From: Pseudoxanthomonas sp. CF125
GTDB lineage: Bacteria; Pseudomonadota; Gammaproteobacteria; Xanthomonadales; Xanthomonadaceae
Length of the DNA: 64,000 nt
Direction of reading: 5' to 3'
NCBI RefSeq assembly: GCF_900104085.1
Contig: NZ_FNLD01000004.1
Location: 62,001 to 126,000, forward strand
In this document: positions 1 to 64,000 of the stretch, piece after piece
Layout of the letters: every line of letters begins with the position of its first letter
How positions within the stretch are numbered: position 1 is the first letter of the stretch
Position numbers and translations under genes: made by a program
Notes under the pieces: model-generated
What the model was told of the DNA's origin: nothing
What the model saw: only the letters and a program-made list of their open reading frames with translations
The model's database searches: none

Positions 1-156
1 GGCCTGCCGTTGTCCAAATTGTGGAGCTTCCGCCAGGCGCCGACCACGCTCAATCTGTTGGAAGGCCCCGACGTGGACCACTTGGAAATCGTCCGCCTCA
101 ACGATTGCGCACACCACACGCCGTTCTTCGGCGAAGCGGTGCACCGGGCGCTGTAA
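1..156 (+). CDS. C-terminal end of a histidine-phosphatase-like protein (partial)
   Basis: The first 51 codons read open in frame 1 and end at TAA 154-156, four bases before folC. The segment begins GLPLSKLWSFRQAPTTLN and continues with a VRLND stretch and a final His-Arg-Ala-Leu. The LPLSxxWxFRQ...N pattern resembles the C-terminal region of phosphoglycerate-mutase-like histidine phosphatases. The catalytic RHG motif would lie outside the window, so the call rests on resemblance only. The tight spacing to folC suggests one transcript. In many gammaproteobacteria accD precedes folC; these residues do not look like an AccD C-terminus. Confidence 0.5.
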   Translation, partial: GLPLSKLWSFRQAPTTLNLLEGPDVDHLEIVRLNDCAHHTPFFGEAVHRAL

Positions 157-160
157 GTCC

Positions 161-1564
161 ATGGCGCGCACGCTACAGGAGTGGCTCGATTACATCGAGC
201 AGCAACACCCCAAATCCATCGAACTGGGCTTGGAGCGCACGCGCGAAGCGGCGGAGAGGCTGTCGCTGGGCAAACCCGCCGCGCACGTCATCACCGTTGG
301 CGGCACCAACGGCAAGGGCTCCACGGTAGCGTTCATCGAGGCCATCGCCCACGCGGCAGGATTGAAAGTCGGCACCTACACTTCGCCGCATCTGCTGCGC
401 TACAACGAACGCGTGCGCATCGAGGGACGCGAGGCCAGCGATGAAGAACTGGTCGCTGCGTTCGAAGCGGTGGAGGCGGCACGCTCGAGCCCCTCTCCCA
501 TCGGGAGAGGGGTTGGGGTGAGGGTACGGCGCAGCGGGGATTCCCCAGCTGTCGGACAAAAACCATCCTCACCCAACCCCGTATCAAGTACGGGGCAGGC
601 TCCTCCCCTTGAAGGGGAGGGCTCAGACATACCGCTCACCTATTTCGAATTCGGCACGCTGGCCGCGCTCTGGCTTTTCCAACAATCGAATCTCGACCTG
701 GTAGTGCTCGAAGTCGGCCTCGGCGGCCGCCTCGACGCGGTCAACATCGTCGATCCGGACGTCGCCGTCATCACCACCGTCGATATCGACCATGTCGACT
801 GGCTGGGCAACGACCGCGAAAGCATAGGCTTCGAGAAAGCCGGCATCGCCCGCGCCTGGAAGCCGCTGGTGCTGGGCGAAAGAGATTCGCCTTCCAGCGT
901 ACTGCGCCACGCCTACGCCATTGGCGCCAATGCAGTGCGGCTGGGCAGCGACTTCATCCATGAGCCTGTGGATGAATCGCACTGGCGCTGGCGCGATGCC
1001 GGTTTCGAGATCGAACTGCCGAATCCGAAGCTCAGCGCGCCGGTGCAGCGCGCCAACGCGGCGACCGCAATCGCGGCATTGCGCGCGCTGGATATCGAGT
1101 TGCCAAGCTCCGCATTCGCCGCAGGTATTGCTTCGGCAACGCTCCCCGGAAGATTGCAACGCTTCGACCTGCATGGCACGCCGGTGATCGTGGACGTGGG
1201 CCACAATCCGCAGGCCGCGCGCGAACTGTCGGCATGGCTGCGGGCCGAACCTGTGCCTGGACGCACACTTGCCGTGTTCGCTGCGCTGGCCGACAAGGAC
1301 GTGCAGGGCGTGGTTGCAGCGCTTGAGGGCGAAGTCTCGGATTGGTTTCTCGCCAGCTTGGAAAGCGTGGGCACGCGCGGGCAATCGGCGGATGAGCTGG
1401 CGTCGAAGGTCAGCGGCGCGGCAGCCGCGGGCTCGCGCCACGCCGACGTGCGTGCCGCGCTGCAGGCAGCTCGAGCGCAGGCGCATGCGGAAGATCGAAT
1501 ACTCGTATTCGGCTCTTTCCACACCGTTGCCGAAGCGCTGGCGATCCTGCATTCAGGTCAATGA
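161..1564 (+). CDS. folC: Bifunctional folylpolyglutamate synthase / dihydrofolate synthase
   Basis: FolC adds glutamate to dihydropteroate and to folates in the cytoplasm using ATP. The Mur-ligase-type P-loop GGTNGKGST is at about residues 47-55, followed by TSPHLLRYNERVRI. The family block TYFEFGTLAALWLF, the VGLGGRLDAVNIVD motif and the late DVGHNPQAA and FGSFHTVAEA motifs are all present. The protein is 467 residues, about 45 longer than the usual 420-430. The excess is a low-complexity segment at residues 109-154 that matches a nucleotide repeat (see the repeat entry) and falls between EAAR and DIPLTYFEF, which are adjacent in typical FolC. The start is the first ATG after the upstream stop. 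dedD, cvpA and purF follow in the order known from E. coli. Confidence 0.95.
   Translation: MARTLQEWLDYIEQQHPKSIELGLERTREAAERLSLGKPAAHVITVGGTNGKGSTVAFIEAIAHAAGLKVGTYTSPHLLRYNERVRIEGREASDEELVAAFEAVEAARSSPSPIGRGVGVRVRRSGDSPAVGQKPSSPNPVSSTGQAPPLEGEGSDIPLTYFEFGTLAALWLFQQSNLDLVVLEVGLGGRLDAVNIVDPDVAVITTVDIDHVDWLGNDRESIGFEKAGIARAWKPLVLGERDSPSSVLRHAYAIGANAVRLGSDFIHEPVDESHWRWRDAGFEIELPNPKLSAPVQRANAATAIAALRALDIELPSSAFAAGIASATLPGRLQRFDLHGTPVIVDVGHNPQAARELSAWLRAEPVPGRTLAVFAALADKDVQGVVAALEGEVSDWFLASLESVGTRGQSADELASKVSGAAAAGSRHADVRAALQAARAQAHAEDRILVFGSFHTVAEALAILHSGQ
485..625 (+). repeat. Palindromic repeat inserted in frame inside folC
   Basis: This roughly 140-base stretch holds three hairpin-like units. 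The first is CCCTCTCCCATCGGGAGAGG at 491-510. The second pairs GGTTGGGGTGAGGG near 511-524 imperfectly with CCTCACCCAACCCC near 570-583. The third is CTCCCCTTGAAGGGGAG near 602-618. It is translated as SPSPIGRGVGVR and following residues with no stop or frameshift. The same CTCTCCC..GGGAGAG style recurs between genes at 34.1-34.35 kb. It appears to be an intergenic repeat captured in a coding frame. Confidence 0.85.
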
Positions 1565-1632
1565 TGGAGAAGCCGTTTCGCGGCACCGTATAATTCGCAC
1601 GGCATTCCCGCCGCGTCGTTTTGCGAGCCCGC

Positions 1633-2643
1633 ATGGATACCGCCCTCAAACAACGCCTGATCGGCGCCGTCGTCCTGGTGGCGCTGGCGGTGATCTTCCT
1701 GCCGATGCTGATCAAGGGCCCGGCGCCCGACAGCGGCGTATCGGACGTACCGCTGGAGGTGCCGGCCACGCCAGGAGGGCAGTACGAAACCCGCGAACTT
1801 CCCTTGGTGGCGCCCGGCAACGCCCCGGCGGGCGGTGTGGTGGGCCTGGATGAGAAGCCGGCCGCCGCGCCGGCAAGCGCAAGCGAAGCCGTTCCGCTCG
1901 GTACTGCCCCAGCCCCCGCAGCGGGCGTCATGCTGCCGGCCAGCACCGCAGGCGGCAACTACGCGGTCAATTTCGGCGCTTACGCCACGCCGGCCGACGC
2001 CGACGCGGTGATCGCACGCCTCAAGCAGTCCTCGCTTCAGGCTTTCCGCGAACCCGCCACCATCAACGGCAAAACCGCCTACCGCGTGCGTATCGGACCT
2101 TACGCCGAGCGTGCCGATGCCGAAGCAGTGCGCTTGCAGGCTTCGCAAGTGCGCAGCGACGTGAAAGCGCAGGTGGTGACGCTGGATGCCGCTCCTGCAA
2201 CGGCACCCGCATCGACCTCGGTGCCGCTGGCCGCGACCGCGCCGCCGGTAACCACGCAAACCTTGCCCGAATCTCCTAAACCCGCACAGACCCCGCCTGC
2301 GGCAACTCCGAAACCGGTGGCTACGGCGCCGAAACCGGCGGTCGTCACGCCCAAGCCGGCCGAGCCGGTGGCCAAGCCGGCAGAAACTCCCAAGCCAGCC
2401 GCCGCCAATGTAGGTTTCGCCGTGCAGCTCGGCGCCTTCTCCAAGGCCGCCGACGCCAATGCCTTGCGCGACAAATTGCGCGCCGGCGGTTTCAGCGCTT
2501 TCGTCGAACAGGTCAAGACCGACAAAGGCACGCTGAGCCGGGTGCGCGTCGGTCCGGTCGCCAGCCGTGCCGACGCCGACAAGCTGAAGGCGCAGGTTGC
2601 GGCCAAGGTGGGCATCAACGGCATGGTCCGTCCGCATCCGTGA
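1633..2643 (+). CDS. dedD: DedD-like protein with two SPOR domains
   Basis: This 336-residue protein has a short cytoplasmic start (MDTALKQRLIGAVV) and one membrane helix at about residues 8-27. A Pro/Ala-rich periplasmic linker follows. A first SPOR domain begins near NYAVNFGAYATPADADAVI (about 110-175). A long Pro-Lys-Ala linker leads to a second SPOR domain at VGFAVQLGAFSKAADANAL to the C-terminus. SPOR domains bind denuded glycan strands at the division septum. E. coli DedD sits in the same place and has one SPOR domain; here there are two. An in-frame TTG lies four codons upstream, but ATG 1633 gives the natural short N-terminus. Confidence 0.88.
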   Translation: MDTALKQRLIGAVVLVALAVIFLPMLIKGPAPDSGVSDVPLEVPATPGGQYETRELPLVAPGNAPAGGVVGLDEKPAAAPASASEAVPLGTAPAPAAGVMLPASTAGGNYAVNFGAYATPADADAVIARLKQSSLQAFREPATINGKTAYRVRIGPYAERADAEAVRLQASQVRSDVKAQVVTLDAAPATAPASTSVPLAATAPPVTTQTLPESPKPAQTPPAATPKPVATAPKPAVVTPKPAEPVAKPAETPKPAAANVGFAVQLGAFSKAADANALRDKLRAGGFSAFVEQVKTDKGTLSRVRVGPVASRADADKLKAQVAAKVGINGMVRPHP

Positions 2644-2712
2644 TCGCCTGACACGTGACCGGGGCCCAGGGATGAAAGGCCGACTCGCAGCAATCGGGGG
2701 ATATCCGTCACG

Positions 2713-3471
2713 ATGATCGACATCGTTCTATTGATCATCATCGGCGGGTCCGCTTTGCTCGGCCTGATCCGGGGGCTGGTGGGCACGCTGGTGTCGACGG
2801 CCGCGTGGTTGCTGGCCGGCTGGGTCACTTTCGAGTTCGGCGGACAGGCCGCCTCCTGGCTGTCCGACGACGGCAACCCCACCATGACCGAACTGTTCGG
2901 CGGCTACGCGTTGAGTTTCGTGGTGGTGATGCTGGCGGTGGCGCTGATCGGCGCCCTGGCCAAATCGATGGTCCGTTCGGTCGGCCTGTCGGGCGTGGAC
3001 CGCATGCTGGGTACGGCCCTGGGCCTGCTGCGCGGAGCTTTCCTGGCCTGCATCCTGGTGCTGCTGATGGGCTTCACGCCTTTGCCGCGCGAGCCTTCCT
3101 GGCGTCAATCCAGCGTAGTGCCGGTGTTGCTGCCGGCCGCGGGCTGGATGCGTTCCAAGCTGCCGGACTGGTCCGTTCCGGAAATGGATTTTCGCAATCC
3201 CCTCCACTCAGGCGATAATGGCGCCCCGGATGAAGCGTCCGGGCCTTTGCTGGACGGTGTCGTTCAGCAAGTCATCGACAAGGCCAAAGGTGGCGTGTCG
3301 CAGCGGCAGGCGGTGGGAAGCGTCCCGGCAGGCAAGGATCCGGCGAACATCGAGGCCGGCGGGCAGGAACCCGCGAACATCGAAGCGAGCGGGCAGGCCC
3401 CGGCAAGCGGTCCCGCCAACCTCGAATCATCGAAACGTCCCACCGGCCAGAAACGGCCCAATTCGCAATAA
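2713..3471 (+). CDS. cvpA: CvpA family membrane protein
   Basis: CvpA is an inner-membrane protein required for colicin V production in E. coli and commonly cotranscribed with purF; its molecular role is unclear. The N-terminal 165 residues show the family pattern: [20 protein letters not shown], then further hydrophobic helices near residues 30-50, 65-85 and 100-120, with [17 protein letters not shown] between the last two. At 252 residues it is much longer than E. coli CvpA (about 160). The extra C-terminal 90 residues are hydrophilic and end in a tandem PANIEAxGQ repeat (about 3337-3425). It is 20 bases upstream of purF. Confidence 0.92.
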
Positions 3472-3491
3472 GCAAGCGGAGTACGCAAACC

Positions 3492-4961
3492 ATGTGCGGC
3501 ATCGTCGGAATCGTCGGCAACCAGAACGTTGCGGGGCAGCTTTATGACGGGCTGACCGTCCTGCAGCACCGTGGGCAGGATGCGGCCGGCATCGCCACCG
3601 CCGACGGCACGCGCTTGCGCGTGCACAAGGACAACGGGCTGGTGCGCGATGTGTTCAACCCCAAGGCGATGAGCACGCTGGAAGGGCGCGTGGGCATCGC
3701 CCACTGCCGCTACCCGACCGCCGGTTCCGAAGGTCTGGACGAAGCGCAGCCGTTCTACGTGAATTCGCCGTACGGCATCGCCCTGGCGCACAACGGCAAC
3801 CTGATCAACACCGACGCCCTGCGCCAGGACGTGTTCGCCGAGGATCGCCGCAACATCAATACCGATTCGGACAGCGAAGTGCTGCTGAATGTGTTCGCGC
3901 ACGAACTAGACCGTCAGCGCACGCTTTCGCCCGAGACCGCGATCCGCGCCGTGGCCGGTGTGCACCGCCGGGTCAAGGGCGGCTACGCGGTGGTCAGCGT
4001 GGTGCTGGGCCTGGGCCTGGTGGCTTTCCGCGACCCGCACGGCATCCGCCCGCTGGTGCTGGGCAAGCGCGACCACAACGAAGGCACCGAATACATCGTC
4101 GCTTCCGAATCGGCGGCGCTGGACATTCTGGGCTTCCAGCGCGTGCGCGACGTGCAGCCGGGCGAAGCCATCGTCATCACCGCGCGCGGCGAGCTGTTCG
4201 CCGAAATCTGCGCCGAACCGCAAGAGCATGCGCCCTGCATCTTCGAGTACGTGTACTTCGCGCGTCCCGATTCGATGATCGACAACGTTTCCGTGCACAA
4301 GGCGCGCATGCGCATGGGCGTGAAGCTGGGCGAGAAGATCCTGCGCCTGCGCCCGGACCACGATATCGACACCATCATCCCGATTCCCGACACCTCGCGC
4401 GATGCGGCGCTGGAAATCTCCAACGTGCTGGGCGTGAAGTACCGCGAGGGCTTCATCAAGAACCGCTACGTCGGCCGCACCTTCATCATGCCGGGGCAGG
4501 GCGAGCGCGTTAAGTCGGTGCGCCGCAAGCTCAATCCCATCACGCTGGAGTTCCGCAACCGCGTGGTGCTGCTGGTGGACGATTCGATCGTGCGCGGCAC
4601 CACCAGCCAGCAGATCGTGCAGATGGCGCGCGACGCCGGCGCGCGCAAGGTCTATCTGGCTTCGGCCGCGCCGCCGGTGCGTTTCCCCAACATCTACGGC
4701 ATCGACATGCCGGCGGTGGACGAACTGGTGGCCAACGACCGCAGCATCGAGGACATCGAAAAGTTCCTGGGCTGCGACTGGCTGATCTACCAGGATCTGG
4801 AAGATCTGGAAGCCTCGGTGCGCGAAGGCAACCTGGATCTGCAGCGCTTCGATTCTTCTTGTTTCAACGGCGATTACGTGACCGGTATCGAGCCCGGTTA
4901 TTTCGAGCGCATCGAATCGCTGCGTTCGGATGAAGCCAAGCGCAAGCGTCGGGTGTCGTGA
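3492..4961 (+). CDS. purF: Amidophosphoribosyltransferase
   Basis: PurF makes 5-phosphoribosylamine from PRPP and glutamine, the first committed step of purine synthesis. The protein starts MCGIVGIVG, placing the N-terminal nucleophile Cys at position 2 once Met is removed. The class II glutamine amidotransferase part contains [11 protein letters not shown] and AHNGNL. The C-terminal phosphoribosyltransferase part carries the PRPP loop [12 protein letters not shown] at about residues 359-370. Its length of 489 residues is close to the E. coli enzyme (505). It is the last gene of the folC-dedD-cvpA-purF run. A large inverted repeat begins 20 bases after the stop. Confidence 0.97.
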
Positions 4962-4980
4962 AATCCGTTTTGCTCGAGTC

Positions 4981-5084
4981 GTCATCCCAGCGAACGCTGG
5001 GATCCACTTTGACTTTGCCCTTGAATGTCGAACAGCAAAGGCAAAAGCAAGATCAAAATGGATCCCAGCTTTCGCTGGGATGAC
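4981..5084. repeat. GTCATCCC-type inverted repeat (family C, copy 1)
   Basis: Arms GTCATCCCAGCGAACGCTGG (4981-5000) and its near-perfect complement ending at 5084 flank about 55 bases. Related copies are at 20755-20836 and 60014-60112, where the arm is GTCATTCCCGCGAAGGCGGG or a close variant. It lies after purF and runs to within 12 bases of the DUF455 start codon. Confidence 0.85.
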
Positions 5085-5096
5085 GATTCATTTTTC

Positions 5097-5903
5097 ATGT
5101 TTTCGTCGCTTTTCGACGCCGCTCGGGCATGCCTTGACACTGCTTCGCCAGACGACAAAGTCGCGCTGACCCAGGAGTACGCCGCTGCGTTCTCCCGTCG
5201 TGAACTCCGTGCCGCTCCCGATGCGCCAGCAACGCAGCCCATCCGCATGCCCGGCCGTCCTGAGCGGCCACGACTGGTGCCTGCGCGCGATCTTCCGCAA
5301 CGCGGCATCGGCAGCGCCGAAGGCCGCGCTGCCTTCATCCACGCCATCGCCCATATCGAGTTCAACGCCATCGACCTGGCCTGGGACGCGGTCTACCGCT
5401 TCCGCGGCCTGCCTCCGCAGTTCTATGCCGACTGGGTGTCGGTAGCCAACGACGAGTCCCGGCATTTCGTGTTGCTGCGGGATCGCCTGCGCGATTTGGG
5501 TCACGACTACGGCGATTTCGATGCGCATAACGGTTTGTGGGAAATGGCCGAGAAGACCGCCCATGACGGTCTGGCGCGCATGGCTCTGGTGCCACGGGTG
5601 TTGGAAGCGCGAGGATTGGATGTCACGCCCGGCATGATCGCCAAGCTGCGCAACCTGGGCGACACGGCCAGCGTGGAAATACTGGAGCTGATCCTGAGCG
5701 AAGAAGTGGCCCATGTCGCCGCCGGTTCGCATTGGTATCGGTGGTATTGCGAACGCGAAGGCAGGGAACCGCGTTCGACTTTCCGCGAACTGCTGGCCCA
5801 GTACGCCGGACCCGTGCTGCGCGGTCCGTTCAACCATCATGCGAGATTGCAGGCCGGTTTCGACGCCGAGGAAATCGCCGCCCTGGAGCAGCTGGCCCCG
5901 TAA
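5097..5903 (+). CDS. DUF455 family ferritin-like protein
   Basis: This 268-residue protein belongs to the DUF455 family, thought to have a ferritin-like four-helix bundle related to the tRNA hydroxylase MiaE. Possible di-metal ligands are visible: a Glu in AHIEFNAIDLAWD, the Glu and His of NDESRHF, and the Glu/His of LSEEVAHVAAG. The reading frame is open upstream to 5025, but that extension is only translated repeat, so ATG 5097 (MFSSLFDAARACL) is chosen. No clear Shine-Dalgarno is visible because the repeat ends 12 bases before the start. The substrate is unknown. It is convergent with lpxH. Confidence 0.85.
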   Translation: MFSSLFDAARACLDTASPDDKVALTQEYAAAFSRRELRAAPDAPATQPIRMPGRPERPRLVPARDLPQRGIGSAEGRAAFIHAIAHIEFNAIDLAWDAVYRFRGLPPQFYADWVSVANDESRHFVLLRDRLRDLGHDYGDFDAHNGLWEMAEKTAHDGLARMALVPRVLEARGLDVTPGMIAKLRNLGDTASVEILELILSEEVAHVAAGSHWYRWYCEREGREPRSTFRELLAQYAGPVLRGPFNHHARLQAGFDAEEIAALEQLAP

Positions 5904-5925
5904 AGCTGCGGACGTGCCGAGATGC

Positions 5926-5997
5926 GTAGGAGCGACGTGAGTCGCGAATATTCACACGCGGAGGTTTCGCGACTTACGTCGCTCCTACGCGCCCCTA
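5926..5997. repeat. GTAGGAGCGACGT inverted repeat (family A, copy 1)
   Basis: The arm GTAGGAGCGACGTGAGTCGC at 5926-5945 is complemented by GCGACTTACGTCGCTCCTAC ending at 5988. A degenerate outer arm (CCCCTAC, 5992-5998) follows and supplies the TAG of lpxH. It lies between convergent DUF455 and lpxH, a position suited to a two-way terminator. Other copies are at 8803, 20121 and 54562. Confidence 0.88.
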
Positions 5998-6741
5998 CGG
6001 TTGCAGGGACTCCAGCCGATAGCCATCCGCATTCACGCGCAACACCGACCCTTGCTCATACCAGTCCCCAAGCACAATACGCGTGCAAGGGTGATCGCCC
6101 AGTTGCAGCTCGTGCACGGCAGGGCGATGGGTGTGCCCATGGATCATGGTGTCGATGCCGAAACGGGTGAATGTCGCCTCGACCGTGGCGGGAGTCACGT
6201 CCGTGACCGTTTCGAAGCGCACATCGTTGCCGCCTTCGCGCAGTTTGGCCTGATGCGCCCGACTGGCCGCACGTGCCTGCGTGGCGAAGGCCAGCCGCGC
6301 CTGCAGAGTCTGCGAGAGGAACTGCGCCTGCCAGGCCGGGTTGCGGGTCTGCGCGCGGAAGGCCTGGTAGGCGACATCGTCGGTGCACAGCAGATCGCCG
6401 TGCAGTAGCAGCGTCGGCTTGCCGTAAAGCACGACCACGGCAGGGTCCGGCAGGATGCGGAAGCCGGCATGCGCCGCGTAATCCTGTCCGACCAGGAAAT
6501 CCCGGTTGCCGCGAATGAAATACACCGGCACGCCACCATCGGCCACTTCCCGCAACGCCGAGGCGACATAAGCGCCGACTTCGGAGGGGTCGTCGTCGCC
6601 GACCCAGGCTTCGAACAGGTCGCCGAGCACATACAGCGCGTCGGCCGATTTCCCTTCGCGCCGTACGAACTGGCCGAATAGTTCGGTGATGGCCGGCCGG
6701 GAGGAATCCAGGTGCAGATCGGAGATGAAAAGGGTGGTCAT
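5995..6741 (-). CDS. lpxH: UDP-2,3-diacylglucosamine diphosphatase
   Basis: LpxH cleaves UDP-2,3-diacylglucosamine to lipid X and UMP on the cytoplasmic face of the inner membrane, in lipid A synthesis. The calcineurin-like metallophosphoesterase motifs appear in order: FISDLHLD at the N-terminus, [32 protein letters not shown] and a late MIHGHTHRP. The length of 248 residues is normal for LpxH. The stop codon TAG lies in a degenerate outer arm of the adjacent family A repeat, so the final codons border repeat DNA. It is divergent from gltX across another repeat. Confidence 0.95.
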
Positions 6742-6758
6742 GGGTCAATTGTAGGTTC

Positions 6759-6856
6759 TTGTAGGAGCTGCGTAAGCTGCGACCGAAAACGGTCCGGTTA
6801 CGGCAAGCCGTCCCCGCGCCCCATTCCTGCGGTCGCAGCTTACGCAGCTCCTACAA
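6759..6856. repeat. GTAGGAGCTGCGTAAGC inverted repeat (family A variant)
   Basis: TTGTAGGAGCTGCGTAAGCT begins at 6759 and its complement (GCAGCTTACGCAGCTCCTAC) ends at 6854. The core of about 45 bases contains an ACGGTCCG stretch. It fills almost the whole gap between divergent lpxH and gltX, so promoters for both genes must lie in or beside it. The outer GTAGGAGC is shared with family A. Confidence 0.85.
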
Positions 6857-6892
6857 GGTAAAATTGCCGGATTCCGCTTTATTGGACCTCAA

Positions 6893-8299
6893 ATGACCTG
6901 CCGTACCCGTTTCGCCCCCAGCCCCACCGGTTACCTGCACATCGGCGGCGCGCGCACCGCGCTGTACTGCTGGCTGGAGGCGCGCCACCGCGGCGGCGAC
7001 TTCATCCTGCGCATCGAGGACACCGACCGCGAGCGCAGCACCCAGGGCGCCATCGACGCCATCCTGGAGGCGATGGAATGGCTGGGGCTGGACTACGACG
7101 AAGGCCCGATCTACCAGACTCAGCGCCTGGATCGCTACCGTGAAGTGGCCGAGCAACTGGTCGCCGACGGCAAGGCCTACTACGCCTACGAGACCAAGGA
7201 GGAGCTGGAAGCCATCCGCAACGCCGCTCAGGCCGCGGGCGACAAGCCGCGCTACGACGGCCGTGCGCGCGAACTGAACCTGCCGCATCGCGACGATCCC
7301 AACCGCGTGATCCGCTTCAAGAACCCGCAAACCGGCAGCGTGGTGTTCGAAGACCGCATCAAGGGCCGCATCGAGATAAGCAACAGCGAGCTGGACGATC
7401 TGGTGATCTTCCGCTCCGACGGTTACCCCACCTACAACTTCGCGGTGGTGGTGGACGACATCGACATGGGTATCACCGACGTGATCCGCGGCGACGACCA
7501 CATCAACAATACGCCGCGCCAGATCAATATCTACCAAGCGTTGGGCGTGCCGGTGCCGCTGTTCTCGCACATGCCGATGATCCTGGACCCGGAAGGCGCC
7601 AAGCTGTCCAAGCGCACCGGCGCGGCCGACGTGATGCAGTACAAGGACGCCGGCTACCTGCCGCATGCGCTGATCAACTACCTGGCGCGGCTGGGCTGGT
7701 CGCACGGCGACCAGGAGCTGTTCACACGCGAGGAACTGATCCAGCTGTTCTCGGTGGAAGACGTCAATTCCAAGGCCGCGCGCCTGGACATGGACAAGCT
7801 GGGCTGGGTCAACCAGCACTATCTCAAGAGCGACGATCCGGCCGCCATCGCGCCGCAGTTGGAGTACCAGTTGCGCAAGCTGGGGTTGGAGCCCGCCAAC
7901 GGCCCCGCACCGGCCGACGTCGTCATCGCCCTGCGCGACCGCGTGCAGACGCTGAAAGAGATGGCCGAACGCGCCGCGGTCTGGTACCTGCCGCTGGAAA
8001 ATTACGACGAAGCCGCAGTCGCCAAGCATCTGAACGCCGCGGCTTCCGCGCCGCTGGCCGCCGCCCGCGACCATCTGGCCAATGCGGTGGAATGGACCGT
8101 CGAATCGGTCTCTGCGGCTCTCCACGACACGGCCGCCGCGCTGGGCCTGGGCATGGGCAAGGTGGCCCAGCCGCTGCGTGTGGCCATCACCGGCACACAG
8201 GTCAGCCCGGATATTTCCCAGACCGTGTACCTGGCCGGACGCGATCAGGCCTTGAAACGCATCGATGCAGCGCTTATCAAGATACCTGCGGATTCATAA
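6893..8299 (+). CDS. gltX: Glutamyl-tRNA synthetase
   Basis: This class I aminoacyl-tRNA synthetase charges tRNA-Glu. The N-terminal [19 protein letters not shown] contains the HIGH-type motif HIGG at residues 16-19, and KLSKRTGA at about 237 is the KMSKS-type motif. The D-box region EDTDRERST and the binding motif [24 protein letters not shown] are typical. The protein has 468 residues, the usual bacterial length. The start at ATG 6893 places the APSPTG motif at the N-terminus, as in homologues. zur follows 13 bases later on the same strand. Confidence 0.97.
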
Positions 8300-8312
8300 T
8301 CCTCATTCGACC

Positions 8313-8798
8313 ATGGCCCAGAAGCACTCCTGCACAGATCCCAAGCACCACGTCGACGACGCCCACGGCTTCGTCGCGGCGGTGGAGCGCGCGTGCCAGG
8401 AACGCGGCTTGCGCCTGACCCCGATCCGCTCGCGCGTGCTTTCGCTGATCGCCGACGCCGGCAAGCCGATCAAGGCTTACGAACTGCTGGAGCTGGTACG
8501 CGAAAAGAAGGGGGTGGGCGCCGATGCGCCGCCCACGGTCTACCGCGCGCTGGATTTCCTGATGGCCAACGGTTTCGTGCACAAGCTGGAATCGGTGAAT
8601 GCGTTCGTGGCCTGCCACCATCCCAACAGCGACCAGCACTCTGTGCCGTTCCTGATCTGCGACCGCTGCCATAGCGCCGTCGAGCTGGAAGACCGCGAAG
8701 TGGTCACGCAACTGGAAGCCCGCGCCAAAGCGCTCGGCTTCCAGCCGCAGGCGCAGACCTTGGAAGTGCACGGCCTCTGCGCGCGCTGCGCCGCGTGA
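8313..8798 (+). CDS. zur: Zinc uptake regulator, Fur family
   Basis: This 161-residue Fur-family repressor looks like Zur rather than Fur. The winged-helix part has RLTPIRSRVLSLI and PTVYRALDFLMANGFVHKLES. Metal-site residues include FVACHHPNSDQHS, the CDRC pair and the C-terminal GLCARC; paired CxxC motifs form the structural zinc site in Zur and Fur proteins. With zinc bound, Zur represses zinc-uptake genes. A Zur-like box sits 4 kb downstream between znuD and merC. ATG 8313 is preferred to an in-frame ATG at 8265 that lies inside gltX. The 13-base gap to gltX suggests cotranscription. Confidence 0.9.
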   Translation: MAQKHSCTDPKHHVDDAHGFVAAVERACQERGLRLTPIRSRVLSLIADAGKPIKAYELLELVREKKGVGADAPPTVYRALDFLMANGFVHKLESVNAFVACHHPNSDQHSVPFLICDRCHSAVELEDREVVTQLEARAKALGFQPQAQTLEVHGLCARCAA

Positions 8799-8802
8799 TT
8801 CC

Positions 8803-8871
8803 GTAGGAGCGCGTAGGAGCGACGTAAGTCGCGAACCCATACAGAATATTCGCGACTTACGTCGCTCCTAC
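8803..8871. repeat. GTAGGAGCGACGT inverted repeat (family A, copy 2)
   Basis: GTAGGAGC occurs twice in tandem at 8803 and 8813, then GACGTAAGTCGCGAA. The complement GCGACTTACGTCGCTCCTAC ends at 8871. It separates convergent zur and the MFS gene. CTA 8868-8870 in the right arm is the TAG stop of the MFS gene on the reverse strand. Confidence 0.9.
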
Positions 8872-10118
8872 GCCACGGTAGCGGCTTGCAGGCGCGGCGA
8901 CTTTTCGCGGATGGGCAGGTTCGCCGCCGCCGCGATCAACGCCAGCGCGATGTCCGCGTACCACATCCAGGTGTAGTCGCCGAAACGCTCGATCGCCACG
9001 CCGCCCAGCCATGCACCGAAGAATCCGCCGATCTGATGCGACAGCAGCGTCAGGCCGAACAGCGTGCCCAAATAGCGCGGACCGAACAATTTTCCGATCA
9101 AACCCGCCGTCGGCGGCACCGTCGCCAGCCAGGTGAAGCCCAGCGCGGCGGCGAAGATGTAGAACGTCATCGGCGTGGGCGGCGACAGCAGGTAGAGGGC
9201 GATCATCACACCACGGCTCGCATACATCGCCGCCAGTATCAGCTTCATCCGGTAGCGCTGGCCCAGTGCGCCCGCGGCCAGGCTGCCCAACACGTTGAAC
9301 AGTCCGATCAAAGCGATCGAAGCGCCAGCGACGCCCGGTTTCAGACCGCAGAGCGCGATCTCGCCCGGCAGGTGCGTGACCAGGAACGCGATGTGGAAAC
9401 CGCAGGTGAAGAAACCCAGGTGCAGCATCCAATAACTGCGGTCGCGCAAGGAGATACGCAGCTGTTCGCGCAAGGTGATTTCCGCCGGCGGTGCAGCGAC
9501 AGCGCTGGCGCCGCTTGCTGCCGCAGCCGCAGGCTTGCGCCGCAACGGCCAGGCCAGCGGCAGTGTCAGCAGCGAAGCGGCGGCCAGTCCGAACATTGCC
9601 ACGCCCCAGCCCGCAACGCTGATCGCCAGTTGCACCAGCGGTGCGAATACGAACTGCCCCAGCGAGCCTCCGGCATTGATGAAACCGGCCGCGAACGAAC
9701 GCTTTTCCGGTGCCAGTCGCGAAGCGGTGGCGCCGATCAGAATGGAAAAACTGCCCGCGCCCGCGCCGGCCGCGGTCAACAGTCCAAGGGTGAACATCAG
9801 CCCCCACTGCGAAGACATGAAAGGCGTCAGCGCCATGCCCAAAGCAAGCAGGATGCCGCCGGCGACCAGGATGCGCGTCGAACCCTGCTTGTCGGCGATG
9901 GCGCCGAAGACAGGCTGCACCGCGCCCCACACGAACTGCCCGATGGCCAGCGCGAAACTGATCGCGGCGATGCCCACGCCGGTGGATTGGTGGATGGGCT
10001 GCACGAACAGGCCGGTAGTCTGGCGCGCGCCCATGGTGATCATCAGCATGGCCGCCGCGGTCAGCAGCAATCCCCAGTGCATCGCCGGTGCGGCGCGTCC
10101 TTTGGTAGCGGTATTCAT
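8868..10118 (-). CDS. Major facilitator superfamily transporter
   Basis: This 416-residue inner-membrane protein has about twelve hydrophobic helices. Helix 1 begins HWGLLLTAAAMLMITMG, and a central hydrophilic Ala-rich loop near residues 205-225 divides the two halves. The GAIADKQGSTR loop after helix 2 is the MFS motif A. The FFTCGFHIAFLVTHLP segment resembles oxalate/formate- or monocarboxylate-type MFS members, but the substrate cannot be set. The start ATG overlaps the end of the MarR gene by four bases (ATGA), so the pair is an operon probably controlled by that regulator. Its stop codon is provided by the family A repeat. Confidence 0.88.
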   Translation of the reverse strand: MNTATKGRAAPAMHWGLLLTAAAMLMITMGARQTTGLFVQPIHQSTGVGIAAISFALAIGQFVWGAVQPVFGAIADKQGSTRILVAGGILLALGMALTPFMSSQWGLMFTLGLLTAAGAGAGSFSILIGATASRLAPEKRSFAAGFINAGGSLGQFVFAPLVQLAISVAGWGVAMFGLAAASLLTLPLAWPLRRKPAAAAASGASAVAAPPAEITLREQLRISLRDRSYWMLHLGFFTCGFHIAFLVTHLPGEIALCGLKPGVAGASIALIGLFNVLGSLAAGALGQRYRMKLILAAMYASRGVMIALYLLSPPTPMTFYIFAAALGFTWLATVPPTAGLIGKLFGPRYLGTLFGLTLLSHQIGGFFGAWLGGVAIERFGDYTWMWYADIALALIAAAANLPIREKSPRLQAATVA

Positions 10119-10561
10119 GCGGCGATCCCCGATTCATGGCGCAATGCGGTGTCCAGCAGGTCCAGGTCGATGCGCAGGCGGTCGGTCCTGGCGGCGCCGT
10201 AGCTGGCTTCGATGCGCCGCTGCGCGCGCAGCCAATGCGGTTTCGCGCTGGCGATGCGCTTGCGCCCGCTGGCGGTGATGGAAATCAGCCGCTGCCGCGC
10301 GTCTTCGCCGCGCTCCTCCTTCAGCCATCCCGCTTCCAGCAGCGGCTTCAGGTTGCGGGTCAGCGTGGTGCGTTCCATGCCCAGCGAATCGGCCAGTTCG
10401 CCCAGCAGACGAGGGCCGCCGCGCTCGGCATGGCGCAGAATCGAGTATTCGTTGAGGCTCAGGGCCACCGCCGCGAGCTCGTGGTCGTATATCTGGGACA
10501 CCTGGCGGGCGGCGCGGCGCAGGCGGAAACAGGTGCAGACGCTGTCGGAAGAAGAGGGCAT
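10115..10561 (-). CDS. MarR family transcriptional regulator
   Basis: This protein of about 148 residues has a winged-helix DNA-binding domain: LSLNEYSILRHAERGGPRLLGELADSLGMERTTLTRNLKPLLEAGWLKEE, with the wing at RGEDARQRLISITASG. MarR proteins are dimeric repressors released by small phenolics or similar ligands. MPSSSDSV is chosen as the start; the frame continues ten codons upstream (start 10591) into the promoter. It overlaps the MFS gene by four bases. A perfect 12-base palindrome lies inside its promoter, which suggests autoregulation of the regulator-transporter operon. Confidence 0.9.
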   Translation of the reverse strand: MPSSSDSVCTCFRLRRAARQVSQIYDHELAAVALSLNEYSILRHAERGGPRLLGELADSLGMERTTLTRNLKPLLEAGWLKEERGEDARQRLISITASGRKRIASAKPHWLRAQRRIEASYGAARTDRLRIDLDLLDTALRHESGIAA

Positions 10562-10589
10562 TCGGATACGTCCGCAGTACGATCCGGCC

Positions 10590-10619
10590 ATTTAAGTGCA
10601 TATGCACCTATGCTGTCAA
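10590..10619 (-). promoter_or_regulatory. MarR operon promoter with palindromic operator in the spacer
   Basis: On the reverse strand a perfect -35 TTGACA (10614-10619) is followed after 18 bases by TTAAAT (10590-10595), a 4/6 match to the -10 consensus. The spacer contains the perfect palindrome GTGCATATGCAC (10596-10607). A dimeric repressor bound there would block polymerase. The operator assignment is inferred from position and symmetry. Confidence 0.7.
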
Positions 10620-10622
10620 TAA

Positions 10623-10654
10623 AAAGGCGGCTGTCCTTTCGGCCAGCCGCCTTT
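10623..10654 (-). terminator. Intrinsic terminator after znuD
   Basis: AAAGGCGGCTG (10623-10633) pairs with CAGCCGCCTTT (10644-10654), an 11-bp stem with a 10-base loop. Read in the znuD direction it ends in a T-rich run (TTTTTATT), fitting Rho-independent termination. Its T-tract abuts the MarR promoter -35. Confidence 0.8.
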
Positions 10655-10673
10655 GCCGATCACGGCATGACCG

Positions 10674-12731
10674 TCAGAAGAACACCCGGATGCCGGTCGA
10701 GAAGTTGCGGTCCGGCAGCACCACCGAATCCTTCAGGAAGGAAGTGTGCACGCGCGCGGTTTCACCGGTCAGATTGCTGCCGTCCAGGAACAGCTCCCAC
10801 GCGGTGTCGCCCTGGTCGTGGTGGTAGGCGACATGTGCGTCGACCAGCGTGTAGCCCGCAGTCGGAGTTTCATTGGCAGCCACCTTGTCCTGCTTGTCGT
10901 AGCGCACCGCGCCCAGCGAAGCGCGCCAGCCTTCGCGTTCCCAACGCAGCTGCGCGCCGAACCGCGAAGGAGCGATGCGCGGCAGGTTGCCGCCCGCCGC
11001 CAGCGTTCCGCGCACCGTATCGCCATACACGCGCAGGTCCCAAGTGCCGTTGTCGTTGTTGGCCAGATGGAAAGTGGCTTCGCCCTCGAAACCGCGGAAG
11101 CGCGCATCGGCCTGGCTCCATTGGCGGATCGGCAGGAATTCGCCCTCCTCGAATTCGGTTTCCTCGCCGGTATCGACCAGGTAGATGAAATCGTCGAAAC
11201 GGTTGTAGTAGACCGAGGCCTTGGCGTCCATGAAATCGGACTGGTACTGCAAACCGAATTCCAGCTGGTTCGCTTTTTCCTTGCCCAGATTCGCGTCGCC
11301 GATTTCATAGGCCAGCGTCGCCAGGTGCGGACCATCGGCGAACAGCTCTTCCTCGGCCGGCGCACGTTCGGCATGGTCCAGATTGGCGGTCACGCGCCAT
11401 TGTTCGTTGAGCCGCCAGCCACCGGCCAGCGACAGGCTCAGTGGTTTGAAATCGCGGGCGGTGCCGGTGACCGGATCGGCTTCGATACTGTCGATGCGTG
11501 CGCCGAGATCCAACTGGAAATCGTTCCAGTTCTTGCGGGCCACGCCGAACACGCCCAGCGAACGGGTACTGGTTTCCGGGACGAAGGATTCCTCGCCGAT
11601 CGCGGCGAACGTCGACTTGCCGCCCTGTACGCCGACCGCGGTTTTCCATCCCGACATTTCCGCGAACGCTGCTTCCACGCGGCCTTCGTTGGCGTTCTTG
11701 GCGAAGGTGGTACCGACTTCCTCGCCTTCGAATTCGATGTGGTTGTAGTCGGTGTGGCCGAAGCTGTAGCGCAGGCTGCTGCCTTCGCCCCAGGGATCGG
11801 TCAGGCCGCCTTTCAGGTCGTAGCGGTTCTGGCGCAACTTCAGCCAAACGCCGCGTTCTCCCGCGGCCAGATCGCCCGGCTCGCCGGGGTTGCCGTAATC
11901 GTCTTCGAAACGCGAAGCCGACACGCCGATGAAACCCCAGTCGCCCAGCAACGAACCACCGACCGCACCGGTCTTGGTATCGATGAAAGTATTGGCCTGC
12001 TTGCCGTCGGGCGTGTCGTAGTCCTTGTTGTTGCGGTACACCGCGTCGGCGTGCAGGGCGAAGCGGTCGTTGCCGCCGTCGATGCGCACCAGGTCGGTAT
12101 TGCCTTCGTTGACGCTGTCGAAACGCACTTCGGCGCGGCCGCTGAAACCGCCTTCGATGGCCGCTTCGGGAATCCGCCCGTCGACCACGTTGACGATGCC
12201 GCCAATGGCGCCGCTGCCGTAGAGCAGGGTGGAGGGGCCCTTCAATACCTCGATCTGGTCGGCCAGGAAGGCTTCCACGGCCGGCGAGTGGTCCTGGCTG
12301 ACGGTGGACACGTCCTGGCTGGACAAACCATTACTCAGTACCGCAACGCGCGGGCCGTCCAGTCCACGCAGGATCGGGCGGCCGACGCCCGGGCCGAAGT
12401 TGGAGCTCTGCACGCCCGGCAGGCTGGAGATGGTCTCGCCCAGGCTGGCGGCGCGGCTTTCGTCCAGGCGCTCGCCGGTCAGCACCTCGGCGGGCTTGCT
12501 CAGGGCGTCGGCGGCATCGCGCAAGGGGCTGGCGGTCACCACCACGCTGTCCAGGTCCTTGACGTGACGGTCGCTGGGCTCGCCATCGGTATGGCGGGTA
12601 TCGGTGGGCGGGACGTCGGCGGCGGTCGCCTCCGTGCTATCGGCGCCGGCGGCCCAAGCTAGGGCGGGGGAAAGGGCCAATGCCAGAGCAATGGCTAGCC
12701 TGTGGCGGGAATGCGCGGGGCTGGGATTCAT
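10674..12731 (-). CDS. znuD: TonB-dependent zinc receptor, ZnuD-like
   Basis: This 685-residue outer-membrane receptor has a signal peptide of about 28 residues (ALALSPALAWAAG). A TonB-box-like DSVVVTASPL follows at about 60-70. The plug carries LPGVQSSNFGPGVGRPILRGLDGPRV, VEVLKGPSTLLYGSGAIGG-type residues and VVDGRIPE, the pattern of ZnuD-type zinc receptors. The beta-barrel ends STGIRVFF with the C-terminal Phe needed for insertion. ZnuD takes up zinc under starvation. A Zur-like box lies about 40 bases upstream, shared with the divergent merC-like gene, and zur itself is 2 kb beyond the gene. A strong terminator follows. Confidence 0.88.
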   Translation of the reverse strand: MNPSPAHSRHRLAIALALALSPALAWAAGADSTEATAADVPPTDTRHTDGEPSDRHVKDLDSVVVTASPLRDAADALSKPAEVLTGERLDESRAASLGETISSLPGVQSSNFGPGVGRPILRGLDGPRVAVLSNGLSSQDVSTVSQDHSPAVEAFLADQIEVLKGPSTLLYGSGAIGGIVNVVDGRIPEAAIEGGFSGRAEVRFDSVNEGNTDLVRIDGGNDRFALHADAVYRNNKDYDTPDGKQANTFIDTKTGAVGGSLLGDWGFIGVSASRFEDDYGNPGEPGDLAAGERGVWLKLRQNRYDLKGGLTDPWGEGSSLRYSFGHTDYNHIEFEGEEVGTTFAKNANEGRVEAAFAEMSGWKTAVGVQGGKSTFAAIGEESFVPETSTRSLGVFGVARKNWNDFQLDLGARIDSIEADPVTGTARDFKPLSLSLAGGWRLNEQWRVTANLDHAERAPAEEELFADGPHLATLAYEIGDANLGKEKANQLEFGLQYQSDFMDAKASVYYNRFDDFIYLVDTGEETEFEEGEFLPIRQWSQADARFRGFEGEATFHLANNDNGTWDLRVYGDTVRGTLAAGGNLPRIAPSRFGAQLRWEREGWRASLGAVRYDKQDKVAANETPTAGYTLVDAHVAYHHDQGDTAWELFLDGSNLTGETARVHTSFLKDSVVLPDRNFSTGIRVFF

Positions 12732-12765
12732 CGGGGGGTTATTCCGGGAAGTGGAGGGGGTTGAC

Positions 12766-12788
12766 GAATGTTATAATATACCAATATT
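12766..12788. promoter_or_regulatory. Zur box between znuD and merC
   Basis: The AT-rich stretch at 12768-12784 reads ATGTTATAATATACCAA. It matches 15 of 17 positions of the gammaproteobacterial Zur consensus ATGTTATAATATAACAT as I recall it. It sits in the 87-base divergent promoter region, with TATAAT inside it (12772-12777). A Zur dimer here could repress both genes when zinc is ample. Confidence 0.8.
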
Positions 12789-12818
12789 GGAAAACGACCC
12801 CTCCCGAAAGTCATACTG

Positions 12819-13232
12819 ATGCCCATGGATTCCCGCTTCCGCAGCTTGCTAGACCGTTTCGGCGCCACCGGCTCGATGATTTGCGCCGTGCATTGCGCCC
12901 TGACCCCGCTTTTACTGGCGGCGATTCCGTCGCTGGGGATATCGGCCTGGCTGGGCGATGGTTTCGAGCGCGGTTTCGTGCTGTTCGTGACCGTGCTGGG
13001 CCTGTTCAGCCTGCTCTGGGGCTATCGCCGCCATCGCGCTTTCCGTGCGCTCACCCTGCTGCTGATCGGTTTGGCGGTGCTTTGGGCCGGTGCCTACTAC
13101 CCGCCGCTGCACCATCAGGTAGTGGTGCACGCTATCGTCATGACCCTGGGCGGTACGCTGGTGGGGCTGGCGCACATCATCAATCTGCGCCTGAACCACT
13201 GGCACATTCACGATGCCAGCTGTGCTCATTGA
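12819..13232 (+). CDS. MerC domain membrane protein
   Basis: This 137-residue inner-membrane protein has four hydrophobic helices at about residues 17-38, 45-62, 70-90 and 104-122. The first helix contains SMICAVHCALTPLL, the CxxxC-type metal-contact motif of MerC transporters. The C-terminal tail NHWHIHDASCAH is rich in His and Cys, consistent with metal binding. MerC proteins move mercury in resistance operons, but divergence from a ZnuD receptor over a Zur-like box points to zinc here. The ATG at 12825 is an alternative start two codons downstream. Confidence 0.85.
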   Translation: MPMDSRFRSLLDRFGATGSMICAVHCALTPLLLAAIPSLGISAWLGDGFERGFVLFVTVLGLFSLLWGYRRHRAFRALTLLLIGLAVLWAGAYYPPLHHQVVVHAIVMTLGGTLVGLAHIINLRLNHWHIHDASCAH

Positions 13233-13295
13233 GGCCTGCGTGATAGGCTTTGCGGCCTCGCGCGCAAGGCGCTACAGCTAAATCAGGAGCAAACC

Positions 13296-13481
13296 ATGGG
13301 CAAAGGTGATCGCAGGACCGCCAAAGGCAAGCGCAGTATCGCTAGCTACGGCAACGCACGCACGCACGTTTCCAAAGTCGCCGTCGGCCCGGCCGCGCCT
13401 GTCGCGAAGAAGACCGTGACCAAGGCGGCGGCACCGGCGAAGAAGGCCGTGGCCAAGAAGACGGTGGCCAAAGCCGGCTGA
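13296..13481 (+). CDS. THX-type 30S ribosomal-associated basic peptide
   Basis: This 61-residue, very basic peptide starts MGKGDRRTAKGKRSIASYGNAR, which matches the THX (Thx/Sth) family motif GKGDRRTxxGK...YGN seen at the N-terminus of small 30S-associated proteins. The remainder is a Lys/Ala-rich tail (AKKTVTKAAAPAKKA) resembling histone-like extensions. A good ribosome-binding site (AGGAG) precedes ATG 13296 by seven bases. A strong terminator follows, so it is probably transcribed alone. Confidence 0.82.
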   Translation: MGKGDRRTAKGKRSIASYGNARTHVSKVAVGPAAPVAKKTVTKAAAPAKKAVAKKTVAKAG

Positions 13482-13503
13482 TCGGCTCACCGCCGTGATG
13501 CGC

Positions 13504-13530
13504 AAAACGCGACGCCTGGCGTCGCGTTTT
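13504..13530 (+). terminator. Intrinsic terminator after the THX gene
   Basis: AAAACGCGACGC (13504-13515) and GCGTCGCGTTTT (13519-13530) form a perfect 12-bp stem with a 3-base loop, 22 bases after the stop codon. The T-run ends the stem, and by symmetry it could also act on the reverse strand. Confidence 0.88.
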
Positions 13531-13562
13531 CGTTTGTGCCGCCGGCAGGCGATTCGTTTCAG

Positions 13563-13635
13563 TTTGTAGAGCCGAGCTTGCTCGGCTGCTCTTCGCGCAG
13601 GATCAAAAGCAGCCGAGCAAGCTTGGCTCTACAAA
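13563..13635. repeat. GTAGAGCCGAGC inverted repeat (family H)
   Basis: TTTGTAGAGCCGAGCTTGCT starts at 13563. Its complement AGCAAGCTTGGCTCTACAAA ends at 13635. It lies between convergent THX and hutI genes, 14 bases before the hutI stop. Only one copy was seen in the window. Confidence 0.85.
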
Positions 13636-13649
13636 AAAACGGCGCGCTG

Positions 13650-14885
13650 CTAAAGCCGGTTTCCTGCCACGTAGGCGGCCATGAGCGGATCGCCGCCAAG
13701 CCAGTAGGCAAGTTCGGCCGGCTGGCGGATGTTCCAGTGCGCGAAATCCGCGCGCATGCCTACCTGCAGCGTTCCACGATCCCGCAAGCCCAGCGCGCGG
13801 GCTGCGTTGAGCGTGGCCCCACGCAGGGCTTCCTCGGGCGTCAGCCGGAAATGCGTGCAGGCCAGCGACATCGCCAGCCGCAACGATTGCAATGGCGAGG
13901 TGCCGGGATTGCAATCGGTGGCCACGGCCATCGGCACACCATGTTGGCGGAAAAGATCGAGCGGAGGCAGCACGGTCTCGCGCAGACAGTGGAAGGCGCC
14001 CGGCAGCAACACCGCCACGGTGCCGGCGGCTGCCATCGCCCGCACACCGGCTTCGGAGGTGTGTTCGACATGGTCGGCGGAAAGCCCGCCGAATTCGGCC
14101 ACCAGCGCCGCACCTTCGCCATCGCTCAGCTGATCGGCATGCAGCTTGACCGGCAGGCCCAGCGCCCGCGCCGTTTCGAACACGCGCCGCGTCTGCGCAA
14201 GCGTGAAGCCTATGCGTTCGCAGAAGGCGTCCACCGCATCCACCAGCCCCTCGCCATGCAGGCGGGGCAGCCACTCGCAGACCGCGGCGATGTAGTCGTC
14301 CGCACGCCCGGTGAACTCGGGTGGCAGCGCATGTGCGCCCAGGAAGGTGGTGCGCACAGTAATTCCCAGCTCCGCGCCGATGCGCCGCGCCACGCGCAGC
14401 ATCTTGCGTTCGTTGTCGAAGTCCAGGCCGTAGCCGGACTTGATCTCCAGCGTGGTCACGCCGTCGCCGCGCAAGGCGCGCGCGCGCGGCAGCGATTGGA
14501 CGAACAGTTCCTCTTCGCTGGCTTGGCGCGTGGCGCGTACGCTGGAAACGATGCCGCCTCCTTCGCGCGCGATCTGCTCGTAGCTGACGCCGCGCAGGCG
14601 CTGCTCGAATTCGCCGGCGCGATCGCCCGCGAACACCGCATGGGTATGGCAGTCGATCAGGCCGGGGGTGATGCAACCGCCGGAAGCGCGGATCACTTCC
14701 CGCGCGCAGCGTTCGGCTTCGGCCGGCAGATCGGCGGCACGGCCGACGAACCGCAGCACGCCGTCGCTCCACGCCAGGGCGCCGTCCTCTATCGCGCCGT
14801 AGCCGCCGTCTCCCTCCAGCGTCACCAGATCCGTTCCGAGAATCAGACCGTCCCAGCGCGCACCCTGCGCCGTATCAATCGCCAC
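13650..14885 (-). CDS. hutI: Imidazolonepropionase
   Basis: HutI hydrolyses imidazolone-5-propionate to N-formimino-glutamate in histidine breakdown. Amidohydrolase motifs are clear: [16 protein letters not shown] with the HxH metal site, [31 protein letters not shown] and [15 protein letters not shown] 14885 is chosen because GGAGG sits five bases upstream. ATG 14897 and ATG 14948 are also in frame, but the longer forms add only an Ala-rich stretch and lie inside a small membrane-peptide gene read in another frame. hutF is divergent nearby and hutU is at 26 kb; hutH is not in the window. Confidence 0.9.
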
Positions 14886-15054
14886 CGCCGCCTCCATCGC
14901 CGCAGCCGCCGTCGCTGGAATCGCACGCGCTGCCGGAGTCGCCGCCATGACCGCTATCGCCGCCGCCGTCGGAACGCTGGCTGGGGCGGCGCGAGCGAGC
15001 GAGCAGCCAGGCCAATGCCAGCACGACCAGCAATGCGATCAGAAACAGTTCCAT
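14875..15054 (-). CDS. Small membrane peptide with Gly/Asp/Ser/Cys-rich tail
   Basis: A 59-residue frame starts at ATG 15054 with [18 protein letters not shown], an obvious single membrane helix. A short basic stop-transfer segment follows (ARSRRPSQR). The remaining 30 residues are almost entirely Gly, Asp, Ser, Cys and His (for example [17 protein letters not shown]). One helix plus a G/D/C-rich tail is a pattern found in small uncharacterised bacterial membrane peptides, but I cannot name a family. Its last 11 bases overlap the chosen hutI start (GTG 14885). No strong Shine-Dalgarno is visible, so expression is unproven. Confidence 0.55.
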
Positions 15055-15119
15055 AGGTGTCAGGGAAGCGGCGACGCGTTAGCCTAACGCAATCCGCCTT
15101 CCAGCAATCGGGAATCCGC

Positions 15120-16379
15120 ATGTCCACACCGCCAGCCAGTCCGTCGGCACTGTTGTCGCAAACCCCGCAGGGCCGCTGGCGCGTTCCCGGTATCGCCAAT
15201 CTGCATTCGCATGCGTTCCAGCGCGCGATGGCCGGACTGGCCGAGCGCCAGACCCATCCTGAGGACAGCTTCTGGACCTGGCGCGAAACCATGTACCGGT
15301 TCGCCGCGCGCATGGATCCAGACAGCACTTATGCGGTCGCCGCCCAGCTCTACGCCGAGATGCTGGAGGCCGGTTACACCACCGTGTGCGAATTCCACTA
15401 CCTGCACCACGCGCCGGATGGAAAACCCTACGCCGACCCCGCAGCGATGTCGCGCGCGCTGATCGCCGCCGCGCGCGATACCGGCATCCGCATGACCTTG
15501 CTGCCGGTGCTGTACATGACCGGTGGTTTCGACGGCCGTGCCTTGTCCGTGCGCCAGCAGCGCTTCGGTCACGATGTAGAGGGATTCCTGCGTTTGCTGC
15601 AGACCCTGCGCGCCGAGGAAAGCGGGCTGCTGCGCATCGGCTGCGCGTTCCACAGTCTGCGCGCGGTGCCCGAAGCGGCCATGCGCGAAGTGCTGGCGGC
15701 ATTGCCAGCGGATGCGCCCTTGCACATCCATATCGCCGAGCAGATCGGCGAGGTGCAGGACTGTCTTTCGCTGCGCGGCGCGCGGCCGGTGGAATGGCTG
15801 CAGCAGAACTTCGAGGTCGATTCGCGCTGGACCCTGGTGCATGCCACCCATCTGACCCCGGTGGAGACCAAGCAGCTCGCCGCCAGCGGCGCCATCGTGG
15901 CGATCTGCCCGACCACCGAAGCCAACCTGGGCGATGGCCTGTTCCCGTTGCGCGCCTATCTGGACGCGGGCGGGGCCTGGGGCATCGGTTCGGACTCGCA
16001 CATCTCGGTATCGCCGGTGGAAGAACTGCGCTGGCTGGAATACGGCCAGCGCCTGGTCACCCGCCATCGCAACATCGCGGTAAGCGCCGGCTCCAGCAGT
16101 GCCGGCGAAACGCTGTTGCATGGCGCATTGGCCAGCGCGCCGCAGGCGACGGGCCAGGACACCACGCCCGATTTCGTGGTGTTGGAGACCGACGCCCCGG
16201 TCTTGGCGGGGGCGCATGCGGACGACGTTATCGATCGCTGGATTTTCAGCGGCAATCGCCCCGCAGTACACGAGGTGCATGTCGGCGGCCAGCGGGTGGT
16301 GACCGATGGCCGCCACCTCGAGCGTGACGCCATCGCACGGCGCTATCGCCAGATCGTGGCCGGCCTGCTAGCGGACTGA
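15120..16379 (+). CDS. hutF: Formimidoylglutamate deiminase
   Basis: HutF deiminates N-formimino-L-glutamate to N-formyl-glutamate and ammonia in the five-step histidine pathway. It is an amidohydrolase with metal site NLHSHAFQRAMAGL (His29 and His31), HIHIAEQ, LVHATHLTP and GIGSDSHISVSP. ATG 15120 is chosen; the frame stays open to 15057 but that extension does not resemble the family. At 419 residues it is about 30-35 shorter than typical HutF because most of the N-terminal beta-sandwich strand region before the HSH motif is missing. It is divergent from hutI, as part of a dispersed hut set. Confidence 0.88.
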   Translation: MSTPPASPSALLSQTPQGRWRVPGIANLHSHAFQRAMAGLAERQTHPEDSFWTWRETMYRFAARMDPDSTYAVAAQLYAEMLEAGYTTVCEFHYLHHAPDGKPYADPAAMSRALIAAARDTGIRMTLLPVLYMTGGFDGRALSVRQQRFGHDVEGFLRLLQTLRAEESGLLRIGCAFHSLRAVPEAAMREVLAALPADAPLHIHIAEQIGEVQDCLSLRGARPVEWLQQNFEVDSRWTLVHATHLTPVETKQLAASGAIVAICPTTEANLGDGLFPLRAYLDAGGAWGIGSDSHISVSPVEELRWLEYGQRLVTRHRNIAVSAGSSSAGETLLHGALASAPQATGQDTTPDFVVLETDAPVLAGAHADDVIDRWIFSGNRPAVHEVHVGGQRVVTDGRHLERDAIARRYRQIVAGLLAD

Positions 16380-16495
16380 GCTTCGCATACTCCACCGATC
16401 GTGGGTTCCGTCGTCTGGTGGCCGGGGTTCGTCGCAAGTCCGGGCGACTTCCGGGGGAATCCGCAATCCTGCAGGCTCTTGAAAGGGAGACCGCC

Positions 16496-18121
16496 ATGAA
16501 CCTTCGTTTCGCCACCCTGGCTCTTGCTCTGGCCGCCGCCAACGCCCATGCCATGACCGATACCGAACTGCGCAAAGTCGTCGACCAGCGCCTGCACGGC
16601 GACCGCACCGGCGCCTGCATGGCGGTGGCGGTGATCGAGAAAGATGCCGTTGCCCGTACCTTCGCCTGTGCCGACGACAAAGATGTCGCACGCATCGACG
16701 CTAACAGCGCCTTCGAGATCGGCTCGGTCAGCAAGACCATGAACGCGGCGCTGCTCGCCGACTTGATCGGGCAGGGCAAGGCTTCGCTGGACGATCCACT
16801 GGCCGACTATCTGCCGACAGGCACCAAGGTACCCGCGTTCGAAGGCAGGAAAATCCTGCTGCGCCATGTAGTCACCCATACGTCCGGTCTGCCGGCGCTA
16901 CCGGCACGGCTTGGCGCAACGGACATGAACGATCCCTACGTCAACCTGACCGAGGACGCGCTGCTGGCCTCGCTCGGCGACGCCACGCTCTCCGCCGCAC
17001 CGGGAACGAAGTTCGAATATTCCAACTTCGCCTCCATGGTGCTGTCCTACGCGGTCGCACATCGCGCAGGGGAGGACTACGAAACGTTGATCCGCCAACG
17101 CCTGTTTGCGCCTTTGAAGATGGATAACGCCTACATCAAGCAGTTGCCGGCTGGCGTGCGCGCGGCGCAAGGGCATTCGCCCAACGGCAAGGCGGTGTCG
17201 GCCTGGAATTTCAGTACCAATCTTGCCGGTGTCGGCGGCGTACGCGCCACGCTCGACGACATGATCGACTACGTACAGGGCGAACTCGGCAAACCTGCGG
17301 TTTCGATAACGCCCGCGCTCAAGCTCAGCCAGCAGGAAGTGTCGAAGACGCCGCCCATGGCGATGAACTGGATGCTGATGCCGGTGGCGGGGCGGACGGT
17401 GCACGTGCACGAAGGCGGCACGGGCGGCTTCTCGTCCTTCGTCGCATTCGACGTTGCCAGGCAGCGCGGTGTGGTGATCCTGTCCGACACTACCTGGAAC
17501 TCGCTCGGCAGCCTGGGCACGCTCGGCCTGCATCTGGTCGATGAGAGCTTTCCGCTGGGCAAGCCGCGCAAGGCCGTCAAACCGCCGGCCGATTTGTTGG
17601 AGGGACTGGTCGGCGACTATCGGGTCGGCGCCATGAAGATGAAGCTCAGCCGCAAGGACGGTGCGCTGGTGATCCAGGCCGAAGGGCAGCCCGCCTATAC
17701 GATGGCCTATGACGATGCGGGCGATTTCTACCCGTTGGATTTCGACGCGTTGCTGCGCCCGGGGCGTACCAGCAGCGGTTACGGCTTCACCTGGATGCAG
17801 ATGGGCGGGGTGATGGCGGCACAGCGCGTGGATGGCGTGGCGAAGGCGCCGAAGATCGCGCTGCCGGCCGAAGAATTGCGCGAATACGCCGGCGAGTATC
17901 CATTGACGTCGGGATTCGGCCTGACCGTGATGGAAAAAGACGGCAGGCTTTTCGTTCAAGGAACCGGCCAGCAGGCGATAGAAGTGAGCGCGGTGAAAGC
18001 GGATGTGTTCGTAGCCGATATCGTGGCCGCGGAGATCCAGTTCGAACGCGATGCGTCCGGCAAAGTGATCGCGCTGACTCTGCTGCAGGGCGGCCAGAAG
18101 CTGCGCGGTGAGCGCAAGTGA
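16496..18121 (+). CDS. Secreted serine hydrolase, beta-lactamase/AmpC fold
   Basis: This 541-residue protein has a short signal peptide (ATLALALAAANAHA). A class C beta-lactamase-like domain follows, of the kind found in penicillin-binding peptidases and esterases. The nucleophile motif SVSK is at residues 77-80, YSN at 175-177, and HEGGTGG at 305 takes the place of KTG. The C-terminal 160 residues form an extra domain of the DUF3471-like type (EGLVGDYRVGAMKMKL...LREYAGEYPL). AGGGAG precedes ATG 16496. Its stop overlaps the next gene's GTG by four bases (GTGA), so it leads a three-gene operon with a LytS-like kinase and a LytTR regulator. Substrate unknown. Confidence 0.85.
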   Translation: MNLRFATLALALAAANAHAMTDTELRKVVDQRLHGDRTGACMAVAVIEKDAVARTFACADDKDVARIDANSAFEIGSVSKTMNAALLADLIGQGKASLDDPLADYLPTGTKVPAFEGRKILLRHVVTHTSGLPALPARLGATDMNDPYVNLTEDALLASLGDATLSAAPGTKFEYSNFASMVLSYAVAHRAGEDYETLIRQRLFAPLKMDNAYIKQLPAGVRAAQGHSPNGKAVSAWNFSTNLAGVGGVRATLDDMIDYVQGELGKPAVSITPALKLSQQEVSKTPPMAMNWMLMPVAGRTVHVHEGGTGGFSSFVAFDVARQRGVVILSDTTWNSLGSLGTLGLHLVDESFPLGKPRKAVKPPADLLEGLVGDYRVGAMKMKLSRKDGALVIQAEGQPAYTMAYDDAGDFYPLDFDALLRPGRTSSGYGFTWMQMGGVMAAQRVDGVAKAPKIALPAEELREYAGEYPLTSGFGLTVMEKDGRLFVQGTGQQAIEVSAVKADVFVADIVAAEIQFERDASGKVIALTLLQGGQKLRGERK

Positions 18122-19341
18122 TCGGCCCGCGGCAGGACTATCCCTTGAGCGAGGCGCTACCTTCCGATGTGCTGGTCGGCAGCAACGCAGTGTGGAGCCG
18201 CTATCGCCGCTACCCGGTCTTCAGTTCGCACTGGCTGCTGGGCCGCAGTGCGATATTCGCGACGGCACTCCTGTTCGTCGCCGTGACGATCGGCACCGGC
18301 ACCGGACTGGCGATGCAGGACTGGTGGGTCGGCGTGCGGATAGGCCTGACCGAGTGGGTCGCCTTCGTTCTGATGGCGACGATGGGCCCGGCCCTGGCTA
18401 CCTGGGTCAGGCACCGGCGCTGGCCGGTGTCGCGCGAACGCAAAGCCGTGGTCATTGCCGTGTTGCTGGGCATGCTGATCAGTTTCTTCGTCGACCGGCT
18501 CGCTTCGGGCTATGTCGAACAACTGATGCGCCCCTTCATGGCGGCAAGAGGGATCGGCCCGGTTCCGCAGATGGGAGCGCTGGCCAAGGCCGTCGGTCTG
18601 GCCATGAATCTGGCGGTGCTGATCGTGGTGTATGGGTTGTTCGGCGGCGGTTTGTCGCTGCGGGCCTACTTCAGCGAACGACGGCGCTGGGATCGGCACA
18701 ACAGCAGGCAACAGCTGGCTGCGGCGCTGGTGGAAGCGCGCGACGCCGACCTGCGCCTGGGCGTGTTGCAGGCGCAGGTGGAGCCGCACTTCCTGTTCAA
18801 TACGCTGGCTTCGGTGCGTGCGCTGGTGCGTCAGGATCCGGCGCAGGCGGAAAACACGCTGGATGCGCTGGTGGATTTCCTGCGCGCCAGCATCCCAAAA
18901 CTGCGCGATGGCGAATCGAAACTGCATTCCACGCTGGGGCAGCAATTGGATCTTTGCCGCAGCTATCTGGCCTTGATGCAGGTACGCATGGGCGGAAGAC
19001 TGAGCTACGCGGTGGAAGCCGATCCTGCGTTGCGCGCTGCGGCATTCCCGCCGTCCATCCTGATCACCCTGGTGGAGAACGCGATCAAGCATGGCATCGA
19101 ACCCAAGCCCGGGCCTGGATGCGTGCGCATTCTCGCCTCCCTGCATGAGGGCAGGCTGCTGGTGCGGGTCGTCGACGATGGAGTAGGCCTGCAACCAGGA
19201 CTGGGTAGCGGCATGGGTCTGGTCAATGTGCGTGAACAGCTGGCAAGCCGCTTCGGTGGACGCGGAAGCTTCAACCTGCATCCGTTGCCCGGCGCAGGAG
19301 TGAGCGCGGAGATAAGCATACCGATGGAACACAGCACATGA
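18118..19341 (+). CDS. LytS/YehU-type membrane sensor histidine kinase
   Basis: This 407-residue kinase has four or five membrane helices in the first 185 residues, starting SHWLLGRSAIFATALLFVAV. The His_kinase domain contains VEPHFLFNTLASVRALV with phospho-acceptor His224. The ATP-binding part has LVENAIKHGIEP (N box) and GVGLQPGLGSGMGLVNVREQL (G boxes). This is the layout of kinases that partner LytTR regulators. It starts at GTG 18118 overlapping the preceding hydrolase stop, and its own partner begins 13 bases after its stop. The N-terminus has no recognisable ligand domain beyond the helices. Confidence 0.9.
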   Translation: MIGPRQDYPLSEALPSDVLVGSNAVWSRYRRYPVFSSHWLLGRSAIFATALLFVAVTIGTGTGLAMQDWWVGVRIGLTEWVAFVLMATMGPALATWVRHRRWPVSRERKAVVIAVLLGMLISFFVDRLASGYVEQLMRPFMAARGIGPVPQMGALAKAVGLAMNLAVLIVVYGLFGGGLSLRAYFSERRRWDRHNSRQQLAAALVEARDADLRLGVLQAQVEPHFLFNTLASVRALVRQDPAQAENTLDALVDFLRASIPKLRDGESKLHSTLGQQLDLCRSYLALMQVRMGGRLSYAVEADPALRAAAFPPSILITLVENAIKHGIEPKPGPGCVRILASLHEGRLLVRVVDDGVGLQPGLGSGMGLVNVREQLASRFGGRGSFNLHPLPGAGVSAEISIPMEHST

Positions 19342-19354
19342 AGGGACAGTCCGC

Positions 19355-20116
19355 ATGAAACCCGTCACCGCTCTGATTGCAGAAGACGAAGCGCCGCAAC
19401 GGATCGCACTGCAGGGACAACTGTCGGAAGCCTGGCCGGAATTGGAAATCGTCGCGGTCTGCGAGGACGGGCTGTCGGCGCTCGATGCGGTCGCCATGCA
19501 CAAGCCTTCGGTGGCGTTCCTGGATATCCGCATGCCCGGCGTCAGCGGCCTGGATGTGGCCATGGCGGTGGTGGAGAACGGCGGACTGGTGGTGTTCACC
19601 ACCGCCTACGACGACTACGCCATCCGTGCGTTCGAAGCCGGCGCTGCCGATTATCTGCTCAAGCCCGTGCAACCGGTGCGGTTGGCGCGGGCCGTCGAGC
19701 GCCTGCGCGAACGATTGCAGCAGGTGCCTGCGACCGGTCTGCAAGCGGTGATGGAGCGACTGGAAGCGCGCCTGCGCCCGGCCGGAGACAAGCTGATCCG
19801 CTGGATCACCGCCAGCATCGGCGACAGCGTACGCATGATCGGGATCGATGAAGTCCTGTTTTTCCAGGCGCAGGACAAGTACGTGCGCGTGGTCACTACC
19901 CAGGACGAATCCATCATCCGCACTTCGTTGAAAGAACTGCTGGCCGGGCTGGATCCGACGGAGTTCTGGCAGGTGCATCGCGGCGTGGTGGTGCGGGTGA
20001 AGGCGATCGACCGCGTACGCAAGGACGAATTCGGCCGCCACGTCTTGACCCTGAAGGGCCGTGGCGAAGCGCTGCCGGTCAGTGCCGCATTCCAGCAACG
20101 TTTCCGCGGCATGTAG
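19355..20116 (+). CDS. LytTR family response regulator
   Basis: This 253-residue protein has a receiver domain with the acidic pair at Glu10-Asp11 and the phosphorylated Asp57 in FLDIRMPGVSG; VVFTTAYDDYAI and YLLKPVQ carry the conserved Thr/Ser and Lys. A LytTR DNA-binding domain occupies about residues 145-250 (DEVLFFQAQDKYVRVVT, FWQVHRGVVVRVKAIDRV, GRGEALPVSAAFQQRF). It is the cognate partner of the upstream kinase. Targets are unknown; direct repeats upstream of the hydrolase would be the first place to look. Confidence 0.93.
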   Translation: MKPVTALIAEDEAPQRIALQGQLSEAWPELEIVAVCEDGLSALDAVAMHKPSVAFLDIRMPGVSGLDVAMAVVENGGLVVFTTAYDDYAIRAFEAGAADYLLKPVQPVRLARAVERLRERLQQVPATGLQAVMERLEARLRPAGDKLIRWITASIGDSVRMIGIDEVLFFQAQDKYVRVVTTQDESIIRTSLKELLAGLDPTEFWQVHRGVVVRVKAIDRVRKDEFGRHVLTLKGRGEALPVSAAFQQRFRGM

Positions 20117-20120
20117 GGTT

Positions 20121-20217
20121 GTAGGAGCGGCGCTGGAACGACGTAGGAGCGACGTGAGTCGCGACCGAAAGCAACGGCATGTGCTCGCGACTCACGTCGC
20201 TCCTACGCCGCTCCTAC
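20121..20217. repeat. Nested GTAGGAGCG inverted repeat (family A, copy 3)
   Basis: Two nested pairs are visible. The outer GTAGGAGCGGCG (20121-20132) matches CGCCGCTCCTAC (20206-20217). The inner GTAGGAGCGACGTGAGTCGC (from 20143) matches GCGACTCACGTCGCTCCTAC ending at 20206. It separates the convergent LytTR gene and ogt. The right arms encode the last codons and the stop of ogt. Confidence 0.9.
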
Positions 20218-20724
20218 GCGCTGATGTGCGAACAGGTCGTCGGCACGCGCCAGCGCGCCTTCCAGTTCCAGCAGGAACTGCTTGGTCGGCAACCCGCCGC
20301 CGAAGCCGGTCAGCGATCCGTCGGCGCCGATCACGCGATGGCAGGGCAGCACGATGGGCAGCGGGTTGCGCCCATTGGCCGCACCCACCGCACGCATCGC
20401 CGTGGGCTTGCCGATGCGTTGGGCCAGTTGCGCATAGCTGATGGTTTGGCCGTAGGGAATCGTCGCCAGCGTGTGCCACACCTCGGTTTGGAACGGCGTA
20501 CCTTGCGGTGCGAGCGGGAGGTCGAACTGCTTGCGCGTGCCGGCGAAGTACTCCTTCAGTTGCACGCGCGTCATATCGAGTATCGCGTCCTCTCCTTCCG
20601 CCCATTTTTCCAGACGTGCCATCGGATGGCGAGGCGAATGGAATTCGATCAGGCGCAGGCCATCGTCGTCCGCCGCGAGCAGCAGGGGTTCGACGGGGCT
20701 GTCCATGTACTGATAGCGGATCAT
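20203..20724 (-). CDS. ogt: Methylated-DNA--[protein]-cysteine S-methyltransferase
   Basis: This suicide enzyme transfers the methyl group from O6-methylguanine to its own cysteine. The active-site motif LPCHRVIG places the acceptor Cys at residue 128. The helix-turn-helix region [33 protein letters not shown] and the C-terminal [16 protein letters not shown] are typical. The protein has 173 residues. The last four residues (VGAA) and the TAG stop are encoded by the arms of the family A repeat. The Ada-AlkA fusion lies 140 bases upstream on the same strand, forming an alkylation-damage repair block. Confidence 0.93.
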
Positions 20725-20754
20725 TTCAATCCTCCAGCATAAAATAGATGAATC

Positions 20755-20836
20755 GTCATTCCCGCGAAGGCGGGAACCCAGCGACTTTCGCTCTTTGCAA
20801 GCAAAGGCACTGGATTCCCGCCTTCGCGGGAATGAC
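20755..20836. repeat. GTCATTCCCGCGAAGGCGGG inverted repeat (family C, copy 2)
   Basis: GTCATTCCCGCGAAGGCGGG starts at 20755 and its complement ends at 20836 (CCCGCCTTCGCGGGAATGAC). It sits between ogt and the alkA fusion, 28 bases after the alkA stop. Confidence 0.88.
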
Positions 20837-20863
20837 GAGTAATTGTTTTGAGGTGTTCATCTT

Positions 20864-22360
20864 TCATTTCTTGCCAGTCGGCGGTTTGGCCGCGCCCATC
20901 GAATCCTTCCACACCTGGATCACCGCATACGCCCGCCATGGCCGCCACGATTCGGCCCGCGCGATAAGCGCCTTGGCGGTCATGCGCGATCCGTCTGTCG
21001 GCACCGCTTTTTGCAGAACCAGATCGTCGGCAGGGAACGCATCCGGATGCCCCAGCGCGCGCATGGCGATGTAGTTCGCGGTCCATGGTCCGATCCCGGG
21101 CAACGCGACCCAGCGTGCCAGGAAGTCATCCAGCATGCGTTCGCTGCGGAAATCCACCCGCCCGTCCAGCACCGCGCGGGCGACGGTGCGTACGGTGTCG
21201 GCGCGTGTGCGGGTCAGGCCGATGCGGGTGAGGTCGGCATCGGCCAACGCTTCGGGCGTGGGAAAAAGGTGACGCAAGCCGGGCGCAAAACCCTCGGCCA
21301 TGGTTTCGCCGAATTCCTGCGCCAGCCTTGCCGTGAACGTACGCGCCGCCGCCACGCTGACCTGCTGGCCGATGATGGCGCGCATGGCGATTTCGAAACC
21401 GTCCCAGCCGCTGGGCAAACGCAGGCCCGGGCGCTTCTTCAGCAAGGGCCGCAGGCGCGCATCGTGCGAAAGCGCGGCGGCGATGGCGTGCGGATCCGCA
21501 TCCAGGTCGAACATGCGCCGCAGCCGGTTGACGATATCCAACAGCCGCGTCGGTGCAACGCCGTGCAGCTCCAGCTTCAAGGCGTGTTCGCCATTCGGCC
21601 ACGCGCTCACACGCAACCACCCCGGCGCACTGGCTGGGCCGATCACGCGCGCGTAGGCGAGATCGTCCACCGATTCCACGCCCGGCAGGGCGCGTCCGCG
21701 CAGGAAATCCAGCATGGCGGTGAAGTCGTACGGCGGCCGGTAGCCCAATCGCAGCACCAGCGTGCCTTCCTGCGTGATCACGGTCTGGCGGCGCAGATCG
21801 CGGGGCGCCATTCGGTACGCTTCCAGGAAAGTGGCGTTGAATCGCCGCAGGCTGCCGAAGCCGGAAGCCAGCGCCACTTCGGTGATGGGCAGGTTGGTTT
21901 CGGTAAGCAGTTGCTTGGCGAACAACAGTCTGCGTGTGCCGTGCACGCCGATGGGCGCGGCGCCCAAGCGATCGGTGAACAGTCTGCGCAATTGGCGCTC
22001 GCCCAGCCCCACGCGTTCGGCCAATGCCGACAACGGTTGTTCCGCCAGCAAACCCTGGTCGATCAGTTTCAATGCGCGCGCCACGGCTTCGTCGCCGCGC
22101 CGCCATGCGCCATCGCCAGGCGCCAGTTCCGGGCGGCAGCGCAGGCAGGGACGGTAACCGGCGGCTTCGGCTGCGGCCGCATTGCCGTAATAGGTGATGT
22201 TGATCGGTTTGGGGGAAGGCGCCGGACACATGGGCCGGCAATAGATGCGGGTGCTTTTCACCGCAACAAAAAACAGCCCGTCGAAACGCGCATCGCGGCT
22301 CAGGCGCGCCTGTTCGCAGACGCGGGGATCCAGTGCAGTAAAGGCGCCATTGCTTTCCAT
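20864..22360 (-). CDS. alkA: Ada-AlkA fusion: AraC-type regulator with 3-methyladenine DNA glycosylase II
   Basis: This 498-residue protein combines three parts. Residues 10-85 form the Ada zinc/methyl-phosphotriester domain with Cys41, Cys45, Cys72 and Cys75 (YCRPMCPAP and PCLRCRPE). Residues 90-185 form an AraC-type helix-turn-helix (LSALAERVGLGERQLRRLF...ITEVALASGFGSLRRF). Residues 195-490 form AlkA, with the N-terminal AlkA domain and the HhH-GPD core ALPGIGPWTANYIAMRALG followed by FPADDL. It should excise alkylated purines and, when its Cys accepts a methyl group, activate transcription. It lies directly upstream of ogt on the same strand. Confidence 0.93.
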   Translation of the reverse strand: MESNGAFTALDPRVCEQARLSRDARFDGLFFVAVKSTRIYCRPMCPAPSPKPINITYYGNAAAAEAAGYRPCLRCRPELAPGDGAWRRGDEAVARALKLIDQGLLAEQPLSALAERVGLGERQLRRLFTDRLGAAPIGVHGTRRLLFAKQLLTETNLPITEVALASGFGSLRRFNATFLEAYRMAPRDLRRQTVITQEGTLVLRLGYRPPYDFTAMLDFLRGRALPGVESVDDLAYARVIGPASAPGWLRVSAWPNGEHALKLELHGVAPTRLLDIVNRLRRMFDLDADPHAIAAALSHDARLRPLLKKRPGLRLPSGWDGFEIAMRAIIGQQVSVAAARTFTARLAQEFGETMAEGFAPGLRHLFPTPEALADADLTRIGLTRTRADTVRTVARAVLDGRVDFRSERMLDDFLARWVALPGIGPWTANYIAMRALGHPDAFPADDLVLQKAVPTDGSRMTAKALIARAESWRPWRAYAVIQVWKDSMGAAKPPTGKK

Positions 22361-22454
22361 GGGGGCAGGTTAGCACCGGTTTGTGGGCCGGACTCGCCGT
22401 TTTCGGACATCAATGCTGAGGGCACGAAACGGATATCAAATCCGTGTGAAAAAC

Positions 22455-22604
22455 CCGTTCGTGGTGAGCCTGTCGAAAGCCCGGCTCGTGGCGAGTTCTT
22501 CTAATCCGTTCGTGGTGAGCTTGTCGAACCACGCTTTTCGCGGAGTTTTTCAGCAACGGCAAACAGCCGCCAAGAGCATGGTTCGACAAGCTCACCACGA
22601 ACGG
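22455..22604. repeat. CCGTTCGTGGTGAGC inverted repeats (family G, copy 1)
   Basis: Two direct copies of CCGTTCGTGGTGAGC (22455 and 22506) are followed by the complement GCTCACCACGAACGG (ending 22604), each adjoining TGTCGAA. It fills the 280-base gap between the divergent alkA side and the phosphodiesterase end. The same family recurs at 62355-62508. Confidence 0.85.
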
Positions 22605-22641
22605 AATTGAGGGACGATTACCGGGCCGATATCCGGAAGCT

Positions 22642-23898
22642 CTATTTATCCGCTTCCAGCGCAGGCAGCAACGGAGCGATATCGCCGTCGTTCTCGCGCG
22701 CCGGTATGTCCAGCAATCTGGCCATCAGCGGATACACATCCACATTGTCGAAGGGAGCGATCACCACGCCTTTGCGGAAGGCAAGCCCGTGCGCGATGAA
22801 AGTCGCGCGCATCGAGGCGAGCGCGGGGTCGTAGCCATGCGAGCCGCGAGTGCCGGCGAGTGCGCGTTTGGCCATGCCGGCTGCCGGAATGGCATCCCAG
22901 CCTTCGTCCATCTGGCAAACGATCGGCGGTACGCGTGCGTTGCGGCCGTAATGCCAACGCGCGGGCAGTTCGCTTTTGCGCCAGCACTGGTAGTGGTTGT
23001 GGCGGCCGAGCAGGCGCTTTTCCGCCGCTTCCACGTGTCCGGCGCGCGGGGCGATGCCGACCGACTGGCCGATGCTGACAACAATCGCGTCTTCCACCGG
23101 CACCATGTCCTCCACCGCCACCACCTGGCCGGGCGGTACTACTGCCATGCCATGGTCGGACACCACGATCACGTTCATCCGCTCCAGAAGGCCTTTACCT
23201 GCCAGCGAATCGAGCAGGCGGCCGACGGCGGCATCGGCCTGGCGCACGGCCTGATGCGTCTGCGGCGCATGCGGTCCGTGTTCGTGGCCGGCGCCATCCA
23301 CCATTTCCAGGTACAACGCGGCGAATCGCGGGCGGGTGGCGGCGGGTTCTTCCAGCCAGCGGGCCACTTCGTCGGCGCGTTGATCGGCGGGTATGGATTC
23401 GTCGTACGGCTTCCAGCGGGTAGGGCGCACGCCATCGATCTCCGCCGCACTGCCGGGCCAGGCCCAGATCGCGGTCGGCAGGCCGGCTTTTTCGGCGCCT
23501 ACCCAGATCGGTTCGGCACGCCACCAGCGTCCGTCGCCTACCGCGGCCAGATCGGCCACCCGGAAATCGCCCAGCCCTTCCTCGCGCATCGTGTTGTGCA
23601 CCACGCCGTGACGGTCGGGGCGCAAACCGGTGACCAGGGTGAAATGGTTGGGGAAGGTCAGGGCCGGGTAGGAGGGGTTCATCCATTCGGCGCGGACTCC
23701 CTGTCGGGCCAGGCGGTCCAGATGCGGTGTGTCGCCCTTGCCCAGATAGTCGGCGCGCAGGGCATCGATGGAAATCAGCAGCAGCGGTACGGGCTCTGAA
23801 GCGGTTCGGGTGGCAGTGGTTCGGGCCGGGGTGGTGGTGCAGCCCGCCAACAACAGCAAAGCGGCCAGCCACGCAAGCCTGAAGAATGGCGGGTGCAT
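22642..23898 (-). CDS. Nucleotide pyrophosphatase/phosphodiesterase family lipoprotein
   Basis: This 418-residue protein starts MHPPFFRLAWLAALLLLAGC with a lipobox (LLAGC), so it should be a lipoprotein. The alkaline-phosphatase-fold NPP features are LLLISIDALRADYL with the first metal Asp, PSYPALTFPNHFTLVTG with the nucleophile Thr in ALTFPNH, EMVDGAGHEHGP, IVVSDHGM and RGSHGYDP. NPP enzymes cleave nucleotide or lipid phosphodiesters outside the cytoplasm. The frame is open far upstream, but only ATG 23898 gives a signal peptide. It is divergent from an NTF2-like gene 57 bases away. Confidence 0.88.
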   Translation of the reverse strand: MHPPFFRLAWLAALLLLAGCTTTPARTTATRTASEPVPLLLISIDALRADYLGKGDTPHLDRLARQGVRAEWMNPSYPALTFPNHFTLVTGLRPDRHGVVHNTMREEGLGDFRVADLAAVGDGRWWRAEPIWVGAEKAGLPTAIWAWPGSAAEIDGVRPTRWKPYDESIPADQRADEVARWLEEPAATRPRFAALYLEMVDGAGHEHGPHAPQTHQAVRQADAAVGRLLDSLAGKGLLERMNVIVVSDHGMAVVPPGQVVAVEDMVPVEDAIVVSIGQSVGIAPRAGHVEAAEKRLLGRHNHYQCWRKSELPARWHYGRNARVPPIVCQMDEGWDAIPAAGMAKRALAGTRGSHGYDPALASMRATFIAHGLAFRKGVVIAPFDNVDVYPLMARLLDIPARENDGDIAPLLPALEADK

Positions 23899-23955
23899 AG
23901 GCGATCGTCGTGAGAATCTTATGCGTGAAGCTTGGCAGACTCGGGAGTAACGTGC

Positions 23956-24504
23956 ATGACACAGGCCGGCATGACACAGATTCGAAGGATCAGCTGCATC
24001 GCCGCACTGGCCTTGTCCTGGCCATTGGCATCGGCCGCAGAAGCGCCGTCTACCGCGCCCGCTGCCGATCCTGCGCAGTGCCAGGTCTGGCAACGTGAGC
24101 TCAGTTTCGCCAGGTCGGTCGCCGAACACGATGCCTCGGCCTTCGCCGAGCACCTGCATCCCCGGGCAGCGTTCGGCGTGGAGCGCCAGCCCAGCATCGG
24201 CCGCGAAAAGATCGCTGAGGAATGGAAGGGCATCGTCGACGGCAGTGCGATCAAGCTGGAGTGGTATCCGGACCGGGTCGTGGTGGGTGGCGACGGCCGT
24301 ACCGCTTTTTCCACAGGCCCGGCGCTGTACCAGGATCCGGCCACGGGCAAGTTCCGGCACGGGCGTTTCAGATCGGTGTGGCAGCAGGAAGCCGATGGCG
24401 CGTGGCGGGTGATCTTCGATGACGGCAACCGTCCCGAACCGGCCGACGAAGCTGCGGTGCAGGCGTTCCGTGCGGGCAGCGGCAAGGCGTGCGGCGCTGC
24501 CTGA
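23956..24504 (+). CDS. Secreted NTF2-like (DUF4440/SnoaL) protein
   Basis: This 182-residue protein has an N-terminal signal peptide (ISCIAALALSWPLASAA). The rest has the cone-shaped NTF2-like pattern: RSVAEHDASAFAEHLHPRAAFG, REKIAEEWKGIV and a late GRFRSVWQQEADGAWRVIFDDG strand pair. Such domains bind small molecules or act as simple enzymes; no function can be set here. ATG 23956 has GGGAG eight bases upstream; ATG 23971 (MTQIRR) is an alternative with the same signal peptide. Confidence 0.8.
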   Translation: MTQAGMTQIRRISCIAALALSWPLASAAEAPSTAPAADPAQCQVWQRELSFARSVAEHDASAFAEHLHPRAAFGVERQPSIGREKIAEEWKGIVDGSAIKLEWYPDRVVVGGDGRTAFSTGPALYQDPATGKFRHGRFRSVWQQEADGAWRVIFDDGNRPEPADEAAVQAFRAGSGKACGAA

Positions 24505-24610
24505 GGCGTTTATGAATGCGGGCGATGGGGTTGCGACCGGTAAATGCCCGTGCGCGTATAACCGATGCATTCCACTTTTTTTGGTGCGCTCACTGCGCAG
24601 GAGATCCCCC

Positions 24611-24949
24611 ATGAAACGTCTTGCTCTTACCGCAGCCTTGCTGAGTCTGGCATTCGCCACTTCCGCACAGACCGCTACGCCTGCTGCCGCAGATACGCAG
24701 ACCACAGCCACGGCTCCTACCGGAACATCGACCGAAGCGTCGGGCAATCGGAACAAGGCCGACGCCAAAAACGAAGCCGCCGACCACAACTGCCTCAAGC
24801 ACACCGGTTCGCGGCTCATCCGCGCCGACAGCAAGGGCCGCAAGTGCGCCAATGCTACCGGTCGGGCGTACAACCGCGACGATATCGATCGCACAGGCGC
24901 CGTCGACCTGCGCGATGCGATCCGCAGGCTGGATCCGGCGGTGCATTAA
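24611..24949 (+). CDS. Small secreted protein of unknown function
   Basis: This 112-residue protein has a clear signal peptide (MKRLALTAALLSLAFATSAQ). A Thr/Ala-rich spacer to about residue 50 follows. A conserved-looking C-terminal block DHNCLKHTGSRLIRADSKGR, then KCANATGRAYNRDDIDRTGAVDLRDAIRRLDPAVH, ends the protein. The two Cys could form a disulfide. Proteins of this layout recur in Xanthomonadaceae from memory, but I know no function. It is co-directional with the NTF2-like gene 106 bases upstream and convergent with thuA across a repeat. Confidence 0.78.
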   Translation: MKRLALTAALLSLAFATSAQTATPAAADTQTTATAPTGTSTEASGNRNKADAKNEAADHNCLKHTGSRLIRADSKGRKCANATGRAYNRDDIDRTGAVDLRDAIRRLDPAVH

Positions 24950-24984
24950 GGGCGCTGCACTAAAGCAGTGTCATCCAGGGCAAT

Positions 24985-25056
24985 GTCATCCCGAGCAAAG
25001 CGAGGGATCTGCTTCATCGCTCGCAATAGCAGGTCCCTCGCTACGCTCGGGATGAC
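24985..25056. repeat. GTCATCCCGAGC inverted repeat (family D)
   Basis: GTCATCCCGAGCAAAGCGAG (24985) pairs with CTCGCTACGCTCGGGATGAC (ending 25056). It lies in the convergent gap between the small secreted protein and the ThuA gene. Confidence 0.85.
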
Positions 25057-25103
25057 AAGTTTGGAGGGATGACGGGTCGAGTACGGTCGCTTTGCGCTGC
25101 CCG

Positions 25104-25838
25104 TCAACACTCGTCCGAAAACCGCACCACATAACGCAGCCCGCGCTTGAGCTGCGCTTCGAACTGCGGGTCCGCATACAGCTTGATTTCGTGCCCCAGC
25201 CCGGTATACCACGCGCGTCCGCCATCGTAGCCGTGGCACCAAGCGATGGGGTGGTCGGCGCCCATGGTGCCGCCTTGGTAGTCGCGTTCGTCCACCGTGG
25301 CGGTCACCTGCACCGCACTGCGCGGGTTGCTGCGGTAGTTGTAGATCTCGTCGGTCACGGTCCACGCGGGCACGGCGGTCGGAATGCCTTCGTGTTCGAA
25401 CACCACTTTGGTGGTCTGCAACCCCGGCGGGTGGCTCTTGAACCACGCGCCCACCAATTGCCCGTACCACGGCCAGTCGTATTCGGTATCGGCGGCCGCA
25501 TGCACGCCCATGTAGCCGCCGCCGGCGCGCACGAAACTTTCCATTGCCGCCTGCTGGGTCGCGTCCAGCACGTCGCCGGTGGTGCTGGCGAAGATCACGG
25601 CGCGGTAGCGCTGCAGGTTCTTGTCGTTGAAATCGCCCGCGTCTTCAGTGTGGTCCACCGCCAGGCCTTCCTGCGCGCCCAGCCGTTGCAGCGCAGCAAT
25701 CGCCGTGGGAATGGAATCGTGCCGCCAGCCGGTGGTCTTGGTAAAGACCAGCACGCGCGGTTGCGGCTGGGCCGCGGCGGCGTTCAGACAGAGGGCCATC
25801 GAGAGGGAGATCAGCAGAGTCGGGATAAGTAGGCGCAT
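25104..25838 (-). CDS. ThuA-like domain protein, secreted
   Basis: This 244-residue protein starts [23 protein letters not shown], a signal peptide. The glutamine-amidotransferase-like ThuA domain shows [62 protein letters not shown] and [22 protein letters not shown]. ThuA-like proteins are linked to trehalose or other carbohydrate use, but the enzymatic role is unsettled. ATG 25838 is chosen over the upstream ATG 25859 because it gives a cleaner signal peptide. Confidence 0.88.
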
Positions 25839-25870
25839 GGGCCAAGTCTGCCACGACACCTGTCATTTCT

Positions 25871-25945
25871 GTGGGAGCGCCGTCCCGGCGCGAGCTTTTG
25901 CCTTACCGGGCGGGGAGAGCTCGCGCCGGGACGGCGCTCCCGCCG
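25871..25945. repeat. GTGGGAGCGCCGTCCCG inverted repeat (family B, copy 1)
   Basis: GTGGGAGCGCCGTCCCGGCG at 25871 pairs with CGCCGGGACGGCGCTCCCGC, around CGAGCTTTTGCC...GAGCTCG. It lies between divergent thuA and hutU and ends about 35 bases before the hutU start. Copy 2 is at 34757. Confidence 0.88.
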
Positions 25946-25978
25946 ATAATGGGGTTACATCTGCAACTGGATTTCCTC

Positions 25979-27646
25979 ATGACCGACCCGCGCCACGACC
26001 CTTCCCGCGTCATCCGCGCACCGCGCGGCTCCCGGCTCACCTGCAAGTCCTGGCTGAGCGAGGCGCCGTACCGGATGCTGCAGAACAATCTGGATGCGGA
26101 AGTGGCCGAAGACCCGACTTCGCTGGTGGTCTACGGCGGCATCGGCCGCGCCGCGCGCGACTGGGCCTGCTACGACGCCATCCTGCAATCGCTGCGCGAT
26201 CTGGAAGACAACGAGACCCTGCTGGTGCAGTCCGGCAAGCCGGTCGGCGTGTTCCCCACCCACGCCGATGCGCCGCGCGTGCTGATCGCCAATTCCAATC
26301 TGGTGCCGCACTGGGCCACCTGGGAACACTTCAACGAACTCGATAAGAAGGGTTTGATGATGTACGGGCAGATGACTGCCGGCAGCTGGATCTACATCGG
26401 CAGCCAGGGCATCGTGCAGGGCACCTACGAGACCTTCGTGGAAATGGGCCGCCAGCATTACGGCGGTTCACTGAAAGGGCGTTGGATCCTCACCGCCGGT
26501 CTGGGCGGCATGGGTGGCGCGCAGCCGCTGGCGGCCACGCTGGCCGGCGCCTGCAGCCTAAACATCGAGTGCCAGCAGAAGAGCATCGACATGCGCCTGC
26601 GCACGCGCTACGTGGACGAGCAGGCCACCGATCTGGACGACGCGCTGGCGCGCATCCGCGCGTACACGGCGGCGGGCGAAGCCAAATCCATCGCGCTGTT
26701 GGGCAACGCGGCGGAAATCCTGCCGCAGCTGGTGCGCATGGGCGTGCGCCCGGACGCGGTGACCGACCAGACCAGCGCGCACGATCCGGTGCATGGCTAT
26801 CTGCCGATCGGCTGGAAGGTGGAGCACTGGCTGCTGGAGCAGAAGACCAATCCTGACAAGGTGCGCGATGCGGCCAAGAAGTCGATGCGAGTGCACGTGG
26901 AGGCGATGCTGGAATTCGAGAAGCAGGGCATTCCGGTGTTCGATTACGGCAACAACATCCGGCAGATGGCGTTCGACGAGGGCTGCAAGAACGCGTTCGA
27001 TTTCCCGGGTTTCGTGCCGGCCTATGTGCGGCCGTTGTTCTGCCGGGGCGTGGGTCCGTTCCGTTGGGTGGCCTTAAGCGGCGATCCGGAGGACATCTAC
27101 AAGACCGATGCGAAGGTGAAGGAGTTGATTCCCGACGATGAGCATCTGCACCGGTGGCTGGACATGGCGCGGGAGCGCATCAGTTTCCAGGGTCTGCCGG
27201 CGCGCATCTGCTGGGTGGGCCTGGGCCTGCGCCACAAGCTGGGGCTGGCGTTCAACGAGATGGTGCGCAACGGGGAACTGAGCGCGCCGGTGGTGATCGG
27301 GCGCGATCATCTGGACAGCGGCAGCGTGGCTTCGCCCAACCGGGAGACGGAGGCGATGAAGGACGGTAGCGATGCGGTCAGCGATTGGCCGTTGTTGAAT
27401 GCGATGTTGAATGTGGCGGGTGGGGCGACGTGGGTGTCGCTACACCATGGCGGCGGGGTGGGGATGGGTTATTCGCAGCACTCTGGGGTGGTGATTGTCT
27501 GCGACGGTACGCCGGAAGCGGACAAGCGGATTGCGCGGGTGTTGTGGAATGATCCGGGGACCGGGGTTATGCGGCATGCGGATGCTGGGTATGAGATTGC
27601 GAAGCAGTGTGCGCGGGAGATGGGGTTGAAGCTACCGATGGTATAA
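25979..27646 (+). CDS. hutU: Urocanate hydratase
   Basis: HutU converts urocanate to imidazolone-5-propionate using tightly bound NAD. The protein has 555 residues, the family length, starting [17 protein letters not shown]. Family blocks include [60 protein letters not shown] and [22 protein letters not shown]. Its product is the HutI substrate, linking it to hutI and hutF 10 kb upstream. hutH is not adjacent. The last 250 bases of the gene are visibly richer in G/T at third positions than the rest. Confidence 0.96.
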
Positions 27647-27683
27647 CCTTACAACGGTCAGCAAGCCATGCGGGACATCCCAA

Positions 27684-28022
27684 ATGTTTAGCCTTGTTCA
27701 AGGGAATGAGAAGGACGCTGGAGCGCGAGAGTCCTGGTTGAACCGCGTCTACCATGAGCGGGTCAGGCTGTACGAGCCGGACAGAGAGGAGGCGATCGAA
27801 GGCATCGGCGCCATCGCAGCCACCGTGACCAAGGTGATGGGTGGTTTCCCAGAGGACTTTCGCTTCGTTGTTCAGGGCAGCCCTTCCGGGCACCATGGAA
27901 TCGGCGTTGCACGCTGGCACGGCGAGTCACAAGGAAAGGTGCTTCTGACCGGATCAGATGCCATCAAGGTAGAAAATGGACTCATCGTTGAGCAGTACAT
28001 CTTCATTGATCCAGCCCCCTAA
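27684..28022 (+). CDS. SnoaL-like (NTF2 fold) protein, possibly N-terminally altered
   Basis: This 112-residue frame ends with the SnoaL-type strands ARWHGESQGKVLLTGSDAIKVENGLIVEQYIFID. Residues 8-60 (NEKDAGARESWLNRVYHERVRLYEP...GIGAIAATVTKVMGGFPEDFRF) also fit the family. The first seven residues (MFSLVQG) do not look like the helix that normally precedes WNEKDA, and the chain is about 15 residues short there. The gene may have lost its original start through a small deletion or frameshift. No function can be assigned. Confidence 0.6.
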   Translation: MFSLVQGNEKDAGARESWLNRVYHERVRLYEPDREEAIEGIGAIAATVTKVMGGFPEDFRFVVQGSPSGHHGIGVARWHGESQGKVLLTGSDAIKVENGLIVEQYIFIDPAP

Positions 28023-28060
28023 GCACTCCGTCGCACTGTGGTGACACGCCTCAAGGCCCC

Positions 28061-28153
28061 GTAGGTCGGGCATCATGCGGCGGGCTTGAGCCCGCCCTAT
28101 GTACGGTTGGTTGTGGATTCATAGGGTGGGCCCGGGCCCACCGCATGCGATGA
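28061..28153. repeat. GTAGGTCGGGCATCATGCGGCGGGC repeat pair (family E, copy 1)
   Basis: The GTAGGTCGGGCATCATGCGG unit at 28061 holds the internal palindrome GGCGGGCTTGAGCCCGCC, then CTATG. An inverted second copy ends near 28153 (GGTGGGCCCGGGCCCACC). The rest of the 300-base gap 28023-28323 holds no gene I can support. Confidence 0.85.
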
Positions 28154-28323
28154 GGGAGCAATACGTCTAGGAATCGCGATGATTACCTGTCACCGCGTGC
28201 CCGTAGGTGCGGCAATCCGCAGCCGCCTCGGATCATACCCCTTGCTTGAGATGGATTACGCCGCCTTGTGTGCTGGCGCGTAGATCGGAGAAGATCGCGT
28301 GTCCCCCTGCTCAGGTATAACCG

Positions 28324-29550
28324 GTGATTGCTAACCTTTTGGACAAGATTTCCGGCCATCCCCCTAGTCAAGCGGGCTTTGCCGAAATCGTTCAGCGGGA
28401 AGCCCGGAAGATCGGCTTCAAGGAAACGCTCAAGTTTGAGCCCGATCAATTCAGGCTCGCCCATGGGTCAGGGCAGTGTCTGTTCCTGGCTAACGCTTAC
28501 AGGGACTACATCGCATCCAAGCGATCCGAGCGCACCGCTGTGGTTAGGCGATATGTCCAGATACTCGTCGCGAACTCGGTACCTTATGAGCCAACCCTGG
28601 ACGAAGCCCGCCCCATGATGATCCCAATCATCAGGAATCTGGCAGGTATCCTCGATATGGGGCGGAGCCGCATTGAAGAACAAGAAAATCCCGACGCGGG
28701 GTTCCGGTATCGGCATTTCGGTGAAGATTGCGTCGAACTCCTGGCGCTGGACCAGCCTGACACGATAAACACCCTGACCTGCGGACCGCCGGAAGAGTGG
28801 GGCCTGACTTTGGATCAGGCACTCGTCATTGCGCGTGAAAATCTCCGTGACGCGACCAGCGAAGGCTGGGAGGAAGTCGCGCCCGGAGTCTTTCGTGGTG
28901 CCTGGGGCGATAGTTACGACCCGAGCCGTGCGCTACTTCCGGACGTGCTGGAGCGTGCGCCGGTTAAGGGCCGGCCTGTATTCATGATCCCGACGCGCGA
29001 CGTACTTCTAGTAACTGGAGATCGCGATGAAAACGGCGTCCTAGCAATGACCGAGCTTAGCCATCAGGCATTCGAGGCCAGCGGACGCTGGGTATCGGCA
29101 TTGGCCTTCACTTATGACGATGACGGAAAGACCGTGACCTTCGCCGCTCCTTGGCCAAAACATCGAGAAAGGCAACTGGATCTCAACCGCCTCTTGCGCA
29201 ACGATGAGTACGCAGAGCAGAAGAAATCCCTGGAAGCGTTGTACGAACGGGAAGGACGCGATGTCTTTGTAGCCAGCTATTTTCTGCGCGACCAGGCAGA
29301 TGGGATGCACACCGTATCGTGGAGCGCGTGGACCGAAGGCGTCGATGCTCTCTTGCCCAAGACGGACCGATTGGTGCTGGACACAGTCGACCGCCGAGAT
29401 AAGGGGGATTTATTGGTAGTTGATTGGGATGCTTCGTTTCCCATGATTGGACACCTGCTGAAAGAGGAGCACGGGCACTACCCACCCAGATTCCGGACGC
29501 AGGGTTTCCCCGACGCAACTGTCATCGCCCAGCTGAGTTCTATCGAGTGA
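28324..29550 (+). CDS. DUF1444-like protein of unknown function
   Basis: This 408-residue soluble protein has no signal peptide and starts at GTG 28324. Blocks such as VRRYVQILVANSVPYEP, RPMMIPIIRNL, WGLTLDQALVIARENLRD and a late DVFVASYFLRDQADGMHTVSWSAWTEGVDALLPKTDRLVL resemble the DUF1444 family (uncharacterised). The gene is visibly less GC-rich than neighbours and uses more A/T third positions, and it lies among repeat-dense gaps, which suggests later acquisition. The nearest neighbours are unrelated. Family assignment is by resemblance. Confidence 0.65.
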   Translation: MIANLLDKISGHPPSQAGFAEIVQREARKIGFKETLKFEPDQFRLAHGSGQCLFLANAYRDYIASKRSERTAVVRRYVQILVANSVPYEPTLDEARPMMIPIIRNLAGILDMGRSRIEEQENPDAGFRYRHFGEDCVELLALDQPDTINTLTCGPPEEWGLTLDQALVIARENLRDATSEGWEEVAPGVFRGAWGDSYDPSRALLPDVLERAPVKGRPVFMIPTRDVLLVTGDRDENGVLAMTELSHQAFEASGRWVSALAFTYDDDGKTVTFAAPWPKHRERQLDLNRLLRNDEYAEQKKSLEALYEREGRDVFVASYFLRDQADGMHTVSWSAWTEGVDALLPKTDRLVLDTVDRRDKGDLLVVDWDASFPMIGHLLKEEHGHYPPRFRTQGFPDATVIAQLSSIE

Positions 29551-29551
29551 T

Positions 29552-29585
29552 GTAGCCTGGGTAGAGCCATAGGCGAAACCCGGGG
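29552..29585. repeat. TAGCCTGGGTAGAGC repeat (family F, copy 1)
   Basis: GTAGCCTGGGTAGAGCCATA followed by GGCGAAACCCGGGG matches, with changes, the TAGCCCGGGTAGAGCGCAGCGAAACCCGGG unit at 32892. It starts immediately after the stop of the DUF1444-like gene. Confidence 0.7.
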
Positions 29586-29647
29586 CTCTTGCTGGCATAG
29601 ACCCCCAGGAACGGCGCAGGGCCGACAGACGTTCGGGGCCGCGGCAA

Positions 29648-30103
29648 CTAGTCCTGTGGAGAGCAAACCAGCTGGACGCCATCTCCGTAGTCGATCATCG
29701 GGGCGAAGGTGCCCGCCGGCACGACCCCATCCTCGTTCGCCAAGTCCACGACAACGCCCTTGCCTGCAGCCCAGCCCACGAACACCGCAACCAGGTGCCC
29801 GCGAGCGTCGAAGAGGGTCCGTTGGTACAGAGGCTTTGACCCCACTGCGTTGAACTCGGGCGCGACAGCGACACCGTACCTGCCGGGAAGGTCGGGCGGC
29901 GTGCCTGGCCTCACCAGCGTGTTGATCTCACCGAGCTCCCCCGCATCGAACAAGCGCTGGACAGTCGCCCTCAATTGCTCGCGATACGCAGTATCGGAGA
30001 GCGCTTCACCGGCAGCCGTGCAGTCGGGATCTTCCCGCGTACACCCAGCGAGTGCGGCTGTCAGCAGGACTGCGCAGGTCAGGTAGACGATCCGGTTCAA
30101 CAT
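29648..30103 (-). CDS. Predicted lipoprotein of unknown function
   Basis: This 151-residue protein has a signal peptide with a lipobox (MLNRIVYLTCAVLLTAALAGC), so it should be lipid-anchored. The mature part contains two more Cys residues (DPDC near the anchor and QLVCSPQD at the end) that could form a disulfide. I do not recognise the family. The gene is convergent with the DUF1444-like gene, and its stop codon lies 97 bases from that gene's stop. Confidence 0.72.
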   Translation of the reverse strand: MLNRIVYLTCAVLLTAALAGCTREDPDCTAAGEALSDTAYREQLRATVQRLFDAGELGEINTLVRPGTPPDLPGRYGVAVAPEFNAVGSKPLYQRTLFDARGHLVAVFVGWAAGKGVVVDLANEDGVVPAGTFAPMIDYGDGVQLVCSPQD

Positions 30104-30180
30104 GGAGTTCCTCGCAAGTTGGGTAAGAATGGGAAGCAGACACTAAGTTGCGGCTGCACGCCAGGCCCTGTAGATCTCGT

Positions 30181-30222
30181 GGGTCGGGCATCATGCGGCG
30201 GGCTTGAGCCCGCCCTATGTGC
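30181..30222. repeat. GGGTCGGGCATCATGCGGCGGGC repeat (family E, copy 2)
   Basis: GGGTCGGGCATCATGCGGCG at 30181 with the palindrome GGCGGGCTTGAGCCCGCC and CTATGTGC. It lies in the 280-base divergent gap 30104-30385, which must also carry the promoters of both flanking genes. Confidence 0.82.
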
Positions 30223-30385
30223 TCCGAACATCGTTCCGATGTACGCATCATCGAACGATAACGCGGCATCTGGAAACGCCGGTTCGCATCTTCAGTTTTT
30301 TTGGCTTATCCCGGTACGAGGTTCACGGTCCACTCGGCCAGTCCGACGGTAGACTCAGACCACTATCACTACAGGGGAACTACGT

Positions 30386-31909
30386 ATGGAAGCACCGGTT
30401 CTTGCGCGGCGTGCGCGTCGCAGCACACTGGCAATGGCCGCACTGGCCCTGTTGACGGCGGGCGCGGTGCAGGCTGCCGAGCCTGACCGCGCCGCGATCC
30501 AGGCGCAGATTGCCCAGCGTCACGATGCGGCAGTGAAGACGTTGCAGGACTGGATCGCATTGCCATCGATCGCGGCCGAAGACCGTAATGCGAAGCAGGG
30601 CGCCGAGTACATGGCGAAGCTGGCGCGCGAAGCGGGCTTCCAACGCGTCGAGATCGTCGAAACCAGCGGCAAACCGGGCGTATACGCCACGCTGGATGCG
30701 GGTGCGCCGACCACCGTCGGCTTGTACTTCATGTACGACGTCAAACAGTACGACCCCGCGGAATGGTCATCGCCTCCGCTGGAAGCGCGCATCGTCGACA
30801 AGCCGGGCCTGGGCAAGGCGATGGTCGGCCGCGGCGCGACCAACCAGAAGGGGCCGGAAATGGCCTTCCTCACAGCGCTGCGGGCGATCCGCGATGCCAA
30901 TCAGAAGATGCCGGTAAACCTGGTTCTGGTGGCCGAGGGCGAAGAGGAGATCGGCTCCCCCAACATTCGCGAACTTGTGCTGCGGCCGGACATCCAGGCC
31001 GCGCTGAAGAAGAGCGTTGGCGTATTCATGCCCATGGGATTGCAGGGTTCCGACGGCTCGGTGACGGTCAACCTCGGCGCCAAGGGGGTGATCGAACTGG
31101 AGCTGGTTGCCGATGGCAACGCATGGGGCCGTGGGCCAGCGAAAGACGTGCATTCGTCGCTGAAGGCGATGGTCGACAGCCCAGCGTGGCGCCTGATCAA
31201 GGCGTTGGACACGCTGGTATCGAAAGACGGCAACACCGTGACGATCGACGGTCTGCCAACGCCCACGCCGCTGACCGCCGAGGCACGCGCCATGATCGCG
31301 AAATCGGCAGCCGCGCGCGACGAGGCCACGACCAAGAAATCGCTGGGCGTGCCGCACTGGATCGACGACCTGTCGTGGGAAAAGGCCAACGAGCGTCTGG
31401 TCGCGCAGCCGACGGTCAACATCCAGGGCTTGGTGGGTGGCTACACGGGCGTGGGCGGCAAGACGGTATTGCCGTATCGCGCGGTGGCCAAGATCGATAT
31501 GCGGCTGGTGCCGCCGATGACGCGGGACGGCGCAGTCGCGGCGCTGAAGGCGCATCTGGCCAAGCGCGGCTACGGCGATATCGCCGTCAATGTCAGCGGC
31601 GGCTACGACCCCACCACCACCGATGCCGACTCGCGCCTGATCCAGGCGCAACTGGCGGTGCTGCGCCGCAGCGGCGTCGAACCGCTGCTTTGGCCGCGAC
31701 TGGCGGGCTCCTACCCGGGCTTCGTGTTCACGCAGCCGCCGCTGTCGCTTCCGTCCGGCCACTTCGGCCTCGGCCACGGCGGCGGCGCGCACGCACCTGA
31801 CGAGTTCTTCCTGATCGAATCGAGCAACCCGAAAGTGCAGGGCTTCGACGGCGCAGCGATGTCGTACGTCGATTACCTGTACGAACTCGGGAGTACGGCG
31901 AGCGAGTGA
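30386..31909 (+). CDS. M20-family peptidase/deacylase with altered metal ligands
   Basis: This 507-residue protein has a signal peptide ending near AGAVQAAEP and M20 metallohydrolase architecture. The first-site motif, usually HxD, reads YFMYDV: Met116 replaces His while Asp118 stays. The bridging-Asp position in GRGxxDxKG is Asn153 (GRGATNQKG). The Glu pair is kept (VAEGEEEIGSPN, residues 183-192), as is the late His (HFGLGHGGGAHAPDEF). Most M20 enzymes need these ligands for two zinc ions, so metal use or activity may differ. Similar MYDV variants may exist as a subfamily. Start at ATG 30386. Confidence 0.82.
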   Translation: MEAPVLARRARRSTLAMAALALLTAGAVQAAEPDRAAIQAQIAQRHDAAVKTLQDWIALPSIAAEDRNAKQGAEYMAKLAREAGFQRVEIVETSGKPGVYATLDAGAPTTVGLYFMYDVKQYDPAEWSSPPLEARIVDKPGLGKAMVGRGATNQKGPEMAFLTALRAIRDANQKMPVNLVLVAEGEEEIGSPNIRELVLRPDIQAALKKSVGVFMPMGLQGSDGSVTVNLGAKGVIELELVADGNAWGRGPAKDVHSSLKAMVDSPAWRLIKALDTLVSKDGNTVTIDGLPTPTPLTAEARAMIAKSAAARDEATTKKSLGVPHWIDDLSWEKANERLVAQPTVNIQGLVGGYTGVGGKTVLPYRAVAKIDMRLVPPMTRDGAVAALKAHLAKRGYGDIAVNVSGGYDPTTTDADSRLIQAQLAVLRRSGVEPLLWPRLAGSYPGFVFTQPPLSLPSGHFGLGHGGGAHAPDEFFLIESSNPKVQGFDGAAMSYVDYLYELGSTASE

Positions 31910-31915
31910 CGCAGC

Positions 31916-31946
31916 ACGGGTAGAGCGCAGCGAATCCCGGGCTACG
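31916..31946. repeat. GGGTAGAGCGCAGCGAATCCCGGGCTAC repeat (family F, copy 2)
   Basis: ACGGGTAGAGCGCAGCGAAT then CCCGGGCTACG lies in the convergent gap between the M20 gene and the following lipoprotein, three bases before that gene's stop codon. Confidence 0.78.
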
Positions 31947-31948
31947 TG

Positions 31949-32740
31949 CTAATTCAAATCATCGTCGAGCGTGAAGCCACGCTGCGCAGGATCCCAGCGG
32001 ATAAACACGCGCTCGCCCTTTGGCAGGGGCTCTTCGTCGGACGGGTCGCAGTCGCCGCTGCACAACCCCATCATCAGCTCGGCCTCGCACTCCCACTCGC
32101 CAGGCTTGGCGCTGGGAAGCCGCCGGCAGGATTCCTTGCGTGCATCGAATACCTTGGCGTGGAGGACCGCCGACTGCCCGGTGGCCGTCATGGTCACGGG
32201 AAGACCACCGGCTTGTTCAAGCCGCTCGTATCTCTCAATGGCGATGCGGCGCACGTCCGCGGCGGACGGCTCATCGTCGGGCACGGGCCCTTCCGCGACC
32301 GGCGCTTTGCCAGCCGCGGCCGCGGCCGTGACTACCAGTGTTGGCGACTGGGCGGAGTCGATGGTCGCAAAGCTACGCCCGCCGAGCTGCGATTGGATGG
32401 CTGCAGCCCACTGCATCTCGAAACCGTCGGGCGCCTTGACCAGCAGCCAGCCTTGGGAGCTGCGACCTTCCAGCGTCAGCCCATAGCGCTCGATGAGCGT
32501 CAGGGCGTCGTCTACATTGTCATCATCCGGCTGCACCACGACGCGTCCGGGAAGGAAGGTGCCGGGCGGGTCCATCGTGTTTTCCCGTTTGAACTCGGTG
32601 CCCTCGACGACAAGGGTGGTACCGTCATAGTTCACGTACTCGTTTCCCTTCGGACCGCTACCGCAACCGGTCAGCAGTGCGAAGCACAGGATCCAGCCCA
32701 CCACTCGCCCGGCACAGGCAGCCCGCTGTACGAAATGCAT
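31949..32740 (-). CDS. Predicted lipoprotein of unknown function
   Basis: This 263-residue protein has a lipoprotein signal peptide (VVGWILCFALLTGC). The mature part has NYDGTTLVVEGTEFKREN, a basic-acidic central segment, an Ala-rich stretch (VVTAAAAAGKAPVAEG) and four clustered Cys residues (SCRRLP, WECEAEL, GLCSGDCDP). I do not recognise the family. The frame remains open upstream to 33073, but that part is translated repeat; ATG 32740 gives the signal peptide. It shares style but not sequence with the lipoprotein at 29.6 kb. Confidence 0.75.
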   Translation of the reverse strand: MHFVQRAACAGRVVGWILCFALLTGCGSGPKGNEYVNYDGTTLVVEGTEFKRENTMDPPGTFLPGRVVVQPDDDNVDDALTLIERYGLTLEGRSSQGWLLVKAPDGFEMQWAAAIQSQLGGRSFATIDSAQSPTLVVTAAAAAGKAPVAEGPVPDDEPSAADVRRIAIERYERLEQAGGLPVTMTATGQSAVLHAKVFDARKESCRRLPSAKPGEWECEAELMMGLCSGDCDPSDEEPLPKGERVFIRWDPAQRGFTLDDDLN

Positions 32741-32820
32741 CGGTGTTTTTCCCTTGGCGCCGTCGTGGCACCGTCCCCGCAGATAGCTTGCCACGAAGGG
32801 GAGGGTCCTTGGCAAGCTGC

Positions 32821-33210
32821 AGGTCGGGCATCCTGCGGCGGGCTTGAGCCCGCTCTGTGTGCTGGCAATACGCAGAAAATCGCGAATGGCATAGCCCGGG
32901 TAGAGCGCAGCGAAACCCGGGGTTTTTGATCTGGCACATGGGCGCTTCGCATTACCGATGCGCTTCGGCGGATATCTCTCGAATTGGGCGTCCCCACTTC
33001 GGCGTCTCGGATTTCGCTGCGCTCTACCCGGGCTATGGTTTTTTTTACCCGACATGCCGGGTTTTGACCCCATGCACCGGCCTTTTTACCTCGAGCGCCG
33101 CAATCGGCACTTCATGCGCCGACGCTACCGGTTGCTGAACGCCGATCCCGGCGTTTAACCGGCAGACCAGGTAGGTCGCACATCATGCGGCGGGCTCGAG
33201 TCCGCCCTAT
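32821..33210. repeat. Cluster of family E and F repeats in a 566-base gap
   Basis: The gap 32741-33307 holds four repeat units. Two are family E (32821-32863 and 33171-33210). Two are family F in opposite orientation (32892-32923, TAGCCCGGGTAGAGCGCAGC, and its complement at about 33010-33035). The stretch between them carries no supported gene. The FKBP gene promoter must lie after 33211. Confidence 0.82.
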
Positions 33211-33307
33211 TGGTCCACGTAGACGGTTTTGCGTATCCCGCAGGTGGCCGGCCCCGGTTTTCTTAGTCCACTATTCACCCCCTTGCCAATACCTGGAGTT
33301 TTTCTTG

Positions 33308-34105
33308 ATGAAGCTATCCCGCACCCTGACCCTCGCCGTGGCCGCAGCCTCATGTGCCCTCGTGCTCGCCGCTTGCAAACCGTCCGAAAAGGATCCCGCA
33401 GGCACCGAGGCCAGTGCCGATGCCGCCGCCAAGCAGGATGCGGCCGGGAAGATCCCCGGATTGGCGACCGACAAGGAGCAGGTCAGCTACATGATCGGCA
33501 TGGACATCGGCAAGTCGCTCAAGCCGATGAAAGACGAAGTCGATCTGAAGACCCTCAATCGGGCTATCGAAGATGTCATCAACGACAAGAAGCTCCTGTT
33601 GAACGAAGAGCAGGTGGCGAAAGTGATGCAGACCTTCTCGGTCAAGATGCAGGCCAAGCAACAGGAAGAGATGGCCAAGAAGCAGGCTGAGATGGCAGTG
33701 CAGGGCAAGAAGAACGTGGAACTGGAAAAGACCTTCCTGGCTGCGAACGGCAAGAAGCCCGGCGTGGTCACCACCGCCTCTGGCCTGCAGTACCAGATCA
33801 TCACGCAAGGCACGGGGCCGAAACCGAAAGTGGAAGACCGCGTGAGCGTGAACTACGCCGGCACGTTGCTCGATGGCACCGAGTTCGACAGCTCGTACAA
33901 GCGCAACGAACCCGCCCAATTCGTGTTGGGTTCGGTGGTGCCGGGCTGGAGCGAGGCGCTGCAGCTGATGCCCGTGGGCAGCAAGTACAAGCTATGGATC
34001 CCGGCCAAACTGGGCTATGGCGAAACAGGCACGCCGGGCGGCCCGATCCCGCCGAACAGCACCCTGGTGTTCGAGATCGAACTGCTGCAGATCGCCAAGC
34101 CGTAA
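33308..34105 (+). CDS. FKBP-type peptidyl-prolyl isomerase, lipoprotein
   Basis: This 265-residue protein has a lipoprotein signal (LAVAAASCALVLAAC). An N-terminal dimerisation domain follows (KEQVSYMIGMDIGKSLKPM, residues about 55-80), then a long charged helix (QAKQQEEMAKKQAEMA). The C-terminal FKBP domain shows GSxLQY-type GLQYQIITQGTGPKPK, VSVNYAGTLLDGTEFDSSY, VVPGWSEALQLMPVGSKYKLWIP and LGYGETG. It matches Mip/FkpA proteins that catalyse prolyl isomerisation and chaperone outer-membrane proteins. ATG 33308 gives the signal peptide; the open frame upstream is discarded. Confidence 0.92.
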   Translation: MKLSRTLTLAVAAASCALVLAACKPSEKDPAGTEASADAAAKQDAAGKIPGLATDKEQVSYMIGMDIGKSLKPMKDEVDLKTLNRAIEDVINDKKLLLNEEQVAKVMQTFSVKMQAKQQEEMAKKQAEMAVQGKKNVELEKTFLAANGKKPGVVTTASGLQYQIITQGTGPKPKVEDRVSVNYAGTLLDGTEFDSSYKRNEPAQFVLGSVVPGWSEALQLMPVGSKYKLWIPAKLGYGETGTPGGPIPPNSTLVFEIELLQIAKP

Positions 34106-34139
34106 GGCGGTTCGGCCGCTCCGTGCACGAGAAATAATC

Positions 34140-34352
34140 GGAAGTTCCACCTCTCCCCTTGTGGGAGAGGTCGACGCGCCTACGCGGCGGGAGAGGGGTG
34201 GAGCGGAGACCGAGAGCTTCAGGCCGCTTTTCCCGGCCACGGTCGAGTCGCTTCTTGTGTTGACCCCGGCGTTCAATTACTTCCTCTCCGCTTGCCCCTC
34301 TTCCGGCGCTGCGCGCCCCCTTCTCCCGCGAGGGGAGAAGGGGTGCTTCCAC
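34140..34352. repeat. CCTCTCCC..GGGAGAGG repeats (family J) in a gene-free gap
   Basis: The 380-base gap 34106-34486 holds two units of the type seen inside folC. The first is CCTCTCCCCTTGTGGGAGAGG (34149-34169) followed by CGGCGGGAGAGGGGTGG. The second is CCCCTTCTCCCGCGAGGGGA near 34317-34336. I see no gene in the gap. Confidence 0.78.
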
Positions 34353-34486
34353 ACAGCGCATACCCCCGCCACAACAATGGCTTGGCCTTGCTGGTCTGGA
34401 CGCAGATTGGTGCGGAAACAAGCAGCGAGATATCGCCGGGCCATACGCAACTGGTCGCGCCGTAAGCCAGTACCTATTCGCCGACG

Positions 34487-34717
34487 TTACTCAGCCGCAT
34501 GTGGCGCAACGCCCGTTTTTCGCACGTACGGCAGCACGAACATGTACAGGCCGGTGAGCGTGAGCAAGGCGAGCGGCAGCAGCGGGGAGTAGGTGATCCA
34601 GGGCGGCGGCATCGCACCACCACTCTGTGCCAGCGCGACAAAGTTGGCGATGACAGTCAACGTGAAAGCTATGGCCACCCAACGGTGGAATTGACGAATC
34701 CATTTGTTCCAGTTCAT
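34487..34717 (-). CDS. Small inner-membrane protein, two helices
   Basis: This 76-residue protein starts MNWNKWIRQFHRWVAIAFTL. A first helix at about residues 12-30 (VAIAFTLTVIANFVALAQ) and a second at about 44-63 (SPLLPLALLTLTGLYMFVLPYV) flank a Pro-rich loop; a basic tail follows. The RQFHRW start resembles the PepSY-associated/DUF helix proteins, but I would not assign a family. ATG 34717 is chosen; an open extension to 34792 adds a non-membrane stretch overlapping the next repeat. Confidence 0.72.
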   Translation of the reverse strand: MNWNKWIRQFHRWVAIAFTLTVIANFVALAQSGGAMPPPWITYSPLLPLALLTLTGLYMFVLPYVRKTGVAPHAAE

Positions 34718-34756
34718 TGGGAATTCCTCTGCAGATTCACGGATGAAGAAGGAGGC

Positions 34757-34836
34757 GTGGGAGCGGCGTCCCGCCGCGAGCTTTTGGCGCAAACTCTCAC
34801 TCAGAGGAAGAGCTCGCGGCGGGACGCCGCTCCCAC
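34757..34836. repeat. GTGGGAGCGGCGTCCCGCCGCG inverted repeat (family B, copy 2)
   Basis: GTGGGAGCGGCGTCCCGCCG at 34757 pairs with CGGCGGGACGCCGCTCCCAC ending at 34836, around CGAGCTTTT and AGAGCTCG. It lies between the small membrane gene and the VOC gene. Copy 1 is at 25871. Confidence 0.88.
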
Positions 34837-34858
34837 GAACGGCGCCCCCACGACCTGT

Positions 34859-35275
34859 CTAGCTTGATGCGCGGCCGGACTGAATCATCTTCCAGCCATT
34901 GCCGGAAGGGTCGCGAAAGTTGGCGTCGATGTTGCCATAGCGCTCCTCCGGTGCCTGGGTGAACTCCACCCCGCGGGTGCTCATACGCTCGTACGCACCG
35001 CGGCAATCGTCCACGTTGAGCACCAGCGGCGGCATGGCGCCCTTGGCGACGATCTCGCGCACGCTCCGCGCCGTCGATGCGTCCAGCTCCGGCGCCTGCG
35101 GCTTGAACAGGCCGAGCTGCAGGGAGGGCTGGTCCGGGTGTTGCACCGTCAGCCAGCGGTAATCGCCGTTGCGTGCATCGGTATGCACGCGGAATCCCAG
35201 CTTCTCTACATAGAACTCAAGGGCTTCGTCCTGATCGCGAACGTACAGCCCGACTACTCCAATACCTTGACTCAT
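34859..35275 (-). CDS. VOC superfamily (glyoxalase-like) protein
   Basis: This 138-residue single VOC domain starts IGVVGLYVRDQDEALEFYVEKLGFRVHTD. It ends ERYGNIDANFRDPSGNGWKMIQ, with the usual Glu/His-type metal positions partly different. VOC proteins include glyoxalases, dioxygenases and resistance proteins; substrate unknown. ATG 35275 is chosen because it overlaps the AraC gene's TGA by four bases, so the two genes are coupled. Confidence 0.85.
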   Translation of the reverse strand: MSQGIGVVGLYVRDQDEALEFYVEKLGFRVHTDARNGDYRWLTVQHPDQPSLQLGLFKPQAPELDASTARSVREIVAKGAMPPLVLNVDDCRGAYERMSTRGVEFTQAPEERYGNIDANFRDPSGNGWKMIQSGRASS

Positions 35276-35775
35276 GGAACCTCCGGTTTCTGCGGGGGCT
35301 CTTTTGTAACACCGGCCTCCTGCCGCCGCTTCTCCGAAACTGCGGTTGTGAGTCCGGGCCGGTACGCGGCGCTGACGTAGCAGGCCGGCACCCGCTCCAG
35401 TTCGTGCCGGGCGGCCCGTTCGCGCGCACGCAACTCGCTGGGGCTTTCCCCGGTGACGTCGCGGAAGGTACGCCCGAACGTGCCCAGGCTGTTCCAACCG
35501 GTCTGCAATGCGATCTCAAGGACGGGCGTATCCGTGTCGCGCAACAGCGCCTTGGCCCGCTCGATCCGTCGCGTCAGCAGGTACCGATGCGGCGGCAGGC
35601 CGAAGGCTTCCTTGAAGGATCTCGCGAAATGGGCCTCGGATACACTGCTGACTTTCGCCAAACGCTGCACTGGCCACGCCTCGTGCGAGGCGGCATCCAT
35701 GCGGTCCTTGGCGCGCAGCAGGCGGCGCAGCAGCTCTGGGTCCTGGCTGTTGCGTCCTGATGCTTGTTGGCTCAT
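35272..35775 (-). CDS. AraC family transcriptional regulator
   Basis: This 167-residue protein is little more than a C-terminal AraC-type DNA-binding domain. The two helix-turn-helix units are VQRLAKVSSVSEAHFARSFKEAFGLPPHRYLLTRRIERAKALL and VLEIALQTGWNSLGTFGRTFRDVTGESPSELRAR. There is no obvious ligand-binding domain. It overlaps the downstream VOC gene by four bases and presumably controls it. A similar AraC-VOC arrangement occurs at the right end of the window. Confidence 0.88.
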   Translation of the reverse strand: MSQQASGRNSQDPELLRRLLRAKDRMDAASHEAWPVQRLAKVSSVSEAHFARSFKEAFGLPPHRYLLTRRIERAKALLRDTDTPVLEIALQTGWNSLGTFGRTFRDVTGESPSELRARERAARHELERVPACYVSAAYRPGLTTAVSEKRRQEAGVTKEPPQKPEVP

Positions 35776-35907
35776 CGATCATGCTCCGGGTAGCGGTGCA
35801 TGGGAGTCGATTCGCAGGTGATGTCTTGGTATCGGGTTTGCGGCCCATCGCTTGACAATCGTCCGCCGTCGGCCAATCTAGACTGTATTCGCAACGGGGG
35901 TACACGA

Positions 35908-37266
35908 ATGCAGAGCCGAGCGCAGCATTGCTTGCGGCACTTCTTGTGGCTGGCGATGGCCGGTTTCACGGCCGCGATCATACCGCGGGTGGTCGCCGCC
36001 GCTGAGGGCGCCCCGGCCGGCGCCCCGGCTTCATCCGAAGCGCGCCTGCAGCGCGCCGAGTCGCTGCTGGACGCATGGGAAGGGCAGGGGGAAGGTAAGG
36101 ACGACGCCAAGGCAGAACTCGACCGGGTGTTGCGCGACGATCCGCGCTCGGCCAATGCCTACCGTCTGTATGCACGCTACTACCTGATCGATGGACACAT
36201 CAGCGGGGATTCTTTCCGTGCGGGCACTCTGGAAGCCGCCGACCAGGCGTTGGGCAAGGCCCTGGAAATCGCGCCGGACTACGCTCGTGCTTTTGTCCTC
36301 CAAGGCCATGTCTACCGGCTGATGGGCAAACCGGCGCAGGCGACGGCCGCACTGCAGAAAGCAGATCGACTGGGCACGGACGATCCTTGGCTGCACCTAA
36401 ACTGGGCGGAACTGTTGATGGACGAGAATCGCCACGAAGAAGCGGTGGCGCGCTACCGGAAGGTGCTGGCGGACAATGACCCGCGCATCAACACCGCGGC
36501 GCGGGAAGGCCTGATCCGGTACTACAAACGGACCAAACGCCTGGACGACGCCGAAGGCGTATACCGGGCCGATGTGGCGGCCAGGCCAACCAGCGCTTGG
36601 GCGCACGGCAACTACGCGTCATTCCTGCTGTGCTGGCGCGGCGATGCCGATGCGGCGATCGTCGAAGCGACCAAGGCGCGCGAGCTGATGGATTACGGTA
36701 TCGCCCGGTTGACCCTGGCAGGTGCCCTGTATCGGAAGTGGGCCGTGTTGGCGTTGGATGGTAACAAGCACGCCGATGAGCCGATGATGGCGGCGGTCAA
36801 GCTGATAGGCCAGGGGCCGGCGTCGACCATCGATGCGAGCTGCGGCGGCGGCGTGGCCGTACTGCCGGTGCTGGAGGCGATGCTGCTGACCGGCGAAGGC
36901 GAGCGCATCTCCGCAAAGGTTGCCGGCGTGTTGGCCGCCGAGGAGGACGGCAGTGTGCCAGGCCTGTTCGTGATGAAAGTGCAAGCGAGTGGCCGCGACC
37001 GCAATTACCTGTATCTGAATTCGGAAACCGATTATCGCGACGCGCGTAATCTTTCGGTGGTCTTCGCTCCCGAAGTGGAGGCTGCTTTCACGCGCAAATA
37101 CGGCAGTGCCCCCGATCAATTCCTGAAAGGAAAAGACATTACCGTGCTGGGATACGCCACGCAGGTCAAGATCCATTTCATAGAACGCGGCAAGCCCACC
37201 GACAAATACTATTACCAGACGCAGCTGATGCTGGCCAAGCCGGATTACCTCCGCGTTTCGGAATGA
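35908..37266 (+). CDS. TPR-repeat protein, exported
   Basis: This 452-residue protein has an N-terminal signal peptide or anchor (FLWLAMAGFTAAIIPRVVAA). Several TPR units follow between residues 45 and 300 (ANAYRLYARYYLIDG, DYARAFVLQGHVYRLMGKPAQATAALQKADRL, HEEAVARYRKVLADND, DDAEGVYRADVAARP). The C-terminal 110 residues form a separate beta-rich part (VFAPEVEAAFTRKYGSAPDQFLKGKDITVLGYATQVK) with a Cys-containing GCGGG-like loop before it (DASCGGGVAV). TPRs bind proteins; the partner is unknown. ATG 35908 is chosen for the signal peptide. Confidence 0.78.
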   Translation: MQSRAQHCLRHFLWLAMAGFTAAIIPRVVAAAEGAPAGAPASSEARLQRAESLLDAWEGQGEGKDDAKAELDRVLRDDPRSANAYRLYARYYLIDGHISGDSFRAGTLEAADQALGKALEIAPDYARAFVLQGHVYRLMGKPAQATAALQKADRLGTDDPWLHLNWAELLMDENRHEEAVARYRKVLADNDPRINTAAREGLIRYYKRTKRLDDAEGVYRADVAARPTSAWAHGNYASFLLCWRGDADAAIVEATKARELMDYGIARLTLAGALYRKWAVLALDGNKHADEPMMAAVKLIGQGPASTIDASCGGGVAVLPVLEAMLLTGEGERISAKVAGVLAAEEDGSVPGLFVMKVQASGRDRNYLYLNSETDYRDARNLSVVFAPEVEAAFTRKYGSAPDQFLKGKDITVLGYATQVKIHFIERGKPTDKYYYQTQLMLAKPDYLRVSE

Positions 37267-37332
37267 GTGGCTTGGCGAGAAGCTGCTTGGGGCGCCAGCA
37301 TCGCGATTAATTCGCAGCCTGCAACGGGCCCC

Positions 37333-37373
37333 GTAGGTCGGCCATCATACGGGGGGGGCTTGAGTTCTCCCTA
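37333..37373. repeat. GTAGGTCGGCCATCATACGG repeat (family E, copy 5, degenerate)
   Basis: GTAGGTCGGCCATCATACGG followed by GGGGGGCTTGAGTTCTCCCTAC is a decayed family E unit. It lies in the convergent gap between the TPR gene and treA, 17 bases from the treA stop. Confidence 0.72.
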
Positions 37374-37389
37374 CGCATCGGTTCGTCCG

Positions 37390-39027
37390 TCAGCGTACCT
37401 TCCGGTCCTGAAGCAAATCCCGCAGCTTCAGGTACACGCCATTGCTCCAACCGAAGCCGATTACGTTCTCGCTATAGCCAGCGCTGACCTTCACGTCGGC
37501 ATCGCCAGTGGCCATGTTGTATTTCTCGCGGATGGTGCCATCGTGGGCCAGGCTGCGGTCGATGGTGGCGACGAACTTGCCGCCGACACGCCGGGCGTCT
37601 TCATGGAAACCGTAAGCGTCCAGGCCGGCGACTGCCAGCCAGTTGGTCGGCGCCCAGCCGAAAGGCGCATCCCACTGCGCGCCGCTTTCGTCCGCGCTCA
37701 TCGCCAGGCCGCCCTTGCGCTCGAACAACGGCAGCTTTTCACGCACCGCCTGCGCCTGCTGCTTTGAGGCCGCGCCGGCCCACAGCGGGTAGAAAGTGGT
37801 GATGTATGGATCGGCAGCGGATTTTCCGGCAACGAAATCGTAGTCCTGGTACATGCCGGGACCAGGCTTCCACAGGTACTTGTCCATCGCGGCCTTGCGC
37901 GCTTCGGCCGCTTTGGCGAAGCGCTGCGCGTCGTCTTTCTTGCGCAGGCGCAGGGCGAAATCGCGCAGGGCGATCTCGTAGCGGTAGAGCAGGCTGTTCA
38001 AACAGACCGGCGCGTAATGATGGGTGGAGCCGGCGAAAGGCCCGAAGTGGAAGTTGACGTCGAAGCCGGACTCGCGCATCGCACGGTCGCCCAGATAATA
38101 ATCGGCGCTGAGCCGGTGGCCTTTGGCCCAGGCCTGGGCGCAGACTTCGGAGGCGCGCACGTCGCAGCTGGTGGTCTTCAGCCGTTGCGCTTCGGCGTCG
38201 TCGGGATATTCGGAGGCTTCCACCAGATAGCCGGGGTCGCGCCCGGGATGGGCGAGCAGCCATTCGATCACGCCGCGCAAATAGTCGGCATCGTGCATTT
38301 CCAGCACCGGACCGGCACCGTAGTCGAAATAGCGCGCCAGGCCGGTATCGCCGGCGCGATGCTCGGGGCGGTCCCAGACCGCGTAGTCGCGCAGCGCCAA
38401 CGGGTACGCGCGCGCCAGCCAGGCATCGGCATCGCGCCGGTCGGCGAAACTGGCGGGAGCGTCCAGGATTTCGCGGATCATTTCACCCAGGAACGGCGGC
38501 TGCGAGCGGGTGAGGTAATAGGTGCGGTTGGCGTTGAGTACGCCGCCGTAATGCTCGGCTTCGAACAGGAAGTTATCGACCATATCGCGGGCCAGCTTTT
38601 CGCGCTTGTCGGCGACCAGGCCCAGCACGATGAAATAACTGTCCCAGCCATACATCTCATTGAAGAATCCGCCCGGCACCACATAGGGGTTGGGCAGGTA
38701 CAGAAGACCTTGTTGCGGCAGCGTCGAGGGATCGAGTTCGCCGATCTGGGTAATGGTCTGCGGCAGCACGCGCACATCGACCTTGCAACGCTCGGCTATC
38801 GCATCGATGGCGGCGCTGCGCTTCAGGTCTGCAGGCAGATAGAGGACCGGCCGGGTCTTGACCTTGTCGTCGTGCAGCGAAGAGCAATCTTCCATGGAAC
38901 GGGTCAGCGTGGTCCATCCCTGGTCGATGTAGGCGAGGGTTTTCGCAGGATCCGGCTCGGCGGCCTTGGCGCCGAAGGCCAAGACCAGCGAAAGAGCGAG
39001 CGCGGTGGCGTGAGGCAGGGTGGGCAT
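37390..39027 (-). CDS. treA: Trehalase-like glycoside hydrolase (GH37)
   Basis: This 545-residue exported protein has a signal peptide (ALALSLVLAFGAKAAEP). GH37 features are PGGFFNEMYGWDSYFIVLGL, close to signature 1 PGGRFxExYxWDSYF, and QWDAPFGWAPTNWLAVAGL, signature 2. The catalytic-acid region reads ESGFDVNFHFGPF rather than the usual ESGWDFSSRW, and the Arg of PGGRF is Phe. The fold is clear, but the substrate could differ from trehalose. The stop lies beside a degenerate family E repeat, and the gene is divergent from the MATE cluster. Confidence 0.82.
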   Translation of the reverse strand: MPTLPHATALALSLVLAFGAKAAEPDPAKTLAYIDQGWTTLTRSMEDCSSLHDDKVKTRPVLYLPADLKRSAAIDAIAERCKVDVRVLPQTITQIGELDPSTLPQQGLLYLPNPYVVPGGFFNEMYGWDSYFIVLGLVADKREKLARDMVDNFLFEAEHYGGVLNANRTYYLTRSQPPFLGEMIREILDAPASFADRRDADAWLARAYPLALRDYAVWDRPEHRAGDTGLARYFDYGAGPVLEMHDADYLRGVIEWLLAHPGRDPGYLVEASEYPDDAEAQRLKTTSCDVRASEVCAQAWAKGHRLSADYYLGDRAMRESGFDVNFHFGPFAGSTHHYAPVCLNSLLYRYEIALRDFALRLRKKDDAQRFAKAAEARKAAMDKYLWKPGPGMYQDYDFVAGKSAADPYITTFYPLWAGAASKQQAQAVREKLPLFERKGGLAMSADESGAQWDAPFGWAPTNWLAVAGLDAYGFHEDARRVGGKFVATIDRSLAHDGTIREKYNMATGDADVKVSAGYSENVIGFGWSNGVYLKLRDLLQDRKVR

Positions 39028-39207
39028 GGGAGGTTTCCTATGATCAGGTCCTGACTGTGGAAGCCGGGGTTTCGACTGTAACCCATGCGAGAACGGCGCT
39101 TGCAGACCAGATGCGCTGTTCGGCCATGTCGATTCCGGGCCGGCCCGTTCGTCGCAATGGGAAAGGCGGTGGGCATGGGCCCTTCTCGCCCATCCTCAGG
39201 AGGAGCC

Positions 39208-39348
39208 ATGTCCCACATCGAGAGTTGCATGTCCGTTGAAAGCGTTCGATGCGGCGCGCTGCGTGCGAGCAGCGCTCAAACGCGGAACAGAACCCGTTCT
39301 GCGGTTACCATCGGCGTTTTCGCGAATCAGGGAGCCATGCGCGCATGA
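39208..39348 (+). CDS. Small ORF translationally coupled to the MATE gene
   Basis: A 46-residue frame begins at ATG 39208 directly after a strong Shine-Dalgarno (AGGAGGAG, 39199-39206 region). It starts MSHIESCMSVESVRCGALRA and continues with an Arg/Thr-rich stretch to MRA. Its TGA (39346-39348) overlaps the MATE ATG (39345-39347) by four bases, the classic coupling geometry. The MATE start itself has no good ribosome site, so ribosomes finishing this ORF may reinitiate there. No homologue is known to me; a leader-peptide role is inference. Confidence 0.55.
   Translation: MSHIESCMSVESVRCGALRASSAQTRNRTRSAVTIGVFANQGAMRA
39242..39283 (+). promoter_or_regulatory. Hairpin inside the MATE leader ORF
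   Basis: GCGCTGC (39256-39262) pairs with GCAGCGC (39269-39275) around a 6-base loop. Flanking GCGTT (39242-39246) and AACGC (39279-39283) can extend the structure. It lies within the small ORF, where ribosome stalling could change folding. There is no terminal T-run, so a translational rather than terminator role is more likely. Confidence 0.45.
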
Positions 39349-40793
39349 GTACCGAACCGCAACCCACCGGCCAGATCGAAGCCAGCGCTGCGGAGGCGCC
39401 AGCGCCCGCGCAATCGCTATGGGCTGAACTGCGCGACGCGATCCGCGGCACCAATGCGGACTACACCAAGATTCCGATGCGCAAGGCGGTATTCCTGCTC
39501 GCCGTGCCGATGGTGCTGGAGCTGGTGCTGGAATCCACCTTCGCGGTGGTGGACATCTTCTTCGTTGCCAAGCTTGGCCCGTCTGCGGTGGCCACGGTGG
39601 GGCTCACCGAGAGCCTGCTGTTCCTGCTCTACGCCATCGCCATGGGTCTGGCGATGTCGGTGACGGCGGTGGTCGCGCGGCGCATCGGCGAAGGCAACCG
39701 CGAGGGAGCGGCGGTGGCCGCGGTGCAGGCGATCGGGGTCGCGGTGCTGCTGGCGGTGCCGTTCGCGGTGGCGGGAATTTTCTTCGCCAAGGATCTGCTG
39801 CGCCTGATGGGCGCCGACCCCTGGACGCTGGAGCACGGCTATCCCTACATGCAGTGGATGCTGGGCGGCAACGTGGTGATCATCCTGCTGTTCGTGATCA
39901 ACGCGATCTTCCGCGGCGCCGGCGATGCGGCCATCGCCATGCGCGTGCTGTGGCTGGCCAATGGCCTGAACATCCTGCTGTGCCCGCTGCTGATCTTCGG
40001 CATCGGCCCGTTCCCCGAGATGGGCATCGAGGGCGCCGCCCTGGCCACCGTCATCGGCCGCGGAACGGGTGTGTTGTATCAGTTGTGGGTCCTGTTCCGC
40101 GGCGGCAAGCACATCCGCGTGGCCGCCTCGCAACTGGCCTGGCACGGCGCGATCATGTGGAACATCGTGCGCACCTCGCTGGGCGGCATCGGCCAGATGA
40201 TCGTGGCGATGACTTCGTGGATATTCCTGATGCGCATCCTGGCCGGTATCGGCAGCGAGGCCGTGGCCGGCGCGACCATCGCCATCCGCATCATGATGTT
40301 CACGCTGATGCCGGCCTGGGGCATGTCCAATGCCGCAGCCACCCTGGTGGGGCAGAACCTGGGCGCCGGCCAGCCGGGCCGCGCGGAAGCGTCGGTATGG
40401 CGGATCGGCTGGTACAACATGGCGTTCACGCTGCTGATCTCCGTGTTGTTCTTCTTCCTGCACGACCGCCTGATCGCCATCTTCACCGACGATGCGCAGG
40501 TGATCGCCATCGGCGGCCAATGGCTGCGGATCCTGTCGTATTCGTATTTCGTCTACGGCTGGTGGATGGTAGCGGTGCAGGCTTTCAACGGCGCCGGCGA
40601 CACGGTCACGCCCACCAAGATCAACGTGGTGTTCTTCTGGCTGCTGCAGATACCTCTGTCGTACGTCCTGGCCATCACCCTGGGCTGGCAGCACACGGGT
40701 GTTTTCTGGGGCGTGTTCGTTTCCGAAACGTCGGTGGGGCTGTTCACCCTGTGGCTGTTCTCGCGCGGCAAGTGGAAGACGGCGCAGGTGTAG
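39345..40793 (+). CDS. MATE family efflux transporter
   Basis: This 482-residue inner-membrane protein has about twelve helices in two MatE halves. Half one has FLLAVPMVLELVLESTFAVVDIFFVAKLGPSAVATVGLTESLL; half two starts near GAIMWNIVRTSLGGIGQMIVAMTSWIFL. The early helices and the GxxDxxxVAKLG-type residues fit the family, which exports drugs or toxic metabolites with sodium or protons. ATG 39345 is chosen because it overlaps the TGA of a small upstream ORF. The frame continues upstream without a start that fits. Confidence 0.9.
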   Translation: MSTEPQPTGQIEASAAEAPAPAQSLWAELRDAIRGTNADYTKIPMRKAVFLLAVPMVLELVLESTFAVVDIFFVAKLGPSAVATVGLTESLLFLLYAIAMGLAMSVTAVVARRIGEGNREGAAVAAVQAIGVAVLLAVPFAVAGIFFAKDLLRLMGADPWTLEHGYPYMQWMLGGNVVIILLFVINAIFRGAGDAAIAMRVLWLANGLNILLCPLLIFGIGPFPEMGIEGAALATVIGRGTGVLYQLWVLFRGGKHIRVAASQLAWHGAIMWNIVRTSLGGIGQMIVAMTSWIFLMRILAGIGSEAVAGATIAIRIMMFTLMPAWGMSNAAATLVGQNLGAGQPGRAEASVWRIGWYNMAFTLLISVLFFFLHDRLIAIFTDDAQVIAIGGQWLRILSYSYFVYGWWMVAVQAFNGAGDTVTPTKINVVFFWLLQIPLSYVLAITLGWQHTGVFWGVFVSETSVGLFTLWLFSRGKWKTAQV

Positions 40794-40801
40794 CGACCGA
40801 A

Positions 40802-40849
40802 GGGCGGGCTCTGCTTGTCGTGCGGCGGGCTTGAGCCCGCCCTATGTGC
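40802..40849. repeat. GCGGCGGGCTTGAGCCCGCCCTATGTGC repeat (family E, copy 6)
   Basis: GTGCGGCGGGCTTGAGCCCG then CCCTATGTGCG lies in the convergent gap after the MATE gene. CTA 40842-40844 is the reverse-strand TAG stop of the neighbouring gene, and the last codons of that gene are repeat sequence. Confidence 0.85.
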
Positions 40850-41906
40850 GATCGGGAATCCCCTGACGATCCGGAGGCGGCAGCTGCTCAAGCACTTCGT
40901 TGCCGAAGTAGGGCTCATCTTCCACCCAGAAAATATAATCCAGCCCAAGATACCCTTCCGCGAAAGCGAGCAGGTCCTGCACCGTATTCTTCTTGCCGGT
41001 TTTGGGATTGGTTTGGCGAAGATTTCCGTCCTGCACCGCCATGCCTTTTACCAGCTCGTCGGGATAGTCCTTGAAGAAGCCGTAAGTCTGCGACATGTGG
41101 CTTTTGCGGTATGGCATGAGATCAGGCCCGCCTATCCCCATTTTCAGCTTGCTGGCTTCGGCGAAAAGGGTGCGCATATAGCCCTTGTCGTTCCATGGCA
41201 ACCACTCGCCGGGCACGAAATTCAAGTAGACCATCGGAATGGACTCTTTGAAGGAATCGGCGAGCACACGCATGTTGTCTTGAATCGCATCCACATAAGC
41301 TTGCGGATCGAAATCGACGGGAAAAGTGGTGCTGCCGTCGGCGTTCTCAGTGCCGATATCCATGGAGCTCTCGCTGAAGTTGATCCCAACTACTTTTCCG
41401 TCGAACTCGGCGCCCAATTGCCGGATCAGCTTCTGGTAGCGTTCGCGGACGGGGGCCTGCCACATCTTGGCTGACCAGCCATACTCGTCCTCGGACAATG
41501 GTTTGTCCGGATCTCGCTCTGGCGCGCTAAGCATGCTCTGCTTGATTACGCCGCCCTGATAAACCGGGTCATTCAACAGGTAATCAGGCACATTGCGGCG
41601 TGGAGTAAACGATTTTTCCTGGATTTGAATCCAGAGCCGCTTGTCGATTGAATCAAGGTAGGCAAGGTCCTCTTTTATCGCGCTGAAATCATACCGGTCC
41701 TTGGAAGGCTCAAGTTCGCGCCATGTATAAACAATTTGAGCCCCGCTGAAGCGGGGATCGCGCAGGGCTTTGTCCGTCTTGACGTCGGCGCCATCCGTTC
41801 CCCGCTGGTACATATAAATATAGTTCTTCGGTGGGTTCTCGGCAGCGATGAGAGACGTGTTTGCGGAGAAAAGAAAAAGAAAACACAGGAACCCGATGCA
41901 TTTCAT
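40842..41906 (-). CDS. Secreted TIM-barrel glycoside-hydrolase-like protein
   Basis: This 354-residue protein has a signal peptide (IGFLCFLFLFSANTSLIAAE). The rest reads like an endoglycosidase-type barrel: IVYTWRELEPSKDRYDFSAIKEDLAYLD after strand 1, GKVVGINFSESSMDIG with a Glu in the acid position, MVYLNFVPGEWLPW, and DYIFWVEDEPYF near the C-terminus as a candidate second acid. I cannot place it in a numbered GH family. It is clearly less GC-rich than its neighbours and uses A/T-ending codons, suggesting horizontal transfer. The final residues and stop come from a family E repeat. Confidence 0.6.
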   Translation of the reverse strand: MKCIGFLCFLFLFSANTSLIAAENPPKNYIYMYQRGTDGADVKTDKALRDPRFSGAQIVYTWRELEPSKDRYDFSAIKEDLAYLDSIDKRLWIQIQEKSFTPRRNVPDYLLNDPVYQGGVIKQSMLSAPERDPDKPLSEDEYGWSAKMWQAPVRERYQKLIRQLGAEFDGKVVGINFSESSMDIGTENADGSTTFPVDFDPQAYVDAIQDNMRVLADSFKESIPMVYLNFVPGEWLPWNDKGYMRTLFAEASKLKMGIGGPDLMPYRKSHMSQTYGFFKDYPDELVKGMAVQDGNLRQTNPKTGKKNTVQDLLAFAEGYLGLDYIFWVEDEPYFGNEVLEQLPPPDRQGIPDRT

Positions 41907-42061
41907 ATCTCTGCTCTTTTCCGATGAGGTCGATTGTGCGGTGAGTGCGTCATCAACCGAAAGTACGCGGCTCTATATTGTTGATTCCGCAGAGTGCGGC
42001 TACCGCGCGGAGAAGATCGACTTATACGACGCCCATGCTGAACCAGCGCCCTGAACTCCCG

Positions 42062-43207
42062 CTACCGGCGCATGCAGCGCTGGTAACGCTCGTCCACCCG
42101 AGTGGCGAACCAGGCGGTGGTCAGTTCGCGGGTGATCTTGGGGCTTTCCAGTTTGATGCCCGGAACGATCGCGCGTGGCAGCGGTTTGCGCTCGTGGGCT
42201 TCGGCCAGCGCGAAAACCCTGGTGTAGAGATCGGTGTCGTCGAAATCCAGCCGGTCGCCGCGTTCCAGCGCATTGCGGATCGCCCGTTCGTCCAGGCCCA
42301 GCTGTCCGCTCAGCGCACGCACCGCCGACTCGGTCTTGCCGGGACCGTCCATGCGCGCACCAGGCCGCAGCAGATCGCCATCCAGCGCAAGCGGAATGCC
42401 CGAAGCCAGGCTGACCGCGTTCTGGAAGGCGGCATTGCGGCTGGCGTACCAGCCGGCGTTGTAGTCGGCGAAACGGTGTAGCTTGCGGTTGTACGGCGTG
42501 CGATAGCCCAACAGATGGGCGATGCCGAAATACAGACCGCCGCGGCGCGTGAACGCTTCGTCGCGGATCGAGCTATCGATAGGGTAGGGATAGCCGCCGG
42601 CGTGCGATTCGGCGAAGGCAATGCTCACCTGCATCGGTCCGGCGGTCTGCACCGGGTTCATGTCTGCGAACAGGCGCTTGCCCAGCGGCACGCGGCCGAT
42701 CATGTCTTCGTAGATCTCGCTGAGCTGGCGTTCGGTGCGCGCGGCTTGCAAACGTTGCGCATACGACCTGCCGTCGGAAGACTTGAAGTTGAGCGCAGCG
42801 TCCACCAGGAATTTGGGAATGTGTTTGGAAGCCGCGCGCCGGTCGATTTCGCCGCGCGCGATTTTCGGCAGGCCGGCCACCACAGGATCGGCCTGATAGC
42901 CGGATTCCTGTTCGGTCACGGCGAGCACGGCACAGATGTTTTCGCTATTGGGCTCGATGCGTTGGGCGGCGAATGCGCTCTGGATATCGGCCGCCCAGCC
43001 GGCCCGGTCCGTGGCCGCTGGGATCCGCCGCGCAATCTCGGCGCGCACATCGGTGGGGCGTTGTCCTGGTTGCAGCGGCCCTTGCGTCGCGCAGGCGGTC
43101 AGCAGGACGGGCAGCAGGCATGCCATGCGCCGTAATAGGCGTGGCCTCCAATTGCGTGGCGAAGTAGATACAGCCGCGTGTGTGGGCAATGGGTGCGACT
43201 GCATCAT
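42062..43207 (-). CDS. DUF1615 family lipoprotein
   Basis: This 381-residue protein belongs to the DUF1615 family by blocks such as ICAVLAVTEQESGYQADPVVAGLPKIARGEID, ADMNPVQTAGPMQVSIAFAESHA and LGYRTPYNRKLHRFADYNAGWYASRNAAFQNAV. The Glu in QESGYQ and the following layout hint at a lysozyme-like fold. A lipobox-type signal (RRMACLLPVLLTAC) is near residue 27. Two adjacent ATGs (43207, 43204) and a later ATG (43126) are possible starts; the last would give the shortest lipoprotein signal. Function unknown. Confidence 0.8.
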   Translation of the reverse strand: MMQSHPLPTHAAVSTSPRNWRPRLLRRMACLLPVLLTACATQGPLQPGQRPTDVRAEIARRIPAATDRAGWAADIQSAFAAQRIEPNSENICAVLAVTEQESGYQADPVVAGLPKIARGEIDRRAASKHIPKFLVDAALNFKSSDGRSYAQRLQAARTERQLSEIYEDMIGRVPLGKRLFADMNPVQTAGPMQVSIAFAESHAGGYPYPIDSSIRDEAFTRRGGLYFGIAHLLGYRTPYNRKLHRFADYNAGWYASRNAAFQNAVSLASGIPLALDGDLLRPGARMDGPGKTESAVRALSGQLGLDERAIRNALERGDRLDFDDTDLYTRVFALAEAHERKPLPRAIVPGIKLESPKITRELTTAWFATRVDERYQRCMRR

Positions 43208-43268
43208 CGGTAATTTCCGCTCATGCCGGCAGCATACGATCGACTTTGGGTTCATGCCACGCCAGTGC

Positions 43269-43320
43269 CCCCTCTTTGCAAAAGAAAGCATGCAAGTGCC
43301 CCCTTTTGCAAAAGGGGGCG
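43269..43320. repeat. CCCCCTTTTGCAAAAGGGGG repeat (family K)
   Basis: GTGCCCCCTCTTTGCAAAAG at 43268 and GTGCCCCCTTTTGCAAAAGG near 43295 are tandem palindromic units in the 200-base gap 43208-43407. Other copies were not seen in the window. Confidence 0.75.
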
Positions 43321-43407
43321 GGCATGGACGCCGGCTTTCGGTGGCACCGGTAAAGTCGTATCGCCTTCATCCCCCGGAACTGAGTTCGGGGTCCGGATGC
43401 CGCATTC

Positions 43408-43854
43408 TCAGTCCGGAATTTCGGCTTCCACCAATTTCCCCAACAATACCAGCGACTCCTGCCAGCCCAGATAGCACTGTTCGGCCGGAATGACCTCGGG
43501 GATGCCTTCCTGCACCACATGCAGTTCGGTACCGCAGGACACTTCGGTCAGCGAGATGGTGGTCTGCATTTCGCCGGGCAGATTGGGATCGTCGAAGCGG
43601 TCGCTGTAGCGGATAAGCCGGTTCGGCGTCAGTTCCTGATAGGTGCCGCCGAAGCTGTGGCTGTTGCCCGTGGAGAAATTGGTGAACGACATCTTGTAGG
43701 TCCCGCCAACCTGCGCGTCCAAGTGATGGACCCTGCAGGTGAAGCCGTTGGGCGGAAGCCATTTGGCCAACGCGTCCGCATCCAGGAAGGCGCGGTAAAG
43801 ACGCTCGGGCGTGGTTCGCAGTACACGGTGCAGCCGTACGGTATTGGCGGTCAT
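43408..43854 (-). CDS. SRPBCC (AHSA1-type) protein
   Basis: This 148-residue protein starts VRLHRVLRTTPERLYRAFLDADALAKWLPPNGFTCRVHHLD, the AHSA1/START-like pattern. It continues with GGTYQELTPNRLIRYSDRF and ends GWQESLVLLGKLVEAEI. The domain binds hydrophobic ligands or assists chaperones in eukaryotes; bacterial members are often stress-induced. No partner is visible nearby. Start ATG 43854. Confidence 0.88.
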   Translation of the reverse strand: MTANTVRLHRVLRTTPERLYRAFLDADALAKWLPPNGFTCRVHHLDAQVGGTYKMSFTNFSTGNSHSFGGTYQELTPNRLIRYSDRFDDPNLPGEMQTTISLTEVSCGTELHVVQEGIPEVIPAEQCYLGWQESLVLLGKLVEAEIPD

Positions 43855-44055
43855 ATCGGATTCTCGTTGGCAGAGGAAAGCCCTCTGTCTCCACGACGAC
43901 CGGGAAGGCCCGGATTCGACAAAGACCGATCATCGCATCGCAATGGACTGCCGGTTTGATTTTCGTTCAACCCTGGTTTGTGGAATATTCACTTCCCGCA
44001 TTCCGTGTGCGCATCCAATATCGCGGCTTCCGATCCGACCCGAGGGAGCGAAAGC

Positions 44056-44913
44056 ATGCCGCTGCAATCCGTTTCCGCTTCGGCCATGACCCTGGGTTTG
44101 CTGCTTGCCGCGATGGGTGCGCCCGAGCGGTGGACGCCGGCGGAGATTTCGACCGATCTGTACGAATCTTCGCCGACGCTTTCGCCCGACGGCCGCGAGT
44201 TGTTTTTCTTTCGCGCCGACCGCCAGTTCGACCATTACCGCCTGTTGTCCACGCGCTGCGTAGGCGGACGCTGGTCGGCGCCGGCCGAGCCCGCTTTCGC
44301 CGCAGCGCCGGGCGTGCTCGAAACCGATCCTGCCTTCAGTCCGGATGGCCGCCGCCTTTATTACGGCACCGACCGGCACCGCAAGGACGATCTGGATATC
44401 TGGAAGGTCGAACGCAACGCCAGTGGCGAGTGGGGCGCGCCGACCCGCTTGCCGGAGCCGGTCAATTCCATCCACAGCGAATTGTTGCCGCGCGAACTGG
44501 CCGACGGCCGCCTGTTGTTCGGATCCAACCGGCCGGGCGGTCCCGGTGGCCGCGACCTGTATCTGGCGACGCCGCAGGGCGACGGTGAATGGCGGGTGGA
44601 GCCGCTGCCCGGAGGCGTGAACACGGCGGGCGACGAGTACGAGGCCGACATCTCGCGCGATGGCAGGGTAATGGTGGTGGTGGCCAACCGCGGCGAACGT
44701 TCGCACCTTTACCGCTACGAAAAAGTGGACGGCGTGTGGCACGAACGCGGGCAGGTGCCGGCGCGGCAGGATGTCTTCCAGGTCGGGCCGTTGCTGTCGC
44801 CGGACGGCAAACGCTTGTTGTTCGCGCAGGCCGACGGTCAGAAGTCGGGCGAGCTGTTTCTGGTGGACTTGGAACCCGGCGCGGATCCGGCCTGGCCGCG
44901 CGTCTGCGACTGA
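44056..44913 (+). CDS. PD40 (TolB-like beta-propeller) protein
   Basis: This 285-residue protein has repeated blades of the SPTLSPDGRELFFF, DPAFSPDGRRLYYGTDR, ADISRDGRVMVVVANR and GPLLSPDGKRLLFAQADG kind, the PD40 motif of TolB-like propellers. The N-terminal MPLQSVSASAMTLGLLLAAMGAP is a probable signal peptide. Such propellers act as protein-binding scaffolds or hydrolase inserts; here it stands alone. GGGAG lies about 8 bases before ATG 44056. A short earlier in-frame ATG at 43978 lacks support. Confidence 0.85.
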   Translation: MPLQSVSASAMTLGLLLAAMGAPERWTPAEISTDLYESSPTLSPDGRELFFFRADRQFDHYRLLSTRCVGGRWSAPAEPAFAAAPGVLETDPAFSPDGRRLYYGTDRHRKDDLDIWKVERNASGEWGAPTRLPEPVNSIHSELLPRELADGRLLFGSNRPGGPGGRDLYLATPQGDGEWRVEPLPGGVNTAGDEYEADISRDGRVMVVVANRGERSHLYRYEKVDGVWHERGQVPARQDVFQVGPLLSPDGKRLLFAQADGQKSGELFLVDLEPGADPAWPRVCD

Positions 44914-45129
44914 GCGGAGCGGAAGAAGACGCCGCCAACGTGACCGTCCGCACAATCGGGCGAAGCGAACCCTCCTGCGCACGTGCGCGAATGCGCCGGG
45001 AATGGCAAGCTGTGCGCGCTAAGCTATGGCGGGGAAGCCGAACGGCCTAGCGTTTCGACGTCGCGACACACTGGGGAGTGTGATGAAGTCAGGATTCAAC
45101 TTACCGGCCGTCAGCCTGGCGGCTGTCTG

Positions 45130-45744
45130 ATGCGTATTGCTTTCCTGGCGATCGCGCTGGCGATCGCTGCGCCGGTTTCCGCCCAGAACGTCAGTGAGAC
45201 CTTCGACCGGATCAGCGGCGAGCGCGCCATCGCCTATACCGCCGACGGCAGCATGGATACGAGCATGCCGGTCTTTACCTTCGAGGCCATTCTGGTTGGC
45301 GATGCGTCCTCATCGACGATCAATCTGGCCTTCGTTTCAGCCAATGGAGGATCAGGTGCTGCGGCGTCGCGGTTCTCCGCATGTCACGACATCGACTGGT
45401 TGGTGGATGGCCGGCCCTTGCCCGCCGGGCCAACGTCGTACCGCGGCAAAGTCGTGGATGGGGAAATGATCGAGTTGATCGGCCAGAACGTCACTCCGCA
45501 ATGGGCCAGCGCGGTCGGCGGTGCCCAGGATGTGCGCTACCGTGTTTGCCGGAACGAATATTCCTTCACTCACAACGATATCGAAGCCTTCGCAAGGATC
45601 GCCGCCAAGTTGAAAAGCTTGGTGCTTTCGTCCTCCGCGGCTCAAGCGGACGCGCCTGCCGCCGCCTCGGCCAAGGAAGTCGAATACAAAGGCATGAACT
45701 GGCGGCCCAAGCACCAGCAATCGTTGTTTCCCGGCAGGCCCTGA
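45130..45744 (+). CDS. Secreted protein of unknown function
   Basis: This 204-residue protein has a signal peptide (MRIAFLAIALAIAAPVSAQ). The mature part is predicted to be beta-rich (FEAILVGDASSSTINLAFVSA, WLVDGRPLPAGPTSYRGKVVDGEMIELIGQNVTP) with two Cys residues (SACHDIDWL and RVCRNEYSF) placed to form a disulfide. The C-terminal 50 residues are Ala-rich and basic. I do not recognise the family. It lies between the PD40 gene and a membrane-protein gene on the same strand. Confidence 0.72.
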   Translation: MRIAFLAIALAIAAPVSAQNVSETFDRISGERAIAYTADGSMDTSMPVFTFEAILVGDASSSTINLAFVSANGGSGAAASRFSACHDIDWLVDGRPLPAGPTSYRGKVVDGEMIELIGQNVTPQWASAVGGAQDVRYRVCRNEYSFTHNDIEAFARIAAKLKSLVLSSSAAQADAPAAASAKEVEYKGMNWRPKHQQSLFPGRP

Positions 45745-45843
45745 TTACTACCCGCGCTTTGCAGTAGGGAAAGGCCAGAGCGCCCCGGCGTGCGAGCCTG
45801 TGGCACCATCGCACCTTCGAAACGCACAGAGCCGCGTGTCTGC

Positions 45844-46737
45844 ATGATTGCTGTTGCCGCCATCCTGGTCCTCATCGTCGGTCCGCTGCTGCTCGCTTCG
45901 GCGGGCTGGTTCCGCACGCGCACCGAACCCGTGACACCGGTCGTTGCCTGGGATACGCGGCTCACGTTGCTGTCGGTCCTGCTCTACACGTTGGCCTTCA
46001 ATCTGGTTTTTTTCGTGCAGGAGCTTTTCCTGGTGCTGCCCAAGGCGTTCACTCCCGGGTTGCAGCCGACCCTGTTCCACAACAACCATCGTTGGGAAGG
46101 CGAACATGCGCTGGCCGGTCTGTTCCAGGGCACCGGCGCTTTGGCTACTTTCATGCTCGGATTGGGTTGTTTGTTCCTGCTGCGGCGTGGAGTGGGGCGC
46201 GCCACGCCTCCGCGCCTGTTCCTGATCTGGTTGGCGTACTGCGGGGTGTTCATGGCGTTGCCGCAGGTCGTGGTAGGCGCGCTGAGTTCCGGCAGCGATG
46301 TGGGCATGGCGATGGATTACTTCTGGCTCAGCGCCAACGCCAAAAATATCGCCGCGCTGCTGGCCCTGGCGGCCATTCCCCTTTTCGCGCGGCAATTCTC
46401 GCGGCACCTGTTGGGTCTGGCCTCCCAACCCGCACAGTTGGCGAGCGCAGGCGCATGCAGCCGTTTCATTTTCCAGACGGCCACCGTGCCGGCGCTGGTG
46501 GCGATCGTGCTGATCCTGCCGTTCCGCGTGCCGCGCGAATGGATCGAGGTGCTGTTCCTGCCGGTCATCGTCGCCGGGGTCGGCATGTTTTGGATCCAGT
46601 CCGGCGCCTGGCGCCTGCGCACGGTCAAGGCGACCGGACTGCCGGTGGCGATTCCGCTGGCCTATCCGCTAGGGGCGGCCATTGTGTTGCTGCTGGTCTT
46701 CCAGCTGTTGTTGCGCCCTGGCATCCCCTTCTTCTAA
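45844..46737 (+). CDS. Multi-pass inner-membrane protein of unknown function
   Basis: This 297-residue protein has about eight hydrophobic helices: residues 1-22, 38-66, 88-110, 121-142, 160-175, 213-230, 240-258 and 270-292 approximately. A HNNHRWEGEHALAGLF segment between helices two and three is rich in His and Glu and could bind a metal, though it does not match the HExxH protease motif. I do not recognise the family. ATG 45844 starts directly with the first helix. Confidence 0.72.
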   Translation: MIAVAAILVLIVGPLLLASAGWFRTRTEPVTPVVAWDTRLTLLSVLLYTLAFNLVFFVQELFLVLPKAFTPGLQPTLFHNNHRWEGEHALAGLFQGTGALATFMLGLGCLFLLRRGVGRATPPRLFLIWLAYCGVFMALPQVVVGALSSGSDVGMAMDYFWLSANAKNIAALLALAAIPLFARQFSRHLLGLASQPAQLASAGACSRFIFQTATVPALVAIVLILPFRVPREWIEVLFLPVIVAGVGMFWIQSGAWRLRTVKATGLPVAIPLAYPLGAAIVLLLVFQLLLRPGIPFF

Positions 46738-46774
46738 GAATGATTGACTGCTTCCAGACCCCAGGAGTCGTCCG

Positions 46775-47620
46775 ATGAAACGCTCAAGAATGCCGCTTGG
46801 TGCATTGATCCTTTGGGTCGGAGTGCATGCCGCATCCTGTTTCGGTCAACAGGCCGACACTACCCAGGTGTCGCAGCAGAAGCGCTGGGAGTTCGAGGCG
46901 ACTCCCGCGTGGCAGGACGAGTTCGATTACACCGGCGCTCCGGACCCGGCCAAGTGGGGCTACGACATAGGCGGCCACGGCTGGGGGAATAACGAACTGC
47001 AGTACTACACCGACAGCACCAGCAATGCATTCGTCGCCGACGGCGTGCTTACCATCGCCGCGCGAAAGGAGAAAAAGGAAGGCCGCGACTACACTTCCGC
47101 CCGGGTGATCTCGAATGGAAAAGGCGATTTCCTCTACGGGCGCTTCGAAATAAAAGCGAAGCTTCCTTCCGGCAAAGGCACTTGGCCAGCGTTATGGATG
47201 CTGCCCACGGACCAGGCGTACGGTGGTTGGCCGAAGTCGGGGGAGATAGACATCATGGAGCATGTCGGCTTCGATCCGGACCGGGTGCATATCACCACGC
47301 ACACAGAAGCCTACTACTTCCAGATCAAAACGCAGAAGACCGCCACTAAAGTCATCGACGGCGCCATGGATCGGTTCCATCTCTATCGCGTGGACTGGAC
47401 TCCCGACGCGATCCGCGGGTATATCGACGATGCGCTGGTGCTCGAGTTCCCCAACGAAGGCAAGGGCTACCAGGTGTGGCCCTTCGACAAGCGTTTCCAC
47501 CTGTTGATGAATATCGCGGTCGGCGGCGACTGGGGCGGACAAAAAGGCGTGGATGACGACAGCTTTCCCGCACGCATGCAGGTCGATTACGTCAGGGTCT
47601 ACAAGTTGATCGAAAAATAA
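46775..47620 (+). CDS. GH16 beta-1,3-glucanase-like enzyme
   Basis: This 281-residue secreted protein has a signal peptide (GALILWVGVHAASCFGQQ). The GH16 active-site motif GEIDIMEH is at residues 156-163, with nucleophile Glu157, Asp159 and acid/base Glu162. Other family blocks are WGNNELQYYTDS, YGRFEIKAKLPSGKGTWPALWMLP and FHLLMNIAVGGDWGG. Members with this layout hydrolyse laminarin or related beta-1,3-glucans outside the cell. It may contribute to lysis of fungal or algal walls, in keeping with the organism group. Confidence 0.93.
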   Translation: MKRSRMPLGALILWVGVHAASCFGQQADTTQVSQQKRWEFEATPAWQDEFDYTGAPDPAKWGYDIGGHGWGNNELQYYTDSTSNAFVADGVLTIAARKEKKEGRDYTSARVISNGKGDFLYGRFEIKAKLPSGKGTWPALWMLPTDQAYGGWPKSGEIDIMEHVGFDPDRVHITTHTEAYYFQIKTQKTATKVIDGAMDRFHLYRVDWTPDAIRGYIDDALVLEFPNEGKGYQVWPFDKRFHLLMNIAVGGDWGGQKGVDDDSFPARMQVDYVRVYKLIEK

Positions 47621-47659
47621 AGGCGGCCGGCTTTAGCTTGAATCTCGCTATTCGCGGAT

Positions 47660-47686
47660 ATGGGCGAGCCGTTTCGGCCCGCCCAT
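47660..47686. terminator. Hairpin between convergent GH16 and DUF1428 genes
   Basis: ATGGGCGAGCCG (47660-47671) and CGGCCCGCCCAT (47675-47686) form a 12-bp stem with one mismatch and a TTT loop, 40 bases after the GH16 stop. There is no long T-run, so it is a candidate bidirectional or Rho-assisted terminator. Confidence 0.5.
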
Positions 47687-47708
47687 TCCTGCCTGATGAT
47701 TCAATCGA

Positions 47709-48080
47709 TCAGTGCTTGGTCTTGGGACCGAGTTCGACCACCGGCGAGAAGCCGCCGAAGATCATGCGCGCGCCGTCGAACGGCATCGGATTCTGGTCGG
47801 GCGACAGTCTGGGGTCCTTCATCGCCTTCTCCATGCCGACGTCGCGGGTGGCCTTGTCGGGCCACTCGACCCACGAAAACACGACCGTCTCATCTTCCTT
47901 GGCTTTCACAGCGCGGCGGAAATCCGTTTGCTTGCCGTCCTGCACATCGTCCCCCCAGCACTCCAGGATACGGGTGGCGCCGTGCTCCACGAACACCGAA
48001 TCTCCGTCTTTCGCATGCTGAATGAATTTCTGTTTGTTGGCGGTAGGTACTGCAATTACAAATCCGTCGATGTAAGGCAT
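47709..48080 (-). CDS. DUF1428 family protein
   Basis: This 123-residue protein starts MPYIDGFVIAVPTANKQKFIQHA and contains WGDDVQDGKQTDFRRAVKA, VVFSWVEWPDKATRD and MPFDGARMIFGGFSP, the DUF1428 signature blocks. The family has a ferredoxin-like dimeric alpha-beta barrel fold in structural surveys and no known function. It is convergent with the GH16 gene. Confidence 0.88.
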   Translation of the reverse strand: MPYIDGFVIAVPTANKQKFIQHAKDGDSVFVEHGATRILECWGDDVQDGKQTDFRRAVKAKEDETVVFSWVEWPDKATRDVGMEKAMKDPRLSPDQNPMPFDGARMIFGGFSPVVELGPKTKH

Positions 48081-48189
48081 CTCTGGTCTCCTTCACGCGG
48101 TTGGGGAGCCGCATCGCGCAAGATGCGCTTGGCGAGGTTAATGCGGGGTCACAAAGACGTTCGCCTGGTGTTCCAAGCCCGGGAAACCC

Positions 48190-48287
48190 GTCGTCCCCGC
48201 GCAGGCGGAAGTCCAGTGCCTTTCGTCCCGCAGCCGTACGGTTTGCAGAAAAGCCTGGAGCCGCCGGATCCCCGCATGCGCGGGGAC
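48190..48287. repeat. GTCGTCCCCGCGCAGGCGG inverted repeat, degenerate (family C related)
   Basis: GTCGTCCCCGCGCAGGCGGA at 48190 and GGATCCCCGCATGCGCGGGG at 48267-48286 form imperfect arms around CCAGTGCCTTTCG. It lies in the 322-base gap 48081-48402, in which I see no gene and which must hold promoters of two divergent genes. Confidence 0.7.
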
Positions 48288-48402
48288 TGGGAATCCGTTC
48301 CAGATCATCCGCAGAAAAATACGATGTCTTCAGGCAGGTCGTCTTCCGACAGATCGTAAACAGGCTCTACCATGCAGGTTTCCGTAATTCGGAAACCGTT
48401 CG

Positions 48403-49197
48403 ATGCAGCTCTCCGGCCTCTATCTGTACCCGATCAAGTCCTCCGCGCCGCTCGAGATGCGAGCGGCGGTGGTGGAACCACGCGGCCTCCGGCACGACCG
48501 CCGCTGGATGGTGGTGGATGCGGAGGGCCGCTTCCTCACCGGGCGGCAGCTGCCGCGCTTGACCTTGGTGCGCGCGCAGCCGGACCCGCAGGGCCTTTCG
48601 CTGGACGCTCCCGGCATGCCGTCGTTGCAGGTCCCGTTTCCGCAAACCGGAGCGACCGTACCGGTCAACGTGTGGAAGAACGAAGTCGCCGCCAAGCGCG
48701 TAGACGCAGCCGCCGACGCATGGCTGAGCGAATTCCTGCAACTGCCCGTGCATCTGGTGCATATGGACGCCGGCGTCGCCCGGCCGATGACCGACCCGCA
48801 TTCGCGGCCTGGCGATGAAGTCAGCTTTGCCGATGCCTTTCCCTTGCTGCTGATTTCGCGCGCTGCGCTGGATGGCTTGAACGCCCGCCTGGCCAAGCCC
48901 GTGTCAATGCTGCAGTTCCGCCCCAATCTGGTGGTGGACGGCGTGGCCGCGCATGCGGAGGACGGCTGGAAACGCATCCGCATCGGCGAAGTGGAGTTCG
49001 ACGTGGCCAAAGCCTGCACGCGCTGCGTCTTCACCACGGTCGATCCAGCACGCGGCGAACGCGATCCGGACGGAGAGCCCCTGCGCACTCTGATCGGCTA
49101 TCGCCGCACTCCCGAGGGCGTCACCTTCGGCCAGAATCTCATCCCGCGCTCCCTGGGCAGCGTGCGCGTCGGCGATGCGGTGGAAGTGCTGGCCTGA
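48403..49197 (+). CDS. MOSC domain protein
   Basis: This 264-residue protein has the MOSC N-terminal barrel (LSGLYLYPIKSSAPLEMRAAVVEPRGLRHDRRWMVVD). The MOSC domain follows, with FRPNLVVDGVAAHAEDGWKRIRIGEVEFDVAKACTRCVFTTVDP, where the CxRC pair contains the conserved Cys. MOSC proteins bind the molybdenum cofactor and act in hydroxylamine or amidoxime reduction or sulfur transfer (YcbX/YiiM relatives). It is close to YcbX in length without its ferredoxin domain. Confidence 0.88.
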   Translation: MQLSGLYLYPIKSSAPLEMRAAVVEPRGLRHDRRWMVVDAEGRFLTGRQLPRLTLVRAQPDPQGLSLDAPGMPSLQVPFPQTGATVPVNVWKNEVAAKRVDAAADAWLSEFLQLPVHLVHMDAGVARPMTDPHSRPGDEVSFADAFPLLLISRAALDGLNARLAKPVSMLQFRPNLVVDGVAAHAEDGWKRIRIGEVEFDVAKACTRCVFTTVDPARGERDPDGEPLRTLIGYRRTPEGVTFGQNLIPRSLGSVRVGDAVEVLA

Positions 49198-49302
49198 ATC
49201 GAAAGCTGGGCGCCACCGATGTCGATTCCGGTTTCTCCGGTTCGTCGTCTTCATGAAAAGCGCGCTTTTATCCCGTCTACGATCAGCCTGTGAGGACCCA
49301 TC

Positions 49303-49731
49303 ATGTACATCCAGCCCTATCTATCTTTCGATGGCCACTGCGATGATGCCATCGCTTTCTACCGCCAGGCGCTGGATGCCGAGGTGGTCATGCTCATGCG
49401 CTTCGGCGAAGGCCCGGGAGGAAGCGCAGAATGCCCGGGCGGCGCGGCGCCGCCGGCCGACAAGGTGATGCACGCCTGCTTGCAGATCGGCCAGACGCAG
49501 GTATTCCTATCCGACGGATTCAGCGCCGGGAAGCCGGAGTTCAAGGGAATTTCCCTGTCGCTGTCGGCGGCCGACGATGCCGAGGCCAGACGTTTGTTCG
49601 ATGCGTTGGCCGAAGGCGGCCAGATCCAGCAGCCATTGATGCCGACGTTCTTCTCTTCGGGCTTCGGTATGTTGCTCGACCGCTTCGGCGTGTCGTGGAT
49701 GGTGGTGGTGCCGGGTCAGGCAACCGGCTGA
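49303..49731 (+). CDS. PhnB-like VOC family protein
   Basis: This 142-residue VOC protein starts MYIQPYLSFDGHCDDAIAFYRQALDAEVVMLMRFGEGP. It continues with HACLQIGQTQVFLSDGF and ends FFSSGFGMLLDRFGVSWMVVV, the PhnB/glyoxalase-like pattern. PhnB relatives have no proven function. A GAGGA-type site precedes the start. It follows the MOSC gene at 105 bases. Confidence 0.87.
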   Translation: MYIQPYLSFDGHCDDAIAFYRQALDAEVVMLMRFGEGPGGSAECPGGAAPPADKVMHACLQIGQTQVFLSDGFSAGKPEFKGISLSLSAADDAEARRLFDALAEGGQIQQPLMPTFFSSGFGMLLDRFGVSWMVVVPGQATG

Positions 49732-49747
49732 GCACGGCCGCCCTGCG

Positions 49748-50083
49748 TCAAGGCGACGGCCTCTTCGGCTTGCGCTGCCGAGGCTTTTTGTCGGAGGTCG
49801 CCGCAGGTTGGCCGTAATCAGCGTCCTCAATGCGATCCCTGTCCTGGTTGCGGCTGGTGTTGTCGTCGCGGAATTGGTCCGCGGACCGGCTTACGTTCTC
49901 CACCAACGCGCCATAGGGATCGGTTCGCGGATCCTGCGCTGCGCGGACCGTTGGCGGTTGGGTTTTCGGCCGTGGTGCGCTCGTTGCCGGCGCCGGGTTG
50001 CGGGTCTGTTCTTCGAGTGGCTGTGCCGAAGCGGGCGCGAATGTAAATTGAGCGAAGACCAGGCTGAAAAACAGGGCTTTCAT
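49748..50083 (-). CDS. Small secreted hydrophilic protein, unknown
   Basis: This 111-residue protein has a signal peptide (MKALFFSLVFAQFTFAPASAQ). A low-complexity Pro/Arg/Asp-rich mature part follows (RNPAPATSAPRPKTQPPTV, RDDNTSRNQDRDRIEDADYG) and a basic tail (KKPRQRKPKRPSP). No fold is predictable and no family is recognised. An ATG four codons upstream (50095) is also possible. It is divergent from the beta-lactamase gene. Confidence 0.65.
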   Translation of the reverse strand: MKALFFSLVFAQFTFAPASAQPLEEQTRNPAPATSAPRPKTQPPTVRAAQDPRTDPYGALVENVSRSADQFRDDNTSRNQDRDRIEDADYGQPAATSDKKPRQRKPKRPSP

Positions 50084-50245
50084 AGCCAACTCCATCCACG
50101 CGTCGGGACAAGGATAACCGAGGGCATCCCTCATGACGAAGCCGTGTGCTTCCAGTGATGAACCAGGCCCAAAGGGGAGGCGTACCGCCAGTGGAGCGCG
50201 TAGCGATAAACGCATCGATCGGAGCTACACTTTTCGCATCCAGGA

Positions 50246-51145
50246 ATGAGAGGCGAACAGAACTTGAACTTCAATCCGACCCGTCGCTCGTTGCTGCTTG
50301 CCGGCGCCAGCGCTGCCGCGCTCGCGCACTTCGAGCGGGCATTCGCAAAGAGCCTGCCGACTCCCGATGCGAGCGGCCGGCTGCAGGCGCTCGAGAGCCT
50401 TCATGGCGGCCGTCTCGGCGTCTCCATTCTCGACACGGGCACCGGAAAGCGCATCGGCCATCGCGCCGATGAGCGCTTCCCGATGTGCAGCACCTTCAAG
50501 TTCCTGGCCGCGGCGCAGGTGCTGTCGCGGGTGGATCGCGGCGAGGAGCGGCTGGATCGCCGCATCGTCTACGCCAAGGACGATTTGGTCGCGTACTCGC
50601 CAGTGACCGAAAAGCATGTCGCCACCGGCATGACTCTGGCCGAGTTGTGCCGCGCCACCATCACAGTCAGCGACAACACCGCCGGCAACCTGTTGCTGGC
50701 CAGCTTCGGCGGCCCGGCGGGCCTGACCAGGTTCGCGCAGTCGCTGGGCGACAGCGTGACCCGGCTGGACCGTTGGGAAACCGAACTAAACGAAGCGGTT
50801 CCCGGAGATCCGCGCGACACCACTTCCCCGGCCGCGATGCTCGACGACATGCGCTCGCTGTTGCTGGGCGATACGCTCTCGCCGGCTTCGCGCAAGCAAC
50901 TGACCGATTGGCTGATCGCCACGACCACCGGCGACAAGCGCATCCGCGGCGGTCTGCCGAAAGAATGGCGAGCGGGCGACAAGACCGGCACCAGCAACAA
51001 CGGCGTCACCAACGACATCGCCATCGTCTGGCCGCCGGGCCGCGCGCCATTGCTTGTCGCCGCTTACTACGCCGAATATGCGCAGCCAAAGGAAGCTCGC
51101 AACGCGGTCATCGCCGAAGTCGGGCGCATCGCCGCAAGCCTGTAG
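50246..51145 (+). CDS. Class A beta-lactamase
   Basis: This 299-residue enzyme has a Tat-like signal (PTRRSLLLAGASAAALAHF), so it may fold before export. The catalytic set is complete: CSTFK with Ser82 and Lys85 (Ambler 70 and 73), SDN at 142-144 (130-132), RWETELNEA with Glu178 (166) and DKTGT at 245-249 (234-237 region). A Cys precedes the active Ser, as in some carbapenemases and L2-type enzymes, but the matching Cys238 position is not Cys. No ampR-type LysR gene is adjacent. Class A enzymes hydrolyse penicillins and cephalosporins in the periplasm. Confidence 0.93.
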   Translation: MRGEQNLNFNPTRRSLLLAGASAAALAHFERAFAKSLPTPDASGRLQALESLHGGRLGVSILDTGTGKRIGHRADERFPMCSTFKFLAAAQVLSRVDRGEERLDRRIVYAKDDLVAYSPVTEKHVATGMTLAELCRATITVSDNTAGNLLLASFGGPAGLTRFAQSLGDSVTRLDRWETELNEAVPGDPRDTTSPAAMLDDMRSLLLGDTLSPASRKQLTDWLIATTTGDKRIRGGLPKEWRAGDKTGTSNNGVTNDIAIVWPPGRAPLLVAAYYAEYAQPKEARNAVIAEVGRIAASL

Positions 51146-51244
51146 CGATTGTTTGCGGACCGACCATGGCCGAAGAGCGGTGCCGCATTCCTGCCATAAC
51201 GCGCTGGAAAAGTTTGCGCTAACGATGGCAGACTCTGCGCTTCT

Positions 51245-51934
51245 ATGAACCCGCATCCTCTCGACAATCCCATCTGGGAATCCCTGGCCAGCCGGCACCG
51301 CTCGCTGGCCTTGCGCCAGCACGATGCGGCGCGCTATCCGCCGGATGTTGCGCCTTTCCTTGGCGTGCCGGCCGACGGCATCGACGCGACTGCATCGCTG
51401 GAAGCGCTGGTTCCGCACGGCGACACCGTATTGCTGCTGGGCCGGGCCCCGGCCGAAGCCGAGGGCTGGCGATTGCAGCAGCTGGCGTTGCTGGCGCAGA
51501 TGGTTTGCCCGACACGGATTGCCGAAGTGGATGGCCCGGAGCTTATCGAACTGACCGAAGTCCACCGCGCCGACGTGTTGGCGCTGACGGCGCTGGTCTA
51601 CCCGCATTATTTTCGCCCGCGCACTGTCGAGCTGGGCCGCTATTTCGGCATCTACCAGGACGGCCGGCTGGCCGCGATGATCGGCGAGCGCATGGGCATG
51701 GACGAGTACACGGAGATCAGCGCGGTCTGCACCCATCCCGATTTCAACGGACGCGCTTACGCAAGACGGCTGATGGCGTGGCTGTCCAACGATGTGCTTG
51801 ACCGCGGCTTGACGCCCTTCCTGCATGTAAGCCACGAAAACCGCAGGGCCAAGGAACTGTACGAGAGAAACGGTTATCGCATCCGCCGCGACATCCCGTT
51901 CTGGTCGTTGCGACGCACGGACAGCAACGCTTGA
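51245..51934 (+). CDS. GNAT family N-acetyltransferase (FR47-like)
   Basis: This 229-residue protein has an N-terminal region of about 110 residues and then a GNAT core. The core blocks are IYQDGRLAAMIGERMGMDEYTEISAVCTHPDFNGRAYARRLMAWL, with the acetyl-CoA loop, and FLHVSHENRRAKELYERNGYRIRRDI. This is the FR47/acyltransferase type. The substrate is unknown. It follows the beta-lactamase gene on the same strand by 99 bases, without evidence of coupling. Confidence 0.88.
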   Translation: MNPHPLDNPIWESLASRHRSLALRQHDAARYPPDVAPFLGVPADGIDATASLEALVPHGDTVLLLGRAPAEAEGWRLQQLALLAQMVCPTRIAEVDGPELIELTEVHRADVLALTALVYPHYFRPRTVELGRYFGIYQDGRLAAMIGERMGMDEYTEISAVCTHPDFNGRAYARRLMAWLSNDVLDRGLTPFLHVSHENRRAKELYERNGYRIRRDIPFWSLRRTDSNA

Positions 51935-51950
51935 AAGCCGATGGCGCGGC

Positions 51951-52622
51951 TTAGTCCGGCTGCGCCTCGCTGTTGATGTCGCGGCTTTCCAGCACCCGGC
52001 TGGGTCCGCCGCGCGCGGTCGCGTTGATCATGGCCAAACCCACGCGCTCGGAAGTCGTCATTCCACCCGGCGCGTAGCGCACGGCCAGCGACAACAGCGG
52101 CGCCGTCGCCGCGTAGATGGCGCGTATCCACCCGACCTTGGGCCGTACGCCATGCAGAGGTTGGATGCCGCCAGGCCTGAACAGATAGACGGCCTTGAAC
52201 GGCAGGCGCAGCAATGCGTTTTCGGTGCGGCCCTTGATCCTGGCCCACATCGACCGTCCTTGCTCGCTGGAGTCGGTATTGGCGCCGCTGACGTAGATGA
52301 AGGTCATGCCGGGATTGAGCCGGGCCAGCACGTCGGCCACGGCCAGGGTCATGTCGTAGGTGATGCGCTTGTACTCGGCTTCGGCCATGCCGACCGAGGA
52401 CACGCCAAGGCAGTAGAAGCATGCGTCGTAACCTCGCAGCCGGTCCTCTACGGCCGACAGGTCGTACAGATCGGCATGGACCAGTTCCTGCAGCTTGGCG
52501 TCCTGGCGTCCGCTGGCGGTGCGGCCGAGCGAAAGCACGTGTTCGACCCGCCGATCGCGCAGACACTCGATCAATACGCCTTGTCCGACCATTCCGCTGG
52601 CGCCCAACAGGATTATTCTCAT
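51951..52622 (-). CDS. NAD(P)-binding atypical SDR/epimerase protein
   Basis: This 223-residue protein starts MRIILLGASGMVGQGVLIECL, with the GxxGxxG nucleotide loop. It contains HADLYDLSAVEDRLRGYDACFYCLGVSS and FIYVSGANTDSSEQGRSMWARIKGRTENALLRLP, as in NmrA-like or UPF0105-type atypical short-chain dehydrogenases. The usual YxxxK pair is not seen, so it may be a redox sensor. The open frame further upstream, which reaches 53702, is out of proportion and is discarded; ATG 52622 fits the family start. Confidence 0.87.
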   Translation of the reverse strand: MRIILLGASGMVGQGVLIECLRDRRVEHVLSLGRTASGRQDAKLQELVHADLYDLSAVEDRLRGYDACFYCLGVSSVGMAEAEYKRITYDMTLAVADVLARLNPGMTFIYVSGANTDSSEQGRSMWARIKGRTENALLRLPFKAVYLFRPGGIQPLHGVRPKVGWIRAIYAATAPLLSLAVRYAPGGMTTSERVGLAMINATARGGPSRVLESRDINSEAQPD

Positions 52623-52697
52623 TGCCGCTTCCCCGATAATGGAGGAAGAGTAACCCGCCCGCCCTACTATCCGCCGATTCGGCTCCACGAGACTCCC

Positions 52698-53207
52698 ATG
52701 AACAATTACATCGCCTTGTTGCGCGCGGTAAACGTCGGCGGAACCGGAAAACTTCCCATGGCCGATCTGCGCGCGATGTGCGAGTCGGCCGGTTTCCAGG
52801 ACGTGCGCACTTACATCGCCAGTGGCAACGTGGTGTTGCGAAGCACGTCCACTGCGGCGCAGGTGAAGGCGACGCTGGAAGCGTCTTTGGCGCGGTATGC
52901 CGGAAAGCCGGTAGGGGTGCTGCTGCGCACCGCTGCCGAGATGGCGGCGGTCCTGGCCGCCAACCCCTTTCCGAAGGCTGCGCCCAACCGTGTCGTGGCG
53001 ATCTTCCTGGACAACGCACCGCCCGCGGACACGCTGGCCACGCTCAGCCATCGCAACGGAGAAGAAGTGGTCTTGGGAAAACGCGAGATCTATGTGCACT
53101 ACGGCGAGGGCATGGCCGATTCGAAGCTCAAGATCCCCGCAGCAAAGAGTGGGACGGGCCGCAACATGAACACGGTCTCCCGACTGGCGGCAATGGCGAT
53201 GGAGTGA
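52698..53207 (+). CDS. DUF1697 family protein
   Basis: This 169-residue protein starts MNNYIALLRAVNVGGTGKLPMADLRAMCESAGFQDVRTYIASGNVVL and ends with SKLKIPAAKSGTGRNMNTVSRLAAMA, both DUF1697 hallmarks. The family has a ferredoxin-like fold of unknown function. ATG 52698 is chosen because the family begins with this block; the frame runs open far upstream without family residues. Confidence 0.92.
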   Translation: MNNYIALLRAVNVGGTGKLPMADLRAMCESAGFQDVRTYIASGNVVLRSTSTAAQVKATLEASLARYAGKPVGVLLRTAAEMAAVLAANPFPKAAPNRVVAIFLDNAPPADTLATLSHRNGEEVVLGKREIYVHYGEGMADSKLKIPAAKSGTGRNMNTVSRLAAMAME

Positions 53208-53399
53208 TGCGCCGCACGACGGAGCGCTACCGGCGCTTCGCTTCCGTGAATTGCGCGTGCACGGGAACTTCCCGTCATCGAGGGTGCATTCATCCTTGGT
53301 TTTGTTCGTTTCCCGGACACGCACTAGACTGGGCCCATCGCGCGACATCGCGATGCTGCGCCCCAGCGGTGCTCCCCTCATCCCGGAAAGCGACGCGGC

Positions 53400-54521
53400 A
53401 TGCCCATTCCAAAAAGGTTTCTGTTCGTTCTGGCCGTCTGCCTGACGGCCTGTCAGCAAAAGGCTCCGGTCCAGGCTCCGGTCAGGATTGTCGATGTGCC
53501 CGCCAACGCAGGGCAGGGCGGCGCGCTGAGTGGCGGATCGCCGGCGCCCGCGCCGGTCGCGCGCAAAACCGATGTGTTGAAAGGCACGGATTGGCCGGCG
53601 GTCGAGTTGACTTCCGGAGAGGCTTCGATCAGCTGCGAATCCGTTCCGATCGAAGCCAAGGGTCCGATCAGGGAGAAAGATCAAGTCGAAGTAAACGGTC
53701 AAATCGAAGAGACGAGCGGTCAGACGCTCACCGATCTCTCGTATGCGGAGGTAACCGCAGCGCTGGAAAAATGTAAAGAACCCGGAACCCTTCGATTGAA
53801 CTACGAGGGCAAGATCGCGACCGATTTCACCGCCCTGGTGGAGCGAGTGGGCAATGTCGCCGAGCGGCTGAAAATAGAGCAGCGCATCCTGGATCTGGAT
53901 TCAAGCGGCGGCCACGTGGAAGACGCCATGAAGGCGGGCGACGCCATCGGCGCCTCGCAATGGACCATCCGCGTGGGGGAGCACGCCATCTGCCACAGCG
54001 CCTGCGTGTTGATACTGGCTGCGGGCGACGATCGCCAGATCGCCGGCAAGGTCGGTATCCACCGGATGATCCGCGTGGACTCCACCGCGACCACGCGCGC
54101 GGAGCTGAGCCAGGAGCTGCGCGAGGTCTACGAAAACATGAAGGAATACCTGGAGCGCAATGGCGCGTCGGTGGCGGTCGCGGATCTGATGATGACCGTG
54201 CCCAACCGTAAGCTGCGGCTGCTGTCGGCGGACGAGCTGGTGGAATACGGGCTGGATGGCACCAATGCCGTGCAGGACGATCTTGAGCGCATCCGGCTGA
54301 CGCGCAAATGCGGCGAGGATTTCGTGCGGCGCAAGGACGAATTCATGCGCGCCTTCGAGCGTGAATGCCAGTTGCCCGACAGCTCCGCAGAGAAGGTGGA
54401 TGCTTGCGGGTTGGCGTTGCGGGAAAGCTTCGGCTTCCCCGACGGCAAATGTCCCATCGAAAGTCCGCTCTCCGCCCATGGCGACACGCGGCCGGCGGCC
54501 GGCAATGTAGGCAGCGAATAG
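53400..54521 (+). CDS. ClpP/crotonase-fold lipoprotein
   Basis: This 373-residue protein has a lipobox signal (FLFVLAVCLTAC). A Pro/Ala-rich linker and a domain like the COG3904 periplasmic proteins follow. Blocks are RILDLDSSGGHVEDAMKAGDAI, ICHSACVLILAAGDD with Ser in the nucleophile-like position after the helix, and GKVGIHRMI. A long helical part and four more Cys residues are at the C-terminus (KCGEDF, ERECQL, DACGLA, GKCPIE). It may be a serine protease or an inactive relative; the full triad is not visible. Confidence 0.75.
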   Translation: MPIPKRFLFVLAVCLTACQQKAPVQAPVRIVDVPANAGQGGALSGGSPAPAPVARKTDVLKGTDWPAVELTSGEASISCESVPIEAKGPIREKDQVEVNGQIEETSGQTLTDLSYAEVTAALEKCKEPGTLRLNYEGKIATDFTALVERVGNVAERLKIEQRILDLDSSGGHVEDAMKAGDAIGASQWTIRVGEHAICHSACVLILAAGDDRQIAGKVGIHRMIRVDSTATTRAELSQELREVYENMKEYLERNGASVAVADLMMTVPNRKLRLLSADELVEYGLDGTNAVQDDLERIRLTRKCGEDFVRRKDEFMRAFERECQLPDSSAEKVDACGLALRESFGFPDGKCPIESPLSAHGDTRPAAGNVGSE

Positions 54522-54561
54522 CCCGGCCTTCGATCAGCGTGTCGATGCAGCTGTGAGCGCC

Positions 54562-54633
54562 GCAGGAGCGACGTGAGTCGCGAATCCACAACGCCGAAAC
54601 TTTCCCTTGCTTCGCGACTCACGTCGCTCCTAC
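54562..54633. repeat. GCAGGAGCGACGT inverted repeat (family A, copy 4)
   Basis: GCAGGAGCGACGTGAGTCGC at 54562 pairs with GCGACTCACGTCGCTCCTAC ending at 54633. It lies between convergent genes. CTA 54630-54632 is the reverse-strand TAG stop of the GIY-YIG gene. Confidence 0.9.
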
Positions 54634-54911
54634 GCGCTCACTGCCCATTCTTCGCACAAGGCCCGCTTCTGCGCCGCCGTCAGCTGCTTGATGCGGTATT
54701 CCGCGCGGCTGGCCTCGGAGCGATCGGCGTACGCGCATTGGCCCAGCAGACGTAGCGGCGGATGCGCGCGGGTGTAGCGCGCTCCTTTGCCTGCCACATG
54801 CTTCGCATAGCGCGACGCCACGTCGATGGCGATGCCGGTATACAGGCTGCCGTCGCGGCATTCGATCAGGTAGACGTACCAGGACGAGGACGGTTTTTGA
54901 TGTCCGGGCAT
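54630..54911 (-). CDS. GIY-YIG family protein
   Basis: This 93-residue protein has WYVYLIECRDGSLYTGIAIDVASRYAKHVAGKGARYTRAH, the single-domain UPF0213/YhbQ type of GIY-YIG nuclease. Conserved Tyr, Arg and Glu positions appear (YVYLI, YTGI, SEASRAEY). YhbQ-like proteins have weak or uncertain nuclease activity. The stop codon is contributed by the family A repeat, 12 bases past the last family residues. Confidence 0.9.
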   Translation of the reverse strand: MPGHQKPSSSWYVYLIECRDGSLYTGIAIDVASRYAKHVAGKGARYTRAHPPLRLLGQCAYADRSEASRAEYRIKQLTAAQKRALCEEWAVSA

Positions 54912-54996
54912 AAATGACCTGTCTTCGTTGGCCGTACCAGTGGTTGTCGATAAGGCCGCTCTCGACTTCGGGCTGCGGCAAGGCGTACGCGGAAAC

Positions 54997-55221
54997 TCAG
55001 TGGGACGGGTCGATCACGCGAATGGTCACGTCGTCCAGCTGCACGGTCTGGCCTGCGCGGATCTTGCAGGTCTTGCGCAGTTCGGTAGCGCCGTCCACCG
55101 AGACCGCGCCGCTGGCCACCAGCGCCTTGCCCGCGCCGCCGCTGTCGCACAGTCCCGCCAGCTTCAACAGCTGGTTCAGTTCTACATGGTCGCGTTCCAG
55201 TTCGAATTCGAGGACTATCAT
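54997..55221 (-). CDS. YbcJ-like RNA-binding S4 domain protein
   Basis: This 74-residue protein is a bare S4 domain: ELNQLLKLAGLCDSGGAGKALVASGAVSVDGATELRKTCKIRAGQTV. YbcJ-like proteins are small RNA-binding peptides of unknown target. ATG 55221 is used; the open frame to 55296 adds non-family sequence. It is co-directional with the GIY-YIG gene downstream. Confidence 0.85.
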   Translation of the reverse strand: MIVLEFELERDHVELNQLLKLAGLCDSGGAGKALVASGAVSVDGATELRKTCKIRAGQTVQLDDVTIRVIDPSH

Positions 55222-55338
55222 GGTCTGGCGGACAACCTTGCGGAAGAAGACGCATTGCGGGGCGGCAGGATCGCACGACGCCATCGCCGCCGCCAACGCC
55301 TGTCAGCTTGTCGATCAAGTCTGCGGCAGCGGACAGAT

Positions 55339-56016
55339 TCATTCCTTCTCGAACTGCGCGATCTCGTCGAAGATGCGCTGTGCCTTGAGTAGGCTGCCGC
55401 CAGTAACGCTGTCCTCCATCGCCTTGGCCAATCTGGGGCGTTTGGCGCTACGCGACCAGCGATGGAACCACCAGGTCGCCAGCAGGCCGGCAACGCCGAT
55501 GCCCAGGCCGATCCAGACCACCGAGGGGGCCCTGGCATACAGGTCCACGCCAGCCAGGCCGGACAACACCATCAAGACCGGAACCCACATCAGCCACCAG
55601 GGCAGCCCGGCGATCATGCCGTTGATGATGTAGAAGCGGCGTAGCTTGGCGAGTTGCTTCTGAATGGCCAGCACCGGCGCGGAGTAATCGATGGTCCTGA
55701 TCAGGCCCATGGTGCAGCCCGCCAGCGCGATGGTCGCCACGCCGTAGACATGCACGAAAATACCGGCCAGCAACAACGGCAGCGGCGGCCTGCTTTCAAG
55801 CCCGGCCCACAGGCAGCCCGCCAACAAGACGAAGGGCAGGCCGATGAGCAGCATCTGGGCCAGCTGACCCCAGAACAGCGGACGCAGGCTGGTGCGGGCC
55901 TTTTCCAGCTTCTTGTCCTTGAACAGCTCAAGATTGATGCGGTTGTTCTGTTCCAGCCGGCGATCCAGCGCTTGCCAGGTGGCTTTCAGTTCGTCGAGTT
56001 CCATGATGTTTTCCAT
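55339..56016 (-). CDS. Membrane protein paired with an ECF sigma factor
   Basis: This 225-residue protein has a charged N-terminus (ELDELKATWQALDRRLEQNN) and four hydrophobic helices at about 47-68, 76-101, 130-152 and 164-184. A charged tail follows. It begins 15 bases after the sigma-factor stop on the same strand. By position it is a candidate anti-sigma factor, although it has no recognised RsiW or zinc-binding motif, so this is inference. The LDELKxxWQxLDxRLEQ start recurs in proteins beside such sigma genes. Confidence 0.75.
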   Translation of the reverse strand: MENIMELDELKATWQALDRRLEQNNRINLELFKDKKLEKARTSLRPLFWGQLAQMLLIGLPFVLLAGCLWAGLESRPPLPLLLAGIFVHVYGVATIALAGCTMGLIRTIDYSAPVLAIQKQLAKLRRFYIINGMIAGLPWWLMWVPVLMVLSGLAGVDLYARAPSVVWIGLGIGVAGLLATWWFHRWSRSAKRPRLAKAMEDSVTGGSLLKAQRIFDEIAQFEKE

Positions 56017-56031
56017 GATCGTCTTGTCGGG

Positions 56032-56550
56032 TCAGATTTCGTTGCGGATGCGCTGCTTGAGGCGGCTGATCTTGGTGGCCACGTTGGTTTCGCTGATGCC
56101 CAGGATTTCGGCGATCTGGCGATAGCTCTGGTCTTCCAGATACAGCAGCAGCAAGGCGCGGTTGAGCTTGTCCAGCTGCGCGATGAAGCGGTGCAGGGCG
56201 CGCACCTGCTGGTCGGTTTCGTGATCGGCGCCGTTGTCGTCGGCGATGTCGTGCAGGGTTTCGTCCAGCGGCACCGAGTGCTTGCCCCGGCGCGCGGTGC
56301 CGCGCACATGGGTGATGGCCACGTTCAGCGCGATCCGGTACATCCAGGTCGAAAACGGCCTTTCGGCGTCGTAACCGGGAAAGGCGCGCCATAGCTGGGC
56401 GGCGATCTCCTGGACAAGTTCGGCGCGGTCCTCCGGATGGAAGCCGTAGGTGTTGGCGACCTTGAAAACGATCCCGCGGTGCCGTTCCAGCAGCTCGCCG
56501 AAGCGCTCCTGCGGTTGCGTTTCCCCTGCCATGATTGCCATCTGCCCCAT
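56032..56550 (-). CDS. ECF-type RNA polymerase sigma factor
   Basis: This 172-residue protein has region 2 at about residues 20-85 (AELVQEIAAQLWRAFPGYDAERPFSTWMYRIALNVAITHVR). Region 4 is at about 120-170 (LDKLNRALLLLYLEDQSYRQIAEILGISETNVATKISRLKQRI), ending in the helix-turn-helix. It fits the extracytoplasmic-function class. The 4-helix membrane protein 15 bases downstream is probably its regulator. An alternative ATG is six codons in. Confidence 0.93.
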   Translation of the reverse strand: MGQMAIMAGETQPQERFGELLERHRGIVFKVANTYGFHPEDRAELVQEIAAQLWRAFPGYDAERPFSTWMYRIALNVAITHVRGTARRGKHSVPLDETLHDIADDNGADHETDQQVRALHRFIAQLDKLNRALLLLYLEDQSYRQIAEILGISETNVATKISRLKQRIRNEI

Positions 56551-56650
56551 TCAGCTGCCTGCGCGATTGTGCTGGTCTGCACCATGATTCGCACCGGCGC
56601 GGCGAAAATCACGGCTCGGCGCGCCCAATGCGCCAATAAAGTGGGCAGGG

Positions 56651-57763
56651 ATGAACAAAACCAGCCATACGCCGACGGATGTCATTGCGCTGTCTTCACG
56701 GGTCCCTGACAATCGGGGTTCCCATGGGAGATATTTCTTGAGTTCCGACCTTCAGGCGTCCACCACGGCCGCCCAGCTACGCAAGTTGTGCTCGCATTTC
56801 GCCAAGCCGCGCCTGAGCCGCGCCATCTGGCAGCTGCTCAACACCCTGCCGCCCTTGCTGGCCATCTGGGCGCTGATGGCCTGGAGCGTGGTCGATCAAT
56901 GGGGCTACGGCTGGACGCTGCTGATGGCCGTTCCCGCCGCCGGCTTCTATGTGCGCCTGTTCATCATCCAGCACGACTGCGGCCACGGTTCCTTCTTCGC
57001 CAGCGAGCGCGCCAACCATATCGTCGGCGCAAGCCTGGGACTGATCACCCTGTTCCCGTTCGGCTACTGGAAGAAAACCCACGCGATCCATCACGGCACC
57101 TCCGGCAATCTGGACCGCCGCGAGATGGGCGACATCGAAACGCTGACTGTGGCCGAGTACGAATCGCGTTCGTGGTTCGGCCGCTTCTGCTACCGCTTCT
57201 ACCGCAGCACGCCGGTGCTGCTGGGCATCGGCCCGCTGTACCAGTTCGTCATCAAGCACCGCTTCCCGTTCGACCTTCCTTTCAGCTGGAAGAAAGAATG
57301 GGCCAGCGTGATGCTCAACAACCTGATGCTGCTGATCGTCGGCGGTTCGCTTGGTTTCGCGATCGGCTGGCATACCGTGCTGCTGGTGCATCTGCCGATC
57401 GTGCTGTTGGCCGGCGCCATCGGCGTGTGGCTGTTCTACGTGCAGCACACCTTCGAAGGCGCCTACTGGACCAACAAGGAAGAGTGGGACGCCGGCAAGG
57501 CCGCGGTCTCGGGCAGCTCGTACTTCGACCTGCCGGCCGTGCTGCACTGGTTCACCGGCAACATCGGCTACCACCACATCCACCACCTGGCCAGCCGCAT
57601 CCCCAACTACCGGCTGCGCGAGGCTTTCGAGTCCAGCGAACTGCTGCAGTCGGCCCCGCGCCTGACTTTGTGGTCAAGCCTGAAGTGCGCCCGCCTCAAG
57701 CTGTGGGACGAGCAGTCCCGGCGCATGGTCGGCTTCGGCTATCGGGCCAAGGCGCTGGCCTAA
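56651..57763 (+). CDS. Fatty acid desaturase
   Basis: This 370-residue integral-membrane di-iron enzyme has the three His boxes: HDCGH at 108-112, HAIHH at 144-148 and HHIHH in [15 protein letters not shown] near 303. Membrane helices flank them ([69 protein letters not shown]). It introduces a double bond into membrane acyl chains, aiding cold adaptation. ATG 56651 is used but no good Shine-Dalgarno is close; a start at TTG 56738 would remove 29 residues with no effect on the domains. Confidence 0.9.
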
Positions 57764-57771
57764 CAATTGTT

Positions 57772-57840
57772 GTAGGGCGGGTTTTAACCCGCCGTCAGGC
57801 TGTCGCGACCACCCGAAAGGCGGGTTAAAACCCGCCCTAC
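57772..57840. repeat. GTAGGGCGGGTTTTAACCCGCC inverted repeat (family I)
   Basis: GTAGGGCGGGTTTTAACCCG at 57772 pairs with CGGGTTAAAACCCGCCCTAC ending at 57840. It lies between the co-directional desaturase and helicase genes and could act as terminator of the first. Confidence 0.88.
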
Positions 57841-57952
57841 GCCATCCGCACAGCCTGCGCTGAATACCGGTTTAGGGCGACAGCTCTTGTCCCAGGGCGC
57901 ACAATATCGCCTTGCGTAGGCCCTGTTCCGGGGCGCGCCGGAGTTTTCTGTC

Positions 57953-59971
57953 ATGTCCAACGAGTCGCCCAACGAGTCCAACCCCCCCCTTCTTTTCGCC
58001 GATCTTGGCCTTTCCGAGCCCGTCATGGCCTCGGTCACCGAGGTGGGCTACGAGTCCCCTTCGCCCATTCAGGCGGCCACCATCCCGGCGCTGCTGCAAG
58101 GCAAGGACGTGCTTGGCCAGGCCCAGACCGGCACCGGCAAGACCGCCGCCTTCGCGCTGCCGATCCTGTCGCGCCTCAAGCTGGACCAGAGGAAGCCGCA
58201 GGCGCTGGTGCTGGCGCCGACCCGCGAACTGGCCATCCAGGTGGCCGAAGCCTTCCAGCGCTACGCCCGCAAGATTCCCGGGTTCGTGGTGCTGCCGATC
58301 TACGGCGGGCAAGGCTATGCGCCGCAGCTGACCGCATTGAAGCGCGGCGTGCACGTGGTGGTGGGAACGCCGGGCCGGGTCATAGACCATCTGGACCGCG
58401 GCACCCTGGACCTGTCCGAACTAACCACATTGGTGCTGGACGAAGCCGATGAAATGCTGCGCATGGGCTTCATCGACGATGTCGAGGCGGTACTGAAGAA
58501 GACCCCGCCGACACGCCAGGTCGCCCTGTTCTCGGCGACCATGCCGCAGGTGATCCGCCGCATCGCCCAGACCTACCTGCACGATCCGCAGGAAGTCACC
58601 ATCACTTCCAAGACCACCACCGCGACCAACATCCGCCAGCGTTACTGGTTCGTCAGCGGCATGCACAAGCTGGATGCGCTGACCCGGATCCTGGAAGCCG
58701 AACCCTACGAAGCCATGATCGTGTTCGCCCGCACCAAGGCCGGAACCGAAGAGCTGGCGCAGAAGCTGCAGGCGCGCGGGTTGGCCGCCGCCGCCATCAA
58801 CGGCGACATCCAGCAGCAGCAGCGCGAGCGCACCATCCAACAGTTGAAGGACGGCAAGCTGGACATCCTGGTGGCTACCGACGTGGCCGCGCGTGGCCTG
58901 GATGTGGAGCGCATCAGCCATGTGCTGAACTACGACATTCCCTACGACACCGAAAGCTATGTGCACCGCATCGGCCGCACCGGTCGCGCCGGCCGTAGCG
59001 GCGATGCGATCCTGTTCGTCACCCCGCGCGAGAAGGGCATGCTGCGTTCGATCGAACGCGCCACCCGCCAGCCGATCGACGAGATGAAGCTGCCCAGCGT
59101 GGAAGCGGTGAACGACCGCCGCGTGGAGCGCTTCCTGGGCCGCATCACCGACACGCTGGCCACCGGAGAACCGGGCGAATACCGTTCGCTGGTCGAACGC
59201 TATGAGCAGGAACACAACGTGCCCATGGTGGACATCGCCGCGGCCCTGGCCCGCTTGCTGCAGGGCGAAACGCCGCTGCTGCTGCGTCCGGACCGCACGC
59301 CCGCACCGGCGGCGCAGGCTTACGAACGCAACGAGCGCCATGAACGCAGCGAACGCCCTGCGCGTCCGCAGCGCAGTGAACGTCCGGCCACCGGCGAGCG
59401 GCCTGCCTATGCCGAACGCCCTGCGCGCGAAGAGCGTCCTGCGCCGCGTCGCGAGGAGTCTTCCGCACCGTTCGAACGGCCGGCCGCGCGCAGCTTCGAC
59501 AAGCCTGCGCGCGAAACTTCGCGCATCGAACGCCCCAGCTTCGACAAGCCGACCGCTGAACGCCCGCGCATCGACAAGGGCGCGCCGCGCGAGAAGCCCG
59601 ATGTGGGCATGGAGTCATTCCGCATCGAAGTGGGCCACGCGCATGGCGTGAAGCCGGCCAACATCGTCGGCGCCATCGCCAACGAGGCTGGCCTGGACAG
59701 CAAGTACATCGGCCGCATCGACATCCAGGACGACTACACCGTGCTGGATCTGCCCGAAGGCATGCCCAAGGAACTGCTGATGCACCTGAAGAAGGTGTGG
59801 GTGTCCGGTCAGCAGCTCCGTATCCACAAGGTGGGCGAGGGCGATACCGGCGGCGATGCCGCGCCGCGCAAGTTCAAGCCGGCGGCAGCGCGCACCGGCA
59901 AGCCCTCCGGCTTCAAGCCGGGCCCTCCTGGCAAGCTGCATCGCAAAGGGCCGCCCAAGCCGCGCGAGTAA
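57953..59971 (+). CDS. deaD: DEAD-box ATP-dependent RNA helicase
   Basis: This 672-residue helicase has the Q motif region (VGYESPSPIQAATIPALLQGKDVLG), motif I AQTGTGKTAAF, motif II DEAD, motif III SAT, and the late IVFARTKAGTEELA and HRIGRTGRAGR motifs. An Arg/Glu/Pro-rich linker (repeated ERPA units, about residues 440-545) leads to a DbpA-type RNA-binding domain (FRIEVGHAHGVKPANIVGAIANEAGL...IHKV). It ends in a basic tail. The layout matches CsdA/DeaD, which acts in ribosome assembly and cold growth. Confidence 0.93.
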   Translation: MSNESPNESNPPLLFADLGLSEPVMASVTEVGYESPSPIQAATIPALLQGKDVLGQAQTGTGKTAAFALPILSRLKLDQRKPQALVLAPTRELAIQVAEAFQRYARKIPGFVVLPIYGGQGYAPQLTALKRGVHVVVGTPGRVIDHLDRGTLDLSELTTLVLDEADEMLRMGFIDDVEAVLKKTPPTRQVALFSATMPQVIRRIAQTYLHDPQEVTITSKTTTATNIRQRYWFVSGMHKLDALTRILEAEPYEAMIVFARTKAGTEELAQKLQARGLAAAAINGDIQQQQRERTIQQLKDGKLDILVATDVAARGLDVERISHVLNYDIPYDTESYVHRIGRTGRAGRSGDAILFVTPREKGMLRSIERATRQPIDEMKLPSVEAVNDRRVERFLGRITDTLATGEPGEYRSLVERYEQEHNVPMVDIAAALARLLQGETPLLLRPDRTPAPAAQAYERNERHERSERPARPQRSERPATGERPAYAERPAREERPAPRREESSAPFERPAARSFDKPARETSRIERPSFDKPTAERPRIDKGAPREKPDVGMESFRIEVGHAHGVKPANIVGAIANEAGLDSKYIGRIDIQDDYTVLDLPEGMPKELLMHLKKVWVSGQQLRIHKVGEGDTGGDAAPRKFKPAAARTGKPSGFKPGPPGKLHRKGPPKPRE

Positions 59972-60013
59972 ACCAAGGCGTCGGTAGAATCAGGCCGTCG
60001 CCAACTCAACGTC

Positions 60014-60112
60014 GTCATCCCCGCGAAGGCGGGGACCCAGCGACTTTGCTTTTGCCTTTTACTCGTAAGCTTAAAGCGGAAGTCACTGGGTTCCCGCCTT
60101 CGCGGGAATGAC
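60014..60112. repeat. GTCATCCCCGCGAAGGCGGGG inverted repeat (family C, copy 3)
   Basis: GTCATCCCCGCGAAGGCGGG at 60014 pairs with CCCGCCTTCGCGGGAATGAC ending at 60112. It lies between deaD and rluF, 38 bases before the rluF start. Confidence 0.88.
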
Positions 60113-60149
60113 GGACCCTATTTGCCAGCGCTAACTGCGAATTTCATCC

Positions 60150-60869
60150 ATGACCACCCGCCTCAACAAACACATCGCCGAAACCGGCTTCTGCTCGCGC
60201 CGCGAAGCAGACCGGCTGATCGCCGACCGCCGCGTCACCGTCAACGGCATGCCCGCGGGCATGGGTGCGGTGGTGGGCGAGGGCGATGAGGTCAAGGTGG
60301 ACGGACAGGAGCTGCGCGCACGCCAGAAAAAAGCTGGCGGCCGCAAGCACGTGTACATCATGTTGAACAAGCCGGTGGGCATCACCTGCACTACCGAGCA
60401 GGCGGTGGAAGGCAACATCATCGACTTCATCGATCACCAGGAACGCATTTTCCCGATCGGCCGCCTGGACAAGGATTCCGAGGGCCTGATCCTGCTGACC
60501 AGCAACGGCGACATCGTCAACGAGATCCTGCGCGCCGAGAACAAGCACGAGAAGGAATACCACGTGGCGGTGAACAAGCCGGTCACCGATGAATTCCTGC
60601 GCGGTATGGCGCGCGGCGTGCGCGTGCACAACCAGACCACGCTGCCGTGCAAGACCGCCAAGCTGGCCAAGTTCGGTTTCCGCGTCGTGCTGACCCAAGG
60701 TCTCAACCGGCAGATCCGCCTGATGTCGGCGGCGTTCGACTACCGGGTCAAGCAATTGCGCCGGGTGCGCATCGACAACCTCAAACTGGGCGCGTTGAAG
60801 CCCGGCCAGTGGCGCAATCTCACCGAGATAGAATTGCGGGGACTGCTGCCTCAGCGCACCGAGTGGTGA
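60150..60869 (+). CDS. rluF: 23S rRNA pseudouridine synthase F
   Basis: This 239-residue protein has an N-terminal S4 domain (RLNKHIAETGFCSRREADRLIADRRVTVNG) and an RsuA/RluB-type synthase domain. The active-site block FPIGRLDKDSEGLILLTSNGD holds the catalytic Asp in GRLD. QGLNRQIRLMSAAF completes the family pattern. Among the family, FPIGRLDKDSEGL and the missing long C-terminal extension point to RluF, which modifies U2604 and tRNA-Tyr in E. coli. Confidence 0.9.
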   Translation: MTTRLNKHIAETGFCSRREADRLIADRRVTVNGMPAGMGAVVGEGDEVKVDGQELRARQKKAGGRKHVYIMLNKPVGITCTTEQAVEGNIIDFIDHQERIFPIGRLDKDSEGLILLTSNGDIVNEILRAENKHEKEYHVAVNKPVTDEFLRGMARGVRVHNQTTLPCKTAKLAKFGFRVVLTQGLNRQIRLMSAAFDYRVKQLRRVRIDNLKLGALKPGQWRNLTEIELRGLLPQRTEW

Positions 60870-60876
60870 GAGGCGT

Positions 60877-61824
60877 TCACTCGACGATGCCTTTGGCCTC
60901 GGAGATGCCGATCACCTCGGGATGCTGGACGCGCTTGTTGCGGTCCAGCAGCGGATGCAGGAACACGGCCACCAGGATGATCGCCACGCCCAGATAGAAC
61001 AGCGGCGTGAGTTCGCGCTGTTCGCCCAGCAGCACGATGGCCAGGAGGATGGCGTAGACCGGCTCCAGGTTGGTGACCAGTTGCACTGCGTACGCGCTGA
61101 GGTGGCGCAGAGCGACCAGCGACAAGGCGAAGGGCAGCAGCGTGCAGACCAGCGACAGCGCCAGCAGCAACAGGCCGTCGTGCGGGCTGGGAATCACCAG
61201 CAGGTCGCCGGCGAAGGCGGGAAACAGCATGGGCATCAGCGGCGCCAGCAAGGTCAGCAGCAGCGTGCCCGCACCCAGCTCCACGCCGGTCACGGTCAGC
61301 GGATCGCCTCCATCGACCATGTGCTTGTTGAGCGAACCGAAGACCGCGACCAGCAACGCGGACAACGCTCCCACGGCGATGCCCATGCGCATGCCGTCGG
61401 GCACGCCGCCGACCACCAGCGCCACGCCGGGCAAAACAGCCAGGCCGAAGGCGAGTTCGCGCATGGAAAACGGCCTGCGCGTCAGCCAGGGCTCGATCAC
61501 CGAGGTGAAGGCGGGCGCCAGCGCGATGCAGGTTGCGGCCACCGAAGCATTGGCCAGCTTCACTGCACCGTAGAAAGTCAGCCAATGCAGCGCCACCAAT
61601 GCGCCGATGCCGGAATACGCAAGCAGGGTGCGCAGCGGCATGGCCCGGAGCCCGCGCCATACCGTAGGCAACACGGCCAGCGCGGCCACCACCAGCAGCA
61701 TCCGCCACCACACCAGCGGCAACGCGGGCAGGGTGATCATTTTTCCCAGGATGGCGGTGAAGCCCCATAGCAGCACGCAGAAGTGGATCTGCAGCTGGGC
61801 TTTGGCGGTAGGCGATAAAGGCAT
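60877..61824 (-). CDS. EamA/DMT family transporter
   Basis: This 315-residue protein has ten helices as two EamA repeats. The first begins LQIHFCVLLWGFTAILGKMI and the second PLTVTGVELGAGTLLLTLL, with LVTNLEPVYAILLAIVLLGE being the characteristic EamA stretch. Such carriers export metabolites or amino acids; substrate unknown. ATG 61824 places the first helix at the N-terminus; the open frame to 62070 is discarded. It is convergent with rluF with only 7 bases between their stops. Confidence 0.9.
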   Translation of the reverse strand: MPLSPTAKAQLQIHFCVLLWGFTAILGKMITLPALPLVWWRMLLVVAALAVLPTVWRGLRAMPLRTLLAYSGIGALVALHWLTFYGAVKLANASVAATCIALAPAFTSVIEPWLTRRPFSMRELAFGLAVLPGVALVVGGVPDGMRMGIAVGALSALLVAVFGSLNKHMVDGGDPLTVTGVELGAGTLLLTLLAPLMPMLFPAFAGDLLVIPSPHDGLLLLALSLVCTLLPFALSLVALRHLSAYAVQLVTNLEPVYAILLAIVLLGEQRELTPLFYLGVAIILVAVFLHPLLDRNKRVQHPEVIGISEAKGIVE

Positions 61825-61881
61825 GCGACCATTGTCGCCGATGCCGGCACGCGCTGGCGATACGAGGTTGCGAATACGGCC

Positions 61882-62271
61882 ATGAGCGAGTCTTTCACCA
61901 GTTACCTGCGCGATCTTTTTTCGGAACTGGGACCGGTCACCTTGCGCAAGATGTTTGGTGGGCAGGGTCTGTACCACGATGGCCTGATCATCGGGTTGGT
62001 GATCGGCGATGAGCTTTTCCTCAAGACCGATGCGGCCACCGTCGAAGCTTTCGAGCAGGCGGGCGGGCATCCTTTCGTCTACCAGGGCAAGGGCAAGCCG
62101 GTGACGATGAGCTACTGGTTGCCGCCCGCCGAGGCGATGGAGTCTTCGCAGGCGATGCGCCCTTGGGCGAGGTTGGCCTATGAGGCTGCGGTGCGGAAGA
62201 ACTCCGAAAAGAAGCCTCTGAAGAAAGCGGCGAAGAAAGGCGCGAAGAAGACAGCGAAAAAAGTCGAATGA
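61882..62271 (+). CDS. TfoX N-terminal domain protein
   Basis: This 129-residue protein contains a TfoX-N domain (YLRDLFSELGPVTLRKMFGGQGLYHDGLIIGLVIGDELFLKTDAAT..., to about residue 95). A Lys/Ala-rich basic tail (KKPLKKAAKKGAKKTAKK) follows that could contact nucleic acid. TfoX proteins regulate competence genes in Haemophilus and Vibrio, but single-domain forms without TfoX-C are of unclear function. Confidence 0.88.
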   Translation: MSESFTSYLRDLFSELGPVTLRKMFGGQGLYHDGLIIGLVIGDELFLKTDAATVEAFEQAGGHPFVYQGKGKPVTMSYWLPPAEAMESSQAMRPWARLAYEAAVRKNSEKKPLKKAAKKGAKKTAKKVE

Positions 62272-62354
62272 CTAGTCGATTCGATACATTTCTGTTTTAT
62301 CGAATTGCGGAAGAAGTACAACCAGGACTGTAGACACGCAAGAAACACTGAGCT

Positions 62355-62508
62355 CCGTTCGTGGTGAGCCTGTCGAACCACGCCTTTGCCACAAGCCCGC
62401 GCTTGCGACACGTCGCTTCATCGCGAAAAGCGTGGTTCGACAGGCTCACCACGAACGGTTCGGCGGGTTAATCCACGAGCCGGTTCGGCAGGCTCGCCAC
62501 GAACGGGA
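62355..62508. repeat. CCGTTCGTGGTGAGCCTGTCG repeats (family G, copy 2)
   Basis: CCGTTCGTGGTGAGCCTGTC at 62355, its complement GACAGGCTCACCACGAACGG ending near 62459, and a third partial unit to about 62506. It fills most of the 247-base convergent gap 62272-62518. Copy 1 is at 22455. Confidence 0.87.
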
Positions 62509-62518
62509 TCAATTGTCG

Positions 62519-63385
62519 TTACCGCGAGGCGATTGCGCCCAGGCGTTCGAGCAAAGCTATCGCAGCGGCGGGATTCCGCTCTTTGGCGCTGCTGATGAAA
62601 TAGAGAAAGACTTCGCGCGGGCGTTTTGCTGCGGCGCTAGTTTCTATATGCGGAAGATCCGCCGGATCGTCGCCTTGCGACCAGCGCATGGCGCGCTCGG
62701 CCCATTGGTCGAGCGCGGCGCCCGGGTAGCCGGTCACGATCCCGGCTTGCGAGCGCATCAGCCGCGCATAGACGAAATCGGCGGTGAGATCGGCGAAGGA
62801 GGGATGCTCTTCCGAGTCGGTGAATACCGTCGCCAGGCCGTGTTCGCGTGCCAGCGCCAGATAATCCTTGTCCACGAACGCCGGATCGCGTACGTCCAGC
62901 ACGTGCCGCAGCTTGCGCCCGGAATATTCGGCGGGCAGCAATCCGACGAAGGCCTTGAACTCCTCGGCATCGATGCGTTTGCCTTTGTCGAACTGCCAGA
63001 CCAGCGGCCCCAGCTTGTCGCCGAGTTCGACGATCCCGCCGATGAAATCCTCGATCTGGTGGCCGGTTTTCGACAGCGCCTTCGATTCCATGATCCGCTG
63101 CGGCGCTTTGGCCGAGAACACGAAGCCCTCCGGCGTTTCATCGCGCCATTTGGCGTAGGTGGCAGGCTTTTGGACGCCGTAATAGGTGCCGTTGACCTCG
63201 ATGGAATTCAGCTGCCTGCTGGCGTATTCCAGCTCGCGCCGCTGCACCAGCCCCGCCGGATAGAACATGCCGCCGCGCCACGGCGCGTAAGTCCAGCCGC
63301 CGATGCCGACGCGGATGCGCGACGGCATCGGCGGCGGCGGGGAAGAAAAAAGATCGGACGTGGGTTTGTCTTTGCGTGGGCTCAT
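62519..63385 (-). CDS. DUF72 family protein
   Basis: This 288-residue protein is a DUF72 (YecE-type) TIM-barrel: RIRVGIGGWTYAPWRGGMFYPAGL near the start, SIEVNGTYYGVQKPATYAKWRDETPEGFVFSAKAPQRI, LRHVLDVRDPAFVD and a late REVFLYFISSAKERNPAAAI. Function is unknown. ATG 63385 is used because it overlaps the VOC gene stop by four bases; the longer open frame to 63964 is discarded. Confidence 0.9.
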   Translation of the reverse strand: MSPRKDKPTSDLFSSPPPPMPSRIRVGIGGWTYAPWRGGMFYPAGLVQRRELEYASRQLNSIEVNGTYYGVQKPATYAKWRDETPEGFVFSAKAPQRIMESKALSKTGHQIEDFIGGIVELGDKLGPLVWQFDKGKRIDAEEFKAFVGLLPAEYSGRKLRHVLDVRDPAFVDKDYLALAREHGLATVFTDSEEHPSFADLTADFVYARLMRSQAGIVTGYPGAALDQWAERAMRWSQGDDPADLPHIETSAAAKRPREVFLYFISSAKERNPAAAIALLERLGAIASR

Positions 63386-63810
63386 TCTGCCTTCCAGGGA
63401 TCGTAACTGCCGAACCACCAGAGATGTCCTTCCGGGTCGCGGCAAGAATAACCGCGTCCGCCGTAAGCCTGGTCGGCGATCTCCATGACGATGGCTGCGC
63501 CAGCAGCCTTGGCCTGCGCGTAGTGCGCATCGGCGTCGGTGACGATCACGCAGGGGCTCTGGGTTTCGCGCAGGCCGATGTCTTGTGGCTGCACGATTTG
63601 CTTTCCCCATTCGCTGACGTTGTCGGCCGACCCCAGCATGATCATGCCGTTGCCGAAGGTCAGCTGTGCGTGATGCACGGTGTCGCCGTCGGCGTAGACC
63701 GCATTCCTGCTGAAGCCGAAGGCCTTGCACAGCCAGTCGATGGCGGCGTGCGCATCCCGGTAACGCAGGCAGGGAATGATGGTGCTGGTGGTGTCGGCGG
63801 CAAGCGTCAT
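63382..63810 (-). CDS. VOC superfamily (bleomycin-resistance-like) protein
   Basis: This 142-residue VOC protein reads TIIPCLRYRDAHAAIDWLCKAFGFSRNAVYADGDTVHHAQLTFGNGMIMLG. It ends with YGGRGYSCRDPEGHLWWFGSYDPW, the Glu-containing end typical of glyoxalase-like and bleomycin-resistance-like proteins. ATG 63810 has AGGAG nine bases upstream and is preferred to ATG 63828. The stop overlaps the DUF72 start by four bases. An AraC regulator end lies just upstream. Confidence 0.88.
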   Translation of the reverse strand: MTLAADTTSTIIPCLRYRDAHAAIDWLCKAFGFSRNAVYADGDTVHHAQLTFGNGMIMLGSADNVSEWGKQIVQPQDIGLRETQSPCVIVTDADAHYAQAKAAGAAIVMEIADQAYGGRGYSCRDPEGHLWWFGSYDPWKAE

Positions 63811-63887
63811 GGGATTGGCTCCTGGCATGGGCGTGCGTGCATCCTGGGTCGTTCTGCGGCGCGGGTCTTGTAGATTTCCGCGGGGGT

Positions 63888-64000
63888 TTACCGTAAGGCG
63901 ATATGGCCGTTGAAGGCATCGCGCTGACGGCTGAAGGCGGCAGGGCTGAGCCCCGAGAATTCACGGAATTCGTGGCTCATGTGGGCCTGGTCGTGATAGC
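63888..64000 (-). CDS. AraC family regulator, C-terminal fragment
   Basis: The last 113 bases read on the reverse strand as YHDQAHMSHEFREFSGLSPAAFSRQ followed by RDAFNGHIALR and TAA (63888-63890). This is the second helix-turn-helix and conserved end of AraC-type regulators (DQAHFxREFRxFxGxSPxxF). The N-terminal part lies beyond the window. It is co-directional with the VOC and DUF72 genes and probably heads their operon. Confidence 0.82.
   Translation of the reverse strand, partial: YHDQAHMSHEFREFSGLSPAAFSRQRDAFNGHIALR

Follow-up and report, generated by a model that had tools for sequence, protein, structure and literature searches.

Four copies of a palindromic repeat were found in a 64,000-nt stretch of the Pseudoxanthomonas sp. 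CF125 genome (the whole stretch is called the window here), and in three of them a TAG at the end of the repeat is also the stop codon of the adjoining gene. The locus raises the question of how a repeat between genes comes to supply the end of a protein. The initial annotation offered two answers: a bidirectional terminator whose end had evolved to provide stops, and an element that had inserted at gene ends and trimmed them.

All four copies were recovered as pairs of inverted inner arms (Table 1). Of the start positions first given, 5926 and 54562 proved to be inner arms, whereas 8803 and 20121 fell in degenerate outer units that lie outside the arms. The stops of the MFS, ogt and GIY-YIG genes were indeed the TAG of the GTAG arm end. 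The lpxH stop (5995-5997) fell in an outer unit that departs from GTAGGAGCG at a single position, and the last four residues of ogt, VGAA, were repeat-coded, both as annotated. The left arm of REPIN 4 starts with GCAG instead of GTAG. The labels MFS, ogt, GIY-YIG, TatD and ThiF were assigned within this analysis; zur, gltX, lpxH and TcdA are provisional gene names, in part carried over from the initial annotation.

Table 1. Repeat elements and outer units in the window
Feature	Position	Strand	Remark
REPIN 1, two inverted GTAG-REP arms (22 nt, 19-nt spacer)	5926..5988		lpxH stop in right degenerate outer unit
Degenerate outer unit GTAGGAGCGC, left of REPIN 2	8803..8812	+	Outer match, 0 mismatches, at -10
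REPIN 2	8813..8871		Right-arm TAG 8868-8870 is the stop of the minus-strand MFS gene
Degenerate outer units left of REPIN 3	20121..20142	+	
REPIN 3	20143..20206		Right-arm TAG 20203-20205 is the stop of minus-strand ogt
Right outer unit of REPIN 3	20207..20217	-	With G at 20206 encodes the ogt end VGAA
REPIN 4	54562..54633		Right-arm TAG 54630-54632 is the stop of the minus-strand GIY-YIG gene

Screening of the genome (4,216,411 bases in 6 contigs) with the 22-nt arm, GTAGGAGCGACGTNAGTCGCGA, at up to two mismatches gave 78 + 76 = 154 copies, and the reversed control pattern gave none; the number of arms is far above chance. The genome is that of a Pseudoxanthomonas close to P. sacheonensis: its Fur-family protein is 99% identical to the one in strain DSM 19373, and the next matches are from other members of the genus. 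Gene context was studied in a sample of 874,148 bases, made up of the window, 64 stretches around repeat clusters and 15 control stretches (20 kb each); arms mismatched in the core were caught within these stretches only. Once duplicates, and elements within 1.5 kb of either end of a stretch, had been removed, 74 elements remained, of which 66 were a plus arm followed by a minus arm, 7 were single arms and 1 had three arms. The two inverted REPs with a spacer that form the common unit of a REPIN were thus present in 66 of the 74. The arm carries GTAG at the 5' end of an imperfect palindrome within the 20-40 bp known for the GTAG-REP superfamily, and the high copy number and mostly extragenic location of that superfamily were also seen (154 arms; 72 of 74 elements outside called genes). 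The repeat, named family A, is a GTAG-tagged REP family that occurs mostly as inverted doublets (REPINs). GTAG was preceded by C at 104 of 132 ends and by T at 19, a bias that may reflect a target preference or a longer mobile unit.

A RAYT gene was detected at C5:144289-144765 (NF047646, 132.6 bits against a cut-off of 80), one of six PF01797 matches in the genome. It is flanked by family A arms at C5:144192 (+) and C5:144775 (-), the arrangement of a cognate RAYT between the REPs of its own family. Across 38 genomes of the genus, exact arms numbered 17-304 in 24 and 0-2 in 14. The exact arm core was found near 21 of 30 RAYT loci of the genus, on both sides and inverted in 19 of those 21. Arm-rich genomes (24 in all) supplied every one of these 21 loci, and no exact arm core lay near any of the six loci examined in arm-poor genomes; in the arm-rich genomes G005, G022 and G023, no flanking arms were seen at the RAYT locus examined. 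The RAYT at C5:144289-144765 presumably mobilises family A.

The genome, with its six PF01797 matches, holds several REP families. Within the window, a different repeat around CGTCATTCCCGCGAAGGCGGGAA forms inverted pairs at 4976-5089, 20748-20843 and 60013-60113, another family has inverted repeats CCGTTCGTGGTGAGCCTGTCGAACC at 22455-22615 and 62355-62506, and further REP-like inverted pairs of the types TGTAGAGCCGAGC and GTGGGAGCGGCG are located at 13563-13635, 25868-25946 and 34756-34837. Another GTAG repeat pair, GTAGGAGCTGCGTAAGCTGCGACC (6758-6857; arms of 28 nt, 100% complementary), lies between the divergent genes lpxH and gltX, a placement avoided by family A.

The placement of family A relative to genes was determined with a purpose-written codon-usage ORF scorer, which called 825 genes (85% coding). 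The 74 elements comprised 36 convergent, 35 tandem, 1 divergent and 2 intragenic cases, compared with 38 convergent, 176 tandem and 34 divergent junctions among 248 control gene junctions in the 15 control stretches. Convergent sites were enriched (Fisher p 7e-9) and divergent sites depleted (p 0.002), and the elements accordingly show the position near the 3' ends of convergent or unidirectional ORFs that is typical of GTAG-REPs. One element counted as convergent (L136:3948-4084) is really tandem, because the ORF scorer missed the adjoining rayt gene. The initial annotation placed the repeat only between convergent genes, and this holds for all four copies in the window; the "only" fails in the wider sample, where the near-equal convergent and tandem counts mark the four-out-of-four result as a small-sample effect on a real bias. 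The gaps between elements and the 107 adjoining gene 3' ends were mostly 1-27 nt, seven ends with gaps over 350 nt, probably due to missed genes, being retained in the counts. None of the 37 adjoining 5' ends was closer than 12 nt. This gap distribution supports the proposed insertion near gene 3' ends. The two intragenic cases were a single arm in frame within a RecD-like helicase gene (659 aa, RecD_N, AAA_19; L124:4001-4022, G000:C3:680379-680400) and two overlapping family A arms, together forming a palindrome of 38 bp, within the gene for a cobalamin-dependent methionine synthase (903 aa read; L159:4001-4038, G000:C6:520306-520343).

Of the 107 gene 3' ends beside elements, 17 took their stop codon from an arm: the TAG of GTAG served 14 of them, and a TAA 12 nt deeper served the other 3. 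Stop donation by the repeat arm, described in the initial annotation, is supported; the stop overlap is real but concerns a minority of ends. Read inward, the arm is GTAGGAGCGACG(TA or TG)AGTCGCGA. Frame 2 meets TAG at once, frame 1 meets TAA or TGA at +12, and frame 3 is open; the frame-1 stop is present in the A and G variants, which make up 134 of 142 arms, and the exit arm has almost no stops. Overlap of genes with arms was confined to the two offsets that coincide with an arm stop, -4 (14 ends) and -15 (3 ends), while offsets 0 to 25 held about 2.3 ends per nt.

Among the same 107 ends, 46 had TAG as their stop, compared with 40 of 255 control genes (p 8e-8), and TAG was still in excess at the ends that stop outside the arm (32 of 90; p 1e-4). 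Part of this remaining excess is explained by outer units, since 7 TAG stops fall in them; for 17 of the 24 TAG stops lying 0-37 nt away, there is no outer-unit explanation at up to two mismatches. Matches to GTAGGAGCG with up to two mismatches occurred within 40 nt outside paired elements at 37 of 132 ends, where windows at a distance of 200-600 nt predict about 7; for 27 of the 37, the distance to the inner arm was 10 or 11 nt. These degenerate tandem units of 10-11 nt, GTAGGAGCGNC, flank at least 27 of the 132 ends, with a match on both sides in 7 of 66 elements.

The ends of eight genes were compared with those of their homologues, and 231 homologue ends with at least 80% of the query matched were retained. 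The usable sequences were 26 of 81 for MFS, 36 of 81 for lpxH, and 20-30 for each other set, taken from the best 30 of 38 genomes. Among the 231 ends, 22 stopped in an arm (up to four mismatches), these being non-independent events, 36 had an arm nearby and 173 had none within about 60 nt. Four related species used different stops at one site of the MFS end: the CF125 gene stops at the arm TAG; that of P. sacheonensis at a TAA in an extra 11-nt degenerate unit, GTAATTGCGTC; and in P. yeongjuensis and P. gei, the reading frame closes at the arm's internal TAA after the tails VGAT and VGAA. With one unit more at this site in P. sacheonensis than in CF125, outer units are apparently added or dropped in steps of 11 nt. 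In ogt, all 25 REP-free homologues (among the best 30 of 38 genomes) stopped at TGA, 1-2 residues past DLF, and the CF125 gene and that of its nearest relative extended to VGAA-TAG. The gene at locus L150 likewise had TGA in 25 of 25 REP-free homologues from the best 30 of 38 genomes, and homologues of both genes that end in an arm use TAG. For GIY-YIG, 6 of the best 30 of 38 genomes stopped in the arm (3 TAG, 3 TAA), and 4 of the 30 kept TGA with an arm just beyond.

The species series fits landing behind the stop with later capture better than it fits trimming, in which elements would insert into the last codons and arm stops would mark truncated genes. Measured against the median REP-free homologue, in alignments whose C-termini match loosely, the CF125 proteins were longer in ogt (+7 residues), GIY-YIG (+4), the L150 gene (+4), MFS (+1) and TatD (+1), and shorter in the L146 gene (-3) and the TcdA-like ThiF gene (-7 from a scripted anchor, 2-3 residues by eye). 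With five of seven genes longer, trimming as the rule was not borne out; the two shorter genes are what trimming would produce, and some trimming or alignment error is possible on their account. Simulated insertion into control gene ends did yield arm stops, with 33% ending at TAG, 30% at the +15 stop, 8% inside the element and 30% beyond. However, it gave TAG and +15 stops in about a 1.1:1 ratio and about 37% read-through, whereas the observed ratio was 14:3 (p 0.014) and read-through was seen in at most 2 of 19 cases, the intragenic ones (p 0.010). Because of these departures, insertion with immediate use of the arm stop is insufficient; the ratio is steeper than simple insertion allows, so selection or target preference must be added. 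Trimming is accordingly an unlikely general account.

The arm stops are instead probably explained by REPINs that are moved by the RAYT, come to rest behind gene ends and capture the reading frame when a stop is lost. The between-species comparison suggests that the element lands just past the native stop, and elements behind gene 3' ends would survive, whereas purifying selection would presumably eliminate those that cause read-through or interrupt conserved sequence. Later, a base substitution, or an indel in the DNA separating gene from element, would destroy the original stop (TGA in most cases), and the gene would then extend by a few codons and be caught at the arm TAG or with a short repeat-coded tail such as VGAT. 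The arms have the sequence for this: when the native stop was read as sense at the 66 ends lying 0-40 nt from an element, the next stop was the arm TAG at 19 and the +15 stop at 12, so that the arm would catch 31 of the 66; the next stop came before the arm at 8, elsewhere in the element at 7 and beyond it at 20. The median extension after stop loss was 10.5 residues, against 38.5 with the element removed and 32 in control genes (n = 246). That the GTAG end evolved to provide stops, as the initial annotation proposed, is unneeded, because GTAG is a tag common to REPs of many species. A translational safety-net role in this G+C-rich genome, helping to retain the copies and speeding the turnover of stop codons, is improbable; it would build on the closure of two of three frames by the arms and the short tail after stop loss, a capacity that is a property of the sequence.

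Two further readings concern the RNA. The hairpins might make the 3' end of the mRNA more stable or hold up ribosomes on stop codons, and such a function would keep elements within about 15 nt of stops. The predicted hairpins were strong (-52 to -76 kcal/mol, z -7.5 to -10.7 in 5 folds), many gaps here are below 16 nt, and E. coli REPs at most 15 nt from a stop are described as stalling ribosomes in the available part of PMC12306157, which cites this. Avoidance of promoters and coding sequence predicts the close placement equally well, however, and such a role is possible though somewhat doubtful. The canonical bidirectional intrinsic terminator of the initial annotation has in its favour a strong, symmetrical, G+C-rich hairpin between convergent genes, but half of the elements sit between tandem genes and T-rich tails were not in excess: directly after the hairpin, 4 of 132 ends had an 8-nt window with 5 T or more, where control intergenic DNA predicts 5.4. 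With no T-run excess after the hairpins, the intrinsic form is unsupported and highly improbable. A terminator scan listed none of the three elements in its range; as it accepts loops of up to 8 nt, it would have overlooked them in any case.

Compared with known systems, the phenomenon is known and family A is a new family member. GTAG REPs, according to the available part of Di Nocera, De Gregorio and Rocco (2013, PMC3733652), lie at convergent or unidirectional genes, their termini often provide TAG stops, and some REPs occur inside genes of other species, including recBCD; here, an arm lies in a RecD-like helicase gene. That part of the text contains no count of stop donation against expectation and no comparison of orthologues, and the host here is Pseudoxanthomonas; the stop-capture evidence is a modest increment on that work. 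The REPINs of Bertels and Rainey (2011, PMC3116915) likewise consist of two inverted REPs with a spacer that form one long hairpin and are associated with a RAYT; their host is Pseudomonas fluorescens SBW25, and the words "stop" and "convergent" are absent from the part of that text available. The Xanthomonas RAYT-REPs Xaxo and Xcam, in the accessible part of Nunvar et al. (2010, PMC2817692), match family A in having the head GTAGGAGCG, then a short palindrome and CGCGA. They share with family A the GA between head and palindrome, which the same source part describes as peculiar to Pseudomonas and Xanthomonas RAYT-REPs, and differ in the palindrome, which is GCGACGT-N-AGTCGC here. A search of the REP literature for Pseudoxanthomonas gave no title about such repeats.

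The overlap of stop codons with family A is best seen as a side effect of mobile hairpins of a known class rather than as a new regulatory device. It offers a countable route by which mobile DNA would set protein ends, landing behind a stop and catching the frame upon stop loss, and the ogt, MFS and GIY-YIG species series are good material for the question of whether such elements buffer the loss of stop codons.
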